From an uncultured Rhizobiaceae group bacterium (GTDB lineage: Bacteria > Pseudomonadota > Alphaproteobacteria > Rhizobiales > Rhizobiaceae): a stretch of 64,000 nt of DNA. The stretch is from assembly GCA_937930635.1 (NCBI GenBank), contig CALHCF010000009.1:1-64000 (forward strand), written 5' to 3'. Shown here piece by piece: positions 1 to 64,000 of this stretch (its first letter is position 1; every line of letters begins with the position of its first letter). The position numbers and the translations under genes are program-made. The notes beneath the pieces were generated by a model. That model saw only the letters and a list, made by a program, of their open reading frames with translations. It did no database searches and was not told the DNA's origin.

Positions 1-308
1 TCCTCAATACAGAACTCATAAAACAGCGCTGCTTGTGCTCCCTGACGAGGTCCCATCATCGCGATCAATCTCCCAAATCATTGGAGAAATTGAATCAGCC
101 CAAAGTGCCGTTAATGAGGCGAGTTTTTCAACAGAATAGGCTCAAAGCTGACCTTCGGCATAAAAGTTACGGCTTTATAGCGCCATATCCGGCATTATTG
201 ATGGTGGTGCGGGATTATTGTTGCAATTTAGGCTGCGTGATGGCGCCATTTCCGTCAAATTCTGTTCAATCCGGTTACTCCGATTTTCGCGACGAGACGA
301 GTTGTACT
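1..308. other. Unassigned 5' edge of window
   Basis: No gene can be supported here. A 94-codon open frame (33-317, plus) gives a low-complexity, family-less translation and overlaps the 3' end of the PPDK-like gene, so I do not call it. I looked on the minus strand for a continuation of the PPDK-like protein (its missing PEP/pyruvate barrel) and found no long open frame. Confidence 0.5.
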
Positions 309-1958
309 CTAACCTGACTGCGTAGCTTCCGCCCTCTGCCAGTCGAGCAATTTGGCAAGATCGCCGTCAGGCTGGGGAGTTATTATGGGCTGCTTCCCTA
401 AAAAGACCATGCCCGACCCACCGTCGATGGTAATGACATCACCGGCACGAACCACTGTGCCTGCACTTGTGCATGACTGATTAGTTGAATCAATTTTCAA
501 ACTCATCGCAGCGGTAATACACGGTTTTCCCATACCGCGGGCAACAACGGCTGCGTGGCTTGTCATGCCTCCGCGGCTGGTCAGAATGCCGACAGCGGCA
601 TCCATGCCGTGCACATCTCTGGGGTCAGTTTCAGCCCGTACAAGAATTACATCCCGTCCGACCTGGCGGGCTGCAACTGCATCCTGCGAAGAAAAGACCA
701 CCGCGCCCACCACGCCACCCGGCGAAGCGGGCAACCCCTTGGTGAAGAGTTTGGCATCCCTTGCCGCCTCAACCTTGCTTACCAGCATTGGCGCAAGCGC
801 CGAACTGTCGCAGCGAGCAACAGCCTGCGTGCGGCTGATCACTCCCTCATCCGCCATTTCAACGGCGATACGCAATCCTGCCTTTGGTGTGCGTTTTCCG
901 CTCCTGGTCTGAAGGAAATAAAGTTTCCCCGACTCCACTGTGAACTCGATTTCCTGCAAATCGCCAAAGTGCTTTTCCAACACCTCCCCCGCTGCAAGCA
1001 GCGCCTCAAAAGCCTCCGGCAAGACCTTCTCCATGGAAGCGCTGTCCGACATGGCGGCAATACGGGCGTCTTCTGTCAGTTCCATTGGCGTGCGAAACCC
1101 GGAAACAACATCTTCGCCCTGCGCGTTGATCAGATATTCTCCAAAAGGCTTTTTCTCTCCCGTCGACGGATTGCGGGTGAAAAACACACCTGTACAGGAT
1201 TGGGGATCACGGTTGCCAAAAACCATGGCCTGCACGACAGCCGCAGTAGAACCTGTGTGAGGAAGCCCGTTGATCTCGCGATAGCGTTGCGCGCGCGGAT
1301 TGTGCCATGATCTGAAAACCGCGAGCAAAGCCAGTTCCAACTGTTGCGTGACATCCTGGGGAAATGGTTCACCGGAACTGTTGGCGACCAGATCGAGAAA
1401 CTGTCGCGCAACCTTCTCCACGGCCACCGCTGACAACTCGGCATCGGTATCGACCCGTTCGCGGTCGCGGGCTTCTTCCATGATTTCTTCAAACTCGTCA
1501 GGCTCGGCACCCAGTACAACCTGAGAAAAACCCTGGATGAAACGGCGATAGCTGTCCCAGGCGAACCGTGGGTTGCCGGTCTGCGCTGCAAGCGCCGTGG
1601 TTGTGGTCTCATTCAACCCCACATTGAGGACCGTATCCATCATACCGGGCATGGATATTGCTGCCCCGGAACGCACAGCCAGCAGGAGTGGGTTGTCGAC
1701 CCCTCCAAACTTCTGGCCGAGCGATTTTTCGATTGCTTGAAAAGCCTGCTCGATTGAACTCACAATCTGGTCCGGCAAGGCATCCGTATCTTCGGCGATG
1801 TCGCATCCCACCGATGCACCAACAACAAAGCCCGGCGGTACGGGCAGGCCGAGTCCGGCCATGGTCATCAGGCCGGTCCCTTTCAGCCCCAGTTCCTGAG
1901 AATTACAGGTCGATGTGGCGTTCCCGGTTTCAAACGGAAAGATCAGACTTTCGTTCAC
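309..1958 (-). CDS. Short PPDK-like protein (ATP-grasp plus phosphohistidine domain, no PEP/pyruvate barrel)
   Basis: 549 residues resembling the first two domains of pyruvate, phosphate dikinase. Residues about 20-355 are the ATP-binding half, with a Lys in GLKGTGL (residue 26) and the ATP-grasp end QEIEF/LYFLQTR. Residues about 410-520 are the swivelling phosphohistidine domain, with the GGMTSHAAVVARG signature and phospho-acceptor His468. Full-length PPDK has about 870-890 residues. The C-terminal TIM barrel that binds PEP and pyruvate is absent and the frame stops just after the usual inter-domain linker. The start is GTG at 1958. The gene lies 69 bp downstream of smc on the same strand. 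Seen: two intact domains with their key residues. Inference: a naturally shortened family member that can form phosphohistidine but not handle PEP/pyruvate alone; its real substrate is unknown. Confidence 0.85.
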   Translation of the reverse strand: MNESLIFPFETGNATSTCNSQELGLKGTGLMTMAGLGLPVPPGFVVGASVGCDIAEDTDALPDQIVSSIEQAFQAIEKSLGQKFGGVDNPLLLAVRSGAAISMPGMMDTVLNVGLNETTTTALAAQTGNPRFAWDSYRRFIQGFSQVVLGAEPDEFEEIMEEARDRERVDTDAELSAVAVEKVARQFLDLVANSSGEPFPQDVTQQLELALLAVFRSWHNPRAQRYREINGLPHTGSTAAVVQAMVFGNRDPQSCTGVFFTRNPSTGEKKPFGEYLINAQGEDVVSGFRTPMELTEDARIAAMSDSASMEKVLPEAFEALLAAGEVLEKHFGDLQEIEFTVESGKLYFLQTRSGKRTPKAGLRIAVEMADEGVISRTQAVARCDSSALAPMLVSKVEAARDAKLFTKGLPASPGGVVGAVVFSSQDAVAARQVGRDVILVRAETDPRDVHGMDAAVGILTSRGGMTSHAAVVARGMGKPCITAAMSLKIDSTNQSCTSAGTVVRAGDVITIDGGSGMVFLGKQPIITPQPDGDLAKLLDWQRAEATQSG

Positions 1959-2027
1959 GCTTTTTTATCCGGCATTCGTTTTGTTCTGCCGATTGCTTAC
2001 ACCAACTGCAGGGATAGCACAGCCCGT

Positions 2028-5000
2028 TTAGCCCGCCTCGCGGAACGATTCTGCAGTCTGAAGATCAACCGAGACAAGCTGACTGACGCCACGCTCGGCC
2101 ATGGTAACGCCGAAAAGCCGGTTCATGCGCGCCATGGTGATCGGGTTATGGGTAATAATCACAAAACGTGTGTCGGTGCTTTCCGCCATCTGATCCATCA
2201 GATTACAGAAACGCTCAACATTATGATCATCCAGCGGAGCATCAACCTCGTCCAGCACGCAGATAGGGGCAGGATTGGTCAGGAACACTGCAAAGATAAG
2301 CGCCATCGCCGTCAGCGCCTGCTCACCGCCCGAAAGCAAGGTCATTGTTTGCGGCTTCTTGCCGGGCGGGCGAGCCAGAATTTCCAGTCCGGCTTCCAGC
2401 GGATCATCCGATTCCACCAGCTGCAACTCCGCAGTTCCGCCACCAAACAGATGGGTAAACAGCTTCTGGAACTGGGCGTTGACCTCGTCAAACGCGGTCA
2501 GCAAGCGTTCCCGCCCCTCCTTGTTCAGGCTTTGAATGCCCTGACGCAACTGGCGAATGGCTTCGATGAGATCGTCACGTTCGCTAACCAACGTATCACG
2601 CTGTTCACCAATCTCGTTCTGTTCCTCTTCGGCGCGCAGATTTACCGCGCCAAGGCGTTCCCGCTCCCCTTTAAGCCGCTCAAGTTTCCGCTCGATCGCC
2701 TCAAGTTCCGGCAGTTTTTCCTCGTCTTTGACACCGGTCTGCTCGAAGGCGAGATGCGGTTCGCATTCCAGCTCTTCGCGGATGCGCGTTTCAACTTCAC
2801 CGCGACGTTCTTTTGCCGCTTCAAGCCGTTCTTCGGCGCGGGCGCTAACCTGCTTTGCTTCCGAAAGAGCATTAAGCGTATCGCCCGCAACCTTATCCGC
2901 CTCACGCAGATTGTTCTCAGTTTCTGCAAGATTATCAGCGGCTTGCTTGCGATTGTCTTCTGCTTTTGCGATCTCATCCATCAGCGCGCGGCGGCGGGAT
3001 TCAATTTCGTCCGGGGCGGCTTCGGCGGTGGCTTTCTGTTCGACCACTTCCGCAAGCCGCTGTCGCAGATCCTTGATCTGCCGATCCGCATTTACAGCAC
3101 GGTCGTTCCACGCGGCCTTTTCACGCCCTATTGCTTCAAGTCGTTCTAAACGCATGGCATTTTCGCGCGCCAGGCCATCAAATTCCGCCCGCGCTTCAGC
3201 GAAACCCGCGCGCAATTGAGCCGTCTTGTTGCGGGCAAGCTGAGCCCGGTCCTCAAGACCTGCGGCATCCGGCAAATTGGCCTGAGCGGTTTCAGCTTCG
3301 CCAATAACTCCTTGTATTTCCTCAAGACTTGAGGCCAGACGGACCTTTGCTTCTTCGAGAGCCGAGCGGCGGTTGGACAACTCGCTGACCGACCGTTCAG
3401 CCTCAGACAGCGCCCGACGGGCTTCGCCTAACGCATTCTGATTGCTGCGTAAATCCTCACGCGCCGAGCGTTCCGCATCACGGGCAGCAGTGGCTTTCGC
3501 ACGAACGGTTTCAAACTCTATCTCCACCGCGCGCAGATTTTTAACGGCCTCAACCGCGGCTTTATCAAGCTCCGCCAGACGGTTTTTTTGCTCTAATTTC
3601 AACGCAGTAGCAGTAGGTGCTTCAGCAGATGCCCGATAGCCATCCCACCGCCAAAGATCACCATCCAGAGTGACCAGCCGCTGACCAGTGGCCAGTTGAG
3701 TGCATAACTTCTCGCCCTGCTCGCGGCTGACGACGCCGATCTGGGCCAATCGACGTGAGAGTTCTTTTGGAGCCGAAACCTTTTGCGCAAGAATCTCCAC
3801 GCCCTTGGGCAACGCCGGGTCATCTACATTATCAGTATGTGACCAATGCACGGCAGCAGCGGAATCAACAGGGATATCAAGGTCTTCCCCTAAAGCGGCA
3901 CCGAGTGCCTTTTCATATCCCTGCTCCGCCTTGATCTCTTCAAGAACCGGCGGGAAGAGATCTTTGTCGCCGGTGTTCACCATCCGCGCCAGGGTCTTGG
4001 ATTCAATCTCGATTTCGTTCAGTTGTCCCCGCGCATCGGTAACTTTTGAACGGGCGGCCTGCTCGTTCTCACGAGCGGATTCGGCCTCTTTTTCGGCGCT
4101 TTGCGTCACCTTTTCGGCCTGTTCGACCGCTTTTTCGAGCGTTGAGACGGTGGTTACGCTGTCCTGGACGACACTCTGCGTGCCGATTTTCTGCGTCAGG
4201 TTGGCGAGGTCCGATTCAACGGTTTCGATCTGCTGTTGCAGCCGGCTGCGGCGCTCAATTCCGTCACGCAGATTGCGTTCGGTCTGGCCGATCTGGGCCT
4301 GCGCCAAAGCAAGTTCCTGAGTGAGCGCGCCGAGGGTCTGCTCGCTGTCAGCAAGCTCAGCGGCAGACGTGTCGAGCCGGGCTTTTGTGGCGGCCTCTTT
4401 TTCTTCACGCCCTCCGGTTTCACCATGAAGCTGATTTTCTTCACGCTCGAGATGAGAGATAATGTCGCTGTTTTCTGCAATCATCTGTTCTTCTCGAACA
4501 ATATCGGCTTCAAGCTGCGTCTGGCGATCATCCATCTCGCGCTTGCGGGCGGCGATGCGCTTGGCTTCTTCGTCCAGCTGGTCACGGGCAATCGTGACAT
4601 GCTGCAGAGCGGCGGCGGCTTTGGCTTCCGCTTCACGCAGCGTCGGCAGTTTGGCGGCAATAATGGCCTGAGCCTTGGCGGCTTCTCCCTGAACAATCCC
4701 AGTCTGACCAACAATGGCTGTTGCCTCGGTCAGCGCGGCCTGCGCCTCAGCCTGCGCTTCCTTGGTAGCGGCCCAGCGCAAATGCAGAATGGTTGCCTCG
4801 GCCTTACGGATATCCCCGGCAATATTGCGATAACGGTTTGCCTGTCGCGCCTGACGTTTCAGGCTATCAAGCTGGGTTTCAAGCTGACTGACCACATCAT
4901 CGAGCCGTTCGAGATTGGTTTCGGCAGCCCGCAAACGCAGTTCGGCCTCGTGACGGCGAGAATGCAGACCCGAAATCCCCGCGGCCTCTTCCAGCAGCGC

Positions 5001-5483
5001 ACGTCGCGCCTGCGGCTTAGCAGAAATCAGTTCGCCAATCCGCCCCTGCCCGATCATTGAAGGCGACCGTGCCCCGGTGGAAACATCGGCAAACAAAAGC
5101 TGCACATCTTTGGCGCGGACATCCTTGCCATTGATGCGGTACACCGACCCTGCCTCGCGCTCGATGCGGCGTGACACCTGCAATTCATCGGCATCGTTGA
5201 AAGTCGCTGGCGCTTCACGGGTCTTGTTGTCGAGAAACAGTGCCACTTCGGCCATGTTGCGGGATGGGCGCGCGCCGGATCCTGAAAAGATCACATCATC
5301 CATCGATGAGGCGCGCATATTCTTGTAGGAGTTTTCGCCCATAACCCAGCGCAGGGCTTCGACAAGATTGGACTTGCCACAACCGTTGGGGCCAACAACG
5401 CCTGTCAGCCCCTTCTCAATAATAAATTCCGTCGGTTCAACAAAGGATTTGAACCCGAGGAGACGGAGTTTGTTGAATTCCAT
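2028..5483 (-). CDS. smc: Chromosome segregation ATPase SMC
   Basis: 1151 residues, the normal size for bacterial SMC. It forms the core of condensin with ScpA/ScpB and organises the nucleoid. The N-terminal ABC half has Walker A GPNGCGKSN (residues 31-39). A long Glu/Lys/Ala/Arg-rich coiled coil follows, interrupted near the middle by a hinge (around LFPPVLEEIKAEQGYEKALG). The second coil leads to the C-terminal ABC half with signature LLSGGEQALTAMAL and Walker B ICVLDEVDAPLDD. I chose ATG 5483 (MEFNKLRLLGFKSF), the conserved SMC start, over an in-frame start 17 codons upstream. dsbA lies 102 bp upstream on the same strand. Confidence 0.97.
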   Translation of the reverse strand: MEFNKLRLLGFKSFVEPTEFIIEKGLTGVVGPNGCGKSNLVEALRWVMGENSYKNMRASSMDDVIFSGSGARPSRNMAEVALFLDNKTREAPATFNDADELQVSRRIEREAGSVYRINGKDVRAKDVQLLFADVSTGARSPSMIGQGRIGELISAKPQARRALLEEAAGISGLHSRRHEAELRLRAAETNLERLDDVVSQLETQLDSLKRQARQANRYRNIAGDIRKAEATILHLRWAATKEAQAEAQAALTEATAIVGQTGIVQGEAAKAQAIIAAKLPTLREAEAKAAAALQHVTIARDQLDEEAKRIAARKREMDDRQTQLEADIVREEQMIAENSDIISHLEREENQLHGETGGREEKEAATKARLDTSAAELADSEQTLGALTQELALAQAQIGQTERNLRDGIERRSRLQQQIETVESDLANLTQKIGTQSVVQDSVTTVSTLEKAVEQAEKVTQSAEKEAESARENEQAARSKVTDARGQLNEIEIESKTLARMVNTGDKDLFPPVLEEIKAEQGYEKALGAALGEDLDIPVDSAAAVHWSHTDNVDDPALPKGVEILAQKVSAPKELSRRLAQIGVVSREQGEKLCTQLATGQRLVTLDGDLWRWDGYRASAEAPTATALKLEQKNRLAELDKAAVEAVKNLRAVEIEFETVRAKATAARDAERSAREDLRSNQNALGEARRALSEAERSVSELSNRRSALEEAKVRLASSLEEIQGVIGEAETAQANLPDAAGLEDRAQLARNKTAQLRAGFAEARAEFDGLARENAMRLERLEAIGREKAAWNDRAVNADRQIKDLRQRLAEVVEQKATAEAAPDEIESRRRALMDEIAKAEDNRKQAADNLAETENNLREADKVAGDTLNALSEAKQVSARAEERLEAAKERRGEVETRIREELECEPHLAFEQTGVKDEEKLPELEAIERKLERLKGERERLGAVNLRAEEEQNEIGEQRDTLVSERDDLIEAIRQLRQGIQSLNKEGRERLLTAFDEVNAQFQKLFTHLFGGGTAELQLVESDDPLEAGLEILARPPGKKPQTMTLLSGGEQALTAMALIFAVFLTNPAPICVLDEVDAPLDDHNVERFCNLMDQMAESTDTRFVIITHNPITMARMNRLFGVTMAERGVSQLVSVDLQTAESFREAG

Positions 5484-5585
5484 AAAAAGCCCACTCCAAA
5501 GCAGACATTGAAAACCGTCTGCATGCACAGGCACGGACAGACGAATCCCCCCGCCTGACCTTACCTTATTGGCGGACTTATAGCA

Positions 5586-6233
5586 CTAGAGAGCCGCTTC
5601 AATGGCTTTGGTGAGGGTTGCAGTGGTTGAATCCCCAAGTTTCTCGTTGTTGACGAAAATTGTCGGCGTGGCGCGCACGTTGAAATCCTTCACCGCCTTG
5701 TTGCGCCCCTGAATGATCTTGGTCAGCAGTTCCTGATTGGACAGGCACTTCTTGAAATCGTCTTCACTCATACCCGCCAGCTTGGAAAGCCGCAGCAATT
5801 CCGGTACCGGGTTGCCTTTGCCTGACCAGACAGACTGGGTGGAGAACAGCGCGTCAATCATTGCGTAGTAATTGCCGTTCGGCGCGCATTTGGCGAGCAT
5901 GAAGGCGGCTTCACCGCGCCGGTCCCCATCGAACGTGAACGGACGCAATATCAGTTTGGCCTTGCCGGTATCGATGTATTTTTCCTTGATCTCCGGCAGC
6001 ACCCGCTCATGGAAAGACTTGCAGTGCGGGCATGTCATGGAGGCATATTCGACAATGGTGACTTTGGCATTCACATCACCCATCACATCATCTTTGAGCG
6101 GCAAATCATCAAAAAGCCCGCTGACGGTCTGTGCATGGGCACCGCCTGTTGCCAGCAGAGCACCGGCAGAAACGGACAAGACAGCCGAACGGACCAGAAA
6201 AGCACGGCGGGCGGCATCAAATGTCGTGGACAT
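5586..6233 (-). CDS. DsbA-family thiol:disulfide oxidoreductase (exported)
   Basis: 215 residues. The N-terminus has a twin-Arg-like stretch (ARRAF) and a hydrophobic export signal ending near GGAHAQT, so the protein is periplasmic. The thioredoxin fold carries the redox motif CPHC in SMTCPHCKSFH and the cis-Pro loop RATPTIFVNN. This is the DsbA/BdbD type that introduces or isomerises disulfides in exported proteins. The start at 6233 (MSTTFDAARRAF) is preferred because it begins the signal peptide directly; the longer frame adds 48 unconvincing residues. A dsbA next to smc is common in rhizobia. Confidence 0.92.
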   Translation of the reverse strand: MSTTFDAARRAFLVRSAVLSVSAGALLATGGAHAQTVSGLFDDLPLKDDVMGDVNAKVTIVEYASMTCPHCKSFHERVLPEIKEKYIDTGKAKLILRPFTFDGDRRGEAAFMLAKCAPNGNYYAMIDALFSTQSVWSGKGNPVPELLRLSKLAGMSEDDFKKCLSNQELLTKIIQGRNKAVKDFNVRATPTIFVNNEKLGDSTTATLTKAIEAAL

Positions 6234-6822
6234 GGTGAGGGATCCTCTTTCATTAAGGGCCATCGCAAACCGGCCCTGGAACTTTCCAAAATAAGCGTTC
6301 CAGAATAACGCGTGGACGCATGATAAACTGACAGGTAATCCCGCGCACCAATCGGGTGCGAAAACTCCCCCTGACAAATCACCCCGATGTTAAGATGGAA
6401 CGGTCTCCAATTCCAGTGGTGTTTAGACGCACAGAGTTCATATCCATGTTATTAGGACAAGAGCGCTGAATGGCAGATGAACAGGAAAATCCTGGGTAAA
6501 TCAGGTTGATTTCATGAAAACCGGTTTTGATTGATGGATCAAAAAATACTTGATTCAGTTGAAGCGAACCCGTGTTAACGGCTTTGTGACCACAGAAGTA
6601 GCCATTGAGAGTTTGACACCAATAAAACACCCCGATAACCGGGCTTGTAGAACAAAATTTCCGACCGTTAGACCAGAACCAAGGTCCGCTTTCCACTTGC
6701 CATAAAAATGTTAGCACCCCTTGTTAAGCAATTGGTTTAACTCAGCCAGATCTCGCACCAACAGCTGACAAGGTGCGGTTTGGCAGAAATTCCAAAAGAA
6801 CGACGACATGAGAGAAAATGAC
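6234..6822. other. 589-bp divergent intergenic region (dsbA / ABC importer)
   Basis: Contains the promoters for leftward dsbA and for the rightward ABC operon. A TTGACA at 6613-6618 could be a -35 box for the importer, but the hexamer 17 bp downstream (TAACCG) is a poor -10. I searched by eye for TPP-riboswitch consensus elements, because YnjB-type systems are sometimes annotated as thiamine-like, and found none. Open frames here are short and family-less. Confidence 0.4.
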
Positions 6823-8052
6823 ATGAAAAAAATATTAGGGGCCGCACTGCTGGCGACATCTGTAGCATTCACGCCAAATGCATTTGCAGATACAGCAGAC
6901 GGGAAGTCTCTGCTCGGCCAGCCATGGGAAAAAATTGTCGAGACAGCCAAAGGTGGTCAGGTGAACTGGTTTCTTTGGGGCGGGTCCGACGACATCAACA
7001 AGTATGTGACCGAATATGTTGGCGGCATTTTGAAGAATGACTATGGCATCACACTCAACCGTGTGGGCCTGACCGATACGGCTGAAGCTGTGAATATTGT
7101 GCTGAGCGAAAAGGAGGCCGGTGTCACAGACAAGGGTTCAGTTGATATGATCTGGATCAACGGAGAAAATTTCCGCACCATGAAGCAGGGCGGCCTGGCC
7201 TATTGCGGCTATACAGACACATTGCCCAACAACAAACTGGTGAATTGGGAAAATCCCGCGATTGCCAACGACTTCGGCGTTCCGGTTGATGATTGTGAGG
7301 TGCCATGGTCGAAGGCTCAATTCGCCTTCGCTTACGATACTGCACGAACAGAAAAACCGCCCAAATCAATTGGCGAACTCATTGAATGGGTAAAAGCCAA
7401 TCCGGGCCAGTTTACCTACCCCGCCCCGCCAGATTTCAATGGGTCGGTTTTTGTACGCCACGTCTTTTATCATGCAGCCGGTGGTGTCGAAAATCTACTG
7501 GGTGATTTTGATCAAGCCAAATTTGACGAAGTGTCGGCAAAGGCCTGGAAAATCCTGAATGACATGGAGCCTTATCTGTGGCGCGAAGGAAAAACCTATC
7601 CAACGTCTGTCAATGCGCTGGAGCAGCTTTTTGCCAACTCCGAAGTGGCGCTGTATTTCAACTACGAGCCGGCAGGGGTCGGGCTTAATATCGAAAACGG
7701 TACATTTCCCGCTACCGTGAAGGGTTATGGGCTGAGTGACGGAACAATCGGCAATACGAATTATACGATTATTCCCTTCAACTCGCCGAACAAGGCTGCC
7801 GCGCTGGTGCTGCAGAATGTTCTGCTGTCAGGCGCAGCGCAATACGAAAAAGCAAAGCCTGATGTGTGGGGAACGCAGCCTGCTATTGAGATATCGCGCA
7901 CGGCGGATGATATTAAGGCCAAGTTTGCATCAATCAAAAAGCATCCTGCGGTTGCTTCCGCAGAGGAGCTTGCCAAAAATGCATTGCCGGAACTTCAGGC
8001 TTCCTGGATTTCGGCCATCGAAAAAGGTTGGGTAGCCAACGTCGGTCAATAA
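6823..8052 (+). CDS. YnjB-like periplasmic substrate-binding protein of an ABC importer
   Basis: 409 residues with a typical Sec signal peptide (MKKILGAALLATSVAF, ending near NAFA-DT). The mature part reads like the YnjB/COG4134 group of extracellular solute-binding proteins (VNWFLWGGSDDINKYV near the N-terminus, then DMIWINGENF). It delivers ligand to the two permeases encoded immediately downstream. The ligand is unknown; relatives are loosely annotated as thiamine-like or polyamine-type transporters. I chose ATG 6823 because it opens the signal peptide; another in-frame ATG lies five codons upstream at 6808. First gene of a four-gene operon. Confidence 0.85.
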   Translation: MKKILGAALLATSVAFTPNAFADTADGKSLLGQPWEKIVETAKGGQVNWFLWGGSDDINKYVTEYVGGILKNDYGITLNRVGLTDTAEAVNIVLSEKEAGVTDKGSVDMIWINGENFRTMKQGGLAYCGYTDTLPNNKLVNWENPAIANDFGVPVDDCEVPWSKAQFAFAYDTARTEKPPKSIGELIEWVKANPGQFTYPAPPDFNGSVFVRHVFYHAAGGVENLLGDFDQAKFDEVSAKAWKILNDMEPYLWREGKTYPTSVNALEQLFANSEVALYFNYEPAGVGLNIENGTFPATVKGYGLSDGTIGNTNYTIIPFNSPNKAAALVLQNVLLSGAAQYEKAKPDVWGTQPAIEISRTADDIKAKFASIKKHPAVASAEELAKNALPELQASWISAIEKGWVANVGQ

Positions 8053-8122
8053 TACCGAACAATCCTCCGCAGGGTTGGAAGGCCGTGCGGAGGATCATCC
8101 CAAGTCGAGGGTTCTATTCGTT

Positions 8123-8980
8123 ATGTCCGATCGCCTGAAGATCGCACTGCTCCTCGCGCCTGCGCTTTCCATCATAGGTGTTTTGTTTTTTGGCGGGCTT
8201 TTGATCGGCCTGATGCGCAGCTTCAACTATATGCCGGTGATCGGACTGACCGAACCGGATCTCAGCGCCTATATTGCCGTTTTCACCTCACGGGAGTTCT
8301 ATCTCTCCTTTCTGCTGACATTCCATATTGCCTTCACATCGACGGTCATCTCCTCAATTTTGGCGATCGGTTCCGCTTTGCTGCTTCGCAGAACCTTTGT
8401 GGGGCGCTCGCTGATCAACTTCCTGTTTCAACTCAACCTCACCGTCCCGCATCTCGTTGGTGCAATCGGCATGTTGTATCTGTTTTCGCAATCAGGATCT
8501 TTTGCCCGCCTTGGGGCTGAGTGGAACCTGATTGCCAAGCCAAGTGACTTTCCTGCCCTGGTTTTCGACCCCTACGCCATCGGTATCATTCTCCAGTATA
8601 TCTGGAAGGAGGTGCCGTTTATCGGCGTCATCGTGCTGGCCAATATGCAGTCCCTTGGCGAAGACTATGAAAGTGTTGCGCGATCGCTTGGAGCCAGCAA
8701 ATGGCAGGCCTTCATTCATGTTTTGATGCCGTTGATCTTTCCCGGCGTCCTGTCGGCATCGATAATCGTCTTTGCCTTTACATTCGGGGCCTATGAAATT
8801 CCCGCAATTTTAGGGGCAAGTTATCCCAAGGCCCTGCCGGTTCTGGCTTATCAGAAATACACAGATGTCGACCTCGCCGCCCGCCCGGAGGCGATGGCGA
8901 TGGCCATCGTCATCGCGGCTCTCAGCGCCCTGATGATCTACTTCTATGTGCGATATATGCGCCGCAGGATCAGGAGCTGA
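8123..8980 (+). CDS. ABC importer permease 1 (YnjC N-terminal half-like)
   Basis: 285 residues with about six hydrophobic segments and a binding-protein-dependent permease EAA loop (EDYESVARSLGASKWQAF, about residues 185-202), where the ATPase docks. E. coli YnjC carries two such units in one chain; here they are separate genes. The start ATG 8123 (MSDRLKIALLL) is chosen over an upstream in-frame ATG because it leads straight into the first membrane segment. The stop lies 1 bp before the next ATG, implying translational coupling. Confidence 0.88.
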   Translation: MSDRLKIALLLAPALSIIGVLFFGGLLIGLMRSFNYMPVIGLTEPDLSAYIAVFTSREFYLSFLLTFHIAFTSTVISSILAIGSALLLRRTFVGRSLINFLFQLNLTVPHLVGAIGMLYLFSQSGSFARLGAEWNLIAKPSDFPALVFDPYAIGIILQYIWKEVPFIGVIVLANMQSLGEDYESVARSLGASKWQAFIHVLMPLIFPGVLSASIIVFAFTFGAYEIPAILGASYPKALPVLAYQKYTDVDLAARPEAMAMAIVIAALSALMIYFYVRYMRRRIRS

Positions 8981-8981
8981 C

Positions 8982-9806
8982 ATGGTCGGCAAAGAGAGTT
9001 TTTCGATCAGAAGTATCCGCGTTCTCTCGGGCGCGGTGCTGATCACCTGGCTTATACTCCCCCTCGTGCCGCTGGCCATATGGTCATTTGCGAAAGGGTG
9101 GTTCTTTCCTGACTTGCTGCCAAAGCGGTGGTCCCTTCAGGCCTGGGAATATGCGCTTTCCGACTTATCGGGCGTCATGGACAGTCTGTGGTTGACGGTG
9201 TGGATTTCAATTGCGGCAACGGCCCTATCCATTCTGGTTGGAATACCTGCGGGGCGCGCCCTTGGCATGTATAAATTCAGGGGCAAGGAACTGGTGGAGC
9301 TGTTGATCCTGGCGCCCACCATCGTACCGGGCATTGCCGTGGTGCTTGGCATTCACAGCGTCTTCATTTCGATGGGGCTGAACAACACCATAAACGGCGT
9401 CATTCTTGTGCACCTCATCCCGACCCTGCCTTACATGATCCTTGTGATGGCGGGCATATTTGCCAATTACGACCCGTCGTTTGAAGCGCAGGCCCGAAGT
9501 CTTGGCGCTTCTTCCGCCCAAACATTCTGGTATGTGACGCTGCCCGCCATCATGCCGGGGATTATTGTGGGCGGGCTGTTTGCATTCCTGGTTTCGTGGA
9601 GTCAGTACATCCTCACGCTGCTGATCGGTGGAGGCCGGGTGGTGACGCTTCCGCTTCTTCTTTTCAATTTTGCGACCTCCGGGCGCAACGATATTACGGG
9701 CGCGATTGGCATGATTTACATTCTTCCAGGCGTCATCATTCTTTTGCTGACCGCGAAACATCTGTCCGGGCGCAATGGCGCCGTTGGAGGGTTTGGCCGG
9801 ATATGA
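8982..9806 (+). CDS. ABC importer permease 2 (YnjC C-terminal half-like)
   Basis: 274 residues, about six membrane segments, and an EAA loop at SFEAQARSLGASSAQTF. It pairs with the preceding permease to form the transmembrane channel. The ATG at 8982 follows the upstream stop by one base. Its own stop overlaps the ATPase start (ATGA at 9803-9806), so the four genes are probably translated as one unit. Confidence 0.88.
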   Translation: MVGKESFSIRSIRVLSGAVLITWLILPLVPLAIWSFAKGWFFPDLLPKRWSLQAWEYALSDLSGVMDSLWLTVWISIAATALSILVGIPAGRALGMYKFRGKELVELLILAPTIVPGIAVVLGIHSVFISMGLNNTINGVILVHLIPTLPYMILVMAGIFANYDPSFEAQARSLGASSAQTFWYVTLPAIMPGIIVGGLFAFLVSWSQYILTLLIGGGRVVTLPLLLFNFATSGRNDITGAIGMIYILPGVIILLLTAKHLSGRNGAVGGFGRI

Positions 9807-10846
9807 CCCACGTTTCAATTAGGGAGTTGACAAAAGTCTATCCCGGTTCCGCTGATCCGGCTTTGGACGGTCTCTCGCTGGAAATACCGACGGGTGAGCT
9901 GACCGCCCTGCTCGGACCGTCCGGTTGCGGCAAGACAACCACGATGAAAATGATCGCGGGTCTGCTGGCTCCAACATCCGGGGATATCCATTTCGATGGC
10001 CGTTCCGTCCTGAGCGAGAAACCTGAACACCGCGGCGTGGTCATGGTTTTCCAGAACTACCTTCTGTTTCCGCACATGAACGTGGCCGACAATGTGGGCT
10101 TTGGGCTAAAGATGCGCAAAGTTCCCAAACAGGAGATCGACCACCGGGTCAAAGAAATGCTTGAACTGGTGAAACTGCCGGACCTTGGCGACCGTCAGCC
10201 TTCTGCCCTGTCCGGCGGCCAGCAACAACGGGTTGCTCTTGCGCGGGCGCTGATTGTTCAGCCCAATGTCCTGCTGCTGGACGAACCGCTGTCCAATCTG
10301 GATGCCCACCTGCGGTTTGAAATGCGCGATCTTATTCGCGGTCTCCAGCAGGAAATGGGCATTACAACCATCTTTGTAACTCATGACCAGGAGGAAGCTG
10401 TTGTCTTGGCCGACAAAGTTGCGTTGATCCTCGATGGTCGACTCAAACAGTACGGACCTGCTGATGTATTCTACAAACGGCCGGTTGATGAGGCCACGGC
10501 CCGTTTTTTCGGAGGGCAGAATTTCGCATCTGGTACGTCGGATGGTTCTGTTTTCAAAAGCGGGCTTGGTCAGCTAAAATTGCCGGATGGAGTTAACCCC
10601 GGCCCCGGGAAACTGACGGTCCGGCCAGAAAATATCCGCATAAATGCCGGCGAGAACATGCAGAACAGTCTTCAGGCTGTTGTGACGGAGAGGGTTTTTC
10701 TGGGCACCCAGACCCTTGTAAAGCTGCAGGTTGGAAACGAAAAGCTGGACGCAATTGCAAACCCCAACGAGGTGGAAAACATATCCGTGGGCGATTCAGT
10801 GACGATCAGCCTGCCGCCATCCTCTCTGTGGGTCCTCTCAACATAA
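9803..10846 (+). CDS. ABC importer ATP-binding protein (YnjD/PotA-like)
   Basis: 347 residues. The nucleotide-binding domain (about 1-235) has Walker A GPSGCGKTTT, Q-loop VFQNYLLFPHM, signature LSGGQQQRVALARAL, Walker B VLLLDEPLSNLD and switch His in VTHDQEEA. A C-terminal TOBE-type regulatory extension follows (about 270-347). It powers import through the two adjacent permeases. The longer open frame upstream of 9803 overlaps permease 2 out of frame and is spurious. Confidence 0.93.
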   Translation: MTHVSIRELTKVYPGSADPALDGLSLEIPTGELTALLGPSGCGKTTTMKMIAGLLAPTSGDIHFDGRSVLSEKPEHRGVVMVFQNYLLFPHMNVADNVGFGLKMRKVPKQEIDHRVKEMLELVKLPDLGDRQPSALSGGQQQRVALARALIVQPNVLLLDEPLSNLDAHLRFEMRDLIRGLQQEMGITTIFVTHDQEEAVVLADKVALILDGRLKQYGPADVFYKRPVDEATARFFGGQNFASGTSDGSVFKSGLGQLKLPDGVNPGPGKLTVRPENIRINAGENMQNSLQAVVTERVFLGTQTLVKLQVGNEKLDAIANPNEVENISVGDSVTISLPPSSLWVLST

Positions 10847-10910
10847 GATGCACCCAATAAAACAAGCCCGGGCACGGTTTTCGCCAACTCTACGGCTACA
10901 GATTTTCGCG

Positions 10911-11435
10911 CTATTGCGAACGCCTGGAAAACACGGCCTTGCCCATTTTTTCCAATGCATGTTTCAGGTCAGGGTCCGTGATATCAGCCAGAAGCGCGTC
11001 GAGGTCCCGGCGGTCTTCCACCGGCAGATCAGCCCTCGCACGGAGTTTACGCTGTTCGCGGACAGGGAGCGGTTTCTGGACGATCTTGATATGCACCACA
11101 GCGGCAAACCCGAAATAGGTGTTGACACTGCTCATGATCGCGGAGGTGTCATGTTGCAGAAAAAGCGCGTGATGCCCCTCGCAGGCGATTACCAGGGTTG
11201 CAGGTTCGAACGGATCATCATCGCTTGCCTGGCGCGGCCAGTTGAGCTTTTCAGGCCGGGAATGGGCTGCATGTTTTTCTCCCGCAATTTCAGACCACGC
11301 CGCCATCAGGTCCATTGTCATCCCGGCACGACGCTCGATGATCGGATCAAGCAGGTTTGAAACGAGATCGGAAACCGGCTGGGCACCACGGTTGTTTTGA
11401 GCTTGCTTTTTTGTGTTCTGCGCCAAAGGGTCCAT
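10911..11435 (-). CDS. dciA: DciA-family (DUF721) replicative helicase-associated protein
   Basis: 174 residues. The N-terminal half (about 20-120, beginning PVSDLVSNLLDPIIERRAGM) fits DUF721/DciA: a small KH-like domain with the conserved W in MTMDLMAAWSEIAG. DciA loads DnaB helicase in bacteria lacking DnaC. The C-terminal part is charged and probably disordered. The likely ATG is at 11435, only 3 bp from the divergent mutY ATG, so the leader would lie inside mutY. No good Shine-Dalgarno is visible for this start and a longer N-terminus cannot be excluded. In related genomes this gene sits beside dsbA/smc; here the ABC operon separates them. Confidence 0.8.
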   Translation of the reverse strand: MDPLAQNTKKQAQNNRGAQPVSDLVSNLLDPIIERRAGMTMDLMAAWSEIAGEKHAAHSRPEKLNWPRQASDDDPFEPATLVIACEGHHALFLQHDTSAIMSSVNTYFGFAAVVHIKIVQKPLPVREQRKLRARADLPVEDRRDLDALLADITDPDLKHALEKMGKAVFSRRSQ

Positions 11436-11438
11436 CTC

Positions 11439-12515
11439 ATGGATTCGATTAGTAAACGCCTGCTCGCCTGGTACGACAGGCACGCCCGCACTTTGCCGTG
11501 GCGGACCAGCCCGGCCGATGGCAAACGGGGTGTCGTTCCCGATCCCTACCATGTCTGGCTGTCAGAAGTCATGCTTCAGCAGACAACAGTCACAACCGTC
11601 AAACCCTATTTTGAGAAATTTGTCACGATGTGGCCCGGCGTGACAGACCTTGCGCGTGCTGACACAGAAGATGTGATGAAAGCCTGGGCCGGGCTTGGCT
11701 ATTATTCACGCGCGCGCAATCTCAAAGCATGCGCTGATATTGTGGCCTCCACCATGGACGGTCGATTTCCGAAAACACAGGCAGAATTGCGCACCCTGCC
11801 GGGTATTGGGGACTATACCTCCGCCGCCATTGCCGCCATTGCCTTTGGTGAGGTGGCAGCTGTGGTGGACGGTAATGTCGAACGGGTGGTGATCCGCCAT
11901 ACCGCCAACGCCACACCTCTGCCCAAAGCCAAAGACGATTGCCGCCGTTTCATGGCGGATGTCACGCCATCTGACCGGCCTGGCGACTTTGTTCAGGCGG
12001 TGATGGATCTTGGGGCAACCATCTGCACACCGCGCAGCCCCGGTTGTGTAATCTGTCCGCTGAAAGAGGACTGCCAGGCGCGCAAAGCCGGGTCGATGCT
12101 CGATTTTCCGGTCAAAGCGCCAAAAAAAGTAAAATCCAACCGCGTTGGTGCCGCCTTTGTGGCGCTGAACGAACGCGGTGCAGTCTGGCTGGTCAAACGT
12201 CCCGACATTGGTCTGCTGGGCGGAATGACCGCAGTACCCTCTACGCTTTGGACCGCCGCGCGCAACGGTGCGACAGGAGCGGAGTCCGCCCCCTTCCCCG
12301 GCCGATGGCAAAGCTGCGGCAGCATACGCCACACTTTCACTCATTTTCATATCGAGCTTGAAGTTTATAAGACAAGCAATACCAGCCCCACAGGGGCGGG
12401 ATGGTGGTCACCACCCGACACATTGACTGGTGAGGCCTTACCGACGGTGATGAAAAAGGTCATCACCGCCGCCCTGCCCGACGCATTCAGGAGACATTCA
12501 AATGACGCCCATTGA
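11439..12515 (+). CDS. mutY: A/G-specific adenine DNA glycosylase MutY
   Basis: 358 residues, the usual size (E. coli 350). It removes A mispaired with 8-oxoG. The HhH-GPD domain (about 10-215) has the catalytic Glu in SEVMLQQTTV and the helix-hairpin-helix LPGIGDYTSAAIAAIAFG followed by VDGNVERV. The [4Fe-4S] ligands are in CTPRSPGCVICPLKEDC. A NUDIX-like C-terminal domain (about 235-350) recognises 8-oxoG. ATG 11439 has AAAGGG about 8 bp upstream. The 3' end overlaps the next gene by 14 bp. Confidence 0.96.
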   Translation: MDSISKRLLAWYDRHARTLPWRTSPADGKRGVVPDPYHVWLSEVMLQQTTVTTVKPYFEKFVTMWPGVTDLARADTEDVMKAWAGLGYYSRARNLKACADIVASTMDGRFPKTQAELRTLPGIGDYTSAAIAAIAFGEVAAVVDGNVERVVIRHTANATPLPKAKDDCRRFMADVTPSDRPGDFVQAVMDLGATICTPRSPGCVICPLKEDCQARKAGSMLDFPVKAPKKVKSNRVGAAFVALNERGAVWLVKRPDIGLLGGMTAVPSTLWTAARNGATGAESAPFPGRWQSCGSIRHTFTHFHIELEVYKTSNTSPTGAGWWSPPDTLTGEALPTVMKKVITAALPDAFRRHSNDAH

Positions 12516-13110
12516 TCATATCGTCTTCGACATCGGCCGTGTGCTGCTGCATTGGGATGCGGAGCTGATCTACACCGATCTCATTCCCGACAAAGCCGAG
12601 CGTGATCATTTCCTTGAACATATCTGCAGCCCGGACTGGAACCTGGCGCGTGACCGCGGCGCAAGTTTTGCCGATGGCGAAGCCGAGTTGATTGCACAAC
12701 ACCCTGATAAAGAAGAGCTGATCCGCGCCTTTCGAAAGAACTGGATTCGCAGCGTACCCCACGCACTTGATGAGGTGGTGAAGCTGATGAAAGATTTTAT
12801 CGATGCGGGCCGGGATGTAACGCTGCTCTCCAATTTCAGCCATGAAACCATTCCCGAAGCGCGCGCGCACTACCCCTTTCTCACCCGACCACGCGGCGCA
12901 ACGATTTCCGGCGAAATTGGACTGCTTAAACCAGATGCCGCGATCTATGATCATCACGCCCAAACATTCGAGCTGACACCCGACCGCACTCTCTTTATCG
13001 ACGACAGCGAAAAAAATGTTGCCGGTGCCAAAGCCTGCGGCTGGCACGCAGTGCAGTTCAGCCACATCAATGAACTAAGGCGTGACCTGGAAGGCTTTGG
13101 ACTGGTTTGA
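12502..13110 (+). CDS. HAD-superfamily hydrolase (YihX/epoxide-hydrolase-like subgroup)
   Basis: 202 residues. HAD motif I is FDIGRVL (nucleophile Asp, with Gly replacing the second Asp as usual in the YihX-like group). Motif II is LLSNFS, motif III a Lys in GLLKPDAAIY and motif IV FIDDSEKN. It is probably a small-molecule phosphatase; the substrate cannot be read from sequence. A GGAG lies about 9 bp before the ATG. The start lies inside mutY, implying co-translation. Confidence 0.88.
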   Translation: MTPIDHIVFDIGRVLLHWDAELIYTDLIPDKAERDHFLEHICSPDWNLARDRGASFADGEAELIAQHPDKEELIRAFRKNWIRSVPHALDEVVKLMKDFIDAGRDVTLLSNFSHETIPEARAHYPFLTRPRGATISGEIGLLKPDAAIYDHHAQTFELTPDRTLFIDDSEKNVAGAKACGWHAVQFSHINELRRDLEGFGLV

Positions 13111-13134
13111 CACCGGGGCGCAGTTTCAGACCAG

Positions 13135-13158
13135 TTTCGTTTCCCGCCGGGAGCGAAA
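13135..13158. terminator. Hairpin between convergent HAD and peroxiredoxin genes
   Basis: TTTCG(T)TTCCC pairs with GGGAGCGAAA across a 3-nt loop: ten pairs with one bulged T. It sits between two convergent stops (13110 and 13198). There is no clear U-run on either side, so calling it a terminator is an inference from position and stem. Confidence 0.35.
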
Positions 13159-13197
13159 ACTCGCCTGAAAAGAAGAAAGGTTGAAGCTGCGCTTCGA

Positions 13198-13851
13198 TCA
13201 GCCTTTCAGGCTGGTCATCCGCAGATAGGGCAAAACAGTTTCGAACTCTCCAAACTTAGCCTTTGCATCTTCATCATTGACGGTGGTTGGAATCACCACA
13301 TCATCACCAACATTCCAGTTAGCCGGTGTAGCCACGCCCTTGCTGGCCGCTGTCTGCAACCCATCAAGCGCACGCAGAACTTCCGCGAAATTGCGGCCTA
13401 CATTCATTGGATAGGTCATGGAAAGCTTCAACTGCTTGTCAGGTCCGATGATAAAGACGGATCGCACAGTCGCGCTGTCGTTGGGGGTGCGACCATCCGG
13501 CATGTAGGCCTCGGCTGGCAGCATATCAAAAGCTTTGGAAACAGTCAGACCATCATCTGCAATAATGGGAAAGCCAGCCTTTACCCCTCCAACTTTTTCA
13601 ATGTCACCCTTCCATTTATTATGGTCCTCGACGCCATCCACGGAGACGCCAATGACCTTGGTGCCGCGTTTGTTCCATTCATCGGCCAGCTGAGCCACAG
13701 CACCAAACTCTGTGGTACAAACAGGGGTAAAATCCTTGGGGTGTGAGAACAAAATCGCCCAGCTGTCGCCAATCCAGTCGTGCAAAGCAAATGAGCCCTG
13801 ATCTGTTTCAACTGTAAGGTTTGGGATCGTGTCGTTTATGCGCAGACTCAT
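13198..13851 (-). CDS. 1-Cys peroxiredoxin (Prx6 type)
   Basis: 217 residues. It reduces peroxides through the peroxidatic Cys in DFTPVCTTEFG (about residue 46). The C-terminal 1-Cys Prx extension is present and no resolving Cys of the 2-Cys type is evident. Two adjacent ATGs exist (13854 and 13851). The second gives the better spacing to AGGAG and begins MSLRINDTIPNL, typical of the family. Single gene, convergent with the HAD gene. Confidence 0.93.
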   Translation of the reverse strand: MSLRINDTIPNLTVETDQGSFALHDWIGDSWAILFSHPKDFTPVCTTEFGAVAQLADEWNKRGTKVIGVSVDGVEDHNKWKGDIEKVGGVKAGFPIIADDGLTVSKAFDMLPAEAYMPDGRTPNDSATVRSVFIIGPDKQLKLSMTYPMNVGRNFAEVLRALDGLQTAASKGVATPANWNVGDDVVIPTTVNDEDAKAKFGEFETVLPYLRMTSLKG

Positions 13852-14063
13852 CATAAAACTCCTTTGTGAAACGATTGACCAGGGATGCCTGTCAACAGGA
13901 TGTATCGCTGGCACAAAGCCGGTTTAGCCATGCCATTGAGCTTACGACCATTGCTTGAGAGTGCAACATCAAATGTGCAGCCGGCGAAAGGGACTCGACA
14001 ATCCGCAGCAGGAGCCTGATCATCAGCAACGGGAGTTCAAACGACCAAGCAGGAGGAAATGAT

Positions 14064-15464
14064 ATGAATATGAGGCCTGATCCAACGTTCCACGCAACTG
14101 CCCAACTGGCCATGCAGGCGCCTGTCGAGAATTATGGCTTTACGGTCATGCTTAGCCCGGACGGCGAAAACCCTGACGGTATCGCCGTGGTCGACCTGAA
14201 TCCGAAATCGAAAACCTACGGGCAAATCGTCCATCAGGTAATTGTGCCCAATAAGGGCGATGAGTTTCATCACTTCGGTTGGAATGCGTGTTCGTCTGCA
14301 TTGTCACCGTTGACGGGACATGCCTTTCTGGAACGCCGGTACCTGATTGTTCCAGGCATCCGTTCCTCACGAATCTACATCATTGATGTCAAAGACCCCC
14401 TCAAGGCGAAAATACACAAGACAATCGAGCCTGAGGAACTGTTTAAGAAAACGGGCTATTCGCGTCCCCACACCATCCATTGCGGCCCGGAAGGCATCTA
14501 TGTGTCGACGCTCGGTGGCGGGGGAGAGGACGGTACTAATGGACCGCCCGGGATCTTTATCATGGACTGCGAAACGTTCGATATTATTGGCCGTTATGAA
14601 ATGGATCGTGGCCCGCAAGACAAACATTATGATTTTTGGTGGAACCTGCCGCAGGATTATATGGTCAGTTCTGAATGGGGACTGCCGCCTCAGTTCGAGA
14701 ATGGCATCGTGCCGGAGGATTTGCTGAGCAACAAATACGGCCATTCAATTCACTTCTGGGATCTGCGCAAACGCAAGAATGTCCAGACCATCGATTTTGG
14801 TGAGAACTATCAGATGGCTCTGGAAGTACGCCCGGCCCATGATCCCGCAAAGTCCTATGGTTTTTGCGGCGTGGTTGTTGACACAACCAACCTGCAAGGC
14901 GCGATCTTTACATGGTGGCGCGATGATGATGGCACCTGGCAAGCCAAGAAAACCATTACCATCGACCCCGTTCCAACCGATGCCGACGAATTGCCGGAAT
15001 TGCTGAAGGGATTTGCAGCTGTCCCTCCTCTGGTAACGGATATCGATCTCAGCCTGGACGACAAATACTTGTATGTGGCGTGTTGGGGGCTGGGAGAGAT
15101 GCATCAATATGATGTTTCAGATCCCATGAACCCGGTTCTTTCAGGAAAGGTCGAGCTTGGCGGCATTTCTGCCCATCACAAGCACCCCAATGGCAAGGAT
15201 TTTGCCTATGGTCCGCAAATGGTGGAAATCAGCCGTGATGGCAAACGGGTTTACTGGACCAACTCGCTCTATTCTTCCTGGGACGATCAGTTCTATCCCA
15301 ACGATTCCGGCGGACAGATGGTGATGGCCCATGTTGGAGAAAACGGAGGCCTGACTTTAGACAAGGATTTCTATGTCGACTTTCCTAAAGGCTATCGCAG
15401 TCACCAGATCCGGCTGGAGGGCGGTGATTGTTCGACCGACAGTTTCTGTTATCCCAATGTCTAG
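14064..15464 (+). CDS. SBP56 / selenium-binding-protein family (methanethiol oxidase-like)
   Basis: 466 residues, full length for the SBP56 family of beta-propellers, whose characterised members are copper-dependent methanethiol oxidases. Family landmarks: VVDLNPKSKTYGQIVHQV, HHFGWNACSSAL (equivalent of the Cys that binds selenium in the human protein), SRPHTIHCG, YDFWWNLPQDYMVSSEWG, VTDIDLSLDDKYLYVACWG and YSSWDDQFYPN. No signal peptide is visible, whereas the described Hyphomicrobium enzyme is periplasmic; that is an oddity. It has a strong AGGAGG 7 bp upstream. The stop abuts the ATG of the next gene with no spacing. Oxidation of methanethiol is an inference from the family. Confidence 0.85.
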   Translation: MNMRPDPTFHATAQLAMQAPVENYGFTVMLSPDGENPDGIAVVDLNPKSKTYGQIVHQVIVPNKGDEFHHFGWNACSSALSPLTGHAFLERRYLIVPGIRSSRIYIIDVKDPLKAKIHKTIEPEELFKKTGYSRPHTIHCGPEGIYVSTLGGGGEDGTNGPPGIFIMDCETFDIIGRYEMDRGPQDKHYDFWWNLPQDYMVSSEWGLPPQFENGIVPEDLLSNKYGHSIHFWDLRKRKNVQTIDFGENYQMALEVRPAHDPAKSYGFCGVVVDTTNLQGAIFTWWRDDDGTWQAKKTITIDPVPTDADELPELLKGFAAVPPLVTDIDLSLDDKYLYVACWGLGEMHQYDVSDPMNPVLSGKVELGGISAHHKHPNGKDFAYGPQMVEISRDGKRVYWTNSLYSSWDDQFYPNDSGGQMVMAHVGENGGLTLDKDFYVDFPKGYRSHQIRLEGGDCSTDSFCYPNV

Positions 15465-16136
15465 ATGATATTGGACGAGACCTCTTTAACGGCCCTTTGG
15501 TGGGCCGTTATCTTGTCGGGGATCTATCACGGAATTAACCCGGGAATGGGTTGGCCCCTCGCCGTCTCGGCGGGCCTTATGGAGCGCAGGAACAGCGCAT
15601 TGCCAAAAGCTCTGGGGCTGCTCGCGCTGGGTCATTTGCTGGCCATGCTGGCAATTTTGCTGCCTTTCTCACTCATGACCATGCTTCTCATTTGGGAAGA
15701 TGAGTTGCGCATTGGAGCGGGCCTTCTGGTTATCGCCATGGGGGTTTATCTGCTGATCAACCGCCAGCACCCCAAGATGCTGGCCCGCGTGCACCCCGCC
15801 CGTCTTGCATTGTGGTCCTTCCTGGCAGCCATGGCTCATGGGGCGGGGCTAATGCTGGTTCCTGTCTATCTTGGCATTTGTGCCATTGATGCCAGCGAGG
15901 TTGGGCATCAGGCTGCCCGAACACTGATGGCCGGGAATGTACAAAATGCCCTTGCGGTCGCCTTCATACACACAGCAGCCATGACAATGGCTGGCGGCAT
16001 ATTGGCCACGGTTATCTACTTCTGGCTTGGCCTGAAATTCCTCTCAAAAACATGGTTCAATCTCGATGTTATTTGGGCAATCAGCCTGATACTCGTTGGG
16101 ATCTTCGGTGTTTATTCCGCTTATTCAGGGCATTGA
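15465..16136 (+). CDS. Polytopic membrane protein coupled to the SBP56-like gene
   Basis: 223 residues with about six hydrophobic segments. The first helix holds a His/Asn motif, YHGINPGMGW, and a later segment a second His pair (MAHGAGLMLVPV). The layout resembles small NicO/UreH-type metal transporters and I cannot assign a family with certainty. The ATG directly follows the upstream TAG, so it is almost certainly co-translated with the SBP56-like protein. Metal (copper) handling for that enzyme is a reasonable guess, not shown. Confidence 0.75.
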   Translation: MILDETSLTALWWAVILSGIYHGINPGMGWPLAVSAGLMERRNSALPKALGLLALGHLLAMLAILLPFSLMTMLLIWEDELRIGAGLLVIAMGVYLLINRQHPKMLARVHPARLALWSFLAAMAHGAGLMLVPVYLGICAIDASEVGHQAARTLMAGNVQNALAVAFIHTAAMTMAGGILATVIYFWLGLKFLSKTWFNLDVIWAISLILVGIFGVYSAYSGH

Positions 16137-16297
16137 GGCACGGGAGACAGAGACCGTTTCAAACGCTGCTCGCTTTGGGCAATTCCGGCTTTGATTTTGC
16201 CAGGGCTGCCTGTGCGCTGCAGATAGTGACTGCGGAGACTTTCGCGACCCGCCAAACTTCGCTAAAGCGGCGGAAATTTGTTCTGGAACGCTTCACA

Positions 16298-17440
16298 ATG
16301 TTTGAAACACCCAAGCCAGTCCTTGGCAACGACCAGCCTGCGACCGTCAAATCCTGGGATGAGTGGTCGCCGCTTAAACATGTCATCGTGGGGGTGGCAG
16401 ATGGCTGCATGATCCCGCCGTCCGAACCGGCTCTGGATGCCAAGGTACCGGAAGATTCCGACATGAAGGGACAATGGGGGCCGCGCACGCAGGAGACCGT
16501 CGACAAGGCCAATGCCCAGCTTGATAACTTTGCCAAGGTTCTGGAAAGCCGGGGCGTCCGTGTTGACCGCCCCACACCTCTGGATTTTTCACAGCCCGTT
16601 TCCACACCCGACTGGGACAACCCCTCCTCCTTTGGCTGCATGCCGCCGCGCGACGTGATCCTGACCGTTGGCAAGGAAATGCTGGAAGCAACTATGTCTT
16701 ATCGCTGCCGGTTTTTCGAATATTTGTGCTACCGGCCGCTGCTGCAAAAATATTTTGATGATGATCCGGGCATGCGCCATACGTCAGCGCCGAAGCCGCG
16801 AATGACGGATGCTTCCTACCGGCCTGATTATCTGTCTGAATCCATCGGTGTTGAAAAACGACTGCGGTGGACCGCCGAGAAGTTTTTCGTGACAACGGAA
16901 GAAGAGCCTTTGTTCGATGCCGCCGATGTTTTGCGGTTCGGCAAAGACCTGATTGTGCAGCACGGATTTACGACCAATATGAAAGGGATCGACTGGTTGC
17001 GCCGCCACTACCCCGACCACCGGGTGCGTGCGGTCAATTTTCCAGGAGATCCCTATCCCATCCATATTGATGCGACCTTCACCCCCATCCGACCGGGGCT
17101 GATCATCAACAATCCCGAACGCCGGTTGCCGGATGACCAAAGAGAGTTTTTCCACCGCAACGACTGGGAAATCGTTGATGCTGCCCGCCCCGCACACAAC
17201 ACGCCACCACCGCTTTGCTATTCATCGGTCTGGCTGTCCATGAATGTTTTGATGGTGGACGAAAAAACCGTCTGCGTTGAGGCTTCCGAGGTCAATCAGA
17301 TGGAGCAATTCGACAAGCTGGGGCTGGAAGTTCTGCCCATTCCGTTCCGCGATGCCTATGCTTTCGGCGGCGCCCTGCACTGCGCGACAACAGATGTCCA
17401 TCGCGACGGCGATTGCGGCGACTATTTCGCAAAAGGATAA
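16298..17440 (+). CDS. Glycine amidinotransferase-like enzyme (AGAT family)
   Basis: 380 residues aligning throughout with vertebrate L-arginine:glycine amidinotransferase and bacterial relatives. Landmarks are FDAADVLRFGKDL (catalytic Asp, near 207-210), PIHIDATF (catalytic His256), SSVWLSMNVLMVDEK and GGALHCATTDV (nucleophile Cys362). The reaction moves an amidino group from arginine to an amine acceptor through an amidino-cysteine. The acceptor cannot be deduced: glycine would give guanidinoacetate, and other family members act on inosamine or toxin precursors. The start ATG 16298 has GGAACG upstream; an in-frame extension upstream overlaps the membrane protein and is rejected. Confidence 0.88.
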   Translation: MFETPKPVLGNDQPATVKSWDEWSPLKHVIVGVADGCMIPPSEPALDAKVPEDSDMKGQWGPRTQETVDKANAQLDNFAKVLESRGVRVDRPTPLDFSQPVSTPDWDNPSSFGCMPPRDVILTVGKEMLEATMSYRCRFFEYLCYRPLLQKYFDDDPGMRHTSAPKPRMTDASYRPDYLSESIGVEKRLRWTAEKFFVTTEEEPLFDAADVLRFGKDLIVQHGFTTNMKGIDWLRRHYPDHRVRAVNFPGDPYPIHIDATFTPIRPGLIINNPERRLPDDQREFFHRNDWEIVDAARPAHNTPPPLCYSSVWLSMNVLMVDEKTVCVEASEVNQMEQFDKLGLEVLPIPFRDAYAFGGALHCATTDVHRDGDCGDYFAKG

Positions 17441-17531
17441 CAGTGCTCAACTGACCATGATCCGGGATCGTATTGAGAGGCAACATATGTGCGTGTGAAC
17501 GGCGGCAATGTCGCGCTCTTTGTTCTAACCA

Positions 17532-18236
17532 TTACGGGTCGGAAGCCGCAGCGCTATTAGCGTCGGCCAATTCATAAATCGCCACTTTCTTTGGCAGCGT
17601 TGATTTGGAGTCGCTCGGTTCCCCGGCAGCCTGGGACGCGGGAGCCGGGGGCAACTCGAAGAATTCGACCGAGGTTAAATCGCCCAGGGGATCGGTTTCA
17701 TAGCCAAAATCAGCTCTTGCTGAATTGACGGCCTTGAGCAGCGCAGCGCAGAAATTCTTTCTGCTCTTTTCCAGCCCTTCATCAGTGGCGTCGGTTCCCT
17801 GCTCGGTCTTGTCTCGCCCGGCCCTGCGCGCATCAAGAACATTTGCATGGGCTGTGGTGCACCCCATCAGTTCCACAAAGTGTCTGAAATTCCGGGACCG
17901 CGCACGAAGATACAGTTCATTGAATGCTGATTTTACCTCAAGCAGTTTTTCGGCCTGTTTCTCGTGACTGGCGTAAATATGGTGATTGAAAATCACTTCC
18001 AGCGAATTGATGAACCCCACAAATGCGGCGCATTTTTCTTTCTGGAGATCAAGTTTACGATCTTCGTCCTTCTGCTTGGCATACTGAAATAATGCAGCAC
18101 CCACTGTCACAACCGCTGTCGCCAGCATTATGCCCAAGGGAATTACAAGGTCCTTGAAAAATCTGCCTCTCCCATCACCTTCTCCAATTCCTTTGATCCG
18201 GCCCCGTTTCCTAAACTTCCAACTGCTGAGCCTCAA
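17532..18236 (-). CDS. Hypothetical single-pass membrane protein
   Basis: 234 residues, no family recognised. A basic N-terminus precedes one membrane segment (about 30-50, DLVIPLGIMLATAVVTVGAA). A charged, helix-rich cytoplasmic or periplasmic region follows (KQKDEDRKLDLQKEKCAAF), then a Pro/Ala/Ser-rich tail. The first codon would be TTG at 18236; no upstream ATG is in frame and the next Met (residue 37) lies inside the membrane segment, so the start is uncertain. Codon use looks like the surrounding genes. Confidence 0.6.
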   Translation of the reverse strand: MRLSSWKFRKRGRIKGIGEGDGRGRFFKDLVIPLGIMLATAVVTVGAALFQYAKQKDEDRKLDLQKEKCAAFVGFINSLEVIFNHHIYASHEKQAEKLLEVKSAFNELYLRARSRNFRHFVELMGCTTAHANVLDARRAGRDKTEQGTDATDEGLEKSRKNFCAALLKAVNSARADFGYETDPLGDLTSVEFFELPPAPASQAAGEPSDSKSTLPKKVAIYELADANSAAASDP

Positions 18237-18417
18237 TTATTGCCAGAACGGGCGAGAATGACCAGCATTGATGCGATTCTGTATCCTGGGCACTCCTTAC
18301 GCGGGGCTCTTAGGAAGTTCTTATCTATCGCCCATCTGTCGCCATGACTGTTGATTGCATGGATGGTCGATTGACTGTCTGCGTGGGGTTGAGCAAAGTC
18401 TTTAAAAGGCGATCTTT

Positions 18418-19344
18418 ATGACCACACATCTCTACACCCATTCCATCTTCACCGAGCACCTGACGCCGGACGGGCATCCTGAACGCCCCGACAGGATACG
18501 CGCCGTAGACAAAGCTTTGTCGCATAAAGATTTTGATGCCCTGATCCGTTTCGAGACACAGCAAGCCGACGAGGCGGTGATGCTTTATGCTCATCCCGAA
18601 GCCTATGTAACCGGTATCCGCGACCAGACGCCGGAGGAAGGCAGGGTGAGGATTGATCCCGACACCACAATGAGCCCGCAAAGCTGGGAGTGCGTGCGCC
18701 ACGCTGTCGGGGGCGGTCTGAGTTCAATCGACGCTGTCTTTTCAGGCGCAGCAGACAATGCCTTTCTTGCTGCCCGGCCGCCGGGCCACCACGCCGAGAA
18801 GGTTACGGCGATGGGGTTTTGCCTTATCAACACCGCCGCCGTCATGGCCCGTCACGCTCAAAAGGCCCACGGTGTTGAACGGGTCGCGATCATTGATTTC
18901 GATGTTCACCACGGTAACGGCACGCAGGATATCTTCTGGGACGACCCTTCGGTGATGTATTGCTCGACCCATCAAATGCCTTTGTTTCCGGGTTCCGGCG
19001 ACAAGAATGAGACAGGAACCGGCAACATAGTGAACGCACCTTTGTCGCCAGGGATGGACGGTCAGGGCTTCAAGGAAGCCTTCCGCAGCCGGGTCATGCC
19101 AGCACTGGAGAATTTTCGTCCTGACTTGGTTATTGTTTCAGCCGGATTTGATGCCCACCACCGCGACCCGCTCGCCAATATCAATCTCAATGAAGATGAC
19201 TTTGACTGGGCGACAGGCAAACTGATGGATATCGCAGACCGGTTTTCCAACAACCGCCTCGTCAGTCTGCTGGAAGGTGGTTATGATCTGACCGGGCTGG
19301 CCGATTCCTGCGCTGCCCACGTCAAACGGATGATGATGGGCTAA
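18418..19344 (+). CDS. Histone deacetylase-family amidohydrolase (class II / acetylpolyamine type)
   Basis: 308 residues. A Zn-dependent deacetylase fold: substrate/active-site His pair in RPPGHHAE, metal ligands in [14 protein letters not shown] and GFDAHHRDP, and a C-terminal [11 protein letters not shown]. In bacteria such enzymes deacetylate polyamines or other small acyl-amides; the exact substrate is not determinable. It opens the plus-strand run HDAC-xseB-dxs, a familiar rhizobial order. Confidence 0.92.
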
Positions 19345-19363
19345 CCGGTATCAGGGAATGAGT

Positions 19364-19612
19364 ATGACAAAAGAAAACGAAATCAAAGATATTGCCGCGC
19401 TGAGTTTTGAGCAGGCACTCGATCAGCTTGAAAAGATCGTCAATGATCTGGAACGCGGAGATGTCGCGCTGGACGAAAGCATCAAGACCTATGAACGCGG
19501 CGAAGCGTTGAAAAGACATTGTGCCACGCTGCTACAGGCGGCTGAAGACAAGGTTGAGAAGATCCGTGTCGGTGCAGATGGCACGGCCAAGGGAACCGAG
19601 CCGCTGGACTGA
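19364..19612 (+). CDS. xseB: Exodeoxyribonuclease VII small subunit
   Basis: 82 residues, typical length. It contains the signature [24 protein letters not shown], with the rest forming a helical hairpin that binds XseA. The second of two close ATGs (19364, MTKENE) is chosen: it lies about 8 bp after AGGGA, while the first (19358) is too close. It stands between the HDAC-family gene and dxs. Confidence 0.95.
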
Positions 19613-19729
19613 TGCTTATTGTCGCAACATCTTGATTGTCGCATCGTCCTGAATACCTTGCCCTGTGCGGCTGAACGTTTATTCCTAGATTGGCGCGCAC
19701 ATCGCACGCTCTGATTGAGTAGGCCACCC

Positions 19730-21640
19730 TTGAGACCTGAAACACCCCTGCTGGATACCATTCGCAAGCTGGAAGACCTGCGTCAGATGGACGATTCCAA
19801 GCTGCCCCAACTGGCGGATGAACTGCGAGCCGAGATGATCGACGCTGTTTCGGTGACAGGTGGTCACCTTGGCGCAGGATTGGGTGTTGTTGAATTGACC
19901 GTGGCTCTGCATCATGTCTTTGACACACCTCATGACCGCATTATCTGGGATGTCGGGCACCAGTGTTATCCACACAAGATCCTGACCGGGCGAAGAGACC
20001 GCATTCGCACATTACGACAGGAAGATGGACTGTCCGGTTTCACCAAGCGCGCTGAAAGCGAGTATGATCCGTTTGGAGCTGCGCACTCATCAACATCAAT
20101 TTCTGCCGGTCTGGGCATGGCAGAAGCGTCACGGCTTTCCGGTGAAAAACGCAATGTCGTCTCTATCATCGGTGATGGCTCCATCACGGCAGGCATGGCT
20201 TACGAGGCGATGAACAATGCCGGGGGGCTGAACGCACGGCAAATCGTGATCCTGAACGATAATGATATGTCGATTGCGCCGCCTACTGGGGCGATGAGCC
20301 ATTATCTGGCCCGCCTTGTTTCTGGCCAAACCTATCGGTCGATCCGGGAGACGGCTAAGCAGTTGTCGCAGAAACTGCCCAAGTTCATCTATGACAAAGC
20401 CCGCAAGACAGAGGAATTTGCCCGCGGCTACTGGATGGGCGGGACGATGTTTGAAGAACTCGGCTTCTATTATGTCGGGCCAATAGACGGACATAATCTT
20501 GAACATCTGCTTCCCATCCTGCGCAATGTTCGTGATTCACAGGCTGGACCGGTTCTGGTCCATGTGGTCACTGAAAAAGGCAAGGGGTATTCCCATGCCG
20601 AGGGGGCAACAGACAAGCTCCACGCAGTAAGCAAGTTCAATGTGGTGACTGGTGAGCAGTCCAAATCTGTTCCAAACGCACCCTCCTACACCAAGGTATT
20701 TGGTCAGAGCCTTGTTCAGGAGGCCCACGATGATGACAAGATTGTTGGCATCTCGGCAGCCATGCCAAGCGGCACGGGCATGGACATCTTTGGTGAAGCG
20801 TTTCCCGAACGTATCTATGATGTCGGCATTGCAGAACAGCACGGTGTTACGTTTGCTGCAGGTTTGGCAAGCGAAGGTTACAAGCCCTTTTGCGCCATCT
20901 ATTCCACCTTCCTGCAACGCGCCTATGATCAGGTGGTCCACGACGTTTCAATTCAGCAATTGCCTGTGCGTTTTCCCATAGACCGTGCAGGGTTTGTCGG
21001 CGCAGACGGTGCCACCCATGCCGGATCCTTCGACATCGCCTATCTGACATGCCTCCCAGGTTTCACGGTGATGGCGGCTGCCGATGAGGCAGAACTGAAA
21101 CATATGGTTGCAACAGCAGTTGCCTATGATGAAGGCCCCATTGCCTTCCGTTATCCCCGTGGAGAAGGTGTGGGTGTTGAACTGCCCGAACGTGGCAAAG
21201 CCCTGGAAATTGGCAAAGGGCGCATTGTTCAGGAAGGTTCGCAGATTGCTCTTCTGTCATTCGGCACCCGCCTCCAGGATTGTCTGTTGGCGGCGGAAGA
21301 GCTGGCCGACTACGGCTTGTCGGCCACGGTTGCGGATGCCCGTTTCGCCAAGCCGCTGGATACTGAACTGATCACGCAGCTGGCGCAGGAACACGAAGTT
21401 CTGATCACCATTGAGGAAGGAGCAGCTGGCGGATTTGGTGCCCATGTGTTGCACTATCTTGCCGGTCAAGGGCTGCTCGATAACGGGCTGAAAATCCGGA
21501 CTTTGACGATGCCTGATGTCTATGTGGATCAAATGAGCCCTGCCGCAATGATAAGCCGGGCGGGACTGGACAAGACCGGCATTCTGCAAAGCGTCTTTTC
21601 TGCTCTGGGCCGGGTGGAAGAGCTGCCGGCACGGGCCTAG
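19730..21640 (+). CDS. dxs: 1-deoxy-D-xylulose-5-phosphate synthase
   Basis: 636 residues, standard length. First enzyme of the MEP isoprenoid pathway: pyruvate + glyceraldehyde-3-P to DXP. Landmarks are the ThDP site [18 protein letters not shown]...[23 protein letters not shown] near the N-terminus, and the pyrimidine-domain [15 protein letters not shown]. The start is almost certainly TTG at 19730 (reading [10 protein letters not shown]): no ATG lies in frame nearby, GAGTAGG sits about 7 bp upstream, and homologues begin at this point. A second TTG five codons earlier (19715) is less likely. Confidence 0.96.
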
Positions 21641-21676
21641 AAGACCAAACCTGTACCAATCAAACCGACGAGAAGA

Positions 21677-22294
21677 ATGATGAAAATTTTTCGCTTTGCT
21701 CTTTGGACTGCGATTTTTGTTTTAGGCGCATTTTTAAGCTATGCGACGCTCGAATGGACCCTCAAGGGCCAGTCGGACAATCTGGTTGCAGGAACCGGAA
21801 TCGCGGACATTGGTGGTGAATTCACGGCTGTTCGGGCAGACGGCACCACAATCACGCAGGACGATATTATTGGCCGCCCGCATGTGTTGTTTTTTGGCTT
21901 CACAAACTGCCCTGATATATGCCCGACCACACTTGCCGAAGCAGGCCAGTGGTTGCAGAGCATTGGAAGTGACGGTGACAAGCTTGACGTCTACTTTGTC
22001 AGCGTAGACCCGGAGCGGGATACACCTGAAGTTCTGAAACAATATATGTCGGCCTTCGACAAACGTATCACAGCGATCACCGGCTCGGTCGACCAGATCG
22101 AAAAACTGGCAAAAGCCTGGCGCGTGTTTGTTGAAAAAGATACCAGCGGCGACCCTGAGGCGTACAATGTGAACCATACGGCCACCACTTTTTTGATGAA
22201 GGCCGATGGCGGTTTTTTCGGCACGATTGACTATGCCGAAGATGCCGAGGTGGCCAAGGCGAAGCTTAAGCGCCTCATCAAATCGTCGAGCTGA
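21677..22294 (+). CDS. SCO1/SenC/PrrC family copper chaperone
   Basis: 205 residues. An N-terminal membrane anchor (about 5-25) precedes a thioredoxin-like periplasmic domain with Cu-binding CxxxC in FTNCPDICPTT and the distal His in VNHTATTF. It helps assemble the CuA centre of cytochrome oxidase or acts as a thiol/redox sensor. SCO proteins are also found with methanethiol-oxidase genes elsewhere, and an SBP56-like gene lies 6 kb upstream here. Two adjacent ATGs (21677, 21680) are possible starts. It sits 36 bp after dxs. Confidence 0.93.
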   Translation: MMKIFRFALWTAIFVLGAFLSYATLEWTLKGQSDNLVAGTGIADIGGEFTAVRADGTTITQDDIIGRPHVLFFGFTNCPDICPTTLAEAGQWLQSIGSDGDKLDVYFVSVDPERDTPEVLKQYMSAFDKRITAITGSVDQIEKLAKAWRVFVEKDTSGDPEAYNVNHTATTFLMKADGGFFGTIDYAEDAEVAKAKLKRLIKSSS

Positions 22295-22424
22295 TTGCTT
22301 CTGGTGGCCCATCTTTGCCGGACCATGCCATTGGATTTTGCCGATTGGCCCGTGATCCATCCTTGCGCGTCACCAGCCAGAGGCAATGATGGCGACAATG
22401 CACATCCGTTGAGCAGACCACGCA

Positions 22425-23684
22425 ATGGTTGAAGTCACAATCAAAGCCCTTGGCTCGCATGGCGACGGCATTGGCGAGATTGACGGCAAGACAGTTTATC
22501 TGCCCTACACACTGGCTGGCGAGACCGTTATCGCGCAGACGGGCGACAATGAAAGAATGGTTCTCGATCAAATTGTCGAACCTTCACCGCACCGTGTGGA
22601 CCCTCCCTGCCCTCACTTTGGTATTTGTGGTGGCTGTTCTCTGCAGCATATGGCGGCAGATAAACTTCTGGACTGGAAACGGGACCAGGTTATGCAGGCT
22701 TTCGCGCGTGAAAAGATTGAGGCGCGCATAGACCCCTGCATCGCCGCCCCACGCCGGAGCCGACGCCGTGTCACGCTGACCGCCCGCCGGGGTTTCGATG
22801 CCGTGTTGCTTGGTTTCAACGTTCGGGCCAGCCACGACCTTGTCGATATTTCTGCCTGCACCATCCTTCAGCCCGAACTGGAGAGTGCACTGCCGGGATT
22901 TCGTCAGCTGGCAGCAACGTTGCTGCGTGGCGGCGAAGACATCACGCTCACGGCAACCTCATGCGACAACGGCATCGATTTGGATTTTGGCGTTGAACAG
23001 GAACCCACTGAAGCCATGACAGCTGCGCTTGTACGCGCCCTGGCTCGCACGGATGTTCTGCGCGCCAGTATCAACCATTCGGTGATCATGGAAAAGGAAA
23101 AACCGCTGATCACCTTTGACACCGCAACAATAACCCTGCCACCCGGCGGTTTTTTGCAGGCCGTTCCGCAAGCCGAAAATACCATGGCAACCCTTGTGGT
23201 TGATCACCTGGCGAACTGCAGGCGGATTACCGATCTGTTCAGCGGTTCGGGTACGTTTTCACTACGGATCGCCCGTCATGCCCGTGTTCACGCAGTCGAG
23301 ATGGAACACAAAGCCCTTCACGCGCTGATGGCAGCTACCGGGACTGATGGTTTGCGGGCGATTACGAGCGAAAGTCGTGATCTCTACGAACGTCCGCTCA
23401 TGGCTTCTGAATTGAAGAAATTTGACGGTCTTTGCCTCGATCCGCCCCGTGCGGGGGCTCGCGCGCAAATCGAAGAAATTGTCAAAGCCAAGACCGGCAA
23501 GATCGCGTATATCTCCTGCAACCCCAAGACGCTAGCCCGTGATACAGCCGTTCTTCTTGATGGCGGATACACCATCGACAGGGTTATCCCTATCGACCAG
23601 TTCCAGTTCTCCCATCATGTTGAGGTCGTGGCGCTTTTATCGAGAAAGCCGGTAAAGAAAACCCGCTCTATTTTCCGGGGATGA
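22425..23684 (+). CDS. TrmA/RumA-family RNA (uracil-C5) methyltransferase
   Basis: 419 residues. An N-terminal TRAM-like domain is followed by the Fe-S ligands in CPHFGICGGCSLQH and a later Cys (SACTILQ). The Rossmann methyltransferase domain has SAM motif DLFSGSGTFSLRIA, LDPPRAG and the nucleophile loop ISCNPKTLARD. The target is probably 23S rRNA or tRNA uracil; which one cannot be told. It ends 20 bp from the convergent crotonase gene. Confidence 0.92.
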   Translation: MVEVTIKALGSHGDGIGEIDGKTVYLPYTLAGETVIAQTGDNERMVLDQIVEPSPHRVDPPCPHFGICGGCSLQHMAADKLLDWKRDQVMQAFAREKIEARIDPCIAAPRRSRRRVTLTARRGFDAVLLGFNVRASHDLVDISACTILQPELESALPGFRQLAATLLRGGEDITLTATSCDNGIDLDFGVEQEPTEAMTAALVRALARTDVLRASINHSVIMEKEKPLITFDTATITLPPGGFLQAVPQAENTMATLVVDHLANCRRITDLFSGSGTFSLRIARHARVHAVEMEHKALHALMAATGTDGLRAITSESRDLYERPLMASELKKFDGLCLDPPRAGARAQIEEIVKAKTGKIAYISCNPKTLARDTAVLLDGGYTIDRVIPIDQFQFSHHVEVVALLSRKPVKKTRSIFRG

Positions 23685-23704
23685 GCCCCTGTTGTTGTGA
23701 GGGG

Positions 23705-24454
23705 TCAGGACGCCTTTTTGTTCATGAAGGACAGGAAGGCGCTTTTGGCTTCGTCCGAGGTCAGCCGCTCTGCAAACAGCCGCCCCTCCTCTTCCATGCG
23801 CTCAACGATATCGTCGCGGTCACCGCGGATCAGGCGACGGGCAATGGCCAGCGCTTCCGGTGGTTTTTCGGCAATGCGCCGGGCAGCAGCAAGAGCGTTT
23901 TCCTCAAGCTCCTCCGGCTCGACAACAAGATTGACCAGGCCGGCCTCCCGGGCTTGTTCTGCGTTGAACCGATCTCCCATAGCCAGCAGGGAAAAGGCGC
24001 GGTGCTGCCCCATGATACGGGGCGCAATCAGACTTGACCCTGCCTCGGGCACCAGACCCAGATTGACAAAGGGGGTTTGAAACCAGGCCCGCGGCGTGGC
24101 GTAGACGGCATCGAAATGCAGCAACATGGTGGTTCCGATACCCACGGCAAGTCCATCGACACCAGCGATCAAGGGTTTGGTACCGCCGATAATGGCTCGC
24201 AGAAAATCAATGACCTGCGTCCCTTTCTCACCTCCTTGCGCAACGGCCAGAAAGTCAACAAGGTCAGCGCCTGCGGAATACACTTCGGGCTGTCCAAGAA
24301 ACAATGTCGCCCCAAGAGTGTCATCATCGTCAGCGCCCGATACGGCCTGCGCCATGGCGCTATACATCTCGCCAGTCAGCGCATTTTTTTTGTGAGCCCG
24401 GTTAAGACGCACAATCTGCACGCGACCGTCGCGAGAAATTTCGATGTCAGCCAT
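23705..24454 (-). CDS. Enoyl-CoA hydratase/isomerase family protein (crotonase)
   Basis: 249 residues, crotonase fold. Oxyanion-hole segments are YSAGADLVDF and GVDGLAVGIGTTMLLHFD, followed by PEAGSSLIAPRIMGQHRA. It probably hydrates or isomerises an enoyl-CoA. It lies 22 bp downstream of the acyl-CoA dehydrogenase on the same strand, so the two likely act in sequence in acyl-CoA breakdown. Confidence 0.9.
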   Translation of the reverse strand: MADIEISRDGRVQIVRLNRAHKKNALTGEMYSAMAQAVSGADDDDTLGATLFLGQPEVYSAGADLVDFLAVAQGGEKGTQVIDFLRAIIGGTKPLIAGVDGLAVGIGTTMLLHFDAVYATPRAWFQTPFVNLGLVPEAGSSLIAPRIMGQHRAFSLLAMGDRFNAEQAREAGLVNLVVEPEELEENALAAARRIAEKPPEALAIARRLIRGDRDDIVERMEEEGRLFAERLTSDEAKSAFLSFMNKKAS

Positions 24455-24476
24455 TAGGAGTCCCCCCTGTTAAATT

Positions 24477-26255
24477 CTATGGAGATAGAAGAGCTTCGCC
24501 TGCCTGAAGCAGACTGTCGGCACCCTGTTCAATCTGTGTGCGCAAACCTGACGTCTCGCCTAGCAAATTGTGCGCCATGAAGCGAGCGACCAAAGCGCGC
24601 GATGATGCGTCCATTGGGTTCGATTTCAGCGCAGCGCGCGCCAGGTAGGTGTTGCCAGCAGCCAAGGCAAAAAGCCTCAAATAGGGCGCGGAACCGGCGA
24701 GAGCCGTGTTGCGCTCTCCAGCTTCCAGTCTGGCCAGCATGAATTCAGTGGTCGCGTCCAGATCATCCAACCCGGCAAGCAGGGCATCCGCCAGACCAGC
24801 CATGTCATCGCGATTGGACTGCGCAACGTCTTCCACCATAGTGCGAAGCTCTGCGAGATAGCCGCGAACGGCATCACCACCAGACAAAGGCAGTTTACGG
24901 GTCACAAGGTCAATCGACTGGATGCCGTTGGTGCCTTCGTAAATGGGCGCGATGCGCGCGTCGCGCAGCAGTTGGGCCGCACCGGTCTCCTCCACATATC
25001 CCATACCGCCATGAACCTGCACACCGATGCTGGCAACTTCACAACCTATGTCGGTGGAGAACGCTTTGGCGACAGGGGTCAGCAGACCCGCACGATCATT
25101 CCAATATGCGCCATCAGTCTCGCCACCTGCCATATCGATGGCATGAGCGCAATTGTAAGTGATCATGCGGGCGGCTGCGGTCAAAGCCTTCATGGTAAGA
25201 ATGTTACGCTGTACATCAGGGTGATGAAGGATCGGCGCCATACCCTCACCATCATAGGAATCAGCCCTGCCCTGCCTTCTTTCTGCGGCATAGGCTTCAG
25301 CTTTCTGCGTAGCGCTTTCTGCAACCGCCACCCCTTGAATCCCGACAAGCAGGCGCGCGTTGTTCATCATTGTGAACATGCAGGCGAGACCCCGGTTCTC
25401 CTCGCCTATGAGCCAGCCGATCGCACCGGGTTGGTCGCCGAATTTTCCATCGCCGTAAATCATGGTGCAGGTGGGGGAAGCATGAATGCCGAGTTTATGT
25501 TCCACACCGTTGCAAAATACGTCATTGCGGGCACCCAGGGTTCCATCTTCATGCACGAGGAATTTTGGCACAAGAAACAGCGAGATGCCGCGTTGACCCG
25601 CAGGCGCATCAGGAAGACGAGCAAGAACAAGATGGACGATGTTGTCTGTCAGGTCATGTTCGCCATAAGTGATGAAAATCTTCTGCCCAAAGATCCGGTA
25701 GGTGCCGTCACCCACAGGTTCAGCCCGTGATTTGAGTGCATTGAGGTCAGACCCGGCCTGAGGTTCGGTCAGGTTCATGGTACCGGTCCACTCACCGGAG
25801 ACCAGTTTTGGCAGATAAGTTTCTTTTATCGCCTGTGTTCCATGGGCACAGATGGCTTCCACCGCGCCAACGGTGAGTGTTGGACCAATGCCAAAAGCCA
25901 GTGATCCCGAGTTCCACATTTCAAAGGCAGCCGTGCCAAGCGAGATTGGCAGATCCTGACCTCCAAACTGTTCCGGGCCGGTCAATGCATTCCATCCGCC
26001 CTGCGACCACCGCTTGTAAAGATCCCTCCAGCCTTGCGGCATGGTAACAACACCATCTGAAAGAGGTGTTCCCTGTTCATCACCGGCACGGGACAGTGGT
26101 GCCACCTCTTCTGAAGCAAACTTGCCGGCTTCCTCCAGAATGGCATCCAGCAGATCGGGAGAAAGATCGCCCATCTGTCCGTTTTCCATTGCATCACCCA
26201 GACCGGTAACAGCTTTTAGCGTGTGGACAATTTCTGATACGGGCGCACGATACAT
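24477..26255 (-). CDS. Acyl-CoA dehydrogenase, large DmdC-like type
   Basis: 592 residues, longer than ordinary acyl-CoA dehydrogenases (about 380) and like the FadE5/DmdC group, including 3-methylmercaptopropionyl-CoA dehydrogenases. It starts MYRAPVSEIVHTL, which matches that group, and GGAG lies 7 bp upstream of ATG 26255. FAD/substrate landmarks are MNLTEPQAGSDL, RIFGQKIFITYGEHDL, QVHGGMGYVEETGAAQLLRDARI and YEGTNGIQSIDL; a C-terminal extension (about 470-592) is typical. Fatty-acid or branched acyl-CoA oxidation is the safe call; a role in DMSP breakdown is only suggested by resemblance. Confidence 0.9.
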   Translation of the reverse strand: MYRAPVSEIVHTLKAVTGLGDAMENGQMGDLSPDLLDAILEEAGKFASEEVAPLSRAGDEQGTPLSDGVVTMPQGWRDLYKRWSQGGWNALTGPEQFGGQDLPISLGTAAFEMWNSGSLAFGIGPTLTVGAVEAICAHGTQAIKETYLPKLVSGEWTGTMNLTEPQAGSDLNALKSRAEPVGDGTYRIFGQKIFITYGEHDLTDNIVHLVLARLPDAPAGQRGISLFLVPKFLVHEDGTLGARNDVFCNGVEHKLGIHASPTCTMIYGDGKFGDQPGAIGWLIGEENRGLACMFTMMNNARLLVGIQGVAVAESATQKAEAYAAERRQGRADSYDGEGMAPILHHPDVQRNILTMKALTAAARMITYNCAHAIDMAGGETDGAYWNDRAGLLTPVAKAFSTDIGCEVASIGVQVHGGMGYVEETGAAQLLRDARIAPIYEGTNGIQSIDLVTRKLPLSGGDAVRGYLAELRTMVEDVAQSNRDDMAGLADALLAGLDDLDATTEFMLARLEAGERNTALAGSAPYLRLFALAAGNTYLARAALKSNPMDASSRALVARFMAHNLLGETSGLRTQIEQGADSLLQAGEALLSP

Positions 26256-26362
26256 GAACTGACTCCATCGCATGGTTTGAGGGGAAGCAATTTGCACAGT
26301 TTGACGTTTACATCAAAAATACAATGCTTGCAGAATTCAGACTTTTATCATTTACACAACCG

Positions 26363-27337
26363 ATGAACACCATCATCAACGTGTTGAGCGGATTTGATCA
26401 AGCCATCGCCATGCTGCGCAATGGCAGGCTTGTCGCTGTGCCGACCGAGACTGTTTATGGCCTGGCCGCCGATGCCACCAATACCAGCGCCGTGAACAGG
26501 ATTTATGAGGCCAAGGGTCGCCCCGACTTCAACCCTTTGATCGCCCATGTTGCCGGTCTTGATATGGCAGAGAAATATGGCGCTTTCGATGATCATTCAC
26601 GACAGCTGGCGATGGAGTTCTGGCCTGGCCCACTGACTTTGGTGCTGCCCTTGAAACCGCAAAGCAACATTGCCAAGCCGGTAACCGCCGGGCTGGAAAC
26701 AATCGCCCTGCGCCACCCTCGCGGTATCATGGCAAAATTGTCTGCTGGACTGGGCACGCCTGTTGCAGCTCCAAGCGCCAACAGTTCCGGGCATTTGAGC
26801 CCCACTCTGGCAACGCATGTGCAAGCAGACCTTGGAGACAAGGTAGACCTTATTCTTGATGGTGGTCCCTGCGAGCTTGGGTTGGAGTCAACCATCGTCA
26901 GATGTTCAGACGGCCAAGTAACATTGCTGCGTGAAGGCGGATTGCCGGTTGAAGATCTTGAGAAGTCTCTCGGCTTTGCGGTGCAGCGCGGGACCAACAA
27001 TCCCAAGGTTGAGGCTCCAGGAATGTTGCTTGCTCATTACGCACCCCGCAAACCTGTGCGTCTCAATGCCACAAGCGTTTCAAGCGAAGACGCGCTTTTG
27101 TCTTTCGGACATCAGTCGACAGAGGGGCAACCCGTGGCTCACCTCAACCTCAGCGAAAACGGAGACCTGACGGAAGCCGCGCACAATCTGTTTGCGATGT
27201 TGAAAATGCTGGATGAGAGCGGGGCCGTGTCGATTGCGGTTCAGGCAATCCCGCATCATGGTCTTGGCGCTGCAATCAACGACAGACTGCGCCGGGCCGC
27301 TCATGGCCGGACAGGAAAAGGGGAGTTAGCGCGATGA
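26363..27337 (+). CDS. sua5: L-threonylcarbamoyladenylate synthase, Sua5 type
   Basis: 324 residues: YrdC domain (about 1-205) plus C-terminal Sua5 domain. It makes threonylcarbamoyl-AMP for t6A37 in ANN-decoding tRNAs. Landmarks are VPTETVYGLAADA, KGRPDFNPLIAHV, APSANSSGHLSPT, LESTIVRCSD and the inter-domain EAPGMLLAHYAPRKPV. The ATG at 26363 is preferred over 26324 because homologues begin near here. It is divergent from the acyl-CoA dehydrogenase and its stop overlaps the next start (ATGA). Confidence 0.95.
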   Translation: MNTIINVLSGFDQAIAMLRNGRLVAVPTETVYGLAADATNTSAVNRIYEAKGRPDFNPLIAHVAGLDMAEKYGAFDDHSRQLAMEFWPGPLTLVLPLKPQSNIAKPVTAGLETIALRHPRGIMAKLSAGLGTPVAAPSANSSGHLSPTLATHVQADLGDKVDLILDGGPCELGLESTIVRCSDGQVTLLREGGLPVEDLEKSLGFAVQRGTNNPKVEAPGMLLAHYAPRKPVRLNATSVSSEDALLSFGHQSTEGQPVAHLNLSENGDLTEAAHNLFAMLKMLDESGAVSIAVQAIPHHGLGAAINDRLRRAAHGRTGKGELAR

Positions 27338-28755
27338 AGACAGAGACGCTTCAGCAGTTTGTCGATATTGTCGGCGATGCCTATGCGCTTCGCGACAGCA
27401 GTTCCATTGCACCTTTTGTGGAAGATACACGCGGCCGCTATCTCGGCAGTTCAAACCTCGTTCTGCGCCCCGGCACTGTCGAAGAGGTTTCGGCTATCCT
27501 GAAACTGGCAACAAAGACGCAAACACCTGTAATCCCGCAAGGAGGCAATACGGGACTGGTGGGGGCAGGCCTGCCTCTGCACGAGGGTGAAGGCAATGAA
27601 GTTATCGTTTCGATGGGACGGCTGAACAGAATTCTTGACGTGGATGGGGCCAGCAACACGATGACGGTCGAGAGTGGTGCAATTCTCGAAACCATCCAGA
27701 ATGCTGCCGACGATGTTGACCGGCTTTTCCCATTGTCACTCGGCGCACAAGGTTCATGTCAGATTGGCGGCAATATCGGATCGAATGCCGGTGGAACCGG
27801 AGTTCTGGCCTATGGCAATACACGCGAACTGGTGATGGGGCTTGAAGCCGTGTTGCCAACCGGCGAAATCTGGAACGGGCTAAGTCGTCTTCGCAAGGAC
27901 AATACCGGCTACGACCTGAAGAACCTTTTCATTGGCGCAGAAGGCACACTGGGCATCGTCACAAAGGCGGTCTTGAAGCTGTTCCCAAAACCCAGGGGGC
28001 GTGAGGTCGCCTATGCCGGACTGTCGTCACCCGAGGCGGTCCTGAAGCTGCTGACATTGGCCCAAAGCCATGCGGGAAACGGGCTGACCGGATTTGAGTT
28101 CATGGCTGCTATTGCCATGGAATTCACGCTGCGCCATGCACCAAACAAACCTCAGGCGCCAATTGCCGGGCAGCACCCGTGGTATGTTTTGATTGAGGTG
28201 TCCTCCAACCGGTCGTCTGAAGATGCACGGTCGTTGATGGAGACTATTTTGGAAGAAGCGCTTACCGGCAACCTGATCCAAGATGCAACGATTGCCGGGA
28301 ACATGGCTCAGCAACAGGACTTCTGGCGTTTGCGCGAGGATATGTCCTGGGCACAAAAACCCGAAGGTGCATCCATCAAGCATGATATTTCGGTTCCCGT
28401 GGGCAGTGTTCCCCGTTTCATTGCGGAAGCGGATAAGGCTGTCCTTGATATCGTGCCCGATGCACGCATTGTGAACTTTGGACATCTGGGCGACGGTAAC
28501 CTGCACTATAATATTTCACAGCCGGTAGGCTGGAGTGCTGATCAGTTCTTTGACCGTGAGACTGAAATACATGAAGCGGTCTATGCCGCAGTGACCCGAT
28601 TTGATGGCTCCATCTCTGCCGAACATGGCATCGGGCAGATGAAACGTGACAAGATGGAAGTGCTGAAAGACCCGGTTGCTCTTGCCATGATGCGACGTAT
28701 CAAAGCCACGCTTGATCCGGCAGGGATCATGAACCCAGGCAAGGTTTTGAAGTAA
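27334..28755 (+). CDS. FAD-linked D-2-hydroxyacid dehydrogenase (GlcD/D2HGDH-like)
   Basis: 473 residues. A PCMH-type FAD domain (about 35-215, QGGNTGLVGAGLP, GAQGSCQIGGNIGSNAGG) is followed by an FAD-oxidase C-terminal domain (about 240-472) with the metal/active-site motif FGHLGDGNLHYN and EHGIGQMKRDKM. It oxidises a D-2-hydroxyacid such as D-lactate, glycolate or D-2-hydroxyglutarate; the substrate is undetermined. It is translationally coupled to sua5 by a 4-bp overlap. Confidence 0.92.
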   Translation: MKTETLQQFVDIVGDAYALRDSSSIAPFVEDTRGRYLGSSNLVLRPGTVEEVSAILKLATKTQTPVIPQGGNTGLVGAGLPLHEGEGNEVIVSMGRLNRILDVDGASNTMTVESGAILETIQNAADDVDRLFPLSLGAQGSCQIGGNIGSNAGGTGVLAYGNTRELVMGLEAVLPTGEIWNGLSRLRKDNTGYDLKNLFIGAEGTLGIVTKAVLKLFPKPRGREVAYAGLSSPEAVLKLLTLAQSHAGNGLTGFEFMAAIAMEFTLRHAPNKPQAPIAGQHPWYVLIEVSSNRSSEDARSLMETILEEALTGNLIQDATIAGNMAQQQDFWRLREDMSWAQKPEGASIKHDISVPVGSVPRFIAEADKAVLDIVPDARIVNFGHLGDGNLHYNISQPVGWSADQFFDRETEIHEAVYAAVTRFDGSISAEHGIGQMKRDKMEVLKDPVALAMMRRIKATLDPAGIMNPGKVLK

Positions 28756-28794
28756 GGTTTTGCAAACTTTTACGTAACGATTGCGCAACCTTAC
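28752..28794 (+). terminator. Hairpin after the FAD-dehydrogenase gene
   Basis: GTAAGGTT and AACCTTAC form a perfect 8-bp stem around a 27-nt loop, starting at the stop codon. No U-run follows, so termination (if any) would not be a canonical Rho-independent event. Confidence 0.3.
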
Positions 28795-29001
28795 CGGCTT
28801 CTTACCCACTCCAAGCTTTCGCTAACCCTTTGCAAGGGTGAAGTTTTCTTAACCCCAAATCTTAAGTGAATTTGGCGGCGCGGCGCGTAATGTCCTCTCT
28901 AACGCAAGGCCAAAAGAAGCCTGCGAAAACCAACGAGAGACCCGCAAAAAACAACCCATAAAGGGTGGGCTCTTAAGAGGGACACAGAGAGGCAAATACC
29001 C

Positions 29002-29607
29002 ATGGCTAAGATGGGACAATGTGCAGGGGCACATAACAAGAAACCTGTATGGGCGGGCGATTCAATTCGCCTTGACCCATATGCCCTGCCCCAAAAGGTA
29101 AGCTATGACCGCGCGGCGCTGTCGACGCGCGGTCAAGCGGTGAATGACCGGAATGTCGAGGTTGTTCTCGACGCCACTGGAGCGGTTATGAAACGGGTGC
29201 TGGATTGCGGTTTGCCGCTTTCCCTTGCCCTTCCAAACCGGGCATTTCAGGGCGTTGCCGCCCGTGCATTTGAAAACAGGGATGGAACCAGCACTGTCAC
29301 TCTGGAACTGCTTCATAAAGATGCAGACCTGAGTGTTCCGCTGAGCGTTTCCTGTACGATTGAAGAAGCTGCCTGCGACTGGCATTCCTGGGCGAGACGC
29401 CTTGGTCTGCCGATGCTGCTGGTGGACGAAAATGGTGCAATCACGGTTGTAAAAGACCACAAAAATCTGGAGCTGAGAATGCCGAAACCACGCCGTCGGC
29501 GTTCATCAATGCTGCGCCATCGTCCAAACTTTCTGCGCCGTCGCAAGACCGGCATGATCGGCCCTGTGGTACGCATAAAGGCTGAGGAAATTATCGCCCG
29601 CAACTGA
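29002..29607 (+). CDS. DUF6101 family protein
   Basis: 201 residues. I recognise the rhizobial DUF6101 pattern: IRLDPYALPQKVSYDRA near the N-terminus, a central beta-rich domain, then a very basic tail (PKPRRRRSSMLRHRPNFLRRR). Function unknown; the basic tail suggests nucleic-acid or membrane-surface contact. It stands alone between a 246-bp upstream gap and a clear terminator, so it is a monocistronic unit. Confidence 0.8.
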   Translation: MAKMGQCAGAHNKKPVWAGDSIRLDPYALPQKVSYDRAALSTRGQAVNDRNVEVVLDATGAVMKRVLDCGLPLSLALPNRAFQGVAARAFENRDGTSTVTLELLHKDADLSVPLSVSCTIEEAACDWHSWARRLGLPMLLVDENGAITVVKDHKNLELRMPKPRRRRSSMLRHRPNFLRRRKTGMIGPVVRIKAEEIIARN

Positions 29608-29625
29608 TTTTAGCGGCGACGACAA

Positions 29626-29677
29626 GACGCAACCGGCTTCGAAGACCCTCCCTCTTCGCAGTCCGTTGCGTTTTTTT
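29626..29677 (+). terminator. Rho-independent terminator after DUF6101 gene
   Basis: ACGCAACCGG pairs with TCCGTTGCGT (one mismatch at the inner end) and is followed directly by seven T. It is placed 18 bp after the stop and in front of convergent ubiA. Confidence 0.8.
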
Positions 29678-29694
29678 GTTTGGGCGGCCGGACA

Positions 29695-30726
29695 TTAAAG
29701 GAAAATATCAGCAATCAGACCAGCGAAGATAATCCACCCAAAAACCCTGTTGGACTTGAACAACCGCAGACAATTGTCAGCGTCCTGGATATCGAGTGTT
29801 CGTATTTGCCACAACATGTGAACGGCACCCGCTGCAATACCTGCGAAGGCTGGCCATCCAAGACTGCGCTCACCAAGGGTGGAAACCAGCGGGCCTGAAA
29901 AGAAAAATGACAGCGCAATCAAAGCCAGCGCTGCTGCATACAAAACCATCAGAGCGGTCTTTGTATGCTCGCCAAACAAAAGAGCTGTCGACCCGATTCC
30001 AACCAGAGCATCATCTTCCCGGTCCTGATGGGCATAAATCGTGTCGTAACCAATGGTCCACAAAACGCAGCCTGCATAGAGCAGACCGATGCCAACAGAC
30101 AGGCCATCAAAAATAACGGCCCATCCCATCAGCGCGCCCCAGGAAAATGCAAGACCAAGCACAAACTGCGGCCAATGGCTCACCCGTTTGGCAAAGGGGT
30201 AGCAGGCAACAACCAGCAATGAAGCAAGCCCCAGCATCAGGGCAAACCAATTGTCATGGGAAGGTCCGGCTGTAAGCAGCAGAAGACAGACAAAACCAAC
30301 CAGAGCCTGACCAATCAGGAAAATCAGAGCAGCCTCAACCGTCACCCGGCCAGAGGGGATCGGTCTTGACGCAGTTCTTGCCACCTGCGCATCGATCTGT
30401 CGGTCCACCATGTCATTGTAAGTGCATCCCGCTCCCCGCATTGCGATGGCACCAATCAAAAAATAAATGAAGTAGGGAACAGATTCCCACAACAGTGTCA
30501 GCAGGTTTAACGTGGTTCCGGTCCACCAGCGCGCATCGAATTCAGCAGAAAATGCAAGCGCCGTTGCCAGCGACCACCAACAAGGCCAAAGGAGCAGCCA
30601 CCAGCCAATGGGTCTGTCCCACCGGGCTAATTGGGCATAAGGCCATGTGCTCGCGGGCAACAAACGGTAAACCCAGCTGTTTGGCACAGCATCTGCAACC
30701 CGATTGCGATTCGATTCGATAGTCAT
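29695..30726 (-). CDS. ubiA: 4-hydroxybenzoate polyprenyltransferase
   Basis: 343 residues with about eight to nine membrane segments. It prenylates 4-hydroxybenzoate in ubiquinone synthesis in the inner membrane. Both Asp-rich motifs are present: NDMVDRQIDAQVARTASRP and YDTIYAHQDREDD. ATG 30726 (MTIESNRN) is chosen; a further 66 in-frame codons upstream run into the purD leader and show no homology. It is divergent from purD (118-bp gap). Confidence 0.95.
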   Translation of the reverse strand: MTIESNRNRVADAVPNSWVYRLLPASTWPYAQLARWDRPIGWWLLLWPCWWSLATALAFSAEFDARWWTGTTLNLLTLLWESVPYFIYFLIGAIAMRGAGCTYNDMVDRQIDAQVARTASRPIPSGRVTVEAALIFLIGQALVGFVCLLLLTAGPSHDNWFALMLGLASLLVVACYPFAKRVSHWPQFVLGLAFSWGALMGWAVIFDGLSVGIGLLYAGCVLWTIGYDTIYAHQDREDDALVGIGSTALLFGEHTKTALMVLYAAALALIALSFFFSGPLVSTLGERSLGWPAFAGIAAGAVHMLWQIRTLDIQDADNCLRLFKSNRVFGWIIFAGLIADIFL

Positions 30727-30844
30727 CGTTTTCCGAAATGACGCGTTCTCAACGCTAACACAAGTGGAAAACTCCTGATGGTTTTCACGGATTGTGCGCA
30801 GCATGGTAAGCATGAAACTGGACAACCGCTTCAAGAGGCAAGCT

Positions 30845-32125
30845 TTGAATATCCTGCTTATCGGTTCAGGCGGGCGTGAACACGCGCTGGCCTGGAAAAT
30901 TTCCCAGTCACCTCTTTTGACCAAGCTCTATATGCTGCCTGGAAATGGAGGCACCTATCCTCTTGGAGAAAGACTGGTTTTTGAAATTGAAGATCACGAA
31001 CAAATCTCCGATTTCTGCAAAGCCCAGGCCATTGATCTGGTGGTGATCGGTCCGGAGGCTCCTCTGGTTGATGGTTTGGCGGATGATCTGCGCTCTCAGG
31101 GCATTGCCACATTTGGCCCTTCCGCGGCTGCAGCCCGGCTTGAAGGCTCAAAGCATTTCACCAAAAAGCTGTGCAGCAAAATGGATATTCCAACCGCAGC
31201 TTACGGGCATTTTACAAACCCGGCGAACGCCCATGCCTATGTTCAACGGCAGGGGACACCGATCGTGATCAAAGCCGACGGGCTTGCAGCCGGCAAAGGG
31301 GTGACAATCGCACAAACTCCCGATGAGGCTCTGGCAGCCATAGACAATTGTTTTAATGGGAATTTTGGCGACGCAGGCGCTGAGGTTGTTGTTGAAGAAT
31401 TCATGACCGGCGAAGAAGCCTCAATGTTTTTCCTCTGCGATGGCACAACGGCCCTGCCCTTTGGGACTGCACAGGATCACAAGGCCGTAGGAGACGGCGA
31501 CACCGGGCCCAACACCGGCGGAATGGGCGCTTATTCGCCCGCACCCGTGCTGGATGCCGCTATGCAGCAGCGGGTGTTACAGGAGATTGTTGAACCCACT
31601 TTGCGTGGAATGGAGGCAGCCGGAACACCATTTTCCGGTGTCCTTTATGCCGGGCTGATCATCTCCGACTCAGGCCCAAAGCTGATCGAGTATAATGTCC
31701 GGTTTGGCGACCCTGAATGCCAGGTCCTGATGATGCGGCTTGAAAGCGATCTGGTCCCGCTGTTGCATGCCTGCGCCACCGGCGACCTTGCTAATCATTC
31801 TGCGGAATGGTCCAACGATGCAGCGCTGACCGTGGTGATGGCTGCCAAAGGATATCCAGGCAAGGCAACAACCGGCGGTTTTATTGGTGGCTTGGCCGGA
31901 TTGAACAGCGCGGATACTCACGTCTTTCATGCCGGAACAGCGATGCAGGAGGGCATGACCATTGCCACCGGCGGGCGCGTCCTCAACATTACCGCGACCG
32001 GCAGTTCCGTCAGTGAAGCACAAGCCCGCGCCTATGCCGCGGTTGACAAGGTTGAGTGGCCTGACGGTTTCTGCCGCCGCGACATTGGCTGGCGGGCCAT
32101 CGAACGGGAGAAGACAGATGGCTGA
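30845..32125 (+). CDS. purD: Phosphoribosylamine-glycine ligase (GAR synthetase)
   Basis: 426 residues. ATP-grasp enzyme, second step of purine synthesis. It has the N-terminal [20 protein letters not shown]-grasp [39 protein letters not shown] and [12 protein letters not shown]. Homologues start exactly at MN[IV][11 protein letters not shown]. Here that position is a TTG (30845) with AAGAGG 6 bp upstream, so I call TTG rather than the ATGs 11-17 codons earlier. The 3' end overlaps the next gene by 8 bp. Confidence 0.95.
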
Positions 32126-32906
32126 TGAACTGCTGATTGAAACGGTTGATGGCATTCGGATAATCACCATAAACCGACCGCACCGACGAAACGCAGTTGA
32201 TCGCGCCACGGGTGATGCCCTGTATGAGGCGTTCAGGGAGTTTGATGAAGACGACCATGTTTCTGTTGCCATTTTGACTGGCGCTGACGGCGCGTTTTGT
32301 GCGGGGTTTGACCTGAAATCCATCGCCGAAAATGGCACACCTGGACGGGTGGAAGATGGCGGCGAAAATGATCCCGGACCCATGGGACCAACCCGCATGA
32401 TGCTCTCCAAACCGGTGATCGCGGCCATCGAGGGTCATGCTGTCGCCGGTGGCATGGAACTGGCATTGTGGTGCGATTTGCGGGTTCTGTCACAGGATGC
32501 GGTCTTCGGTATTTATTGCCGCCGCTTCGGTGTGCCGCTTGTCGATGGCGGCACATTCCGTCTTGCCCGTCTGATTGGCCAAAGTCGTGCTATGGATCTG
32601 GTTCTCACCGGACGGCCTGTCGATGCGCAAGAGAGTGAGAGGATTGGCCTTGCCAACCGTGTTGTACCGGCAGGAACAGCACTGGAAGCCAGCATCGCTT
32701 TGGCTAAAGACCTGTCTCGCTTTCCCCAGACCTGTATGCGCAATGACCGTCTTGCCATGATTCAGCAATGGGGCATGAGCCACGACGAAGCGCTGCGCAA
32801 CGAATTGCGGATTGGGATTGAGACCATCGAGTCGGGTGAGACGTTTGATGGCGCCAGCCGTTTCGCAGATGGCGTTGGCCGACATGGTGATTTCAGCGAC
32901 AGCTAA
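32118..32906 (+). CDS. Crotonase/enoyl-CoA hydratase family protein
   Basis: 262 residues. Oxyanion-hole segments are [13 protein letters not shown] and [20 protein letters not shown], followed by [18 protein letters not shown]. The ATG 32118 overlaps the 3' end of purD, so expression is coupled to it. The substrate is unknown. A longer open frame starting inside purD is rejected. Confidence 0.9.
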
Positions 32907-33039
32907 AACAACGCCAGCATACCATGCAGGCGGCATGATCTTTCTTTCAACGCGGCCTCCCCAAGCCTTGCGGGAACGTCTACAAGGGCTGTTTGCTGGC
33001 AGCCTCGCCATGCAGGCATTAATCAGGAGCGGGTTGCGC

Positions 33040-33918
33040 GTGACCTCAAACAAAAACGTCCATGGCATTGTCCTGATGGTTCTTTCCATGGGCGCATTTG
33101 CGCTGGCCGACACCCTGGTTAAACTTTCAGCATCAACACTTTCACCGGCGCAGGTTCTGTTCTTTTTGATGGGCGGCGGTTTGGTCATGTTTGCACTCAT
33201 GGCAAAATGGCAGGGCCAAAGCCTCAATGACCCAAGAGCACTTTCACCTGTTTTTCTGCTGCGCTACTTCTCTGAAATTGCGGGCATGATCGGCATGGTG
33301 CTGGCCCTGTCGTCCGTCCCCCTTTCCACAGTTGGCGCGATAACTCAGGCGACACCCATCCTGGCTGCGGTCGGTGCTATTTTCTTCCTGGGCGAAAAGG
33401 TCAGTTGGCGACGCTGGACATCGATTATCATTGGATTTGTCGGAGTCTTGCTTATCGTTCAACCCGGCACAGACGGGTTCGACCTTCCCGTATTGTGGGC
33501 CATACTGGCACTTGTTGCCCTTTCCGTCCGTGACCTGATTACCCGCCTTACGCCACCGGATATGGCATCGACCAGCCTTGCCACCTATACAATGATTGCA
33601 GCCGTACCTTTTTCAGTTGGCTGGGTTCTTTTTAATGGCGAAAGCCTGATTCCGGCTGAAACGAACTGGTTGATTGTGCTTCCCATGATTGCTCTGGGAT
33701 CGGTGGGTTACATGCTGCTGATCACTTCAATCCGCATGGCTGAAGTCTCCGTCGTCACACCCTTCCGGTATTCACGGATCATTTTTCTTCTGTTGCTGGG
33801 CGCACTGGTTTTTCAGGAAAGGCCCAACTCTCTGACACTCCTTGGAGCAACACTGATCATCACATCCGGCCTCTATATGATGTGGCGGGAGCGGCAGTTG
33901 AAGATAAGCAGTAACTGA
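33040..33918 (+). CDS. EamA/DMT-superfamily transporter
   Basis: About 292 residues with ten hydrophobic segments and two EamA repeats (about 8-135 and 145-285). It is probably an exporter of a metabolite or amino acid. The start is uncertain: GTG 33040 sits 10 bp after AGGAG, TTG 33034 is 4 bp after it, and ATG 33010 has no good Shine-Dalgarno. Homology-like sequence begins near HGIVLMVLSMGAFALAD. Longer upstream frame overlapping the crotonase is spurious. Confidence 0.85.
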   Translation: MTSNKNVHGIVLMVLSMGAFALADTLVKLSASTLSPAQVLFFLMGGGLVMFALMAKWQGQSLNDPRALSPVFLLRYFSEIAGMIGMVLALSSVPLSTVGAITQATPILAAVGAIFFLGEKVSWRRWTSIIIGFVGVLLIVQPGTDGFDLPVLWAILALVALSVRDLITRLTPPDMASTSLATYTMIAAVPFSVGWVLFNGESLIPAETNWLIVLPMIALGSVGYMLLITSIRMAEVSVVTPFRYSRIIFLLLLGALVFQERPNSLTLLGATLIITSGLYMMWRERQLKISSN

Positions 33919-33956
33919 TCAAATGCACCTGTGACCAAAAGCGACGGGACCAGCCA

Positions 33957-33988
33957 GGCGATACTCCCGACGCTTGGAAGATATCGCC
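33957..33988 (+). terminator. Candidate terminator between EamA and marR
   Basis: GGCGATA and TATCGCC form a perfect 7-bp stem with an 18-nt loop, followed by CTTGTTT on the plus strand. It lies between the two convergent genes. The weak T-run makes this tentative. Confidence 0.35.
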
Positions 33989-33997
33989 CTTGTTTAA

Positions 33998-34444
33998 CTA
34001 AGTCAGGTTGGCAGGGTTTCCCACAACCAGGCGATAAAGCAGCTCAGACAGCACTTTCAACTCACTTTTCTCCCACCGGTCCTGGAAAACATATCCCGCC
34101 TGCTTGGCAAAGGTTCCGCTTGCCTCGTTCAACCTGGTCCGTCCCGCGTCTGTTAGCACAACGAAGGCCAGCCGAGCATCCCGCTTGTCAACCTGGCGGG
34201 CGAGCAACCCAAGCTTCTCCATGGGAGCCGCCATTCGGGTCACGGTAGAGGCACTGACATGCATGCGCTTGGCCAGCTCCACACGGGAGAGGCGGTTTAA
34301 GGGAGCCTTCTCAAGATGCTGAAGTAGAAAGAACTCGTTGACCGAAAGCCCATGCACGGCAGAGAACTCCCCGGAAAGCCTGGTTTTCAGCACATCGGCT
34401 GACTGCAAAATACGCAGTGCATTTATGGTTTGAATATCACTCAT
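33998..34444 (-). CDS. MarR-family transcriptional regulator
   Basis: 148 residues, normal MarR size. The winged helix-turn-helix is at about 35-105 (LSVNEFFLLQHLEK, SRVELAKRMHVSASTVTRM, then the DKRDARLAFVVLTDAG wing). It binds palindromic operators as a dimer and usually responds to small aromatic ligands. ATG 34444 begins MSDIQTINALRIL. A 36-bp near-perfect palindrome lies 13 bp upstream of the start, so autorepression is likely. merF lies further upstream on the same strand. Confidence 0.92.
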   Translation of the reverse strand: MSDIQTINALRILQSADVLKTRLSGEFSAVHGLSVNEFFLLQHLEKAPLNRLSRVELAKRMHVSASTVTRMAAPMEKLGLLARQVDKRDARLAFVVLTDAGRTRLNEASGTFAKQAGYVFQDRWEKSELKVLSELLYRLVVGNPANLT

Positions 34445-34456
34445 GAGAATTAATGT

Positions 34457-34492
34457 AACGCATATTGCTTGCATATGCAAGTAATATGCGTT
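34457..34492. promoter_or_regulatory. 36-bp near-perfect palindrome, probable MarR operator
   Basis: The left half reads AACGCATATTGCTTGCAT and the right half is its reverse complement except for one base pair (17 of 18 pairs match). The core TTGCATATGCAA is a typical MarR-type site. It lies between the marR start (34444) and the merF stop (34603), where it would cover the marR promoter. Confidence 0.75.
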
Positions 34493-34602
34493 GAAAAACA
34501 GCCGTACTTTCAACTGACGGTCATTGCAGTGTGAAATCGTATCGAGTTGGTCAGTTCATCATGATGATTGAGGTGAGCCAAGCCCCCTCGGTGGCAGGGG
34601 GG

Positions 34603-34800
34603 TCAGGCCTCTTCCTTCGACCGCCTCAGGAACGCAAACAGCGTGAGGAAGATGAAAACGATCAGCAGAGGAATGAGCCACAAATCGACAAAAGGAATGG
34701 CAGCGGCCAGCCCTACGGCGGTCAGCAGCCAGACCAACACCGGGGTAAAACAGCAGATTGCGGTGATAAGTGTTCCTACTATCCCTGTCTTCAGCATCAT
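34603..34800 (-). CDS. MerF-like small membrane transporter
   Basis: 65 residues (classical MerF about 80). Two membrane segments; the first contains vicinal cysteines in GIVGTLITAICCFTPVLVWLL, exactly where MerF carries its Hg(II)-relay pair. The second segment (DLWLIPLLIVFIFLTLFAFL) ends in a basic RRSKEEA tail. The usual second Cys pair in the loop is missing. The start at 34800 (adjacent ATG at 34797) follows GGAGAG. No merR, merA, merT or merP is nearby, so the ligand may not be mercury. Confidence 0.75.
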   Translation of the reverse strand: MMLKTGIVGTLITAICCFTPVLVWLLTAVGLAAAIPFVDLWLIPLLIVFIFLTLFAFLRRSKEEA

Positions 34801-34952
34801 CGTTCTCTCCATCGATAGTTGGTTTTCATATACGACACCGTTGGAACAAGGGCAGAAGTTTCTGCGCCTGCGTTCTTCGGCGTGGCATCCCGACAAACGC
34901 TATAAAGTCGGGCACCAAAATGCCTGTAGGACGGGTTCTCCGCCCCTGGCTT

Positions 34953-35438
34953 TTACTCAGCAGCCTGACGCGTGTCCGTGTACCCTGCAAGTTCGCCATT
35001 GATCACGTATTTCAGGATATCCACCACCTGCTCGCTTGTTTTGGTGACAGCCAGTGCGGCGGCGTCGACTTCCTTTAGCGCATGGGCGTGTTCGTCCTGA
35101 TGCATGATGATGGTGGGTTTGCCCAGCGCCGATGCGACACCCGCATCAAAGGCGGCATTCCACTGTTTGTATTTTTCGCCAAAACGCACCACCACAATAT
35201 CGGCATCGCCAATAAGCGTGCGGGTGCGAATAGCGTTCATCTGCGCGCCCTTGTGATCGTGCCAGAACTTGTTTGGCTCTTCGCCAAGGATCGCCACGCC
35301 GCAATCGTCGGACGCTTCATGATGGGTAACCGCCGAGGCAAAGCTGACCGGCAGACCAGCCGCCTTTGCACCGGCTGCAATTTCTTCGCGCCAACTGGTG
35401 TGAATTTCACCTGAGAGATAGATGTTCCAGGTTTTCAT
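34953..35438 (-). CDS. YtoQ family protein
   Basis: 161 residues. It matches the YtoQ family (WNIYLSGEIHTSWREEI at the N-terminus, DADIVVVRFGEKYKQWNAAFDAG centrally), a nucleoside 2-deoxyribosyltransferase-like fold of unknown activity. AGGAG lies 6 bp before ATG. It lies 9 bp downstream of glyS on the same strand; probably one transcript with the glycyl-tRNA synthetase genes. Confidence 0.88.
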   Translation of the reverse strand: MKTWNIYLSGEIHTSWREEIAAGAKAAGLPVSFASAVTHHEASDDCGVAILGEEPNKFWHDHKGAQMNAIRTRTLIGDADIVVVRFGEKYKQWNAAFDAGVASALGKPTIIMHQDEHAHALKEVDAAALAVTKTSEQVVDILKYVINGELAGYTDTRQAAE

Positions 35439-35447
35439 CGTCGTCTC

Positions 35448-37505
35448 CTATCCCGCAATTTTTGAAAAATCGGCCACCGCGCCAGTAGCATCCCGAATAC
35501 GGCGCATCAGCGCAAGGCGGTTGGCGCGAACCTTCTCGTCTTCCACGTTCACCATCACGTCCTCGAAGAATGCATCAACCGGCCTGCGGAGTTTGGCAAG
35601 GGCTGCCATTGCAGAGGAATAATCCTGTTTTTCAACAGCTTGCAATGCTTCATTTCCAGCCTGATTCACCGCAGCGAAGAGTGTTTTCTCCGCTTCATCT
35701 TCCAGTAGAGATTCAAGAACTTCATCCGAAATCTTAGTTTCTTTTTTCTCTTCAGCCGCAAGGATATTGGCCGCGCGCTTGGTACCGGCCAGCAGGTTTG
35801 CACCGTCCTCGGTATCGAGAAAAGAACCCAGCGCCTCTATTCTACGGGTGATGGTAAGGAGATCATCAGACTGAGGTGTGATGACCGCGTCGATCAGATC
35901 ATGCCGCGCACCGGAATCGCGCAGATAGACCTTGAGGCGGTCGTGGAAGAACGACAGGAGGTCAGGCGAAACGCCGCGTCCCAGCATGCCGAGCATCAAG
36001 GAATTTTCCAAAACCAACCGAATAACACCCAGCGCCGCCCGCCTCAGCGCATAGGGGTCTTTGCTTCCCGTCGGCTTCTCATCGATTGCCCAGAAGCCGA
36101 CCAAAGTGTCGAGCTTTTCGGCCAGCGCTACAGCCACACAGACCGGATCGGTGGGCACATCATCGGACGGGCCTTGGGGTTTCCAGTGCTCCTCGCAGGC
36201 AAGCGCGACGGATGTGTCTTCATTGACGTATTCCGCATAACGGCGGCCCATGGTTCCCTGAAGTTCGGGGAATTCATAGACCATGGCGCTGTTGAGATCG
36301 GCTTTCGCGATCTGCGCAGCGCGTCTGGCCTTTGCAGGGTCGGCACCGACGACCGGGGCCAATTCTTCGGCCAGCGTTATGATGCGCTGCACGCGCTCGC
36401 CCTGCGTTCCAAGCTTGGCGTGGAACGTGACCTGATTGAGTTTCTCCAGCCACGGCTCAAAACCTTCAGTTTTGATGGTGTGCAGATCGGTTTCCCAGAA
36501 GAACTTCGCGTCACCCAACCGGGCGTTGACGACTTTTGCATTGCCCTTGGCAATCTCCATACCGCCGTCACTCGCTTCGATATTGGCGACCATCAAAAAA
36601 TTATTGCTGAGCGTGTCGGCATCCTTGCGCAGGACGAAACATTTTTGATTTTCCTTGATGGTCAGGCGGATGACTTCCGGCGGAATTTCGAGGAAATCAG
36701 CATCGAACTCGCCCATCAGCGCAACAGGCCATTCGACCAGATTGGCCACCTCTTCCAGCAGCGCATCATCCTCCACAAGCCCCAGCCCTTTGGCGAAAGC
36801 GAGATTGTTGGCATCGGCCTTGATGATTTCCTTGCGGCGTTCGGCGTCGAGGACAACCTTCGCCTTCTCAAGCGCGGCCACGTAGTCGTCGAAACGACGC
36901 ACAATAATCGGCTCAGGCGCATGGAACCGGTGGCCATGGGTGATATTGCCGGACGCCACGCCCCCGGTTTCGAAGGGAATGACAACCGGTTCTTCGGTCT
37001 CCGGTCCAAAAGTGCAGAGGATCGACTGCAACGGACGCACCCATTTGAGGCTGCCGGCTTCTGCTGATTTTGCGCCCCAACGCATGGATTTCGGCCAGGG
37101 GAAATTCTGAATGATACCCGGCATCACTTCAGCGATAATGTCCTGCGCCTCCCGGCCCGGCTTTTCGATCACGGCAACATAGAAATCGCCTTTTTTTGAA
37201 TCGCTTCGCACTTCTGCCTGATCCACTGAATCAAGCCCCGCTCCACGCAGAAACCCGGCAACGGCCCGTCGTGGCGCATCGGTGCGCGGGCCTTTGCGCT
37301 CTTCCCTGATATCAGCGGACCGGGCCGTCAGCCCCCGCAGATCCAGTGTCAAACGCCGCGGCGTCCAGTATTGGCGCGCGCCTTCATAGGTGAGTCCGGC
37401 ATCGACCAGCGCATCGGTCACAAGCTTGCGCAGATCATCCGCCGCTTTGCGTTGCATGCGCGCGGGTATTTCTTCAGAAAACAGTTCAAGCAGAAGGTCG
37501 GGCAT
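35448..37505 (-). CDS. glyS: Glycyl-tRNA synthetase beta subunit
   Basis: 685 residues, usual size. It begins [18 protein letters not shown], the family hallmark. It has the HD-like core and a C-terminal anticodon-binding DALR-type domain ending near FFEDVMVN...[11 protein letters not shown]. With GlyQ it forms the alpha2beta2 enzyme charging tRNA-Gly. An in-frame TTG immediately upstream is not needed. glyQ is separated from it by two small genes (CDGSH and VOC). Confidence 0.97.
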
Positions 37506-37563
37506 CAAGCAGTAAAGGCTGTGAAATCAGATGCGCCGCTCTTACCAAGCGCTTTCGTCCATG

Positions 37564-37950
37564 TCACCCGCTTTGGCTGGCTGGTGTCATCCAGGCTATC
37601 ACCGCACCACCGGGTTGTTGCAGGATCGCCATGCGCCCGACCTCAGGCACATCGAATGGCCCGGAATTGATAACGGCGCCGGCAGCCCTCGCCTTTTCAA
37701 TACGGGCATCGATGTCATCGACGCAAACGTAAGACATCCAGTGTTCCGACATCCCCTCAAACGCCTCTCCAACCATGTCCACAATGCCGCCAATGGACGT
37801 CTCGCCATTGTTGATTATCCAGTATGTGCCACCAGGTCCCATATCCATGCTGGAATAGGTCCATCCCAGCGAGTCAGCGTAAAATTTCTTGGTCGCTTCG
37901 ACATCACGGGTCATGATTTCGTTCCAGAAAAAATCTCCATGCACACTCAT
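37564..37950 (-). CDS. VOC-family (glyoxalase-like) protein
   Basis: 128 residues, two beta-alpha-beta-beta-beta repeats: GDFFWNEIMTRDVEATKKFY and YVCVDDIDARIEKARAAGA. It ends with QQPGGAVIAWMTP. Likely metal-binding; substrate unknown. The ATG 37950 is used because the upstream 52 codons lack homology. It sits 58 bp upstream of glyS. Confidence 0.9.
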   Translation of the reverse strand: MSVHGDFFWNEIMTRDVEATKKFYADSLGWTYSSMDMGPGGTYWIINNGETSIGGIVDMVGEAFEGMSEHWMSYVCVDDIDARIEKARAAGAVINSGPFDVPEVGRMAILQQPGGAVIAWMTPASQSG

Positions 37951-38072
37951 ATGATTTCCTTTCGCGCCGGGTTGAAGAAACATCATCACATGAAAGACCC
38001 AGCGCCGAAAGTCTCGATGCGGGATCGACAAAAGGCTTGAAGGGTTACCCGCACGCCCTGTTGTTGCTGGTC

Positions 38073-38318
38073 TTATGTTTCCGTCGGTTTGTGGCTGCCA
38101 TCGCAAAGCGGCTGATTGCCTGTCGCCTTGCAGGTGCAGAAAAACTTACGCCCATCAGCGTCAGCCTCCCATTTCAGCGGTGTGAATTCGGTTCCCTTGT
38201 GCGACCCATCACAAAATGGCTGATTGGCTGACAGCCCACACGAACACCAGAAATAGGTCTTTCCGGCTTCGACTTCGACGGGAATGGGAGCGTCACCCGC
38301 CCGGGTTGGATTGCTCAT
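38073..38318 (-). CDS. Double CDGSH iron-sulfur protein
   Basis: 81 residues with two CDGSH motifs: CSCGLSANQPFCDGSH (about 25-40) and CTCKATGNQPLCDGSH (about 61-76). Each would ligate a [2Fe-2S] cluster with three Cys and one His (mitoNEET family, tandem type). No membrane anchor, so soluble. It lies between glyQ and the VOC gene in one direction; the role may be redox or Fe-S transfer. Confidence 0.95.
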   Translation of the reverse strand: MSNPTRAGDAPIPVEVEAGKTYFWCSCGLSANQPFCDGSHKGTEFTPLKWEADADGRKFFCTCKATGNQPLCDGSHKPTET

Positions 38319-38392
38319 TGATCCGGCTCCTGAAACCTGTCTGTGTGGTGTTCAAGTCTGAGACAGATGCTGCCCGCTGTCAAAGCCCGCAA

Positions 38393-39331
38393 TCAAGGCG
38401 CCGATAAACCACCGGCTTCCGTGTTCAGGAAAGCCTCGCCACAGGCTTTGCTGAGATCCCGCACCCGGCCAATATAGTTTTGCCGTTGGGTCACGGAAAT
38501 CACGCCACGCGCATCAAGCAGATTGAAGACGTGGCTTGCCTTGATGCACTGGTCATAGGCGGGATGGGCCATGACAATAGCACGACCCTTTTTGGGGTCT
38601 TGGGGATCAGCCTCAAGAATGCGCTGACATTCGGCTTCGGCATCTTCGAAATGCCTCAGCAAAATCTCCGTATCCGCCACATCAAAATTCCAACGCGAAT
38701 ATTCCCGTTCGGTCTGCTGGAATACATCGCCATAGGACACCCGGTCATTGCCGCTGGCACCGTTGAAATTCAGATCATAAACATTGTCGACACCCTGAAC
38801 ATACATGGCGAGCCGTTCCAGCCCATAGGTCAGTTCGCCAGCGACGGGTGAGCATTCAAAGCCGCAAACCTGCTGGAAATACGTGAACTGCGAAACCTCC
38901 ATTCCATCGCACCATACTTCCCAGCCCAGCCCCCAGGCACCCAGGGTCGGGCTTTCCCAGTCATCTTCAACAAAGCGAATATCGTGGAGCGCGGAATCAA
39001 TGCCGATGGCTTTGAGCGAACCAAGATAAAGCTCTTGCAGATCGGGCGGGCTTGGCTTGAGCAACACCTGATACTGATAATAGTGCTGAAGCCGGTTCGG
39101 GTTCTCGCCATAGCGGCCATCGGTGGGCCGACGGCTTGGCTGGACATAAGCCGCGTTCCATGGCTTTGGCCCCAATGCCCGCAGGGTGGTGGCCGGATGA
39201 AACGTCCCTGCTCCAACTTCCATGTCGTAAGGCTGGAGGATCACACAGCCATAGCGCGCCCAATAATCATGCAGCGTCAAAATCAGACCCTGAAAAGAGG
39301 TTTTGGGATCATTTGGGTTGGCAGCGGCCAT
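38393..39331 (-). CDS. glyQ: Glycyl-tRNA synthetase alpha subunit
   Basis: 312 residues. Class II catalytic core: [34 protein letters not shown] in the first 50 residues, [19 protein letters not shown], and [29 protein letters not shown]. The start is ATG 39331 ([13 protein letters not shown]). It acts with GlyS encoded 0.9 kb downstream. Confidence 0.97.
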
Positions 39332-39566
39332 CACGTTGGTCCAGTCTAAAAGTCTGGCGACAGGTGCCACGCGATTGGCGAAGGGTCAAGTTGAGAAAAC
39401 CGGCAATGGCTGACGAGAGTGATCCGAATTCACCGTAAGTTTTGCCCAGCCAAAAGGTCTTCTTACCGGGTCGGATTTACTGCTTTGATCGCACCTGTCA
39501 TGCGGCAGCACCGCAAGTCCGTTCTTCTGGGCTGAACCTGTCCGCCCCTCAGGCGCGATGCCTGTT

Positions 39567-39743
39567 TCACTTGCGCAGACGATAGCGCCCCGTTTTGGGA
39601 TCCTGTTCGAGATCACCCCCGGATTTGGGTTTTTTGGCCTTTTCCAGCTCTTCCCTTTGGATCCGATCCCAGTGCTTACGAAATGATGAGTAAGCGACAA
39701 GGGCCACACTTCCCAGCGCTGCTACGGCAATCAGTTGAACCAT
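39567..39743 (-). CDS. Small conserved-looking membrane protein (58 aa)
   Basis: A 58-codon gene: MVQLIAVAALGSVALVAYSS as a single membrane segment, then RKHWDRIQREELEKAKK and a tail with DLEQDPKTGRYRLRK. It has a strong GGAGGGG 5-8 bp before the ATG. It stands alone between sppA (37 bp away) and glyQ, on their strand. The 'DP.TG.Y' tail resembles small proteins found beside sppA in other alphaproteobacteria, from memory. Function unknown. Confidence 0.75.
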   Translation of the reverse strand: MVQLIAVAALGSVALVAYSSFRKHWDRIQREELEKAKKPKSGGDLEQDPKTGRYRLRK

Positions 39744-39779
39744 GAACCCCTCCCCTTGTTCCTTTTTTAAAGCCCCAAC

Positions 39780-40667
39780 TTAAAGCCCCAGCCGGGACCA
39801 CAGCGCTCGCTCTTCAACAGCTGTCAACAATCCGTCTGCGGCACGGGATGCTATATCATCCATGGCAGGCAATTCCGGCATTTCCATGCCGAAAGGCGAA
39901 CGACGTCCGAACAGGCCCTTTTTGGCCTCGATCAATTTCAACTCGGTTTTCTCGCCATAGCGCTGCTTCAGGCTTGCACGAATATCGCCAATACCATCAA
40001 TCAGGCCCAGTTCTCTTGCCTTCTCCCCCGTCCAAAAAAGGCCGGTAAAGAGGTCTTTGTGATCGCTCAAACGATCGCCCCGGCTTTCCTTGACCAGATC
40101 GATGAAGACATCGTGGATTTCAAGCTGCAAGGCCTTCAACCGGTCAATATCCGGCTTCTTTTCCGGCAAAAAGGGATCAAGCACCGACTTATTCTGGCCT
40201 GCTGTATAGACACGGCGCTTTACGCCAACCTTTTCAATGGCATCAACAAAACCAAAACTGGCGGAAATCACTCCGATGGACCCAACAATACTGGATGGAT
40301 CAGCGGTAATGTCGTCGCCGGCACACGCAATCATATAGCCGCCCGAAGCCGCCGCATCTTCGACGAAAACATGGACTTTCTTTTCATTCTCCACCGCCAG
40401 ATCGCGAATGCGTCGATAAATGAGCCGCGACTGAACAGGCGAACCACCCGGTGAGTTGACCACAATGGCAACGGCCGGTGTCTTTTTGCTCTCAAAAGCT
40501 TTTTGCAGAAGCCCCGCCGTACTGGCCAGGTTGAGTGCGGGGCGCAGTGCCGAGCCGCCCGCCATGATGGCACCGGAAAGCTTTACAACAGGGATGGTCA
40601 CACCGCCCTTGTCGCCAAACATGGTGCGTATTTTTTTCGGGACGATACGGGTCAGGGCATTAGCCAA
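39780..40667 (-). CDS. sppA: S49-family signal peptide peptidase (short SppA/SohB type)
   Basis: 295 residues, the single-domain form. Ser/Lys dyad: nucleophile in DAAASGGYMIACA, general-base Lys in AGQNKSVLDPFLP; VVNSPGGSPVQS forms the substrate-binding strand. It degrades cleaved signal peptides or membrane fragments. No obvious N-terminal anchor. The first codon is TTG at 40667 with AGAGA upstream; the nearest ATG (40622) would remove conserved-looking N-terminal residues, so I keep TTG. Confidence 0.9.
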   Translation of the reverse strand: MANALTRIVPKKIRTMFGDKGGVTIPVVKLSGAIMAGGSALRPALNLASTAGLLQKAFESKKTPAVAIVVNSPGGSPVQSRLIYRRIRDLAVENEKKVHVFVEDAAASGGYMIACAGDDITADPSSIVGSIGVISASFGFVDAIEKVGVKRRVYTAGQNKSVLDPFLPEKKPDIDRLKALQLEIHDVFIDLVKESRGDRLSDHKDLFTGLFWTGEKARELGLIDGIGDIRASLKQRYGEKTELKLIEAKKGLFGRRSPFGMEMPELPAMDDIASRAADGLLTAVEERALWSRLGL

Positions 40668-41194
40668 GGGAAATCTCTTTTTTCAGCAATGATCCGACAA
40701 CAAATGTAGCTTTTTGCATGGTTTTTCAAGCGTCGCTCAGTCTTGGTAGTGTCTCTTTTTGAATTGCAGCCTTGGGATTAACCAGCACTCCCAAATCGAT
40801 CAGCTATCCACCCTGCGACGCACCGATCAACATCACCTCGCACCGTGATACGACCCCTCACAAACGAACGGTAATGGCTCCTTCGAGGCCGTTTTACAGT
40901 TTTCGATCGTGTCGCTCCTGGAACATCTTAGACTTCAGTTCCTCGACAGATTGGCCCAACGCGGACTAGTATGAATTTCATCATTGACTGCGAGCAAACA
41001 CCTTCATATGTCCTGACACGATCGAAACAGAAACCGCTTGTTTGTCTTGGATCTTAAACATGGTTGCAAAAGTGTGTCTGAATCAACTTCCCATGAAAGT
41101 CTAAATCGCACCAAATCATTCCCATTCATGGGTCCATTGACTCAGACAACGCGACCTTTGGCAAGGGATTAGCAATCACATTGTGAGTGACCTA
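40668..41194. other. 527-bp gene-free stretch with an inverted repeat, left edge of accessory block
   Basis: No supported gene. A 65-codon frame (40772-40969, plus) has no family features. TTTCGATCGTGTC (40901-40913) recurs inverted at 41015-41027. Base composition shifts toward AT as the DUF4062 gene is approached. Confidence 0.5.
40901..41027. repeat. 13-bp perfect inverted repeats bounding 127 bp
   Basis: TTTCGATCGTGTC at 40901-40913 and its exact reverse complement at 41015-41027. The pair delimits a 127-bp segment and could be ends of a MITE-like element or a decayed insertion. No target duplication was identified. Confidence 0.45.
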
Positions 41195-42649
41195 TTAAAG
41201 TACTTTTAGTCGTTCATTGAACGGCGCATTGAACATAATGCTTACATAAGTATCGCCATGAATTTGATCAATTATCTCTTCAAGGCCTCTTTCAAAAAAA
41301 TAGTCTGAAATTTCGGAAGCTTTAGTGGCATTTTTCGACGTGAATATCACCGCTACTGGCTTGTCACTTAAAAAATCCAACCAATCTAGCCCGTCAGTGA
41401 ATATGGGGAAATGTTGTCTTCTTTTAAATTCGTAATCCCACTTTGATCCGTCAATTGCCAATACAGTGGGAATTCCAGAGCCATATAAAACTCGTTTGAA
41501 GAGACAGTTTCGATAATTCCACACTAGAGGTCCAACAGGCCCTCCATCGTTCAAGTTCACTCCTGTAATTGAGGAAAAAATTAGTCCGTTGTCCGGGCTC
41601 ATCGTTGCCAACAACTCTTCCCGGACTTCTTGACATTTTTCTTTGGCACCTGGCCGCAGCAAGTATTCCGAGCGGGCAAATTTTTCGGCAGGTATTTTGG
41701 CCGCCTCGTGAATTTTGCCAAAAACCTCCCCATACCTTTCTGAGAATGATCCGCAAGGGAATAGTTTTATTGATTTGGCGTCAAACTGAGTTTGAGGCGG
41801 CAGGAGCAAGAACTGCAAAAATGTCAGAGAAGAATTTGTGAAATAGGAAATATCTGCTCTATTTTTTGGCTGCATTGTTGCTTCAAATTGAAATCTTTCA
41901 ACCAACTTCTTGGATATATAAGCGCAAGATGATGAAGCTTCGAAAAAAATGTTTTTTACATCAGAGTCTTGAAAAATGCTGGTGCTACAATTTTTCCAAA
42001 AATGCTTAGCAATAATCTTTTTTTCATCAATATCGTTTGTAGATCGATCAATTATAACAGAATAAGATCGAATCCGATCTACTGTTTCGACCAACAAACG
42101 GCTTTGTGTTTCTGTAATATTTAGTCTATAGTTATTTGAAATCTCAGAATACGATTTAGATCTAATCCATCCAGCAGCTTCATCTAGATCCATTCTGTCA
42201 ATTGCCAAATCTAAAGCAGGTCCCACAGTCTTGGCAACGGAATCGGGGGATTCTAGTGAGAAAAAATCTCTAATATTACCACTATTGAGAAGGCGATTAC
42301 GAACTCTTTGAAGATCTGGATTATGGTCTAAATTTCTATACTCTTGCTCGTCGCAAGCAAAACCTATCACTGGTATGCTAAACTTTTCGGCTTGATCCAG
42401 TTCAAATTCTACAAAACTGCACCCGTCATCAAAAATGTGGCCAACATTACGTCCAACCACGGAAATAAATAAATCACACTCCGAAATTCGTTCGGAAATA
42501 TATTCCTTGTTGTCTTCGCTCCCTGATGGAAAGAATTCCATGGCAATGGGAATGTGCCCTTTCTTTTGGACCAAGTTTATAACGACATTCCTATGTTCGC
42601 CTATGTCCAATTTAGTGGAGCTAATAAATATGGAATACTTCTTTTTCAT
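41195..42649 (-). CDS. DUF4062 protein with C-terminal DeoR-sensor/ISOCOT-like domain
   Basis: 484 residues. Residues 1-about 100 are DUF4062, a TIR/SLOG-like Rossmannoid domain of conflict systems: YSIFISSTKLDIGEHRNVV, GHIPIAMEFFPSG, ECDLFISVVGRNVG, SFVEFELDQA, IPVIGF. Residues about 200-440 read like the effector-sensing half of DeoR regulators (ISOCOT fold): NIFFEASSSCAYISKKL (235-249), SYFTNSS (268-274), LFPCGSFSERYGEVFG (296-311), SSITGVNLNDGG (359-370), CLFKRVLYGSGIPTVLAIDGSKW (382-404). No DNA-binding domain or membrane segment. The gene is clearly AT-richer than its neighbours and has a weak ribosome site. Inference: acquired stand-alone effector/sensor, possibly antiviral. DUF4062 is a confident reading; the ISOCOT call is my own pattern match. 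Confidence 0.8.
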   Translation of the reverse strand: MKKKYSIFISSTKLDIGEHRNVVINLVQKKGHIPIAMEFFPSGSEDNKEYISERISECDLFISVVGRNVGHIFDDGCSFVEFELDQAEKFSIPVIGFACDEQEYRNLDHNPDLQRVRNRLLNSGNIRDFFSLESPDSVAKTVGPALDLAIDRMDLDEAAGWIRSKSYSEISNNYRLNITETQSRLLVETVDRIRSYSVIIDRSTNDIDEKKIIAKHFWKNCSTSIFQDSDVKNIFFEASSSCAYISKKLVERFQFEATMQPKNRADISYFTNSSLTFLQFLLLPPQTQFDAKSIKLFPCGSFSERYGEVFGKIHEAAKIPAEKFARSEYLLRPGAKEKCQEVREELLATMSPDNGLIFSSITGVNLNDGGPVGPLVWNYRNCLFKRVLYGSGIPTVLAIDGSKWDYEFKRRQHFPIFTDGLDWLDFLSDKPVAVIFTSKNATKASEISDYFFERGLEEIIDQIHGDTYVSIMFNAPFNERLKVL

Positions 42650-43143
42650 CGAGATACGGCTTAAAGAGGGTTCGTTGTTATAATTTATATTGGCGATTTG
42701 GGGATTGGCAATGCGTTGTTTTTCAGCTGTGTATCAGAATCCAAAAGGCGTGGATGGGGAACAGAAATGGAAACTAGCCAACGCTTCATCGATTTACAAT
42801 GTGCCCCATCTTGCAATCGCACCGAGAGGCATGAAATGAATTTCCGTTCTCTGAGGGATGCCCCGATTTTTGAATACAAGACCTGGTCGGGCAAACCATA
42901 CGTGCGATTATGCTAAATATGTAAAACGGTCGCTCATGGCACGTTGGGACATTAACCGGCATATCGTTTGCTGGACAATTGTCAAAATGCAAAACGTCCC
43001 ACCTTGTTGCCTTTGATTAATTTTGATCAACGTCAACTTCGGGCAAACTCTGGCGGTCTTCTGGTTGCAACATCATCTAATCTGCGACACGGCATCGATT
43101 GACGGTTTCGCATCGACCCGGAAATTCGAACTGAGACAGCACC
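42650..43143. other. 494-bp gene-free stretch, right edge of accessory block
   Basis: Only short overlapping frames on both strands (for example 42698-42916 plus, 42685-42894 minus), none with recognisable features. No tRNA-like cloverleaf or IS end was seen. Likely holds the promoter of the DUF4062 gene at its left end. Confidence 0.45.
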
Positions 43144-43941
43144 TCAGTCTTCATCAAACAGGCCGCAACGACCACGCAACACCTCTTCTGCCAGCCCCGT
43201 AGGTCTGTGGTTATCTGGATCAGACTGTATGGTGAAGGATGGCTCTATCTCCAAAGCAGCGCGCCCACCCAGTCTTGCACGGACAATCATCAGGCCGGTT
43301 GGGTGGATGGGCAGAATGGAGATGCTGCCAAACCGCCCTTTCAGCGCTATCAACACCTCTTCGAGCAAAGAGACACGCAAAATGAGGGTCAGACTGGCTT
43401 TTGGCCTGGCCACATAAGCGGCTGTCCTGATCCAGGCTTCAAGCAGACCGGGCTGCATAACGTGTGAAGCCGCCCGTTGCTGGTTTGGGGAATGATGGAA
43501 ATGAGCCTTGTGATTATAAGGCGGGTTGGAAATTATATGGTCATAGGAATTTTGTCGCAGCCCCGCTGCTTCACGGTCCGCTCCACCCAGCGACAGATCA
43601 GCGGTAACAATGTGCAACCGATCTTTAAAGTGCTTGTTTTCGGGGTAGCTCAGGCTGGTTTTTGCGTTGGCCAGAGCGTCAGTGTCTTTTTCGATTAAAT
43701 CGACTTCCACATTTTTGCACCGTTGCGCCAGTGCCATGCCGGCGACGCCGCACCCGGCACCAAAATCGGCAACCCTGCCGCTGGTGGTGTGAGGAAGTGC
43801 GGCAGCGAGGAAAACAGCGTCAAGGCCAGCCCGATGGGGGCCTTTGGCGGGCTGAGAGACAAAAAAACTATTGTCGAGGAAACCGTCCTTGGTCGTGACG
43901 ATTCCGGGCACAGATGCTGCTTTGGACGAAGAGAGTTTCAC
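43144..43941 (-). CDS. TrmN6-like class I SAM-dependent methyltransferase
   Basis: 265 residues. SAM-binding VADFGAGCGVAGMALAQR and the N-methyltransferase motif IISNPPYN. It resembles tRNA1(Val) (adenine-37-N6)-methyltransferase. The start is GTG at 43941, 3 bp after the stop of the DUF2007 gene, so the two are translationally coupled. This pair next to a polyprenyl synthase is common in rhizobia. Confidence 0.88.
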   Translation of the reverse strand: MKLSSSKAASVPGIVTTKDGFLDNSFFVSQPAKGPHRAGLDAVFLAAALPHTTSGRVADFGAGCGVAGMALAQRCKNVEVDLIEKDTDALANAKTSLSYPENKHFKDRLHIVTADLSLGGADREAAGLRQNSYDHIISNPPYNHKAHFHHSPNQQRAASHVMQPGLLEAWIRTAAYVARPKASLTLILRVSLLEEVLIALKGRFGSISILPIHPTGLMIVRARLGGRAALEIEPSFTIQSDPDNHRPTGLAEEVLRGRCGLFDED

Positions 43942-43944
43942 AGA

Positions 43945-44178
43945 TCAGCGTACAGGCTTTTCCGGCAGTTCGTTGCCAAGGCCTGCATCTCTCATCAACC
44001 GCCTGGCTCGCTCAAGATATTCGCCATCCACCATGATGCGACGCGGCAGGATACCCAGCGAACCATCGAGAATGCTCATATGAGTATCGGCGACAAAATG
44101 CCCGATGCCTTCTTCACCCAGCAGGGCTTCGGCAAAGGAAACGGTAACCGGGTTATTGGTGCGCAAAAGTTCTTCCAT
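43945..44178 (-). CDS. DUF2007 domain protein
   Basis: 77 residues, whole protein one DUF2007 domain (MEELLRTNNPVTVSFAEALLGEEGI, then DGSLGILPRRIMVD). A small ferredoxin-like fold of unknown function. The second of two adjacent ATGs (44178) has the better spacing to AAAGGG. First gene of a two-gene unit with the methyltransferase. Confidence 0.88.
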   Translation of the reverse strand: MEELLRTNNPVTVSFAEALLGEEGIGHFVADTHMSILDGSLGILPRRIMVDGEYLERARRLMRDAGLGNELPEKPVR

Positions 44179-44191
44179 CATCCAACCCTTT

Positions 44192-44218
44192 GACCCGTTT
44201 GGCCCGTTTGGCCCGTTT
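44192..44218. repeat. Three tandem copies of a 9-bp unit
   Basis: GACCCGTTT followed by two exact GGCCCGTTT units, about 14 bp upstream of the DUF2007 start. It may affect the leader or promoter of that gene. Slippage-prone, otherwise unremarkable. Confidence 0.7.
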
Positions 44219-44439
44219 ATCCAATGTCGCTTCGCCTTACCCGAGCCGCGATCCATCTTTGATGTTATGGGACGGGCCTGCAAGAGATTCAAGCTGCCGT
44301 GAACGATCTGACATGCGTTCAAAATCAGGTTATCAGCAGGCTGAAAACGCTTTTCACCATTTCCAAACCGCAATGGGACGCCATATCTTGGCTTGCAGTC
44401 TTTACCGGCTGCCAAACTTCCCCAATTCCGGAGCATATT

Positions 44440-45021
44440 ATGTATAATTCATTCTTTAAATCCGCCGGCCTGGCTGCCCTGATGATGGGTGCGGCCACTT
44501 TTTCAGGACATACGGCCCCTTACACGGTCGATTTATCTCACTCCTTCATCAAGTTTGAAACTTCCCATCTGGGCTTTTCGAAATTGTCAGGACGGTTCAA
44601 TAAATTTTCGGGCACGATGAACTATGACCCGGCTAAGGGTCCGGATGGGCAAAGCATCAAGATTGAGATCGACATCACGAGCCTTGATACGAACTGGCCT
44701 GATCGTGACAAGCATCTGCGCAGCGCAGACTTTTTCAATTCTGAGAAATTCACCAAGGCCACTTTCGAGAGCACCGGCTATGATGGCGATGCCAATGGCG
44801 GCACTCTGAAGGGCAATCTGACCCTTCTTGGTGTGACAAAGGAAATCTCTTTTGCCATCAAGAAGATCGGCGAAGGGAAAGACCCCTGGGGTGGCTATCG
44901 CGCAGGTTTTGAAGGCAGTTATACGCTGACGCGCAAAGATTTTGGCATGGACTATAACCTCGGCCCGGAAGCCGAAAAGGTTGAGATAACGCTTCAGATC
45001 GAAGCGCTTAAAGACAAGTAG
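44440..45021 (+). CDS. YceI family periplasmic protein
   Basis: 193 residues. Signal peptide MYNSFFKSAGLAALMMGAATFSG (cleavage near HTA), then a lipocalin-like barrel: YTVDLSHSFIKFETSHLGFSKLSG, HLRSADFFNSEKFTKATFES, KGNLTLLGVTKEI, RKDFGMDYNLG. The family binds polyisoprenoids, fitting its place 200 bp before a polyprenyl diphosphate synthase. ATG 44440 follows GGAG by 8 bp. Confidence 0.93.
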   Translation: MYNSFFKSAGLAALMMGAATFSGHTAPYTVDLSHSFIKFETSHLGFSKLSGRFNKFSGTMNYDPAKGPDGQSIKIEIDITSLDTNWPDRDKHLRSADFFNSEKFTKATFESTGYDGDANGGTLKGNLTLLGVTKEISFAIKKIGEGKDPWGGYRAGFEGSYTLTRKDFGMDYNLGPEAEKVEITLQIEALKDK

Positions 45022-45035
45022 GTCTGCTAACCGGA

Positions 45036-45071
45036 AACCTCGCCGCGGTTGTCAGACCAGCCGGCGAGGTT
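45036..45071 (+). terminator. Stable hairpin after yceI-like gene
   Basis: AACCTCGCCG and CGGCGAGGTT are perfectly complementary over 10 bp with a 16-nt loop, 15 bp after the stop. Followed by CCCCCGC rather than T, so it is a weak candidate for intrinsic termination or an mRNA 3'-end stabiliser. Confidence 0.4.
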
Positions 45072-45221
45072 CCCCCGCAATACTGAGGTGTGTTTGACAA
45101 AGGTATTTCAACACCGACGGAGACCGTGGCATATTCTCCCGCTCCATCTGAAACACTTGTATTGGTCATGCACGCCCTCTAATTTCCAAATGATTTAATT
45201 TATTGAACCGGCAAGTGTCTC

Positions 45222-46238
45222 ATGGGCGTTGTTATCCCGATTGAAGAAAACCGCGAACCACAGGCAAGCGTTGAGCCGCTTGTTGGCCTGACCCGGGAGG
45301 ATATGGGCAAGGTCAATGCCCTGATCCTGTCCAAGACCGGTTCGGATGTGGAGATGATCCCCGAGGTCGCCAAGCATCTTATCGATTCCGGCGGCAAACG
45401 GCTGCGTCCCATGCTTACGCTTGCTGCTGCTGCGCTGTGTGGATACGAGGGCGACCATCACATTACTCTGGCTGCCAGTGTGGAATTCATGCACACCGCC
45501 ACCCTGTTGCATGATGATGTGGTTGATGAAAGCGACATGCGGCGGGGCAAACAAGCAGCCCGCATGGTGTGGGGCAATCAGGCCAGCGTTCTTGTTGGTG
45601 ATTTTCTGCTCGGCCAGGCCTTTCGCATGATGGTGGACGCAGGCTCCATGGGTGCCCTCGATGTTCTTTCAACAGCTTCCATGGTGATCGCAGAAGGCGA
45701 GGTCATGCAGCTGTCGGTGGCTCAAAGCATGGAAACCACTGAGGATGACTATCTGGCAGTGATCCGCGCAAAAACCGCGGCACTGTTTTCTGCCGCAGCC
45801 GAAGTCGGCCCTATTCTTGCCGATAGCGACAAACCAACCCGTGACGCTTTCCGTTCGTTTGGCGTCAATCTGGGTCTTGCCTTCCAGTTGGTTGATGATG
45901 CGCTCGACTATGGCGGCTCAAAGGCCGACCTTGGCAAGAATGTGGGCGACGACTTCTACGAAGGCAAAGTGACCCTGCCGGTGCTGCTGGCCTACAGGCG
46001 GGGGAGCGAGGAAGAGCGCAAATTCTGGCGCACTGCCATGGAGAGCGATTCCGCCGACAGCGCGGCTCTGGCTCAGGCAATGGAACTGCTGGCCAAACAT
46101 GGCGCAATTACCGACACGGTTGCGCGGGCCCGCCACTACGGAGAAATTGCACGCGATGCGCTTGCCCCACTGCCGGCAAGCGAGCAAAAGCGGGCACTTC
46201 TCGACGTTGTTGAATTCTGTATCAGCCGCGTCAGCTAA
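45222..46238 (+). CDS. ispB: Polyprenyl (octaprenyl) diphosphate synthase
   Basis: 338 residues. Trans-prenyltransferase with GGKRLRPML, first Asp-rich motif LLHDDVVDESDMRRG, and second motif FQLVDDALDYGG. It makes the long isoprenoid side chain for ubiquinone; UbiA in this window would use the product. The ribosome site before ATG 45222 is weak. It stands convergent to the SH3-like gene with a 6-bp gap. Confidence 0.93.
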   Translation: MGVVIPIEENREPQASVEPLVGLTREDMGKVNALILSKTGSDVEMIPEVAKHLIDSGGKRLRPMLTLAAAALCGYEGDHHITLAASVEFMHTATLLHDDVVDESDMRRGKQAARMVWGNQASVLVGDFLLGQAFRMMVDAGSMGALDVLSTASMVIAEGEVMQLSVAQSMETTEDDYLAVIRAKTAALFSAAAEVGPILADSDKPTRDAFRSFGVNLGLAFQLVDDALDYGGSKADLGKNVGDDFYEGKVTLPVLLAYRRGSEEERKFWRTAMESDSADSAALAQAMELLAKHGAITDTVARARHYGEIARDALAPLPASEQKRALLDVVEFCISRVS

Positions 46239-46244
46239 ACAGGC

Positions 46245-46586
46245 TTATCGTGCGAATATGGCACGGGGCAACCAACCCTGATCGCCGTTCTGGTTTACGC
46301 ACCAAATCCAGCCATGGGTGGATTTGGCACATTGGAATTTCTCTCCGACCCGCGCGTTCAACTCTATTGCATTGTAAGCATAAGCGGCCACAAATTGCTG
46401 TCCCTGCAGCACGGGAAGATTGTCTGGTACCCAACCTTCGCGGCTGTCTGGGTCAACGGCCCAGACCCAGCGGTGTCCATCCCACAAATCCTCTCGTTGG
46501 GTGACAATCAGTCTCTCACCGGCATCCACCCGGATCGGATCAGGATAACACTGTTGATAGTCAGCAACCGCGACAGCTTCAACCAT
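46245..46586 (-). CDS. Protein with two SH3-like segments
   Basis: 113 residues. Two repeated SH3-like units: AVADYQQCYPDPIRVDAGERL...GWVPDNLP and YAYNAIELNARVGEKF...GWLPRAIF. Both carry the ALYDY-like start and the GWxP end of SH3 folds. Cytoplasmic, no signal. GGGAGGG lies about 7 bp before ATG 46586. Function unknown. Confidence 0.75.
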   Translation of the reverse strand: MVEAVAVADYQQCYPDPIRVDAGERLIVTQREDLWDGHRWVWAVDPDSREGWVPDNLPVLQGQQFVAAYAYNAIELNARVGEKFQCAKSTHGWIWCVNQNGDQGWLPRAIFAR

Positions 46587-46755
46587 CAAACCACCCTCCC
46601 ATTCTCAGCCATGCTGGCTCGACCGCCTGAACGTTACGCAAACCTACAGCACACCTGTAAAAGGGACCGGTTATCGCAGGGACGTCGCGCAATTTGACAG
46701 GCCCAACTGGCCGATGCCCCCTATTCAGCAGAGGCACAATGGCACATAATTTGGC

Positions 46756-47394
46756 ATGGCTACTATTGAATACGTCTATTCTGCACATTCCGCCTTTGCG
46801 TATCTCGGCTCGAAACGTTTGCTGGAGATTTGTGCCAATCATAGCGTAAAACTCATACACAGGCCTATCTTGCTGTCTCCTGTTGTTGAAGCACAAAGCG
46901 GCCTTGCGTTTGGTGCTCGCACTCAACCGCATGTCGATTATTTTTTCGGGCGAGAGATCGAACGCTGGGCTGAATATCGAAATGTGCCAATCGTAAAATT
47001 CAGACCAACCTACCACGACGCCGACTACAGTCTTGCTTCGGGCATGATCCTTGCGCTTGGCGATACCGGCGCCAATGTCGACACTATGGCACACACTATT
47101 CTGAAAGCTCACTGGTGTGATGATGCGGATCTTTCCAGTCCCGAAGTGCTTGAAAAAATTGGTACGGATCTTGGTCACGACGCACGCACGCTCATGGACC
47201 AGGCGAAATCAGATCTGATTCAGGAAAAAGTATGGGCGAATACGGATTGGGCAAAGAACCAGAGTATCTTTGGTTCGCCGACCTATATCCTCGATGGAGA
47301 CCCCTTCTACGGACAAGACCATCTGGAAATACTGGAACACGCCCTAAGCAAACCCTTCGCACCAACGCGTTGGGTCAATCCTTCTGTAAACTGA
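46756..47394 (+). CDS. DsbA-fold 2-hydroxychromene-2-carboxylate isomerase-like protein
   Basis: 212 residues, kappa-class GST/DsbA fold. N-terminal EYVYSAHSAFAYLGSKRL carries a Ser at the active-site position; cis-Pro loop IFGSPTYILDGDPFYGQDHLE. Such enzymes are glutathione-dependent isomerases; the substrate is not evident. First gene of the plus strand in the second accessory stretch. Confidence 0.88.
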   Translation: MATIEYVYSAHSAFAYLGSKRLLEICANHSVKLIHRPILLSPVVEAQSGLAFGARTQPHVDYFFGREIERWAEYRNVPIVKFRPTYHDADYSLASGMILALGDTGANVDTMAHTILKAHWCDDADLSSPEVLEKIGTDLGHDARTLMDQAKSDLIQEKVWANTDWAKNQSIFGSPTYILDGDPFYGQDHLEILEHALSKPFAPTRWVNPSVN

Positions 47395-47437
47395 TGGATA
47401 GCTTCGAGGCCTTTGTTTCTCAAGGACATGGCGCATT

Positions 47438-47878
47438 TTAGACGCCCTTTTGGTTGCTTGGTCCATGGTCTTCAACGCGTCGCTGCAACTCACGCTCCGG
47501 CTTGTGCGGGCGCACTGCAACTACTCTTTTGGCCTCAAATTCTCGGCCATTGTCGGCTTTGATTTTTAGAACACAGTCCAATTGCGAAGATGATTGAGAT
47601 ACAACCGTTATCACCGCACAATCCACCCATGCGCCGGAGAGATTGCGAACTTTCAAGTGTCGTTGGAATGAAAGCCGATAATAATCAAGCGTCTGTTGAA
47701 AAACACTTTTTTTACCCTGTTCGCGCGTCAAATGAAACTGCAACTGCTCTTCATGCGTCGTCTGGAGGAACGCCTGAAATTTTCCCAAAGCCCAATAGCC
47801 ATCAATATCGTTGTATCGATTCACAAAGCTATCCAGCAGATCATTGCATATGCCTTTAAGTTCTTTTCGCCGCCCCAT
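47438..47878 (-). CDS. Hypothetical protein, unrecognised
   Basis: 146 residues, predicted soluble, no family recognised. Helix-rich N-terminal half (NDLLDSFVNRYNDIDGYWALGKFQAFL), then beta-rich C-terminal half (ITVVSQSSSQLDCVLKIKADNGREFEAKRVVAV). It has AGAG about 6 bp before ATG. Convergent with the DsbA-fold gene. Confidence 0.6.
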   Translation of the reverse strand: MGRRKELKGICNDLLDSFVNRYNDIDGYWALGKFQAFLQTTHEEQLQFHLTREQGKKSVFQQTLDYYRLSFQRHLKVRNLSGAWVDCAVITVVSQSSSQLDCVLKIKADNGREFEAKRVVAVRPHKPERELQRRVEDHGPSNQKGV

Positions 47879-48187
47879 AGTTAGCTCTGATATCTGGAAA
47901 ATGGCATAAGCTCTACCAGTTCGCGCCCCGGCCTTCTCACACGCAGGGGTTGTTGGTACAAGGTATTGTTCCCAATGGCAATTTTGTCCGCATCTCGGTC
48001 ATCGGCCGGCACCGAAAGATGATACTGTCCAAATGACCGGCCGTGAGCGCAAACTCTGCTGCGGCAGGGTGCGGCGGACCGCCTGCCTTCCCAGGAAACC
48101 GATACGGGGCCTCGTGGGACCTCAGGCCCGGTAATGAAATTCGAAATTGCGCGCAAAAGGACGGGGTCCTGGAACAAGAATCCGCGC
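47879..48187. other. 309-bp gene-free stretch
   Basis: A 126-codon minus-strand frame (47881-48261) overlaps the 3' end of the methyltransferase-like gene and has an Arg/Pro-rich translation without family signal; not called. May be remnant sequence. Confidence 0.4.
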
Positions 48188-48214
48188 CTATCCCTGGTAT
48201 GGGGACAGGCGCGG
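48182..48214 (-). terminator. Terminator hairpin overlapping the 3' end of the ICMT-like gene
   Basis: CCGCGCCT and AGGCGCGG form an 8-bp stem, extended inside by CCC/GGG around a TGGTAT loop. On the minus strand it is followed by ATTCTTGTT. The stop codon lies inside the stem. Confidence 0.55.
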
Positions 48215-48889
48215 AACCCAACGCGATACGTTGTTCTTGTATTGGACGTAAGCCTGTCCAAAGCGCCGCTCCATTGACGGCTCCTCCGAGTACTTGAACC
48301 AGATGGTTTTTACGGCAACGAAATAGGGGAAGAATGCGAGGAAACGGTTTGACTGAAACGACAGAGCCAGGCCAAGAATCAAAAGGGCACCGCCTATAAT
48401 CATGGGGTTGCGCATATAAGCATACAGCCCATCGGTCACCAGTTTTTGAGTGTTGAGCTCTTCAATGGGCGACAGTGTGCCGCCTGCATCCTTCTTGAAT
48501 TTCACCTCACAGCCCAGCACGAGAGCGATGCCTATTATGAGCGCCGGGTAACCAATTATCTGGGAAACCAGCGGGTTCACGATAAAGGGCAGTGCATTAA
48601 TCCCATCCGCAGACATCACAACAAGAAAGGGCAGTAACACAACAGAAATTGGAATCGTATTCGACATCAAAGTGGCAGCGGTGGAGTTCTGATCCGAGAT
48701 CGCTCGCCGGCCCAACTGATTGATTATGACGAAAACGCCAAATATTCCAACGATATATGCGTAATAGTAATTGGGTACCGGGTCTTTCGTCGGATCGGCA
48801 ATAAAGGCCAAGGAGAACAGCCAAAAGCAAGTAAGACAAGCCAAGAGGATGTAAACCTGGTACGTATCGCTGGACAGCCTGTTCTTCAT
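48188..48889 (-). CDS. ICMT/phospholipid methyltransferase-like membrane protein
   Basis: About 233 residues with six or so membrane segments. The C-terminal part has the family signature LVTDGLYAYMRNPMIIGGALL and EEPSMERRFGQAYVQYKNNVSRWVPRL (SAM-binding). The substrate is unknown. The start at 48889 (MKNRLSS) is uncertain; an alternative ATG lies 13 codons upstream (48928). Confidence 0.8.
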   Translation of the reverse strand: MKNRLSSDTYQVYILLACLTCFWLFSLAFIADPTKDPVPNYYYAYIVGIFGVFVIINQLGRRAISDQNSTAATLMSNTIPISVVLLPFLVVMSADGINALPFIVNPLVSQIIGYPALIIGIALVLGCEVKFKKDAGGTLSPIEELNTQKLVTDGLYAYMRNPMIIGGALLILGLALSFQSNRFLAFFPYFVAVKTIWFKYSEEPSMERRFGQAYVQYKNNVSRWVPRLSPYQG

Positions 48890-48968
48890 TTTTTTCCCGT
48901 TCCAAAAAGTGATGCACACCTGCATCATTTACTCACCCCGGCAGCTTAAGGGTTTGCGCATCCACCAT

Positions 48969-49124
48969 CAATCCGCCCCCCAGGCAAAACGACCCAGTAT
49001 GAAAACTGACCTTGGATTAAAGCCAGCTTCGCCCGTCATGGGTCGTCAGCTGGTGGTGAAGGCATGATGTTGAACTGAGGGCGGCTGTGAGGCCATTTGA
49101 CTGATGCCGGGATCTGCACGAATG
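48969..49124 (+). repeat. Direct repeat copy 1
   Basis: Shares a long stretch with copies at 49623 and 51177, including GATTAAAGCCAGCTTCG, GTCATGGGTCGTCAGCTGGT and GAGGGCGGCTGTGAGGCC. Also shares the extension TTGACTGATGCCGGGATCT with copy 2 only. It ends 5 bp before the ridA-like stop. Confidence 0.85.
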
Positions 49125-49128
49125 TCGG

Positions 49129-49515
49129 TTATGCCCTTCGGGCGATACACTTGATCTCCACAATGGCATCCTCACGAACAAAACCCGCAACCTCGATTGC
49201 GGTCCAAGCTGGAAAAGGTTCCTGGACATACTTGGCTCGAATGCTCTTGAACTCTTCGAGGTGGTCGCGCAGCCCGACGTGGTAGCTCGTCATCTCAACG
49301 AGGTTCTGGAAACCCAGTCCGCCTTCTTCAAGAACCGCGCGTATTTTTGCGAAAACCGCTTCAATTTGCTCGGAAGGATCGTCGGAGTATTGTCCGTCCG
49401 ACGAAGCTCCCGTGAAACCCGTCATAAAGATGAAGCCTTCATGCTCTAAACCCGGCGACATTTTCCAATCGTTAACATAACCGACCAAATCAGCGGGAAC
49501 AATCGCTTCAGGCAT
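49129..49515 (-). CDS. RidA family (YjgF/UK114-like) protein
   Basis: 128 residues, one RidA domain (GFIFMTGFTGASSDG, NLVEMTSYHVGLRDH, FPAWTAIEVAGFVREDAIVEIKCIA). RidA enzymes deaminate reactive enamines/imines; the conserved Arg of active RidA (usual position R105) appears as the R in FVREDA, not clearly at the same site. ATG 49515 follows AAGGA by about 9 bp. It is bracketed by repeat copies 1 and 2. Confidence 0.88.
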   Translation of the reverse strand: MPEAIVPADLVGYVNDWKMSPGLEHEGFIFMTGFTGASSDGQYSDDPSEQIEAVFAKIRAVLEEGGLGFQNLVEMTSYHVGLRDHLEEFKSIRAKYVQEPFPAWTAIEVAGFVREDAIVEIKCIARRA

Positions 49516-49890
49516 ATCTGAGTTTCCTTCAATTCGCATTGTAAACAGCGAATACCACCGAAGCTGCGTACCATAAAGCAGTCATTGGTTTCTTACGAAG
49601 CAACGGCAGCTCCGTCCGCTGTGCCGCCGTTCGAGGACATCAATTCGCCCCACAGGCAAAACACGCGGGTACGAAAACTGACTTGAGATTAAAGCCAGCT
49701 TCGCTCGTCATGGGTCGTCAGCTGGTGGTGAAGGCATGATGTTGAACTAAGGGCGGCTGTGAGGCCACTTGACTGATGCCGGGATCTACACGAATGACCG
49801 CTTTCCCAGTAACTCCGCATGAATCGGGTGGCTTGACGCAATTCAACAACGCTACCGCTGGGCGAAAGAAAGCTTCGACGGAGTAGTAAA
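49516..49890. other. 375-bp intergenic region containing repeat copy 2
   Basis: Lies between divergent ridA-like and MFS genes. The repeat takes up 49623-49796; the flanks hold the promoters. No further gene. Confidence 0.5.
49623..49796 (+). repeat. Direct repeat copy 2
   Basis: Same orientation as copies 1 and 3. Its left end (GCCGCCGTTCGAGGACA) is shared with copy 3, its right end (TTGACTGATGCCGGGATCTA) with copy 1, so it is the longest copy. Confidence 0.85.
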
Positions 49891-51132
49891 TTGCAAATGA
49901 TCTCTCGCCTGACGGGGGCTGCCTATGGAGTACATCTGTCAGATCAGGTCGCACTCCTGTCGGTCCCTTTGATCGCGAACCTTGTTTTCAGCGCATCTCC
50001 AGAAGTGATCGGTATTCTCGTGGCGTGCCAGTCGATGGCCCATCTCGTTGGTTCCGTCCCTTTCGGCATACTGGTCGATAGCGTCCAGCAGCGAAACCTC
50101 ACGATAGCAGCGGGCTTCGTATCGCTCACTGGGTTCAGCGGGGCAGTTGTTGCGATCATTCTTGGCAGCATCGTGCTTTTTGGTGCGGCCATGACCATCG
50201 CGGGTTTCGGCGTGGTGCTCTTTGTCCTCGCGGCCCTCTCGATCCTGCCAAAGATTTCAGCACGCGAAAGACTTGCCAAGGCTAATGCAGCGATAGAAGT
50301 CCCTCGGGCTATTGCGTCCTTCGTGGTGCCGCTTCTTGTCGGCCTCTACTTTACCGCCGTTTCGCCGATCTTGATCATTATGATTGCCGTGATCGCGTCC
50401 GCGGTCGCATTGGCTTTCACAATCACGCTCCCGGCCGTTGAAATGCAACCGCCTGCCAAGTCCCCAGTCTTTAAGCGGATTGTCGAAGGCGGTGCATACG
50501 TAATCCGTCACCGCCTACTCCTGCCGATTTCGCTTTGCGCAATCTTTTGGAATCTTGCCTTTGCCGCTTTGCTCGTCGTTCTCGTTCCGGTTATCCGCCA
50601 AGTCTACATGATGGACCCTGGTGCGTTCGGCATTGGCCTCTCCGCATTCGGACTGGCGTCGATCCTAGGCACATGGGTTATGGGACGGTTCTCAGACCGG
50701 ATCGCCCCGAACCTGATTCTGCTTTTCGGCCCCGGGAGCAGTGTTATCGCAGCCATCGGGATGGCACTGATACCAGCTGGCAGTTCGCCAGTGCTTTTCT
50801 ATGCCTGCGCCTTTCTGCTGGGCTTCGGTCCGTCCATGTGGCTGGTGACACAAAACTCCGTCCGCCAACTCGTCACGCCATCCGAGCGCTTGGGGCGGGT
50901 CAATGCTGTCATTCAGACAGCAATATATGGCATCCGCCCTTTGGGTGCGCTGGCAGGCGGGCTGGTGGCAGGCAGCTTCGGGCCACAAACCGGAATGCTC
51001 TTTGTTGTCTTCGCATATGGAGTTTCGTTTTTTGCCGCGCTCTTCAGCGATCTACGCAGAGTCGGTAGCTATTCGGAGTTGTCGCCGGAGGATGAGCATG
51101 AATTTGGAGACGGTGCAATCACGACTGAATAG
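49891..51132 (+). CDS. MFS transporter (enterobactin-exporter/MFS_3-like)
   Basis: 413 residues with about 12 hydrophobic segments. Motif-A-like loops GILVDSVQQRN and GRFSDRIAPN; it ends in an acidic cytoplasmic tail (SPEDEHEFGDG). Probably a drug or siderophore exporter. The start may be TTG 49891 (GGAG 7 bp upstream) or ATG 49897. It is bracketed by repeat copies 2 and 3. Confidence 0.9.
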   Translation: MQMISRLTGAAYGVHLSDQVALLSVPLIANLVFSASPEVIGILVACQSMAHLVGSVPFGILVDSVQQRNLTIAAGFVSLTGFSGAVVAIILGSIVLFGAAMTIAGFGVVLFVLAALSILPKISARERLAKANAAIEVPRAIASFVVPLLVGLYFTAVSPILIIMIAVIASAVALAFTITLPAVEMQPPAKSPVFKRIVEGGAYVIRHRLLLPISLCAIFWNLAFAALLVVLVPVIRQVYMMDPGAFGIGLSAFGLASILGTWVMGRFSDRIAPNLILLFGPGSSVIAAIGMALIPAGSSPVLFYACAFLLGFGPSMWLVTQNSVRQLVTPSERLGRVNAVIQTAIYGIRPLGALAGGLVAGSFGPQTGMLFVVFAYGVSFFAALFSDLRRVGSYSELSPEDEHEFGDGAITTE

Positions 51133-51176
51133 CTGACCCTAGCGCAGCCGCGACAAAAATTCACTTCGCCCGATGA

Positions 51177-51320
51177 GCCGCCGTTTGAGGACAACAATTC
51201 GCCCCACAGGCAAAACGCGCCGGTATGAAAGCTGACCTGAGATTAAAGCCAGCTTCGCCCGTCATGGGTCGTCAGCTGGTGCTGAAGGCATGGTGTTGAA
51301 CTGAGGGCGGCTGTGAGGCC
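51177..51320 (+). repeat. Direct repeat copy 3
   Basis: Shares the full core and the left extension with copy 2; homology stops exactly at GAGGCC (51320), after which the sequence is unrelated. Confidence 0.85.
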
Positions 51321-51432
51321 TTTTTGCCGTTGCAGCATCATTGCAATTGTCCTGCCTACGACAGGCAATCCGCTGCAAAAAGGAAGATTTTTGCAACGGT
51401 TTTGAGAGGCCAATGATTTCAGTGGTTTACGT

Positions 51433-51454
51433 GTCGCAAAACCTTGTCGCAAAA
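51433..51454 (+). repeat. Two GTCGCAAAA motifs, 13 bp apart
   Basis: GTCGCAAAA at 51433-51441 and 51446-51454. The same 9-mer recurs on the other side of the XRE-GrlR gene. It could be a recombinase or regulator binding array. Confidence 0.6.
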
Positions 51455-51530
51455 ATATTGGGATTTTGGCTGCGAAACCCCTCCCCTGTTTCTAAGCAAG
51501 GAGCTCCCTACGTTACCCAAAGTATGGAAG

Positions 51531-52100
51531 CTAAGCAGCCATCGGCAAGGCTCGAAGATAGACAAATTTTGCAGCGATATTTACACCAAGCGATGTTCTT
51601 ACAGCAATTGTTCCAGAGTTAGCATTGGGATTGAATTGCGCGCTTAAATCAAATGACCATTCATAGGGGTTAGACAGCCCGAATACAGATTCGACGTTTG
51701 GTGGGAACGTGATTTTCAAAGTGGCATCGGCGATTTCCGAGTTGGGGTCGTAGGTATAAACGCCATCGTATTTTACCGCCCCGCTATCAGCACCGTAAAT
51801 TTGTCCATTCTCAAATATCAACATTCCTTCGCCAACGCCGTCGTTGGATTCAAATGTTATTCCATACATTCCTTCACGCATTTTTTTATCCTCGTTCATC
51901 AATATGGAGAGTTCGACTTGCCTTAGATTTGGGGTGAGTAGGCTAAACAATCGTAAGTAACTGATAGCTGGATTTGGCACAGCTCTCTCACCCGTAAGCC
52001 AAAGTGAAACGGCTCTGGGCGTGACGCCCAATAACTCTGCAAATGCGTTTTGCGGCAATGCCAGTTGTTCAAGCGTATATCTGAGTTGATTCTTATCCAT
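51531..52100 (-). CDS. XRE-type HTH fused to a GrlR-like domain
   Basis: About 189 residues. N-terminal helix-turn-helix (about 5-60: QLALPQNAFAELLGVTPRAVSLWLTGERAVPNPA). C-terminal domain (about 75-140) reads like GrlR-type negative regulators: MREGMYGITFES...GVGEGMLIFENGQIYGADSGAVKYDGVYTYD, then a beta-rich end. Inference: autoregulated repressor. The start ATG 52100 (or 52106) lies at a perfect palindrome and no Shine-Dalgarno is visible. Relatively AT-rich, with no partner gene identified. Confidence 0.75.
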   Translation of the reverse strand: MDKNQLRYTLEQLALPQNAFAELLGVTPRAVSLWLTGERAVPNPAISYLRLFSLLTPNLRQVELSILMNEDKKMREGMYGITFESNDGVGEGMLIFENGQIYGADSGAVKYDGVYTYDPNSEIADATLKITFPPNVESVFGLSNPYEWSFDLSAQFNPNANSGTIAVRTSLGVNIAAKFVYLRALPMAA

Positions 52101-52102
52101 GC

Positions 52103-52133
52103 ACATTGTTCTATTAATTATAGAACAATGTGT
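52103..52133. promoter_or_regulatory. Perfect palindrome (13-bp arms) over the XRE-GrlR start
   Basis: CACATTGTTCTAT and ATAGAACAATGTG are exact reverse complements around a 5-bp TAATT spacer. The site starts 3 bp from the likely ATG and contains the alternative ATG, so a bound repressor would block transcription or translation start. Confidence 0.8.
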
Positions 52134-52156
52134 CAAATACCTTGTTGCCAGTCTTT

Positions 52157-52182
52157 GTCGCAAAAAGGATGGGTTTTGCGAC
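52157..52182. repeat. Inverted pair of GTCGCAAAA motifs
   Basis: GTCGCAAAA at 52157-52165 and TTTTGCGAC at 52174-52182, forming an inverted repeat with an 8-bp spacer. It matches the direct pair at 51433-51454. Confidence 0.65.
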
Positions 52183-52289
52183 TGCCGCACTTTTTTTGCC
52201 GTTTTCAGTAGAAATTGATATTGATTTCACACGCTTGGCAAAGAAGTCAGGCGATGGAGATTTTATGTTCACGATTGCGGGAAACCGCT

Positions 52290-52307
52290 AGTCCCATTTT
52301 TGGGACT
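52290..52307. promoter_or_regulatory. AGTCCCA-TTTT-TGGGACT hairpin/operator-like palindrome
   Basis: Perfect 7-bp arms around TTTT, about 160 bp upstream of the GNAT gene. No U-run follows, so an operator is as likely as a terminator. Confidence 0.5.
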
Positions 52308-52467
52308 GCCGACTAAAACAGGTTGACGATTTATCGTTTCAGCCTTCCCTTTTTTGTGGCCTGAATAGTCTCACTAACCATTGAAAATTGAACGTGAGTG
52401 ACAGGCTCGAAGTCCATTGCTGCAAGCTCAGATCGCTTGAGCATCGGCATATTGAAAGACGACTACA

Positions 52468-52929
52468 ATGAAAATCAGACCAACAAAGTCCAAGGACATT
52501 CCAGCCCTTAAATTGGTGCTGGATGGCACGGAGCTTTTTCCAAGTGAAATGCTTTCCGATATGGTGAGCGGCTTCCTTTCCAACGAGGAGAGCGAAGACA
52601 TTTGGCTGACGTGCGAAGCAGACGGCAAAGCCATTGGTTTTTGTTATGCCGCCCCAGAGGCGTTGACGGAAGGCACATGGAACATGCTTGCTATCGCTGT
52701 TCTTCCTGAAAGGCAGGGAAGCGGCGCAGGCGGTGCAATCGTCAAAGAGCTTGAATCCAACCTACGAGAGAGCGGCCATCGTATTTTAATTGTCGACACT
52801 TCGGGGGCGGACGAGTTCGCACAGACCCGCGAGTTTTATCGTAAAAACGATTATTCGGAAGAAGCGCGTATCCGTGATTTTTGGGCGCAAGGTGATGATA
52901 AAGTCATCTTCTGGAAGTCCTTAAAATAG
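52468..52929 (+). CDS. GNAT-family N-acetyltransferase
   Basis: 153 residues, complete GNAT fold. The acetyl-CoA loop is in IAVLPERQGSGAGGAIVKELE; the C-terminal FYRKNDYSEEARIRDFW is the usual beta5-alpha4 part. The acceptor substrate is unknown. Weak ribosome site (GAAAG). Monocistronic at the right end of the accessory stretch. Confidence 0.88.
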   Translation: MKIRPTKSKDIPALKLVLDGTELFPSEMLSDMVSGFLSNEESEDIWLTCEADGKAIGFCYAAPEALTEGTWNMLAIAVLPERQGSGAGGAIVKELESNLRESGHRILIVDTSGADEFAQTREFYRKNDYSEEARIRDFWAQGDDKVIFWKSLK

Positions 52930-53357
52930 CGAACGACTTGTGCGGCACGGTCACCTTGGCCGTGTCGCATAATTGAATACACGGAATTTGTGCCTTTTCC
53001 CGACATACGCCGGATCGTCACTTTGTCAGCTCACCTGCCCTTTAAGCAAATTGGATTGAGTATTCGTTTTCAAAAATTTGCTCTTGGCAGATGGGATCGT
53101 TGCTAAGGAACGGTCGCTCTCTCAGCGGCATGCATCTGGACCGGGGTCACTTGGTTTCGGGTCGGTAATCGCGGCCGCTTTGACTGTTGAACAGCCCTAC
53201 AATTTTCATCCGTGCTAAATCGAACACCTTAACGTTAACCAAACTTGTAGCATGCTTGTAAAAGGGCCATTGTAACGCCAGATTCGATGGCAAGCTGAAT
53301 TTTGGTGGCCATGATTGGATGGCTGCGCCTTTTGAAAAGAAAAACAAGGATATCCTG
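52930..53357. other. 428-bp intergenic region before the TPR gene
   Basis: No gene supported; a minus-strand 116-codon frame (53147-53497) overlaps the TPR gene and is a shadow. It contains a hairpin at 52941-52969 and the TPR promoter. It marks the return to conserved backbone. Confidence 0.5.
52941..52969 (+). terminator. Hairpin after GNAT gene
   Basis: TGCGGCACGG pairs with CCGTGTCGCA (10 bp, one G-U) with a 9-nt loop, 11 bp after the stop. Followed by TAATTGAAT, only a weak T content. Confidence 0.4.
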
Positions 53358-55130
53358 ATGCTCAACGTCTTTTCCAGACCGATCCGGACAACAGGGGCAG
53401 CGGTTGTTTTGAGTGGAATACTCATGGCCAGCCCTTTTGCCTTCACCAGCGGAGCATCAGCGGAAACAGTCAACCCAAGCAACAGTCTTGCGGGCAACTA
53501 TCTGGCGGCTCGTATCGCCGCCAATGACAAAGATACCCAAAGCGCTGTCAATTTTTATCGCAAGGCGATGGCTCTCGATCCCGAAAACAATGATCTGAAA
53601 CTCAAGGCGTTTCTGGTCTTTGTTGCCAATGGTGATTTCGTTGAGGGCGTTAAGCTTGGCAATGCGCTGATGAAGGCTGGCAAAGCCCCGGAAATTGTCA
53701 ATCTGATCCTTGCTGTTGATGCCATGCGCGGCAAAGACTGGCCGAGCGCTGACAAGTTCCTGACCCGCGACTGGCGCAGTTCGCTGGACCGTCTGATGTC
53801 GGGCCTGGTGATAAGCTGGGTCAAGTTTGGACAGGAAGATGTTGCAGGAGCACTGAAGATTATCGATGGCCTTGAAGGCCCGGCATGGTTCGACTTGTTC
53901 ACCCAGTATCATGGTGGGTTGATCGCTCTGGCTGGCGGCCAGACAGACGAGGCCGTTCGTCGTCTGGAAGCGGCTTTTGCAAACCGGGCCGGTGGCCAGT
54001 CTGCGGTCAAGACATTTACCCGTGTTGCCGCGGCTCTGGCTCAGGCACACTGGAAAGCCGGGTCAAAGGACAAGGCGGCGGATATTCTCAAACAGGCTAT
54101 CGATATCTCACCGCAAAACCCGGTATTTGAACGTCTGGATGCCGACGTGAAAAGCGATAAAGGCATTTTGCCGGAAATCACATCGGCGGAACGCGGTGCG
54201 GCAGAAGTTTTCATGAATATCGGAACAACCATCGACCGCGAGGGCGGCGAGCAGTTCGCCCGCATTTATCTGCAACTGGCCAACACTCTGGCTCCTAAAA
54301 AAGACGTGGTGACCGTGGAACTGGCAGACCTTCTGGATCGGCAGGGCCTGTTGCTGCGTACAAACGCACTTTATCAGTCGATTGACGAGAAATCGCCCTA
54401 TTACCGCATTGCACAGCTAGAGGTTGCGCTCAATCTTGACGAGCTTGAAAAGCTGAAAGAGGCGCGTGAAGGACTGGATAAACTCCTTGAATCAGGTCCC
54501 GATGATCTTGTGGCTCATCTGTCTTACGGCGCTGTTCTGGCGCGCCATGAAAAATTTGACGAAGCGATTGGTATTTATCAACGCATCATAAAACGCATTC
54601 CCAAGCCCGAACGCTTTCACTGGACCCTGTTCTACCGGCTGGGCATTGCCTATGAGCGCACCAAACAATGGCCCAAGGCAGAAGCGGCATTTCGCAAATC
54701 TTTGACGCTGTTTCCAAACCAGCCCAGCGTTCTCAATTATCTGGGTTATTCGTGGGTTGATATGAACGTCAACCTGAAGGAAGGGCTGGACATGATCCGC
54801 AAGGCGGTCGATTTGCGCCCCAATGATGGATACATGGTCGACAGTCTTGGCTGGGCGTATTATCGGCTGGAACGTTTTGAAGAAGCTGTTGTCGAACTGG
54901 AACGCGCGGTCGAGTTGCGGCCCGCGGATCCAACGATCAACGACCATCTGGGTGACGCCTACTGGCGGGCAGGTCGTCGGCTGGAAGCGACTTTTCAGTG
55001 GCGGCATGCGCTGGCGCTTGATCCACCGAAGGGCGACATCGGCAAAATTGAGGACAAGCTGGCCAATGGTATGGGCGATGACAAAAAGAAAGTCGGATCG
55101 CCTGAAGAAAAGAAGCCGGACAACGGCTGA
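53358..55130 (+). CDS. Exported tetratricopeptide-repeat protein
   Basis: 590 residues. Signal peptide MLNVFSRPIRTTGAAVVLSG... with AxA-like site near GASAETV. The mature protein is TPR helices almost throughout (clear units: GNYLAARIAANDKDTQSAVNFYRKAM, LFYRLGIAYERTKQWPKAEAAFRKSLTLFP, DSLGWAYYRLERFEEAVVELERAVELRP, DHLGDAYWRAGRRLEATFQWRHAL). The tail is Lys/Glu-rich. Probably a periplasmic scaffold. ATG 53358 follows AAGGAT by 8 bp. ispE starts 22 bp after its stop. Confidence 0.9.
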   Translation: MLNVFSRPIRTTGAAVVLSGILMASPFAFTSGASAETVNPSNSLAGNYLAARIAANDKDTQSAVNFYRKAMALDPENNDLKLKAFLVFVANGDFVEGVKLGNALMKAGKAPEIVNLILAVDAMRGKDWPSADKFLTRDWRSSLDRLMSGLVISWVKFGQEDVAGALKIIDGLEGPAWFDLFTQYHGGLIALAGGQTDEAVRRLEAAFANRAGGQSAVKTFTRVAAALAQAHWKAGSKDKAADILKQAIDISPQNPVFERLDADVKSDKGILPEITSAERGAAEVFMNIGTTIDREGGEQFARIYLQLANTLAPKKDVVTVELADLLDRQGLLLRTNALYQSIDEKSPYYRIAQLEVALNLDELEKLKEAREGLDKLLESGPDDLVAHLSYGAVLARHEKFDEAIGIYQRIIKRIPKPERFHWTLFYRLGIAYERTKQWPKAEAAFRKSLTLFPNQPSVLNYLGYSWVDMNVNLKEGLDMIRKAVDLRPNDGYMVDSLGWAYYRLERFEEAVVELERAVELRPADPTINDHLGDAYWRAGRRLEATFQWRHALALDPPKGDIGKIEDKLANGMGDDKKKVGSPEEKKPDNG

Positions 55131-55152
55131 ATTTCCGGCTTGGACCTGACTG

Positions 55153-56040
55153 TTGACGTTAGAAATCGTTGAACGGGCACCGGCCAAGATCAATCTGGCT
55201 CTTCATGTGACGGGTCACCGAGACGACGGCTATCACATGCTGGACAGTCTCGTTACCTTTGCTGCGTTCGGCGATGAACTGGTGTTTCGGCCTGCCGATG
55301 ATCTGACGCTGGCTCTTGAAGGGCCAGAGGCCGGTTCTCTTTCCAATACAGACAATCTGGTACTTCGGGCCGCGCATGAACTGAGGGACGCTCTTGCCGA
55401 CAAAAAACGGATCACCAGGCCGGGTGCATCCATCAAGCTGCACAAGAACCTCCCTGTCTCATCAGGCGTTGGCGGCGGATCAGCCGATGCAGCGGCAACC
55501 CTGCGTGGACTGATGCGCCTGTGGGATGCACAGATTGACGACACGCAACTGGCGAAACTGGCCCTGTCTCTTGGAGCCGACGTTCCCATGTGCCTGACCA
55601 GCCGGCCATCTCATATCAGCGGCATTGGCGAGGAAATTGCGCCGGTCAATCTCCCGGTTTTTGACATGGTTCTCATCAATCCACGGCAGGCCGTTTCCAC
55701 CCCTGATGTTTTCAAAAAACTTGACCGGAAAAACAACGCCTCCATGAGCCGGCTTCCAAAAACCAGCACCTGTACTGACTGGACAAGCTGGCTGGACATG
55801 CAGCGCAACGACCTCCAAGCTCCCGCTACAAATCTTGCCCCTGAAATCCTGGATTGTCTTGAAGCGCTCAGGAGAGAGAATAACTGCCTGCTTGCCCGCA
55901 TGTCGGGTTCTGGCGCCACCTGTTTTGGGATATATGAAAGCGCTGCATCAGCGGAAGCTGCCGCGCAGTCTCTCAGGACCGCTCATCCCGATTGGTGGGT
56001 CGTCGCAACTAGATCGATCAGTTGGAGTTCACCATCATGA
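55153..56040 (+). CDS. ispE: 4-diphosphocytidyl-2-C-methyl-D-erythritol kinase
   Basis: 295 residues, GHMP kinase fold. MEP-pathway enzyme downstream of Dxs. Landmarks are ERAPAKINLALHVTGHRDDGYHMLDSLV, ATP loop PVSSGVGGGSADAAATLRGL, and the C-terminal MSGSGATCFGIYES. The start is TTG 55153; no ATG is in frame until residue 29, inside the conserved domain, and the leader is a weak ribosome site. The stop overlaps the moaB start (ATGA). Confidence 0.95.
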   Translation: MTLEIVERAPAKINLALHVTGHRDDGYHMLDSLVTFAAFGDELVFRPADDLTLALEGPEAGSLSNTDNLVLRAAHELRDALADKKRITRPGASIKLHKNLPVSSGVGGGSADAAATLRGLMRLWDAQIDDTQLAKLALSLGADVPMCLTSRPSHISGIGEEIAPVNLPVFDMVLINPRQAVSTPDVFKKLDRKNNASMSRLPKTSTCTDWTSWLDMQRNDLQAPATNLAPEILDCLEALRRENNCLLARMSGSGATCFGIYESAASAEAAAQSLRTAHPDWWVVATRSISWSSPS

Positions 56041-56585
56041 GCCGCATTGACGAAAGCCGCCCCTTTATTCCGATATCCATCGCGATACTTACGGTATCGG
56101 ACACGCGGTCGGTGGACGATGACCGTTCAGGGACCATACTGGTCGAGAGGCTGGAGAAAGACGGACATCGACTGGCAGACCGCGCCATCGTGACTGACGA
56201 TGTGGACGCCATCCAGCAAAAGGTAAAAAGCTGGATTGGCGATGACGCCGTTGATGTTGTGATCACAACAGGCGGCACGGGTTTTACCGGACGCGATGTA
56301 ACGCCGGACGCTCTGGAGCCGTTGTTTGAAAAGCGGATGGATGGATTTTCCATCGCCTTTCACATGCTCAGCCATGAGAAAATAGGAACATCGACCGTCC
56401 AATCCCGCGCTACGGCAGGTGTTTGCGGAACCACATTTATCTTCTGCCTTCCCGGCTCTCCCGGTGCCTGCAAAGACGGTTGGGACGGAATACTCTCCAG
56501 GCAGCTCGACTACCGGCACTTGCCCTGCAATTTTGTGGAGATCATGCCCCGGCTGGACGAAAATCTGCAGCGAAGCAAGACCTAG
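56037..56585 (+). CDS. moaB: Molybdenum cofactor biosynthesis protein MoaB
   Basis: 182 residues, MoaB/MogA fold. The molybdopterin/ATP-binding signature is ITTGGTGFTGRDVTPDA; also VSDTRSVDDDRSG near the N-terminus. It adenylylates molybdopterin before metal insertion. ATG 56037 has GGAG about 9 bp upstream and overlaps the ispE stop by 4 bp. Confidence 0.95.
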   Translation: MSRIDESRPFIPISIAILTVSDTRSVDDDRSGTILVERLEKDGHRLADRAIVTDDVDAIQQKVKSWIGDDAVDVVITTGGTGFTGRDVTPDALEPLFEKRMDGFSIAFHMLSHEKIGTSTVQSRATAGVCGTTFIFCLPGSPGACKDGWDGILSRQLDYRHLPCNFVEIMPRLDENLQRSKT

Positions 56586-56721
56586 CTCGCACCACACAGG
56601 GTGGAAAGAAATCCACAGCCACGGCGTTCACTTCATTTTGTTCTTGTAATGTTCTCATTTCTGCGATAGGAATATATGCGTTAAATACGACGAAGACCGG
56701 CGCATAAAGGAGAATATTGCT

Positions 56722-57891
56722 GTGGAACATCATCTTGATGCCGTTCAGAATGCTGACCACCATGCCTTTGCGCCAGGAGGTAACGCTGCCCGCGCTGATG
56801 CTCTGGTGGAAAGAGCCGGTGTTCGGGTCAAGGAAGCACAACGCCGTGGACGGGCTGCGGGTATCAACCCTGCCGGCCGCTTTGAGAGCACATCACGGCA
56901 TGTTTTTGATGATGGCTGGCAAACTCTGGACGAGCTTCCGCCCTTCAAGACAGATGTGACTGTTGAAAGTCCGCGCAGCGTTCTTACGCGCAATGAATCG
57001 CAGGATTTGCCTTTTGACCGGTCGGTCAATCCTTATCGTGGGTGCGAACACGGCTGCGTTTACTGTTTTGCGCGCCCCTCTCATTCTTACATGGGGCTTT
57101 CAGCCGGGCTTGATTTTGAAACGAAGCTGTTTGCCAAACCCAATGCTGCAAAACTTCTGCGCAGGGAACTTGCAGCACCCGGTTATACGGTCAAATCAAT
57201 CGCAATGGGGACGAATACCGACCCCTATCAGCCGATTGAAAAGCAATGGCGTGTGACCCGCGAGATCCTGGAAGTTCTTGAAGAAACCAACCACCCGGTT
57301 GGCATTGTTACCAAGTCGGCATTGGTTACCCGTGACATTGATATTCTTAGCCGCATGGCTTCAAAGGGGCTGGCGCGGGTTGCTGTTTCGGTGACATCGC
57401 TGGACCGTCGTCTTTCAAGGGCAATGGAGCCTCGGGCAGCAACACCGACACTGCGGCTTGATACCATACGCCAGCTTGGAGATGCGGGCATTCCGGTTTC
57501 AGTGATGGTTGCACCTGTCATTCCCGCTTTGACCGACCACGAGATGGAACGCATTCTTGATGCTGCAAAATCCAATGGCGCCAGTGATGCCGGTTATGTG
57601 TTGTTGCGTCTGCCCCATGAGGTGAGCGGCCTGTTTAAGGAATGGCTGCTGCGTCACTATCCGGACCGATACACCCATGTTCTGTCTGTTTTGCGTTCGA
57701 TGCGCGGAGGAAAGGACTATGATGCTGAATGGGGAACGCGGCTGCGGGGTGTTGGACCCTATGCCTGGCAATTGGGACGACGTTTCGAGATCGCTACACG
57801 AAAGGCCGGGCTTGCTCCCATGCGCATGAGCCTGCGTTTAGATCTTTTTTCACCACCGGTCCTTTCCGGCACTCAGCTCTCACTTTTTTAG
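56722..57891 (+). CDS. PA0069-family radical SAM protein
   Basis: 389 residues. Radical-SAM cluster ligands in GCEHGCVYCFARP (CxxxCxxC). It resembles spore photoproduct lyase-like SplB, group PA0069, with GTNTDPYQPIEK and SVTSLDRRLSRAMEPRA. A C-terminal DUF-type extension follows. Reaction unknown. The start is GTG 56722 with AAGGAG about 9 bp upstream. Confidence 0.9.
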   Translation: MEHHLDAVQNADHHAFAPGGNAARADALVERAGVRVKEAQRRGRAAGINPAGRFESTSRHVFDDGWQTLDELPPFKTDVTVESPRSVLTRNESQDLPFDRSVNPYRGCEHGCVYCFARPSHSYMGLSAGLDFETKLFAKPNAAKLLRRELAAPGYTVKSIAMGTNTDPYQPIEKQWRVTREILEVLEETNHPVGIVTKSALVTRDIDILSRMASKGLARVAVSVTSLDRRLSRAMEPRAATPTLRLDTIRQLGDAGIPVSVMVAPVIPALTDHEMERILDAAKSNGASDAGYVLLRLPHEVSGLFKEWLLRHYPDRYTHVLSVLRSMRGGKDYDAEWGTRLRGVGPYAWQLGRRFEIATRKAGLAPMRMSLRLDLFSPPVLSGTQLSLF

Positions 57892-57975
57892 GGAGCTTCT
57901 TTCTTCCCCATGTGTTTTTAACTCGTGGCACATGGGGCTCTTGCGGAGAATTGACGACACGGGCACTTTCCCCCG

Positions 57976-58659
57976 ATGCCTTCCAGAACAGTCAATTCTC
58001 CGCAACTTTTCAGACCGGCATCCGGCCCGGACTTCTCAATTGAGAGAGATCTTTATAAAGAGGGGCATCAGGCTGTATGCGGAATAGATGAGGCCGGTCG
58101 TGGCCCTCTTGCAGGTCCCGTTACAGCGGCGGCCGTCATACTTGATCGTGACAACATCCCTGAAGGACTGCACGATTCAAAAAAACTCACGCAAGCCAGG
58201 CGCGAAAGCCTGTTCGGTGATATTTTGGCATCTGCCACGGTGTCAGTTGTCAGTATCAGCGCCGCAAAGATAGACCAGATCAACATTCGCGCCGCTTCTC
58301 TTCTCGCCATGGAAATGGCCGCTGCCGGTCTTGCGCACGCTCCCGATCACGCCCTGATTGATGGCAATGCATTGCCAGACAACATGCCCTGCCCAGCCAC
58401 TCCGTTGGTAAAGGGAGATGCCCGCGTCCTGTCAATTTCGGCAGCTTCAATCATTGCCAAAGTGGTTCGCGACCAAATGATGATAGGGGCAGATGCGCTG
58501 TTTCCAGGGTACGGGTTTGCCGGGCACAAGGGCTATCCGACAGCGGCCCACCGCAATGCCGTGATGGAACTGGGGCCGTGCCCGCTTCACCGCCGCAGCT
58601 TTGCTCCGGTCGCAGCCGCGCTGGCTGAACACTATCAAGAAAAACCCGGCGCTGAATGA
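57976..58659 (+). CDS. rnhB: Ribonuclease HII
   Basis: 227 residues. Removes single ribonucleotides and RNA primers from DNA. Acidic active-site segments are CGIDEAGRGPLAGPV (Asp-Glu) and HALIDGNALP; a third acidic residue is in the SISAASIIAKVVRDQMM helix. The first 30 residues are poorly conserved, so the exact start may be later. The 3' end overlaps the atp terminator. Confidence 0.94.
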   Translation: MPSRTVNSPQLFRPASGPDFSIERDLYKEGHQAVCGIDEAGRGPLAGPVTAAAVILDRDNIPEGLHDSKKLTQARRESLFGDILASATVSVVSISAAKIDQINIRAASLLAMEMAAAGLAHAPDHALIDGNALPDNMPCPATPLVKGDARVLSISAASIIAKVVRDQMMIGADALFPGYGFAGHKGYPTAAHRNAVMELGPCPLHRRSFAPVAAALAEHYQEKPGAE

Positions 58660-58670
58660 ACAGTGCCGGG
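58640..58670 (-). terminator. Rho-independent terminator of the Fo operon, inside rnhB 3' end
   Basis: Minus strand: CCCGGCACTG-TTCATT-CAGCGCCGGG followed by TTTTTCTT. The stem is 10 bp with one G-T pair. It starts 35 bp after the atpF stop and overlaps the last codons and stop of rnhB; on the plus strand it could also serve rnhB, with a weaker T-run (TCTTTG). Confidence 0.85.
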
Positions 58671-58704
58671 TCTTTGAATTTCAAAAGTCAGACAGGCCAA
58701 CTTG

Positions 58705-59190
58705 TCAGTTCATGCGTGCCTTCACTTCTGCAAGGCTTTGCTTGAACATATTTGTTGCCTCTGCACCGGCCATTTTCTTACCAATCAGGCTTTCGGCAGC
58801 ATCAACCGCAACTTCCACCGCGGCAGCTTTGACTTCGGCAACAGCCTGGGTTTCTGCCTGGGCAATTTTCTGCTCAGCGATTGCGGTGCGGCGCGTCACA
58901 TATTCTTCAGTCTTACGTTCCGCTTCCGCCGCCAGAGCTTCGGCCTCACGCTTGGCGGCTGACACGATGCCTTCCGCCTCCTGCTCTGCTTCTTTTCGCT
59001 TACGCTGATATTCAGCAAGCAATTGTTGGGCTTCCTCACGCAGCTTACGAGCCTCATCGAGATCGTTGCGAATCTTTTCCGAGCGATCATCGAGCCCTTT
59101 TGTCACCATGCCCGGCACCTTGAGATAGGCAATCAGGACAAAAAACAGGACCAGAGCGACGGTTGCCCAAAATGTTGCATCGAGTTCCAT
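58705..59190 (-). CDS. atpF: F-type ATP synthase subunit b
   Basis: 161 residues. N-terminal membrane helix (MELDATFWATVALVLFFVLIAY), then a long charged coiled coil forming the peripheral stalk. ATG 59190 has AGGAG 7 bp upstream; the longer frame upstream overlaps the b' gene. Last gene of the Fo operon, followed by a terminator. Confidence 0.95.
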   Translation of the reverse strand: MELDATFWATVALVLFFVLIAYLKVPGMVTKGLDDRSEKIRNDLDEARKLREEAQQLLAEYQRKRKEAEQEAEGIVSAAKREAEALAAEAERKTEEYVTRRTAIAEQKIAQAETQAVAEVKAAAVEVAVDAAESLIGKKMAGAEATNMFKQSLAEVKARMN

Positions 59191-59200
59191 GAGAAATCTC

Positions 59201-59740
59201 CTATCGCCGCGCCGCAGAAACGGCGGAAGCAATGTCCGCCTTTGTGACTTTGCCACTTATGATCTGCGAAACAAGCGCCGCCGTTGTTTCTTCGGCAATG
59301 GACCCCACTTCACCCATGGCTTTTGCCTTGATCGACGCGATGCTGGCTTCGGCACCAGCAATTTTGTCGGCCAGTTCTGCCTCAACAGATGCCCGTTTGG
59401 CATCAAGTTCTGCTTTTGCTGAATCGCGGGCTTCCTGAGCAATGCCGTGGGCCTTGGCCTTCGCCTCCGCCAACTCCTGCTCGTAAGCAGCCAGCGCTGC
59501 GTCAGACTCATCCTTGAGCTGATTGGCTTCGTCGAGATCCTGAGCGATGCGATCGCTGCGCGTCTCAAGAATTGCTGAGATGCGCGGCAGTGCCACTTTC
59601 GACATCAGATAATAGAAGAGCCCGAATGTGATCGCCAGCCAAAGCAGCTGGGATGTAAAATAGGTAGGATCAAACGGAGGAAAAACACCGCTTGCCCCTT
59701 GCTCAACCGCGCCTTCGGCGCCTGAATTCGATGCAGCCAT
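59201..59740 (-). CDS. F-type ATP synthase subunit b'
   Basis: 179 residues. Acidic, Gly/Ala-rich N-terminus ([14 protein letters not shown]) then one membrane helix ([23 protein letters not shown]) and coiled coil. Alphaproteobacteria use a b-b' heterodimer; this is the divergent b' partner. GGAG lies 7 bp before ATG. 10-bp gap to atpF. Confidence 0.94.
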
Positions 59741-59815
59741 CAGCTACTCCCTGGACCTCGCAAGACCGAGGCGCTCGGCCCATGCCAACCGCCTCGACCA
59801 GTTATCTTCGATCTA

Positions 59816-60052
59816 TTAGACGGCGAAGATGAGAAGAAGCGCGATCAGCAACGAGAAGATGCCGAGGGCTTCTGTCACAGCAAAGCCAAAGATCAGGCGG
59901 CCAAACTGACCGTCAGCTGCAGAGGGATTACGCAACGCGCCTGAAAGGAAGTTGCCAAACAGCGAACCAAGACCGATGCCTGCTCCAGCCATGCCCACGC
60001 ATGCCATGCCAGCGCCAATGTATTTGCCAGCGTCGATGATTGCCTGTTCCAT
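59816..60052 (-). CDS. atpE: F-type ATP synthase subunit c
   Basis: 78 residues, two membrane helices with Gly-rich first helix ([21 protein letters not shown]), polar loop ALRNPSA and the proton-binding Glu in [14 protein letters not shown]. Forms the rotor ring. AGGAG lies 7 bp before ATG. Confidence 0.97.
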
Positions 60053-60109
60053 ATTTTTTCTCCTGTGGAATTTGGAACCGAATGTCGGAATGAATTGAAA
60101 TGAGTCGTC

Positions 60110-60859
60110 CTAGTGAGACGGATGGATTGCATCGTTGAGATACATGCAGGTCAAAATCGCGAAGACATAGGCCTGAAGGAAAGCAACGAGAAATTCGAGG
60201 GCGGTGAGTGCAACGGTAAAGGCCAGCGGCAAGATAGAGGCCAGAACGCCCCCAATGCCAAGACCGCTTAGAGTGACGATAAACCCGGCAAACACCTTAA
60301 GCGTGATGTGACCCGCCAGCAGATTGGCGAAAAGGCGCACTGATAAGCTGATTGGGCGAGAGATGAACGACATCACCTCGATCAGAACAATTAGCGGAAT
60401 CAAAACTCCAGGTACGCCGGATGGCACAAACAGCTTGAGGAACCCAAGACCGTTTTTCCAGAAGCCATAAACAACGACTGTCCCGATCACCAGAAGCGCC
60501 AGCGCTGCTGTAATGACGATGTGGCTCGCCACCGTGAAGAAATAGGGAAACATGCCAAACAGGTTCGCCACCAGAATGAAGACGAATAACGAGAACACCA
60601 GCGGAAAGAACTTCATCCCTTCCGAACCGGCACTATCCCGTAACAGCCCGGCTACAAACTCGTAACACATTTCGGAAATCGACTGCAGGCGGGTCGGGAT
60701 CAGACCACGCCCGGAAGTCGTTAGAATGAGAAACGCGGATGCGAGGCCAACTGTGGCCACCATGAACAGCGCAGAATTGGTAAAGGAGATATCGTATCCG
60801 CCGACTTCAAGCGGCAGAATTTTTGAAATCTGAAACTGGTGGATAGGATCGTTTGCCAC
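60110..60859 (-). CDS. atpB: F-type ATP synthase subunit a
   Basis: 249 residues, five to six membrane helices. The essential Arg is in [14 protein letters not shown]. With the c-ring it forms the proton path. The start codon is GTG 60859 with AGAGG about 6 bp upstream. Downstream of atpI in the Fo operon. Confidence 0.97.
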
Positions 60860-60970
60860 CTGAACCTCTTTATATCTTAAGAGCGGCAGTCACTACCGCA
60901 CTTTTCTGGCGTCGTTTGGCACAAACCAGGGGGGCGGCTCAAGTCCGTATTGCCCCTTATTGCACGTTTT

Positions 60971-61348
60971 TTATGATTCCCCGCCGTCCGTGTCGCGGTC
61001 AGCCTGTTCCCGCACCTTATGAAGGCGCATTCCTGATTCTGCAACCACCCCGGCAGCACGCATCACATTGAGCACTGCAGCAGCAAATCCAATCATCAGG
61101 AAAAAAATCAGGCCCCACGGTGAAGTACCGAAAAATCTGTCGAACGCATAACCGATTAAGGCTCCAACCACAACGCCTGCGATGAACTCGCTGCTCAGTT
61201 TCATGGCCTGGGCAATACCGGCCCGGTCACCGGAAGCTGGCTTGTCGTTTTTCTGGGAATCCCTGGCCGGGGACTTATCAAGCCGGGCCTTCAGATTATC
61301 CAGCCTGGCGGAAAGATCTTCACCCTGCGATGGGTCATTGTCGGACAT
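60971..61348 (-). CDS. atpI: ATP synthase assembly/accessory protein AtpI
   Basis: 125 residues. Charged N-terminus, then two membrane helices (SSEFIAGVVVGALIGYAFDRFFG and WGLIFFLMIGFAAAVLNVMRAAG). AtpI is thought to help c-ring assembly or Mg uptake. ATG 61348 (MSDNDPSQGE) has no strong ribosome site. First gene of the Fo operon. Confidence 0.92.
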   Translation of the reverse strand: MSDNDPSQGEDLSARLDNLKARLDKSPARDSQKNDKPASGDRAGIAQAMKLSSEFIAGVVVGALIGYAFDRFFGTSPWGLIFFLMIGFAAAVLNVMRAAGVVAESGMRLHKVREQADRDTDGGES

Positions 61349-61491
61349 GGGTAGCGCCACAATTGAGACATGCACGGGCCAGCAGCCCGGCAAACAAGGT
61401 GACAATAGAAGCGGCCTTTCGACGAGTCAACGTGAAGGCCGCTCCTGCAATATATTGAAATATATGATTTTATTTCGAAGCAAGCAGGTGC

Positions 61492-63051
61492 TTAACTCCA
61501 GCCCCCGCCATATGTGCGGTAGAAAATATGGCGACCAATCTTGGTCATCTTCTTCATTTTACGACGCCAGCGCGGCCAAACATAGTCGGCATGATAATGG
61601 CTGGACGAGCCAACTGAGCGCAGCCAGATACGGCCTTCAATCGACTTGTTGGCGATATCAACGGCAGTTGCCCAATTGCTGCGAGACTTCACTTTGTCGC
61701 GGATACCGTCACAGGTGAACGAAAACTGGCAGCGATTGCGCTTGTGACGATTCTGGTACACCACACCACAAACAGTATTTGGGTAGGCCGGATTTTTTAC
61801 GCGGTTAAGAATGACCTGAGCAACAGCCTGCTGCCCCTTGATGGGCTCGCCGCGCGCCTCAAAATAGATGCCGATGGCGAGGCATTGACGTGATTTCTTT
61901 GAAAAAGCCTTCTTTGGCAGGGGATTAGCCGCCCAGCGGTGATCACCACGGCTGAGTTTGATGACCGACTTTCGCCCATCGTTTTGTGGACGCAGAACCG
62001 CAGCAAATGCGCTGGCAATGGAACGTTCCTGAGGCGCATAGGCGGAAAGATGGGAATTCGGTTTACCTTTTGCCGATGCGGATGCAAGAACAGTGTCCGA
62101 ACTCTGCTTTTTCACCTTCTCCATAACCTTGGCCATCACACGCGACGCAGCACGTGCACTGTCCAGATGGCCCTTGGAAAGGCGAACTCGTGGCTTTGGA
62201 TAGATGGCCGGTTTCCGCAGCGGTTTTGCTAAAACGGTCGTGTGTATAAGCGGTTTATTGGGCTCAAAATTGGCAAGACGCAATTGTGCGCTCTGCCCGT
62301 CGATAAATGGGCTGACGCCGGGAACCTGAGCATAAGCGGCTAGGGTCTCTGGAAGCGTCATTTCCCGCAATTTCTTGCTGCGGATGTCGGCTTCAAATGA
62401 CTGGTAGTCATTCATCATGCCGTGAATGGCAAAATGATGGGGTACCGCCATATCCCCGGTATTCGCGCTTGTATTAACGCCTGTATTTACACTTGTATTC
62501 AGGCTCGTATTCAGACTGGCAACTCTAATCGATCCAACGCTTTTTACGGAGGTGTCGTCACTTGAAAACTTGGGGGAATTTGATGCTGCAAAGGTGAAAC
62601 CGGAACGCAAAGAATTTGTCTTGAGCGCAACGGGAGTTACCTTGGGCTTGGGTTTGAAAACCCGGTCACCCTTTAATGACGCAACAATAACGGGTTTCTC
62701 TCCGGTTCCCAGATCGTGTTCGTCGTCAAGAACATGGGTTCCACCCGCCGTCTTGATGGCGAGCGCATAGCGTGTGGCAAATGCAGGAGTGTCCTTTTCC
62801 CGGTTTGCGGTTGCCGCGTGAACGGATCCCTTGGGAATGGAAACAAGCCTGTTGAGCCAACGTGCTTCCTGCGGCTGATAGACGCCGGTTCCCGCCAACT
62901 CACCAACGTCCTGATGAGATACTGTGCTCGTCCCGACTGCTGTCGCGGCAAGAACGACGCCCGACCAAAAAATTGTGTGCATTTTCCCCGCAGTACAAAA
63001 GCGTATCGCCTTCTGACGGCTATTGCCGGCAGCTACCTTTGAAGTACGCAT
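61492..63051 (-). CDS. SleB-type cell wall hydrolase
   Basis: 519 residues. N-terminal export signal/membrane segment (about 24-45), a long low-complexity middle, and a C-terminal Hydrolase_2/SleB domain (about 385-519: [60 protein letters not shown]). It likely cleaves peptidoglycan in the periplasm. Residues 179-199 are tandem NTS/NTG tetrapeptides. ATG 63051 has GGAG 7 bp upstream. Confidence 0.9.
62455..62517 (-). repeat. 12-bp tandem repeat inside the SleB gene
   Basis: About five copies of a degenerate 12-bp unit, read as [20 protein letters not shown]. In-frame length change would not disrupt the protein. Lies in the linker, not the catalytic domain. Confidence 0.8.
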
Positions 63052-63158
63052 TACTTAACTCCAACCCCATACACGAGACCAGCGGCCAGCGCGTCACGGG
63101 TGTCTAGACGCACATTGTGCCAATTTTTAGAATTTGCCGCGTTAACCTTTATTTTTTC

Positions 63159-64000
63159 TTAACGGTTGGAGCGCCGCTTCCGGTTGGCATAAGGGTTGTC
63201 CCCTTTGCGCATGTGCAGCCGCAGGGGCACACCGGGCAATTCGAAGGTGGCCCGCAGGTTGTTGAGCAGATAGCGCTCGTAAGAGGCAGGCACCCCTTCC
63301 GGGCGGGTGCACTGGACAACAAATGTTGGAGGGCGGGCCTTTGCCTGCGTGATATATTTGAAGCGAATACGCCGGCCAGAAACTGCTGGTGGAGGATGAT
63401 AAGCCTGAACTCCATCGACCCAACGGTTGAGTTGTGACGTTGGTATGCGCGTGTTCCAGACGCGATCTGTTGCGATCACAGCTTCCATCAGCTGCCTCAA
63501 CCCCTTCCCGGTCTGGCCGGAAAGGGTGACTGTGCGCAAGCCGCGCAATTGCGGCAGCAAGCGTTCCGTTTTCTCGTGAAGTTCGGTCAATGCCTGTTGC
63601 TTGTTTTCGACCAGATCCCATTTATTGAACGCCAGGACCGGTGCCCTGCCCTCACGGGCAACCAGATCAACAATGTGCAGGTCCTGTTTCTCAAACGGTA
63701 TGGTCGCATCAAAAACAATGATCACCACTTCGGCGTATTGAATAGCTCGCAACGCGTCTGCCACCGACAGTTTTTCCAGCTTTTCGTGGACCCGGGCCTT
63801 TCGCCGCATACCAGCGGTGTCAAACAGACGGATGGCCCTTCCCTTCCACTCCCAGTCTACGGAAATACTGTCACGGGTAATTCCTGCTTCTGGACCAGTC
63901 AGAAGCCTTTCCTGACCAAGCATTTGGTTGATAAGCGTGGACTTGCCTGCGTTCGGCCGCCCCACAATGGCAATTTTCAGAGGGCGGGTATCGTCATAGG
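63159..64000 (-). CDS. der: GTPase Der (EngA), C-terminal part, continues beyond the window
   Basis: 280 codons visible, open at the 5' side: the frame runs to base 64000 with ...[17 protein letters not shown]. Seen are the second GTPase domain (P-loop [19 protein letters not shown]) and the KH-like domain ([17 protein letters not shown], then [16 protein letters not shown]). Der is needed for 50S ribosome assembly. The first G domain lies outside the window. The visible Met codon is internal, not the start. Confidence 0.96.

What the first reader, a model, noticed from the sequence alone, without database searches (positions are those of the whole stretch)
41195..42649. DUF4062 domain joined to a DeoR-sensor/ISOCOT-like domain in an AT-rich, single-gene insertion
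Seen: the first about 100 residues fit DUF4062, a TIR/SLOG-like nucleotide-handling domain of conflict systems; residues about 200-440 fit the ligand half of DeoR regulators (FFEASSSCAYISKKL, SYFTNSS, SSITGVNLNDG, LAIDGSKW) but without any DNA-binding domain. The gene sits alone, AT-rich, between sppA and trmN6-like genes that are close together in rhizobial backbones. Known: TIR/SLOG effectors are paired with sensors in defence; ISOCOT domains bind sugar- or nucleotide-phosphates, including NAD-related compounds. Inference: a one-protein sensor-effector, perhaps triggered by a nucleotide or phosphosugar during infection. I know of no named system with this pairing.
Basis: partly seen in the sequence, partly recalled or inferred. 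Interest (0 to 1): 0.75.

Follow-up and report, generated by a model that had tools for sequence, protein, structure and literature searches.

The report
Lone NADase gene with DeoR-like sensor
A bacterium has gained a single foreign gene whose protein seems to join an NAD-destroying domain, known from phage defence, to a half that resembles the small-molecule sensor of sugar regulators; the pairing looks rare and can be tested directly.

Summary
Window 41195-42649 (-) is an intact 484-aa ORF, the most AT-rich stretch of its length here (39% GC; rest 54%). It is a lone insert: the flanking genes lie 36-96 bp apart in 14 of 14 other genomes of the genus, 2,476 bp apart here.

The N-half is DUF4062 (62 bits), which a May 2026 preprint shows to be a TIR-like NADase, the killing part of the phage-defence system Swarozyc. 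The catalytic Glu is kept (E83).

The C-half does not match the Swarozyc sensor. One full-length homologue was found, in a Magnetococcales genome (22% identity); it too is a lone AT-rich insert. Through it the C-half resembles DeoRC, the sensor of DeoR regulators (hhalign P 1e-5, above 138 control ORFs). The window copy alone gives no DeoRC signal, and its GSTT motif reads SSSC. Both structure models were too poor to decide.

Best reading: a one-gene abortive-infection NADase whose trigger half was exchanged for a DeoRC-like domain. Effector type, exchange and lateral gain are supported, DeoRC moderately; NADase activity, trigger and phage defence are inferred. New variant of a known kind.

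The parts
41195..42649 (-). The gene: 484-aa DUF4062 + DeoRC-like protein
   Evidence: end-to-end homologue in Magnetococcales, E 7e-25
42389..42631 (-). DUF4062 TIR-like NADase domain, residues 7-87
   Evidence: Pfam 62.4 bits; PDB 10wc KpSwz E 4.8e-15
42401..42403 (-). Codon of E83, the putative catalytic Glu (matches E97 of KpSwz)
   Evidence: Glu in 16 of 16 DUF4062 proteins aligned; Ala in the solved KpSwz chain at that column, which fits the E97A construct of PMC13174449
42038..42388 (-). Rest of the TIR-like part and helical linker, residues 88-204 (boundaries approximate)
   Evidence: KpSwz match runs to residue 193; helices in a low-confidence model
41198..42037 (-). DeoRC-like C-terminal half, residues 205-484 (boundaries approximate)
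   Evidence: hhalign through the homologue; alignment with DeoR proteins
41903..41947 (-). FFEASSSCAYISKKL, residues 235-249, in register with the GSTT motif of the homologue and of DeoR proteins
41435..41464 (-). VLAIDGSKWD, residues 396-405, in register with the late conserved Lys of DeoRC
40668..43143 (.). Inserted stretch between the sppA-like and trmN6-like genes (exact ends not resolved)
   Evidence: 2,476 bp here, 36-96 bp in 14 of 14 other genomes of the genus
39780..40667 (-). Flank: S49 peptidase, sppA-like
43144..43941 (-). Flank: small-domain methyltransferase, trmN6-like

Best explanation
A laterally gained, one-gene abortive-infection effector. The N-terminal DUF4062 domain is a TIR-like NADase kept inactive in the resting oligomer. 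The C-terminal half, a DeoRC-like domain on a helical linker, stands where the Swarozyc protein KpSwz has its portal-binding winged-helix domain, and serves as trigger and assembly part. On infection it meets its signal, the linkers realign, NAD+ is destroyed and the infected cell stops supporting the phage. I lean to a phosphorylated metabolite as signal, about one in three; a phage protein is nearly as likely. Supported by results: effector family and catalytic Glu, no recognisable KpSwz sensor, the same two-part build in two distant lineages, lateral gain at two unrelated sites. Moderately supported: DeoRC-like C-half. Inferred: NADase activity of this protein, resting inhibition (known for KpSwz only), phage trigger, ligand.
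For: DUF4062 62.4 bits; KpSwz match E 4.8e-15, residues 2-193; E83 column Glu in 16 of 16; three other DUF4062 proteins of the order match KpSwz to residues 308, 243 and 303, the window protein only to 193. Homologue aligned over 470 columns, 22% identity, E 7e-25. DeoRC: homologue P 1.1e-5, two-sequence profile P 1.6e-4, best of 138 control ORFs lower, leave-one-out stable. Empty sites: 14 of 14 in the genus and the one comparable Magnetococcales genome. Function of DUF4062: PMC13174449.
Against: No DeoRC signal from the window C-half alone (P 0.51; none in Pfam); GSTT reads SSSC. Uncut template gave only P 0.0011 and 0.0045. The Pfam DeoRC match is under the cut-off and covers 22 residues. 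Models of pLDDT 49.5 and 40.4 give no fold proof. No defence genes found among the 10 tested. Only two sequences of this build.
Confidence: 0.5

Rival explanations
1. Same effector, and the C-half is DeoRC-like in fold, but it is a receptor for a phage structural protein rather than for a metabolite, as the KpSwz sensor is for the portal.
For: KpSwz is triggered by direct portal binding (PMC13174449). The window copy lacks GSTT, as expected if a small-ligand site was given up.
Against: The homologue keeps GSTT, TNN and GG in place, which argues for a kept ligand site there.
Confidence: 0.3
2. The C-half is not DeoRC-like; the resemblance is a shared beta-alpha-beta piece of another alpha/beta fold, and the trigger part is a family of its own.
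Against: Homologue score 42.4 against 25.7 for the best of 138 control ORFs and 19.1 for the best of 200 shuffles; five other template families give P 0.14 or more; weak matches in Pfam and NCBIfam point to DeoRC, RpiA and YciT.
Confidence: 0.15
3. Not phage defence: a toxin-like or stress-linked NADase that answers a metabolic state of the cell.
For: Neighbours look like housekeeping genes in both copies; no PADLOC match in 10 window genes.
Against: Absent from the sampled relatives as a full-length gene and gained as an AT-rich insert at unrelated sites, a pattern usual for defence genes; PMC13174449 ties bacterial DUF4062 to defence, though about 80% of them lie outside islands by its count.
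Confidence: 0.15

Closest known systems
Swarozyc (KpSwz, DUF4062 TIR-like NADase; PMC13174449; PDB 10wc, 11cq, 11cv)
   Same: DUF4062 effector domain with the catalytic Glu, helical linker, single-gene build with an added C-terminal domain
   Different: No recognisable KpSwz winged-helix sensor; a larger C-half, probably DeoRC-like
DeoR-family regulators, DeoRC sensor domain (PF00455)
   Same: Probable fold and motif order of the C-half, seen best in the Magnetococcales homologue
   Different: No DeoR DNA-binding domain; DUF4062 in its place; long insertions; GSTT reads SSSC in the window copy
Thoeris ThsB (TIR)
   Same: Weak PADLOC match of the TIR-like region, 22.7 bits, residues 44-113
   Different: No ThsA-like gene found among the neighbours tested; the protein has its own C-half

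Membership tests
Swarozyc / bacterial DUF4062 NADases | DUF4062 domain over the Pfam cut-off | tested here: met
   62.4 bits against 24.7
Swarozyc / bacterial DUF4062 NADases | Catalytic Glu (E97 of KpSwz) | tested here: met
   E83; Glu in 16 of 16 aligned, two of which (L027, L028) are near copies; KpSwz column
Swarozyc / bacterial DUF4062 NADases | KpSwz-type winged-helix portal-binding domain | tested here: not met
   By sequence only: match ends at residue 193, while three others run to 308, 243 and 303. No fold comparison was possible.
Swarozyc / bacterial DUF4062 NADases | NAD+ hydrolysis and abortive infection | not testable with these tools
   Needs the bench
Swarozyc / bacterial DUF4062 NADases | Defence-island setting (common, not defining) | tested here: not met
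   0 of 10 other window genes match PADLOC; not every window gene was tested
DeoR-family regulators | DeoRC domain over the Pfam cut-off | tested here: not met
   Window: no match. Homologue piece: 14.6 bits against 31.8
DeoR-family regulators | Profile similarity to DeoRC above controls | tested here: inconclusive
   Homologue P 1.1e-5 and two-sequence profile P 1.6e-4, above all controls; window alone P 0.51
DeoR-family regulators | N-terminal DeoR helix-turn-helix | tested here: not met
   No Pfam match; DUF4062 instead
DeoR-family regulators | G[ST]TT ligand motif (role recalled) | tested here: not met
   SSSC in the window; GSTT in the homologue
Thoeris | ThsA-type partner gene beside the TIR gene | tested here: not met
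   The direct neighbours are sppA-like and trmN6-like

The most novel reading that the evidence does not exclude
A metabolite-gated NADase: a sugar- or nucleotide-phosphate sensor of the DeoRC type, taken from a transcription-factor family and stripped of its DNA-binding part, directly switches a TIR-like NADase, so that one protein turns a change in the infected cell's phosphate metabolites into cell death. The window copy would have drifted to another ligand.
Probability: 0.33. Interest if true: 0.78.

Novelty: new variant of a known kind. Interest (0 to 1): 0.55.

Why it matters
KpSwz senses a phage protein by direct binding. If a DeoRC-like domain does the sensing here, the same killing domain has been put under what looks like a metabolic sensor. 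That would widen what DUF4062 proteins can detect and give a ready small-molecule assay for switching on a TIR-like NADase. Both copies travel as lone cassettes between housekeeping genes, where surveys based on defence islands would miss them.

Tried and rejected

Weak matches taken as chance: Peptidase_C28 (E 0.13 and 0.069) and its PDB kin (E 0.27-0.45); DpdA (E about 0.07); in the homologue DUF4718 (E 0.035-0.073) and GOST_TM (E 0.21); in the PDB with the C-half profile four rows at E 0.66-1.2, and none for the homologue's C-half alone. None is shared by the two proteins.

Search for more homologues of the C-half, own genome included in most counts: 385 genomes of the class, 398 of the phylum, 397 of the order, 48 of the order, and the same 48 of the class, of G566, 369 of the class of G534, 200 of the phylum again (which hit only the own genome and G566, and whose listed genomes I had largely seen before). 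At E up to 0.001 only the own genome, G566 and G908 came up; G908 looks by eye like a glycosyltransferase, a false match. Of the rows at E 0.01-0.1, eight other genomes, only L009 was looked at (by eye an oxidoreductase); the weak rows (E about 0.04) were not followed. The single scan of genome contigs found only the same Magnetococcales contig; its peptide patterns were narrow, so absence there means little. Viral contigs: none; 11 DUF4062 loci, whose C-halves, read by eye, lack the DeoRC-like motifs. Plasmids and phages: DUF4062 part only (166 plasmid records); no match; nothing convincing.

Transposon ends: an inexact 15-nt inverted pair, 40889-40903 and 42915-42929, is one of five such pairs, with no target duplication seen by eye; rejected. 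Promoter-like sites 5 against 4.6 expected by shuffles; terminator-like sites 7 against 2.2, not followed. No Rfam match at E up to 0.1 in 40600-43200.

Papers: PMC13174449, parts 1-3 of 6 and found passages; its supplement with the auxiliary-domain figures was not seen, so this pairing may be shown there. 'DeoR', 'isomerase' and 'sugar' do not occur in its main text. PMC7159879 and PMC8195603: passages only, where the 'DeoR' matches are an author's name. Searches of the library that could have shown the pairing: 9 papers listed of 9; 20 of 251; 20 of 5,117; 15 of 69; 10 of 28; no row shown treats it.

Full report
What is there. The ORF at 41195-42649 on the minus strand is intact, 484 aa with an ATG start. 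At 38.8% GC, against 54.2% for the rest of the window, it is the most AT-rich stretch of its length there; the non-coding DNA on both sides has 46%. It lies between an S49 peptidase (sppA-like) and a small-domain methyltransferase (trmN6-like). Among ORFs of 80 aa or more, the insert holds only this one and three that overlap it.

Lateral gain. In 14 of 14 other genomes of the genus the two flanking genes are neighbours, with 36-96 bp from the trmN6-like stop to the first matched sppA codon; here it is 2,476 bp. ARAGORN finds no tRNA gene in the window. The full-length protein was searched in 101 genomes, own included: 4 matched, the own genome over the whole length and three others over residues up to 166, 171 and 98 only. 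The own genome, 77.8% complete, has one DUF4062 match.

The N-half. Pfam DUF4062 with 62.4 bits. The one significant PDB match is KpSwz, E 4.8e-15, residues 2-193. PMC13174449 (bioRxiv preprint, May 2026; parts 1-3 of 6 read) reports that DUF4062 is a TIR-like NADase, that KpSwz protects E. coli from phages by NAD+ depletion, that E97 is needed, and that the C-terminal winged-helix domain binds the phage portal. E83 of the window falls in a column with Glu in 16 of 16 DUF4062 proteins aligned and Ala in the solved KpSwz chain, which fits the E97A construct; that residue equation is my inference.

The C-half is not recognisably the KpSwz sensor. Three DUF4062 proteins from other genomes (same genus, same family, same order) match KpSwz up to residues 243, 308 and 303, E 2e-42 to 4e-50; the window protein stops at 193. 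Pfam has no match over its cut-off in the C-half.

A full-length homologue. Among 398 genomes across the phylum, two had a match to the C-half at E below 0.001: the own genome and G566. A genome scan gave G566's contig a name, Magnetococcales bacterium WMHbin3, PDZX01000061.1. Its gene codes for 519 aa, has DUF4062 with 58.8 bits, and aligns with the window protein over 470 columns at 22% identity, E 7e-25. It is also a lone AT-rich gene (35.8% GC; flanks 62.7 and 60.9%), directly after rny. Of 14 other genomes of that family with a rny match, one, G514, shares the next gene in the stretch held; there 45 bp stand in place of G566's 2,067 bp, between flanks 93 and 91% identical. The other 13 have another neighbour, or too little sequence, and say nothing. 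So a protein of the same two-part build was gained singly at two unrelated places.

DeoRC resemblance. Seven DeoR-type proteins of relatives, cut to the sensor domain, served as hhalign template. The homologue's C-half scores 42.4 (P 1.1e-5, probability 82%) over its residues 56-134; the two-sequence profile 35.9 (P 1.6e-4); the window C-half alone 12.3 (P 0.51), which is nothing. The best of 138 control ORFs scores 25.7, of 200 shuffles of the homologue 19.1, of 200 column shuffles of the profile 27.3. With the uncut template the match was weaker, P 0.0011 for the homologue and 0.0045 for the profile. Leaving out one DeoR row at a time keeps P at 6e-6 to 1e-4 for the homologue and 7e-5 to 1e-3 for the profile; five other template families, two of them single sequences, give P 0.14 or more. 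Pfam with a 111-aa piece of the homologue gives one match, DeoRC, E 0.033, over 22 residues and under the cut-off. NCBIfam gives RpiA (E 0.13) and the DeoR regulator YciT (E 0.25). Of five tblastn places in plasmids at E 0.7-3, four are DeoR-type regulators, three of these being YciT of one genus. A MAFFT alignment lays both C-halves along DeoRC; in the homologue the K..I, GSTT, TNN and GG motifs and a late Lys fall in register, in the window GSTT reads SSSC while TN and the late Lys are kept. That GSTT binds phosphate in DeoR proteins is recalled, not tested.

Verdict. The gene is best seen as a Swarozyc-like DUF4062 NADase whose sensor half has been exchanged for a probably DeoRC-like one, acting as a one-gene abortive-infection system. 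Effector type, exchange and lateral gain are supported, DeoRC moderately; activity, ligand and phage trigger are inferred.

Noticed in passing
window 40901-40913 and 41015-41027: A perfect 13-nt inverted repeat, TTTCGATCGTGTC / GACACGATCGAAA, 101 nt apart, in the non-coding stretch downstream of the gene.
   Followed up: no
L004:1498-2577 (G012, same genus); L002:1012-2001 (G019); L003:1492-2487 (G092): Three other genomes of the order carry DUF4062 proteins that match KpSwz far beyond the DUF4062 part, so Swarozyc-like genes occur in the order; in G012 the gene follows an ORF that looks by eye like a succinate dehydrogenase flavoprotein.
   Followed up: partly
L022-L032 (IMG/VR contigs): Eleven DUF4062 proteins on viral contigs with varied C-halves, one (L030) with a stretch that looks transmembrane (read by eye).
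   Followed up: no
L033:3464-5026 (Magnetococcales WMHbin3): rny beside the homologue lies in two ORFs (RNase_Y_N in one, KH and HD in the next), whereas most relatives have one long open frame.
   Followed up: no
plasmids collection: 154 of 166 plasmid records with a DUF4062 match are Staphylococcus; the 20 rows shown are S. aureus plasmids of about 21-35 kb annotated 'DUF4062 domain-containing protein'.
   Followed up: no
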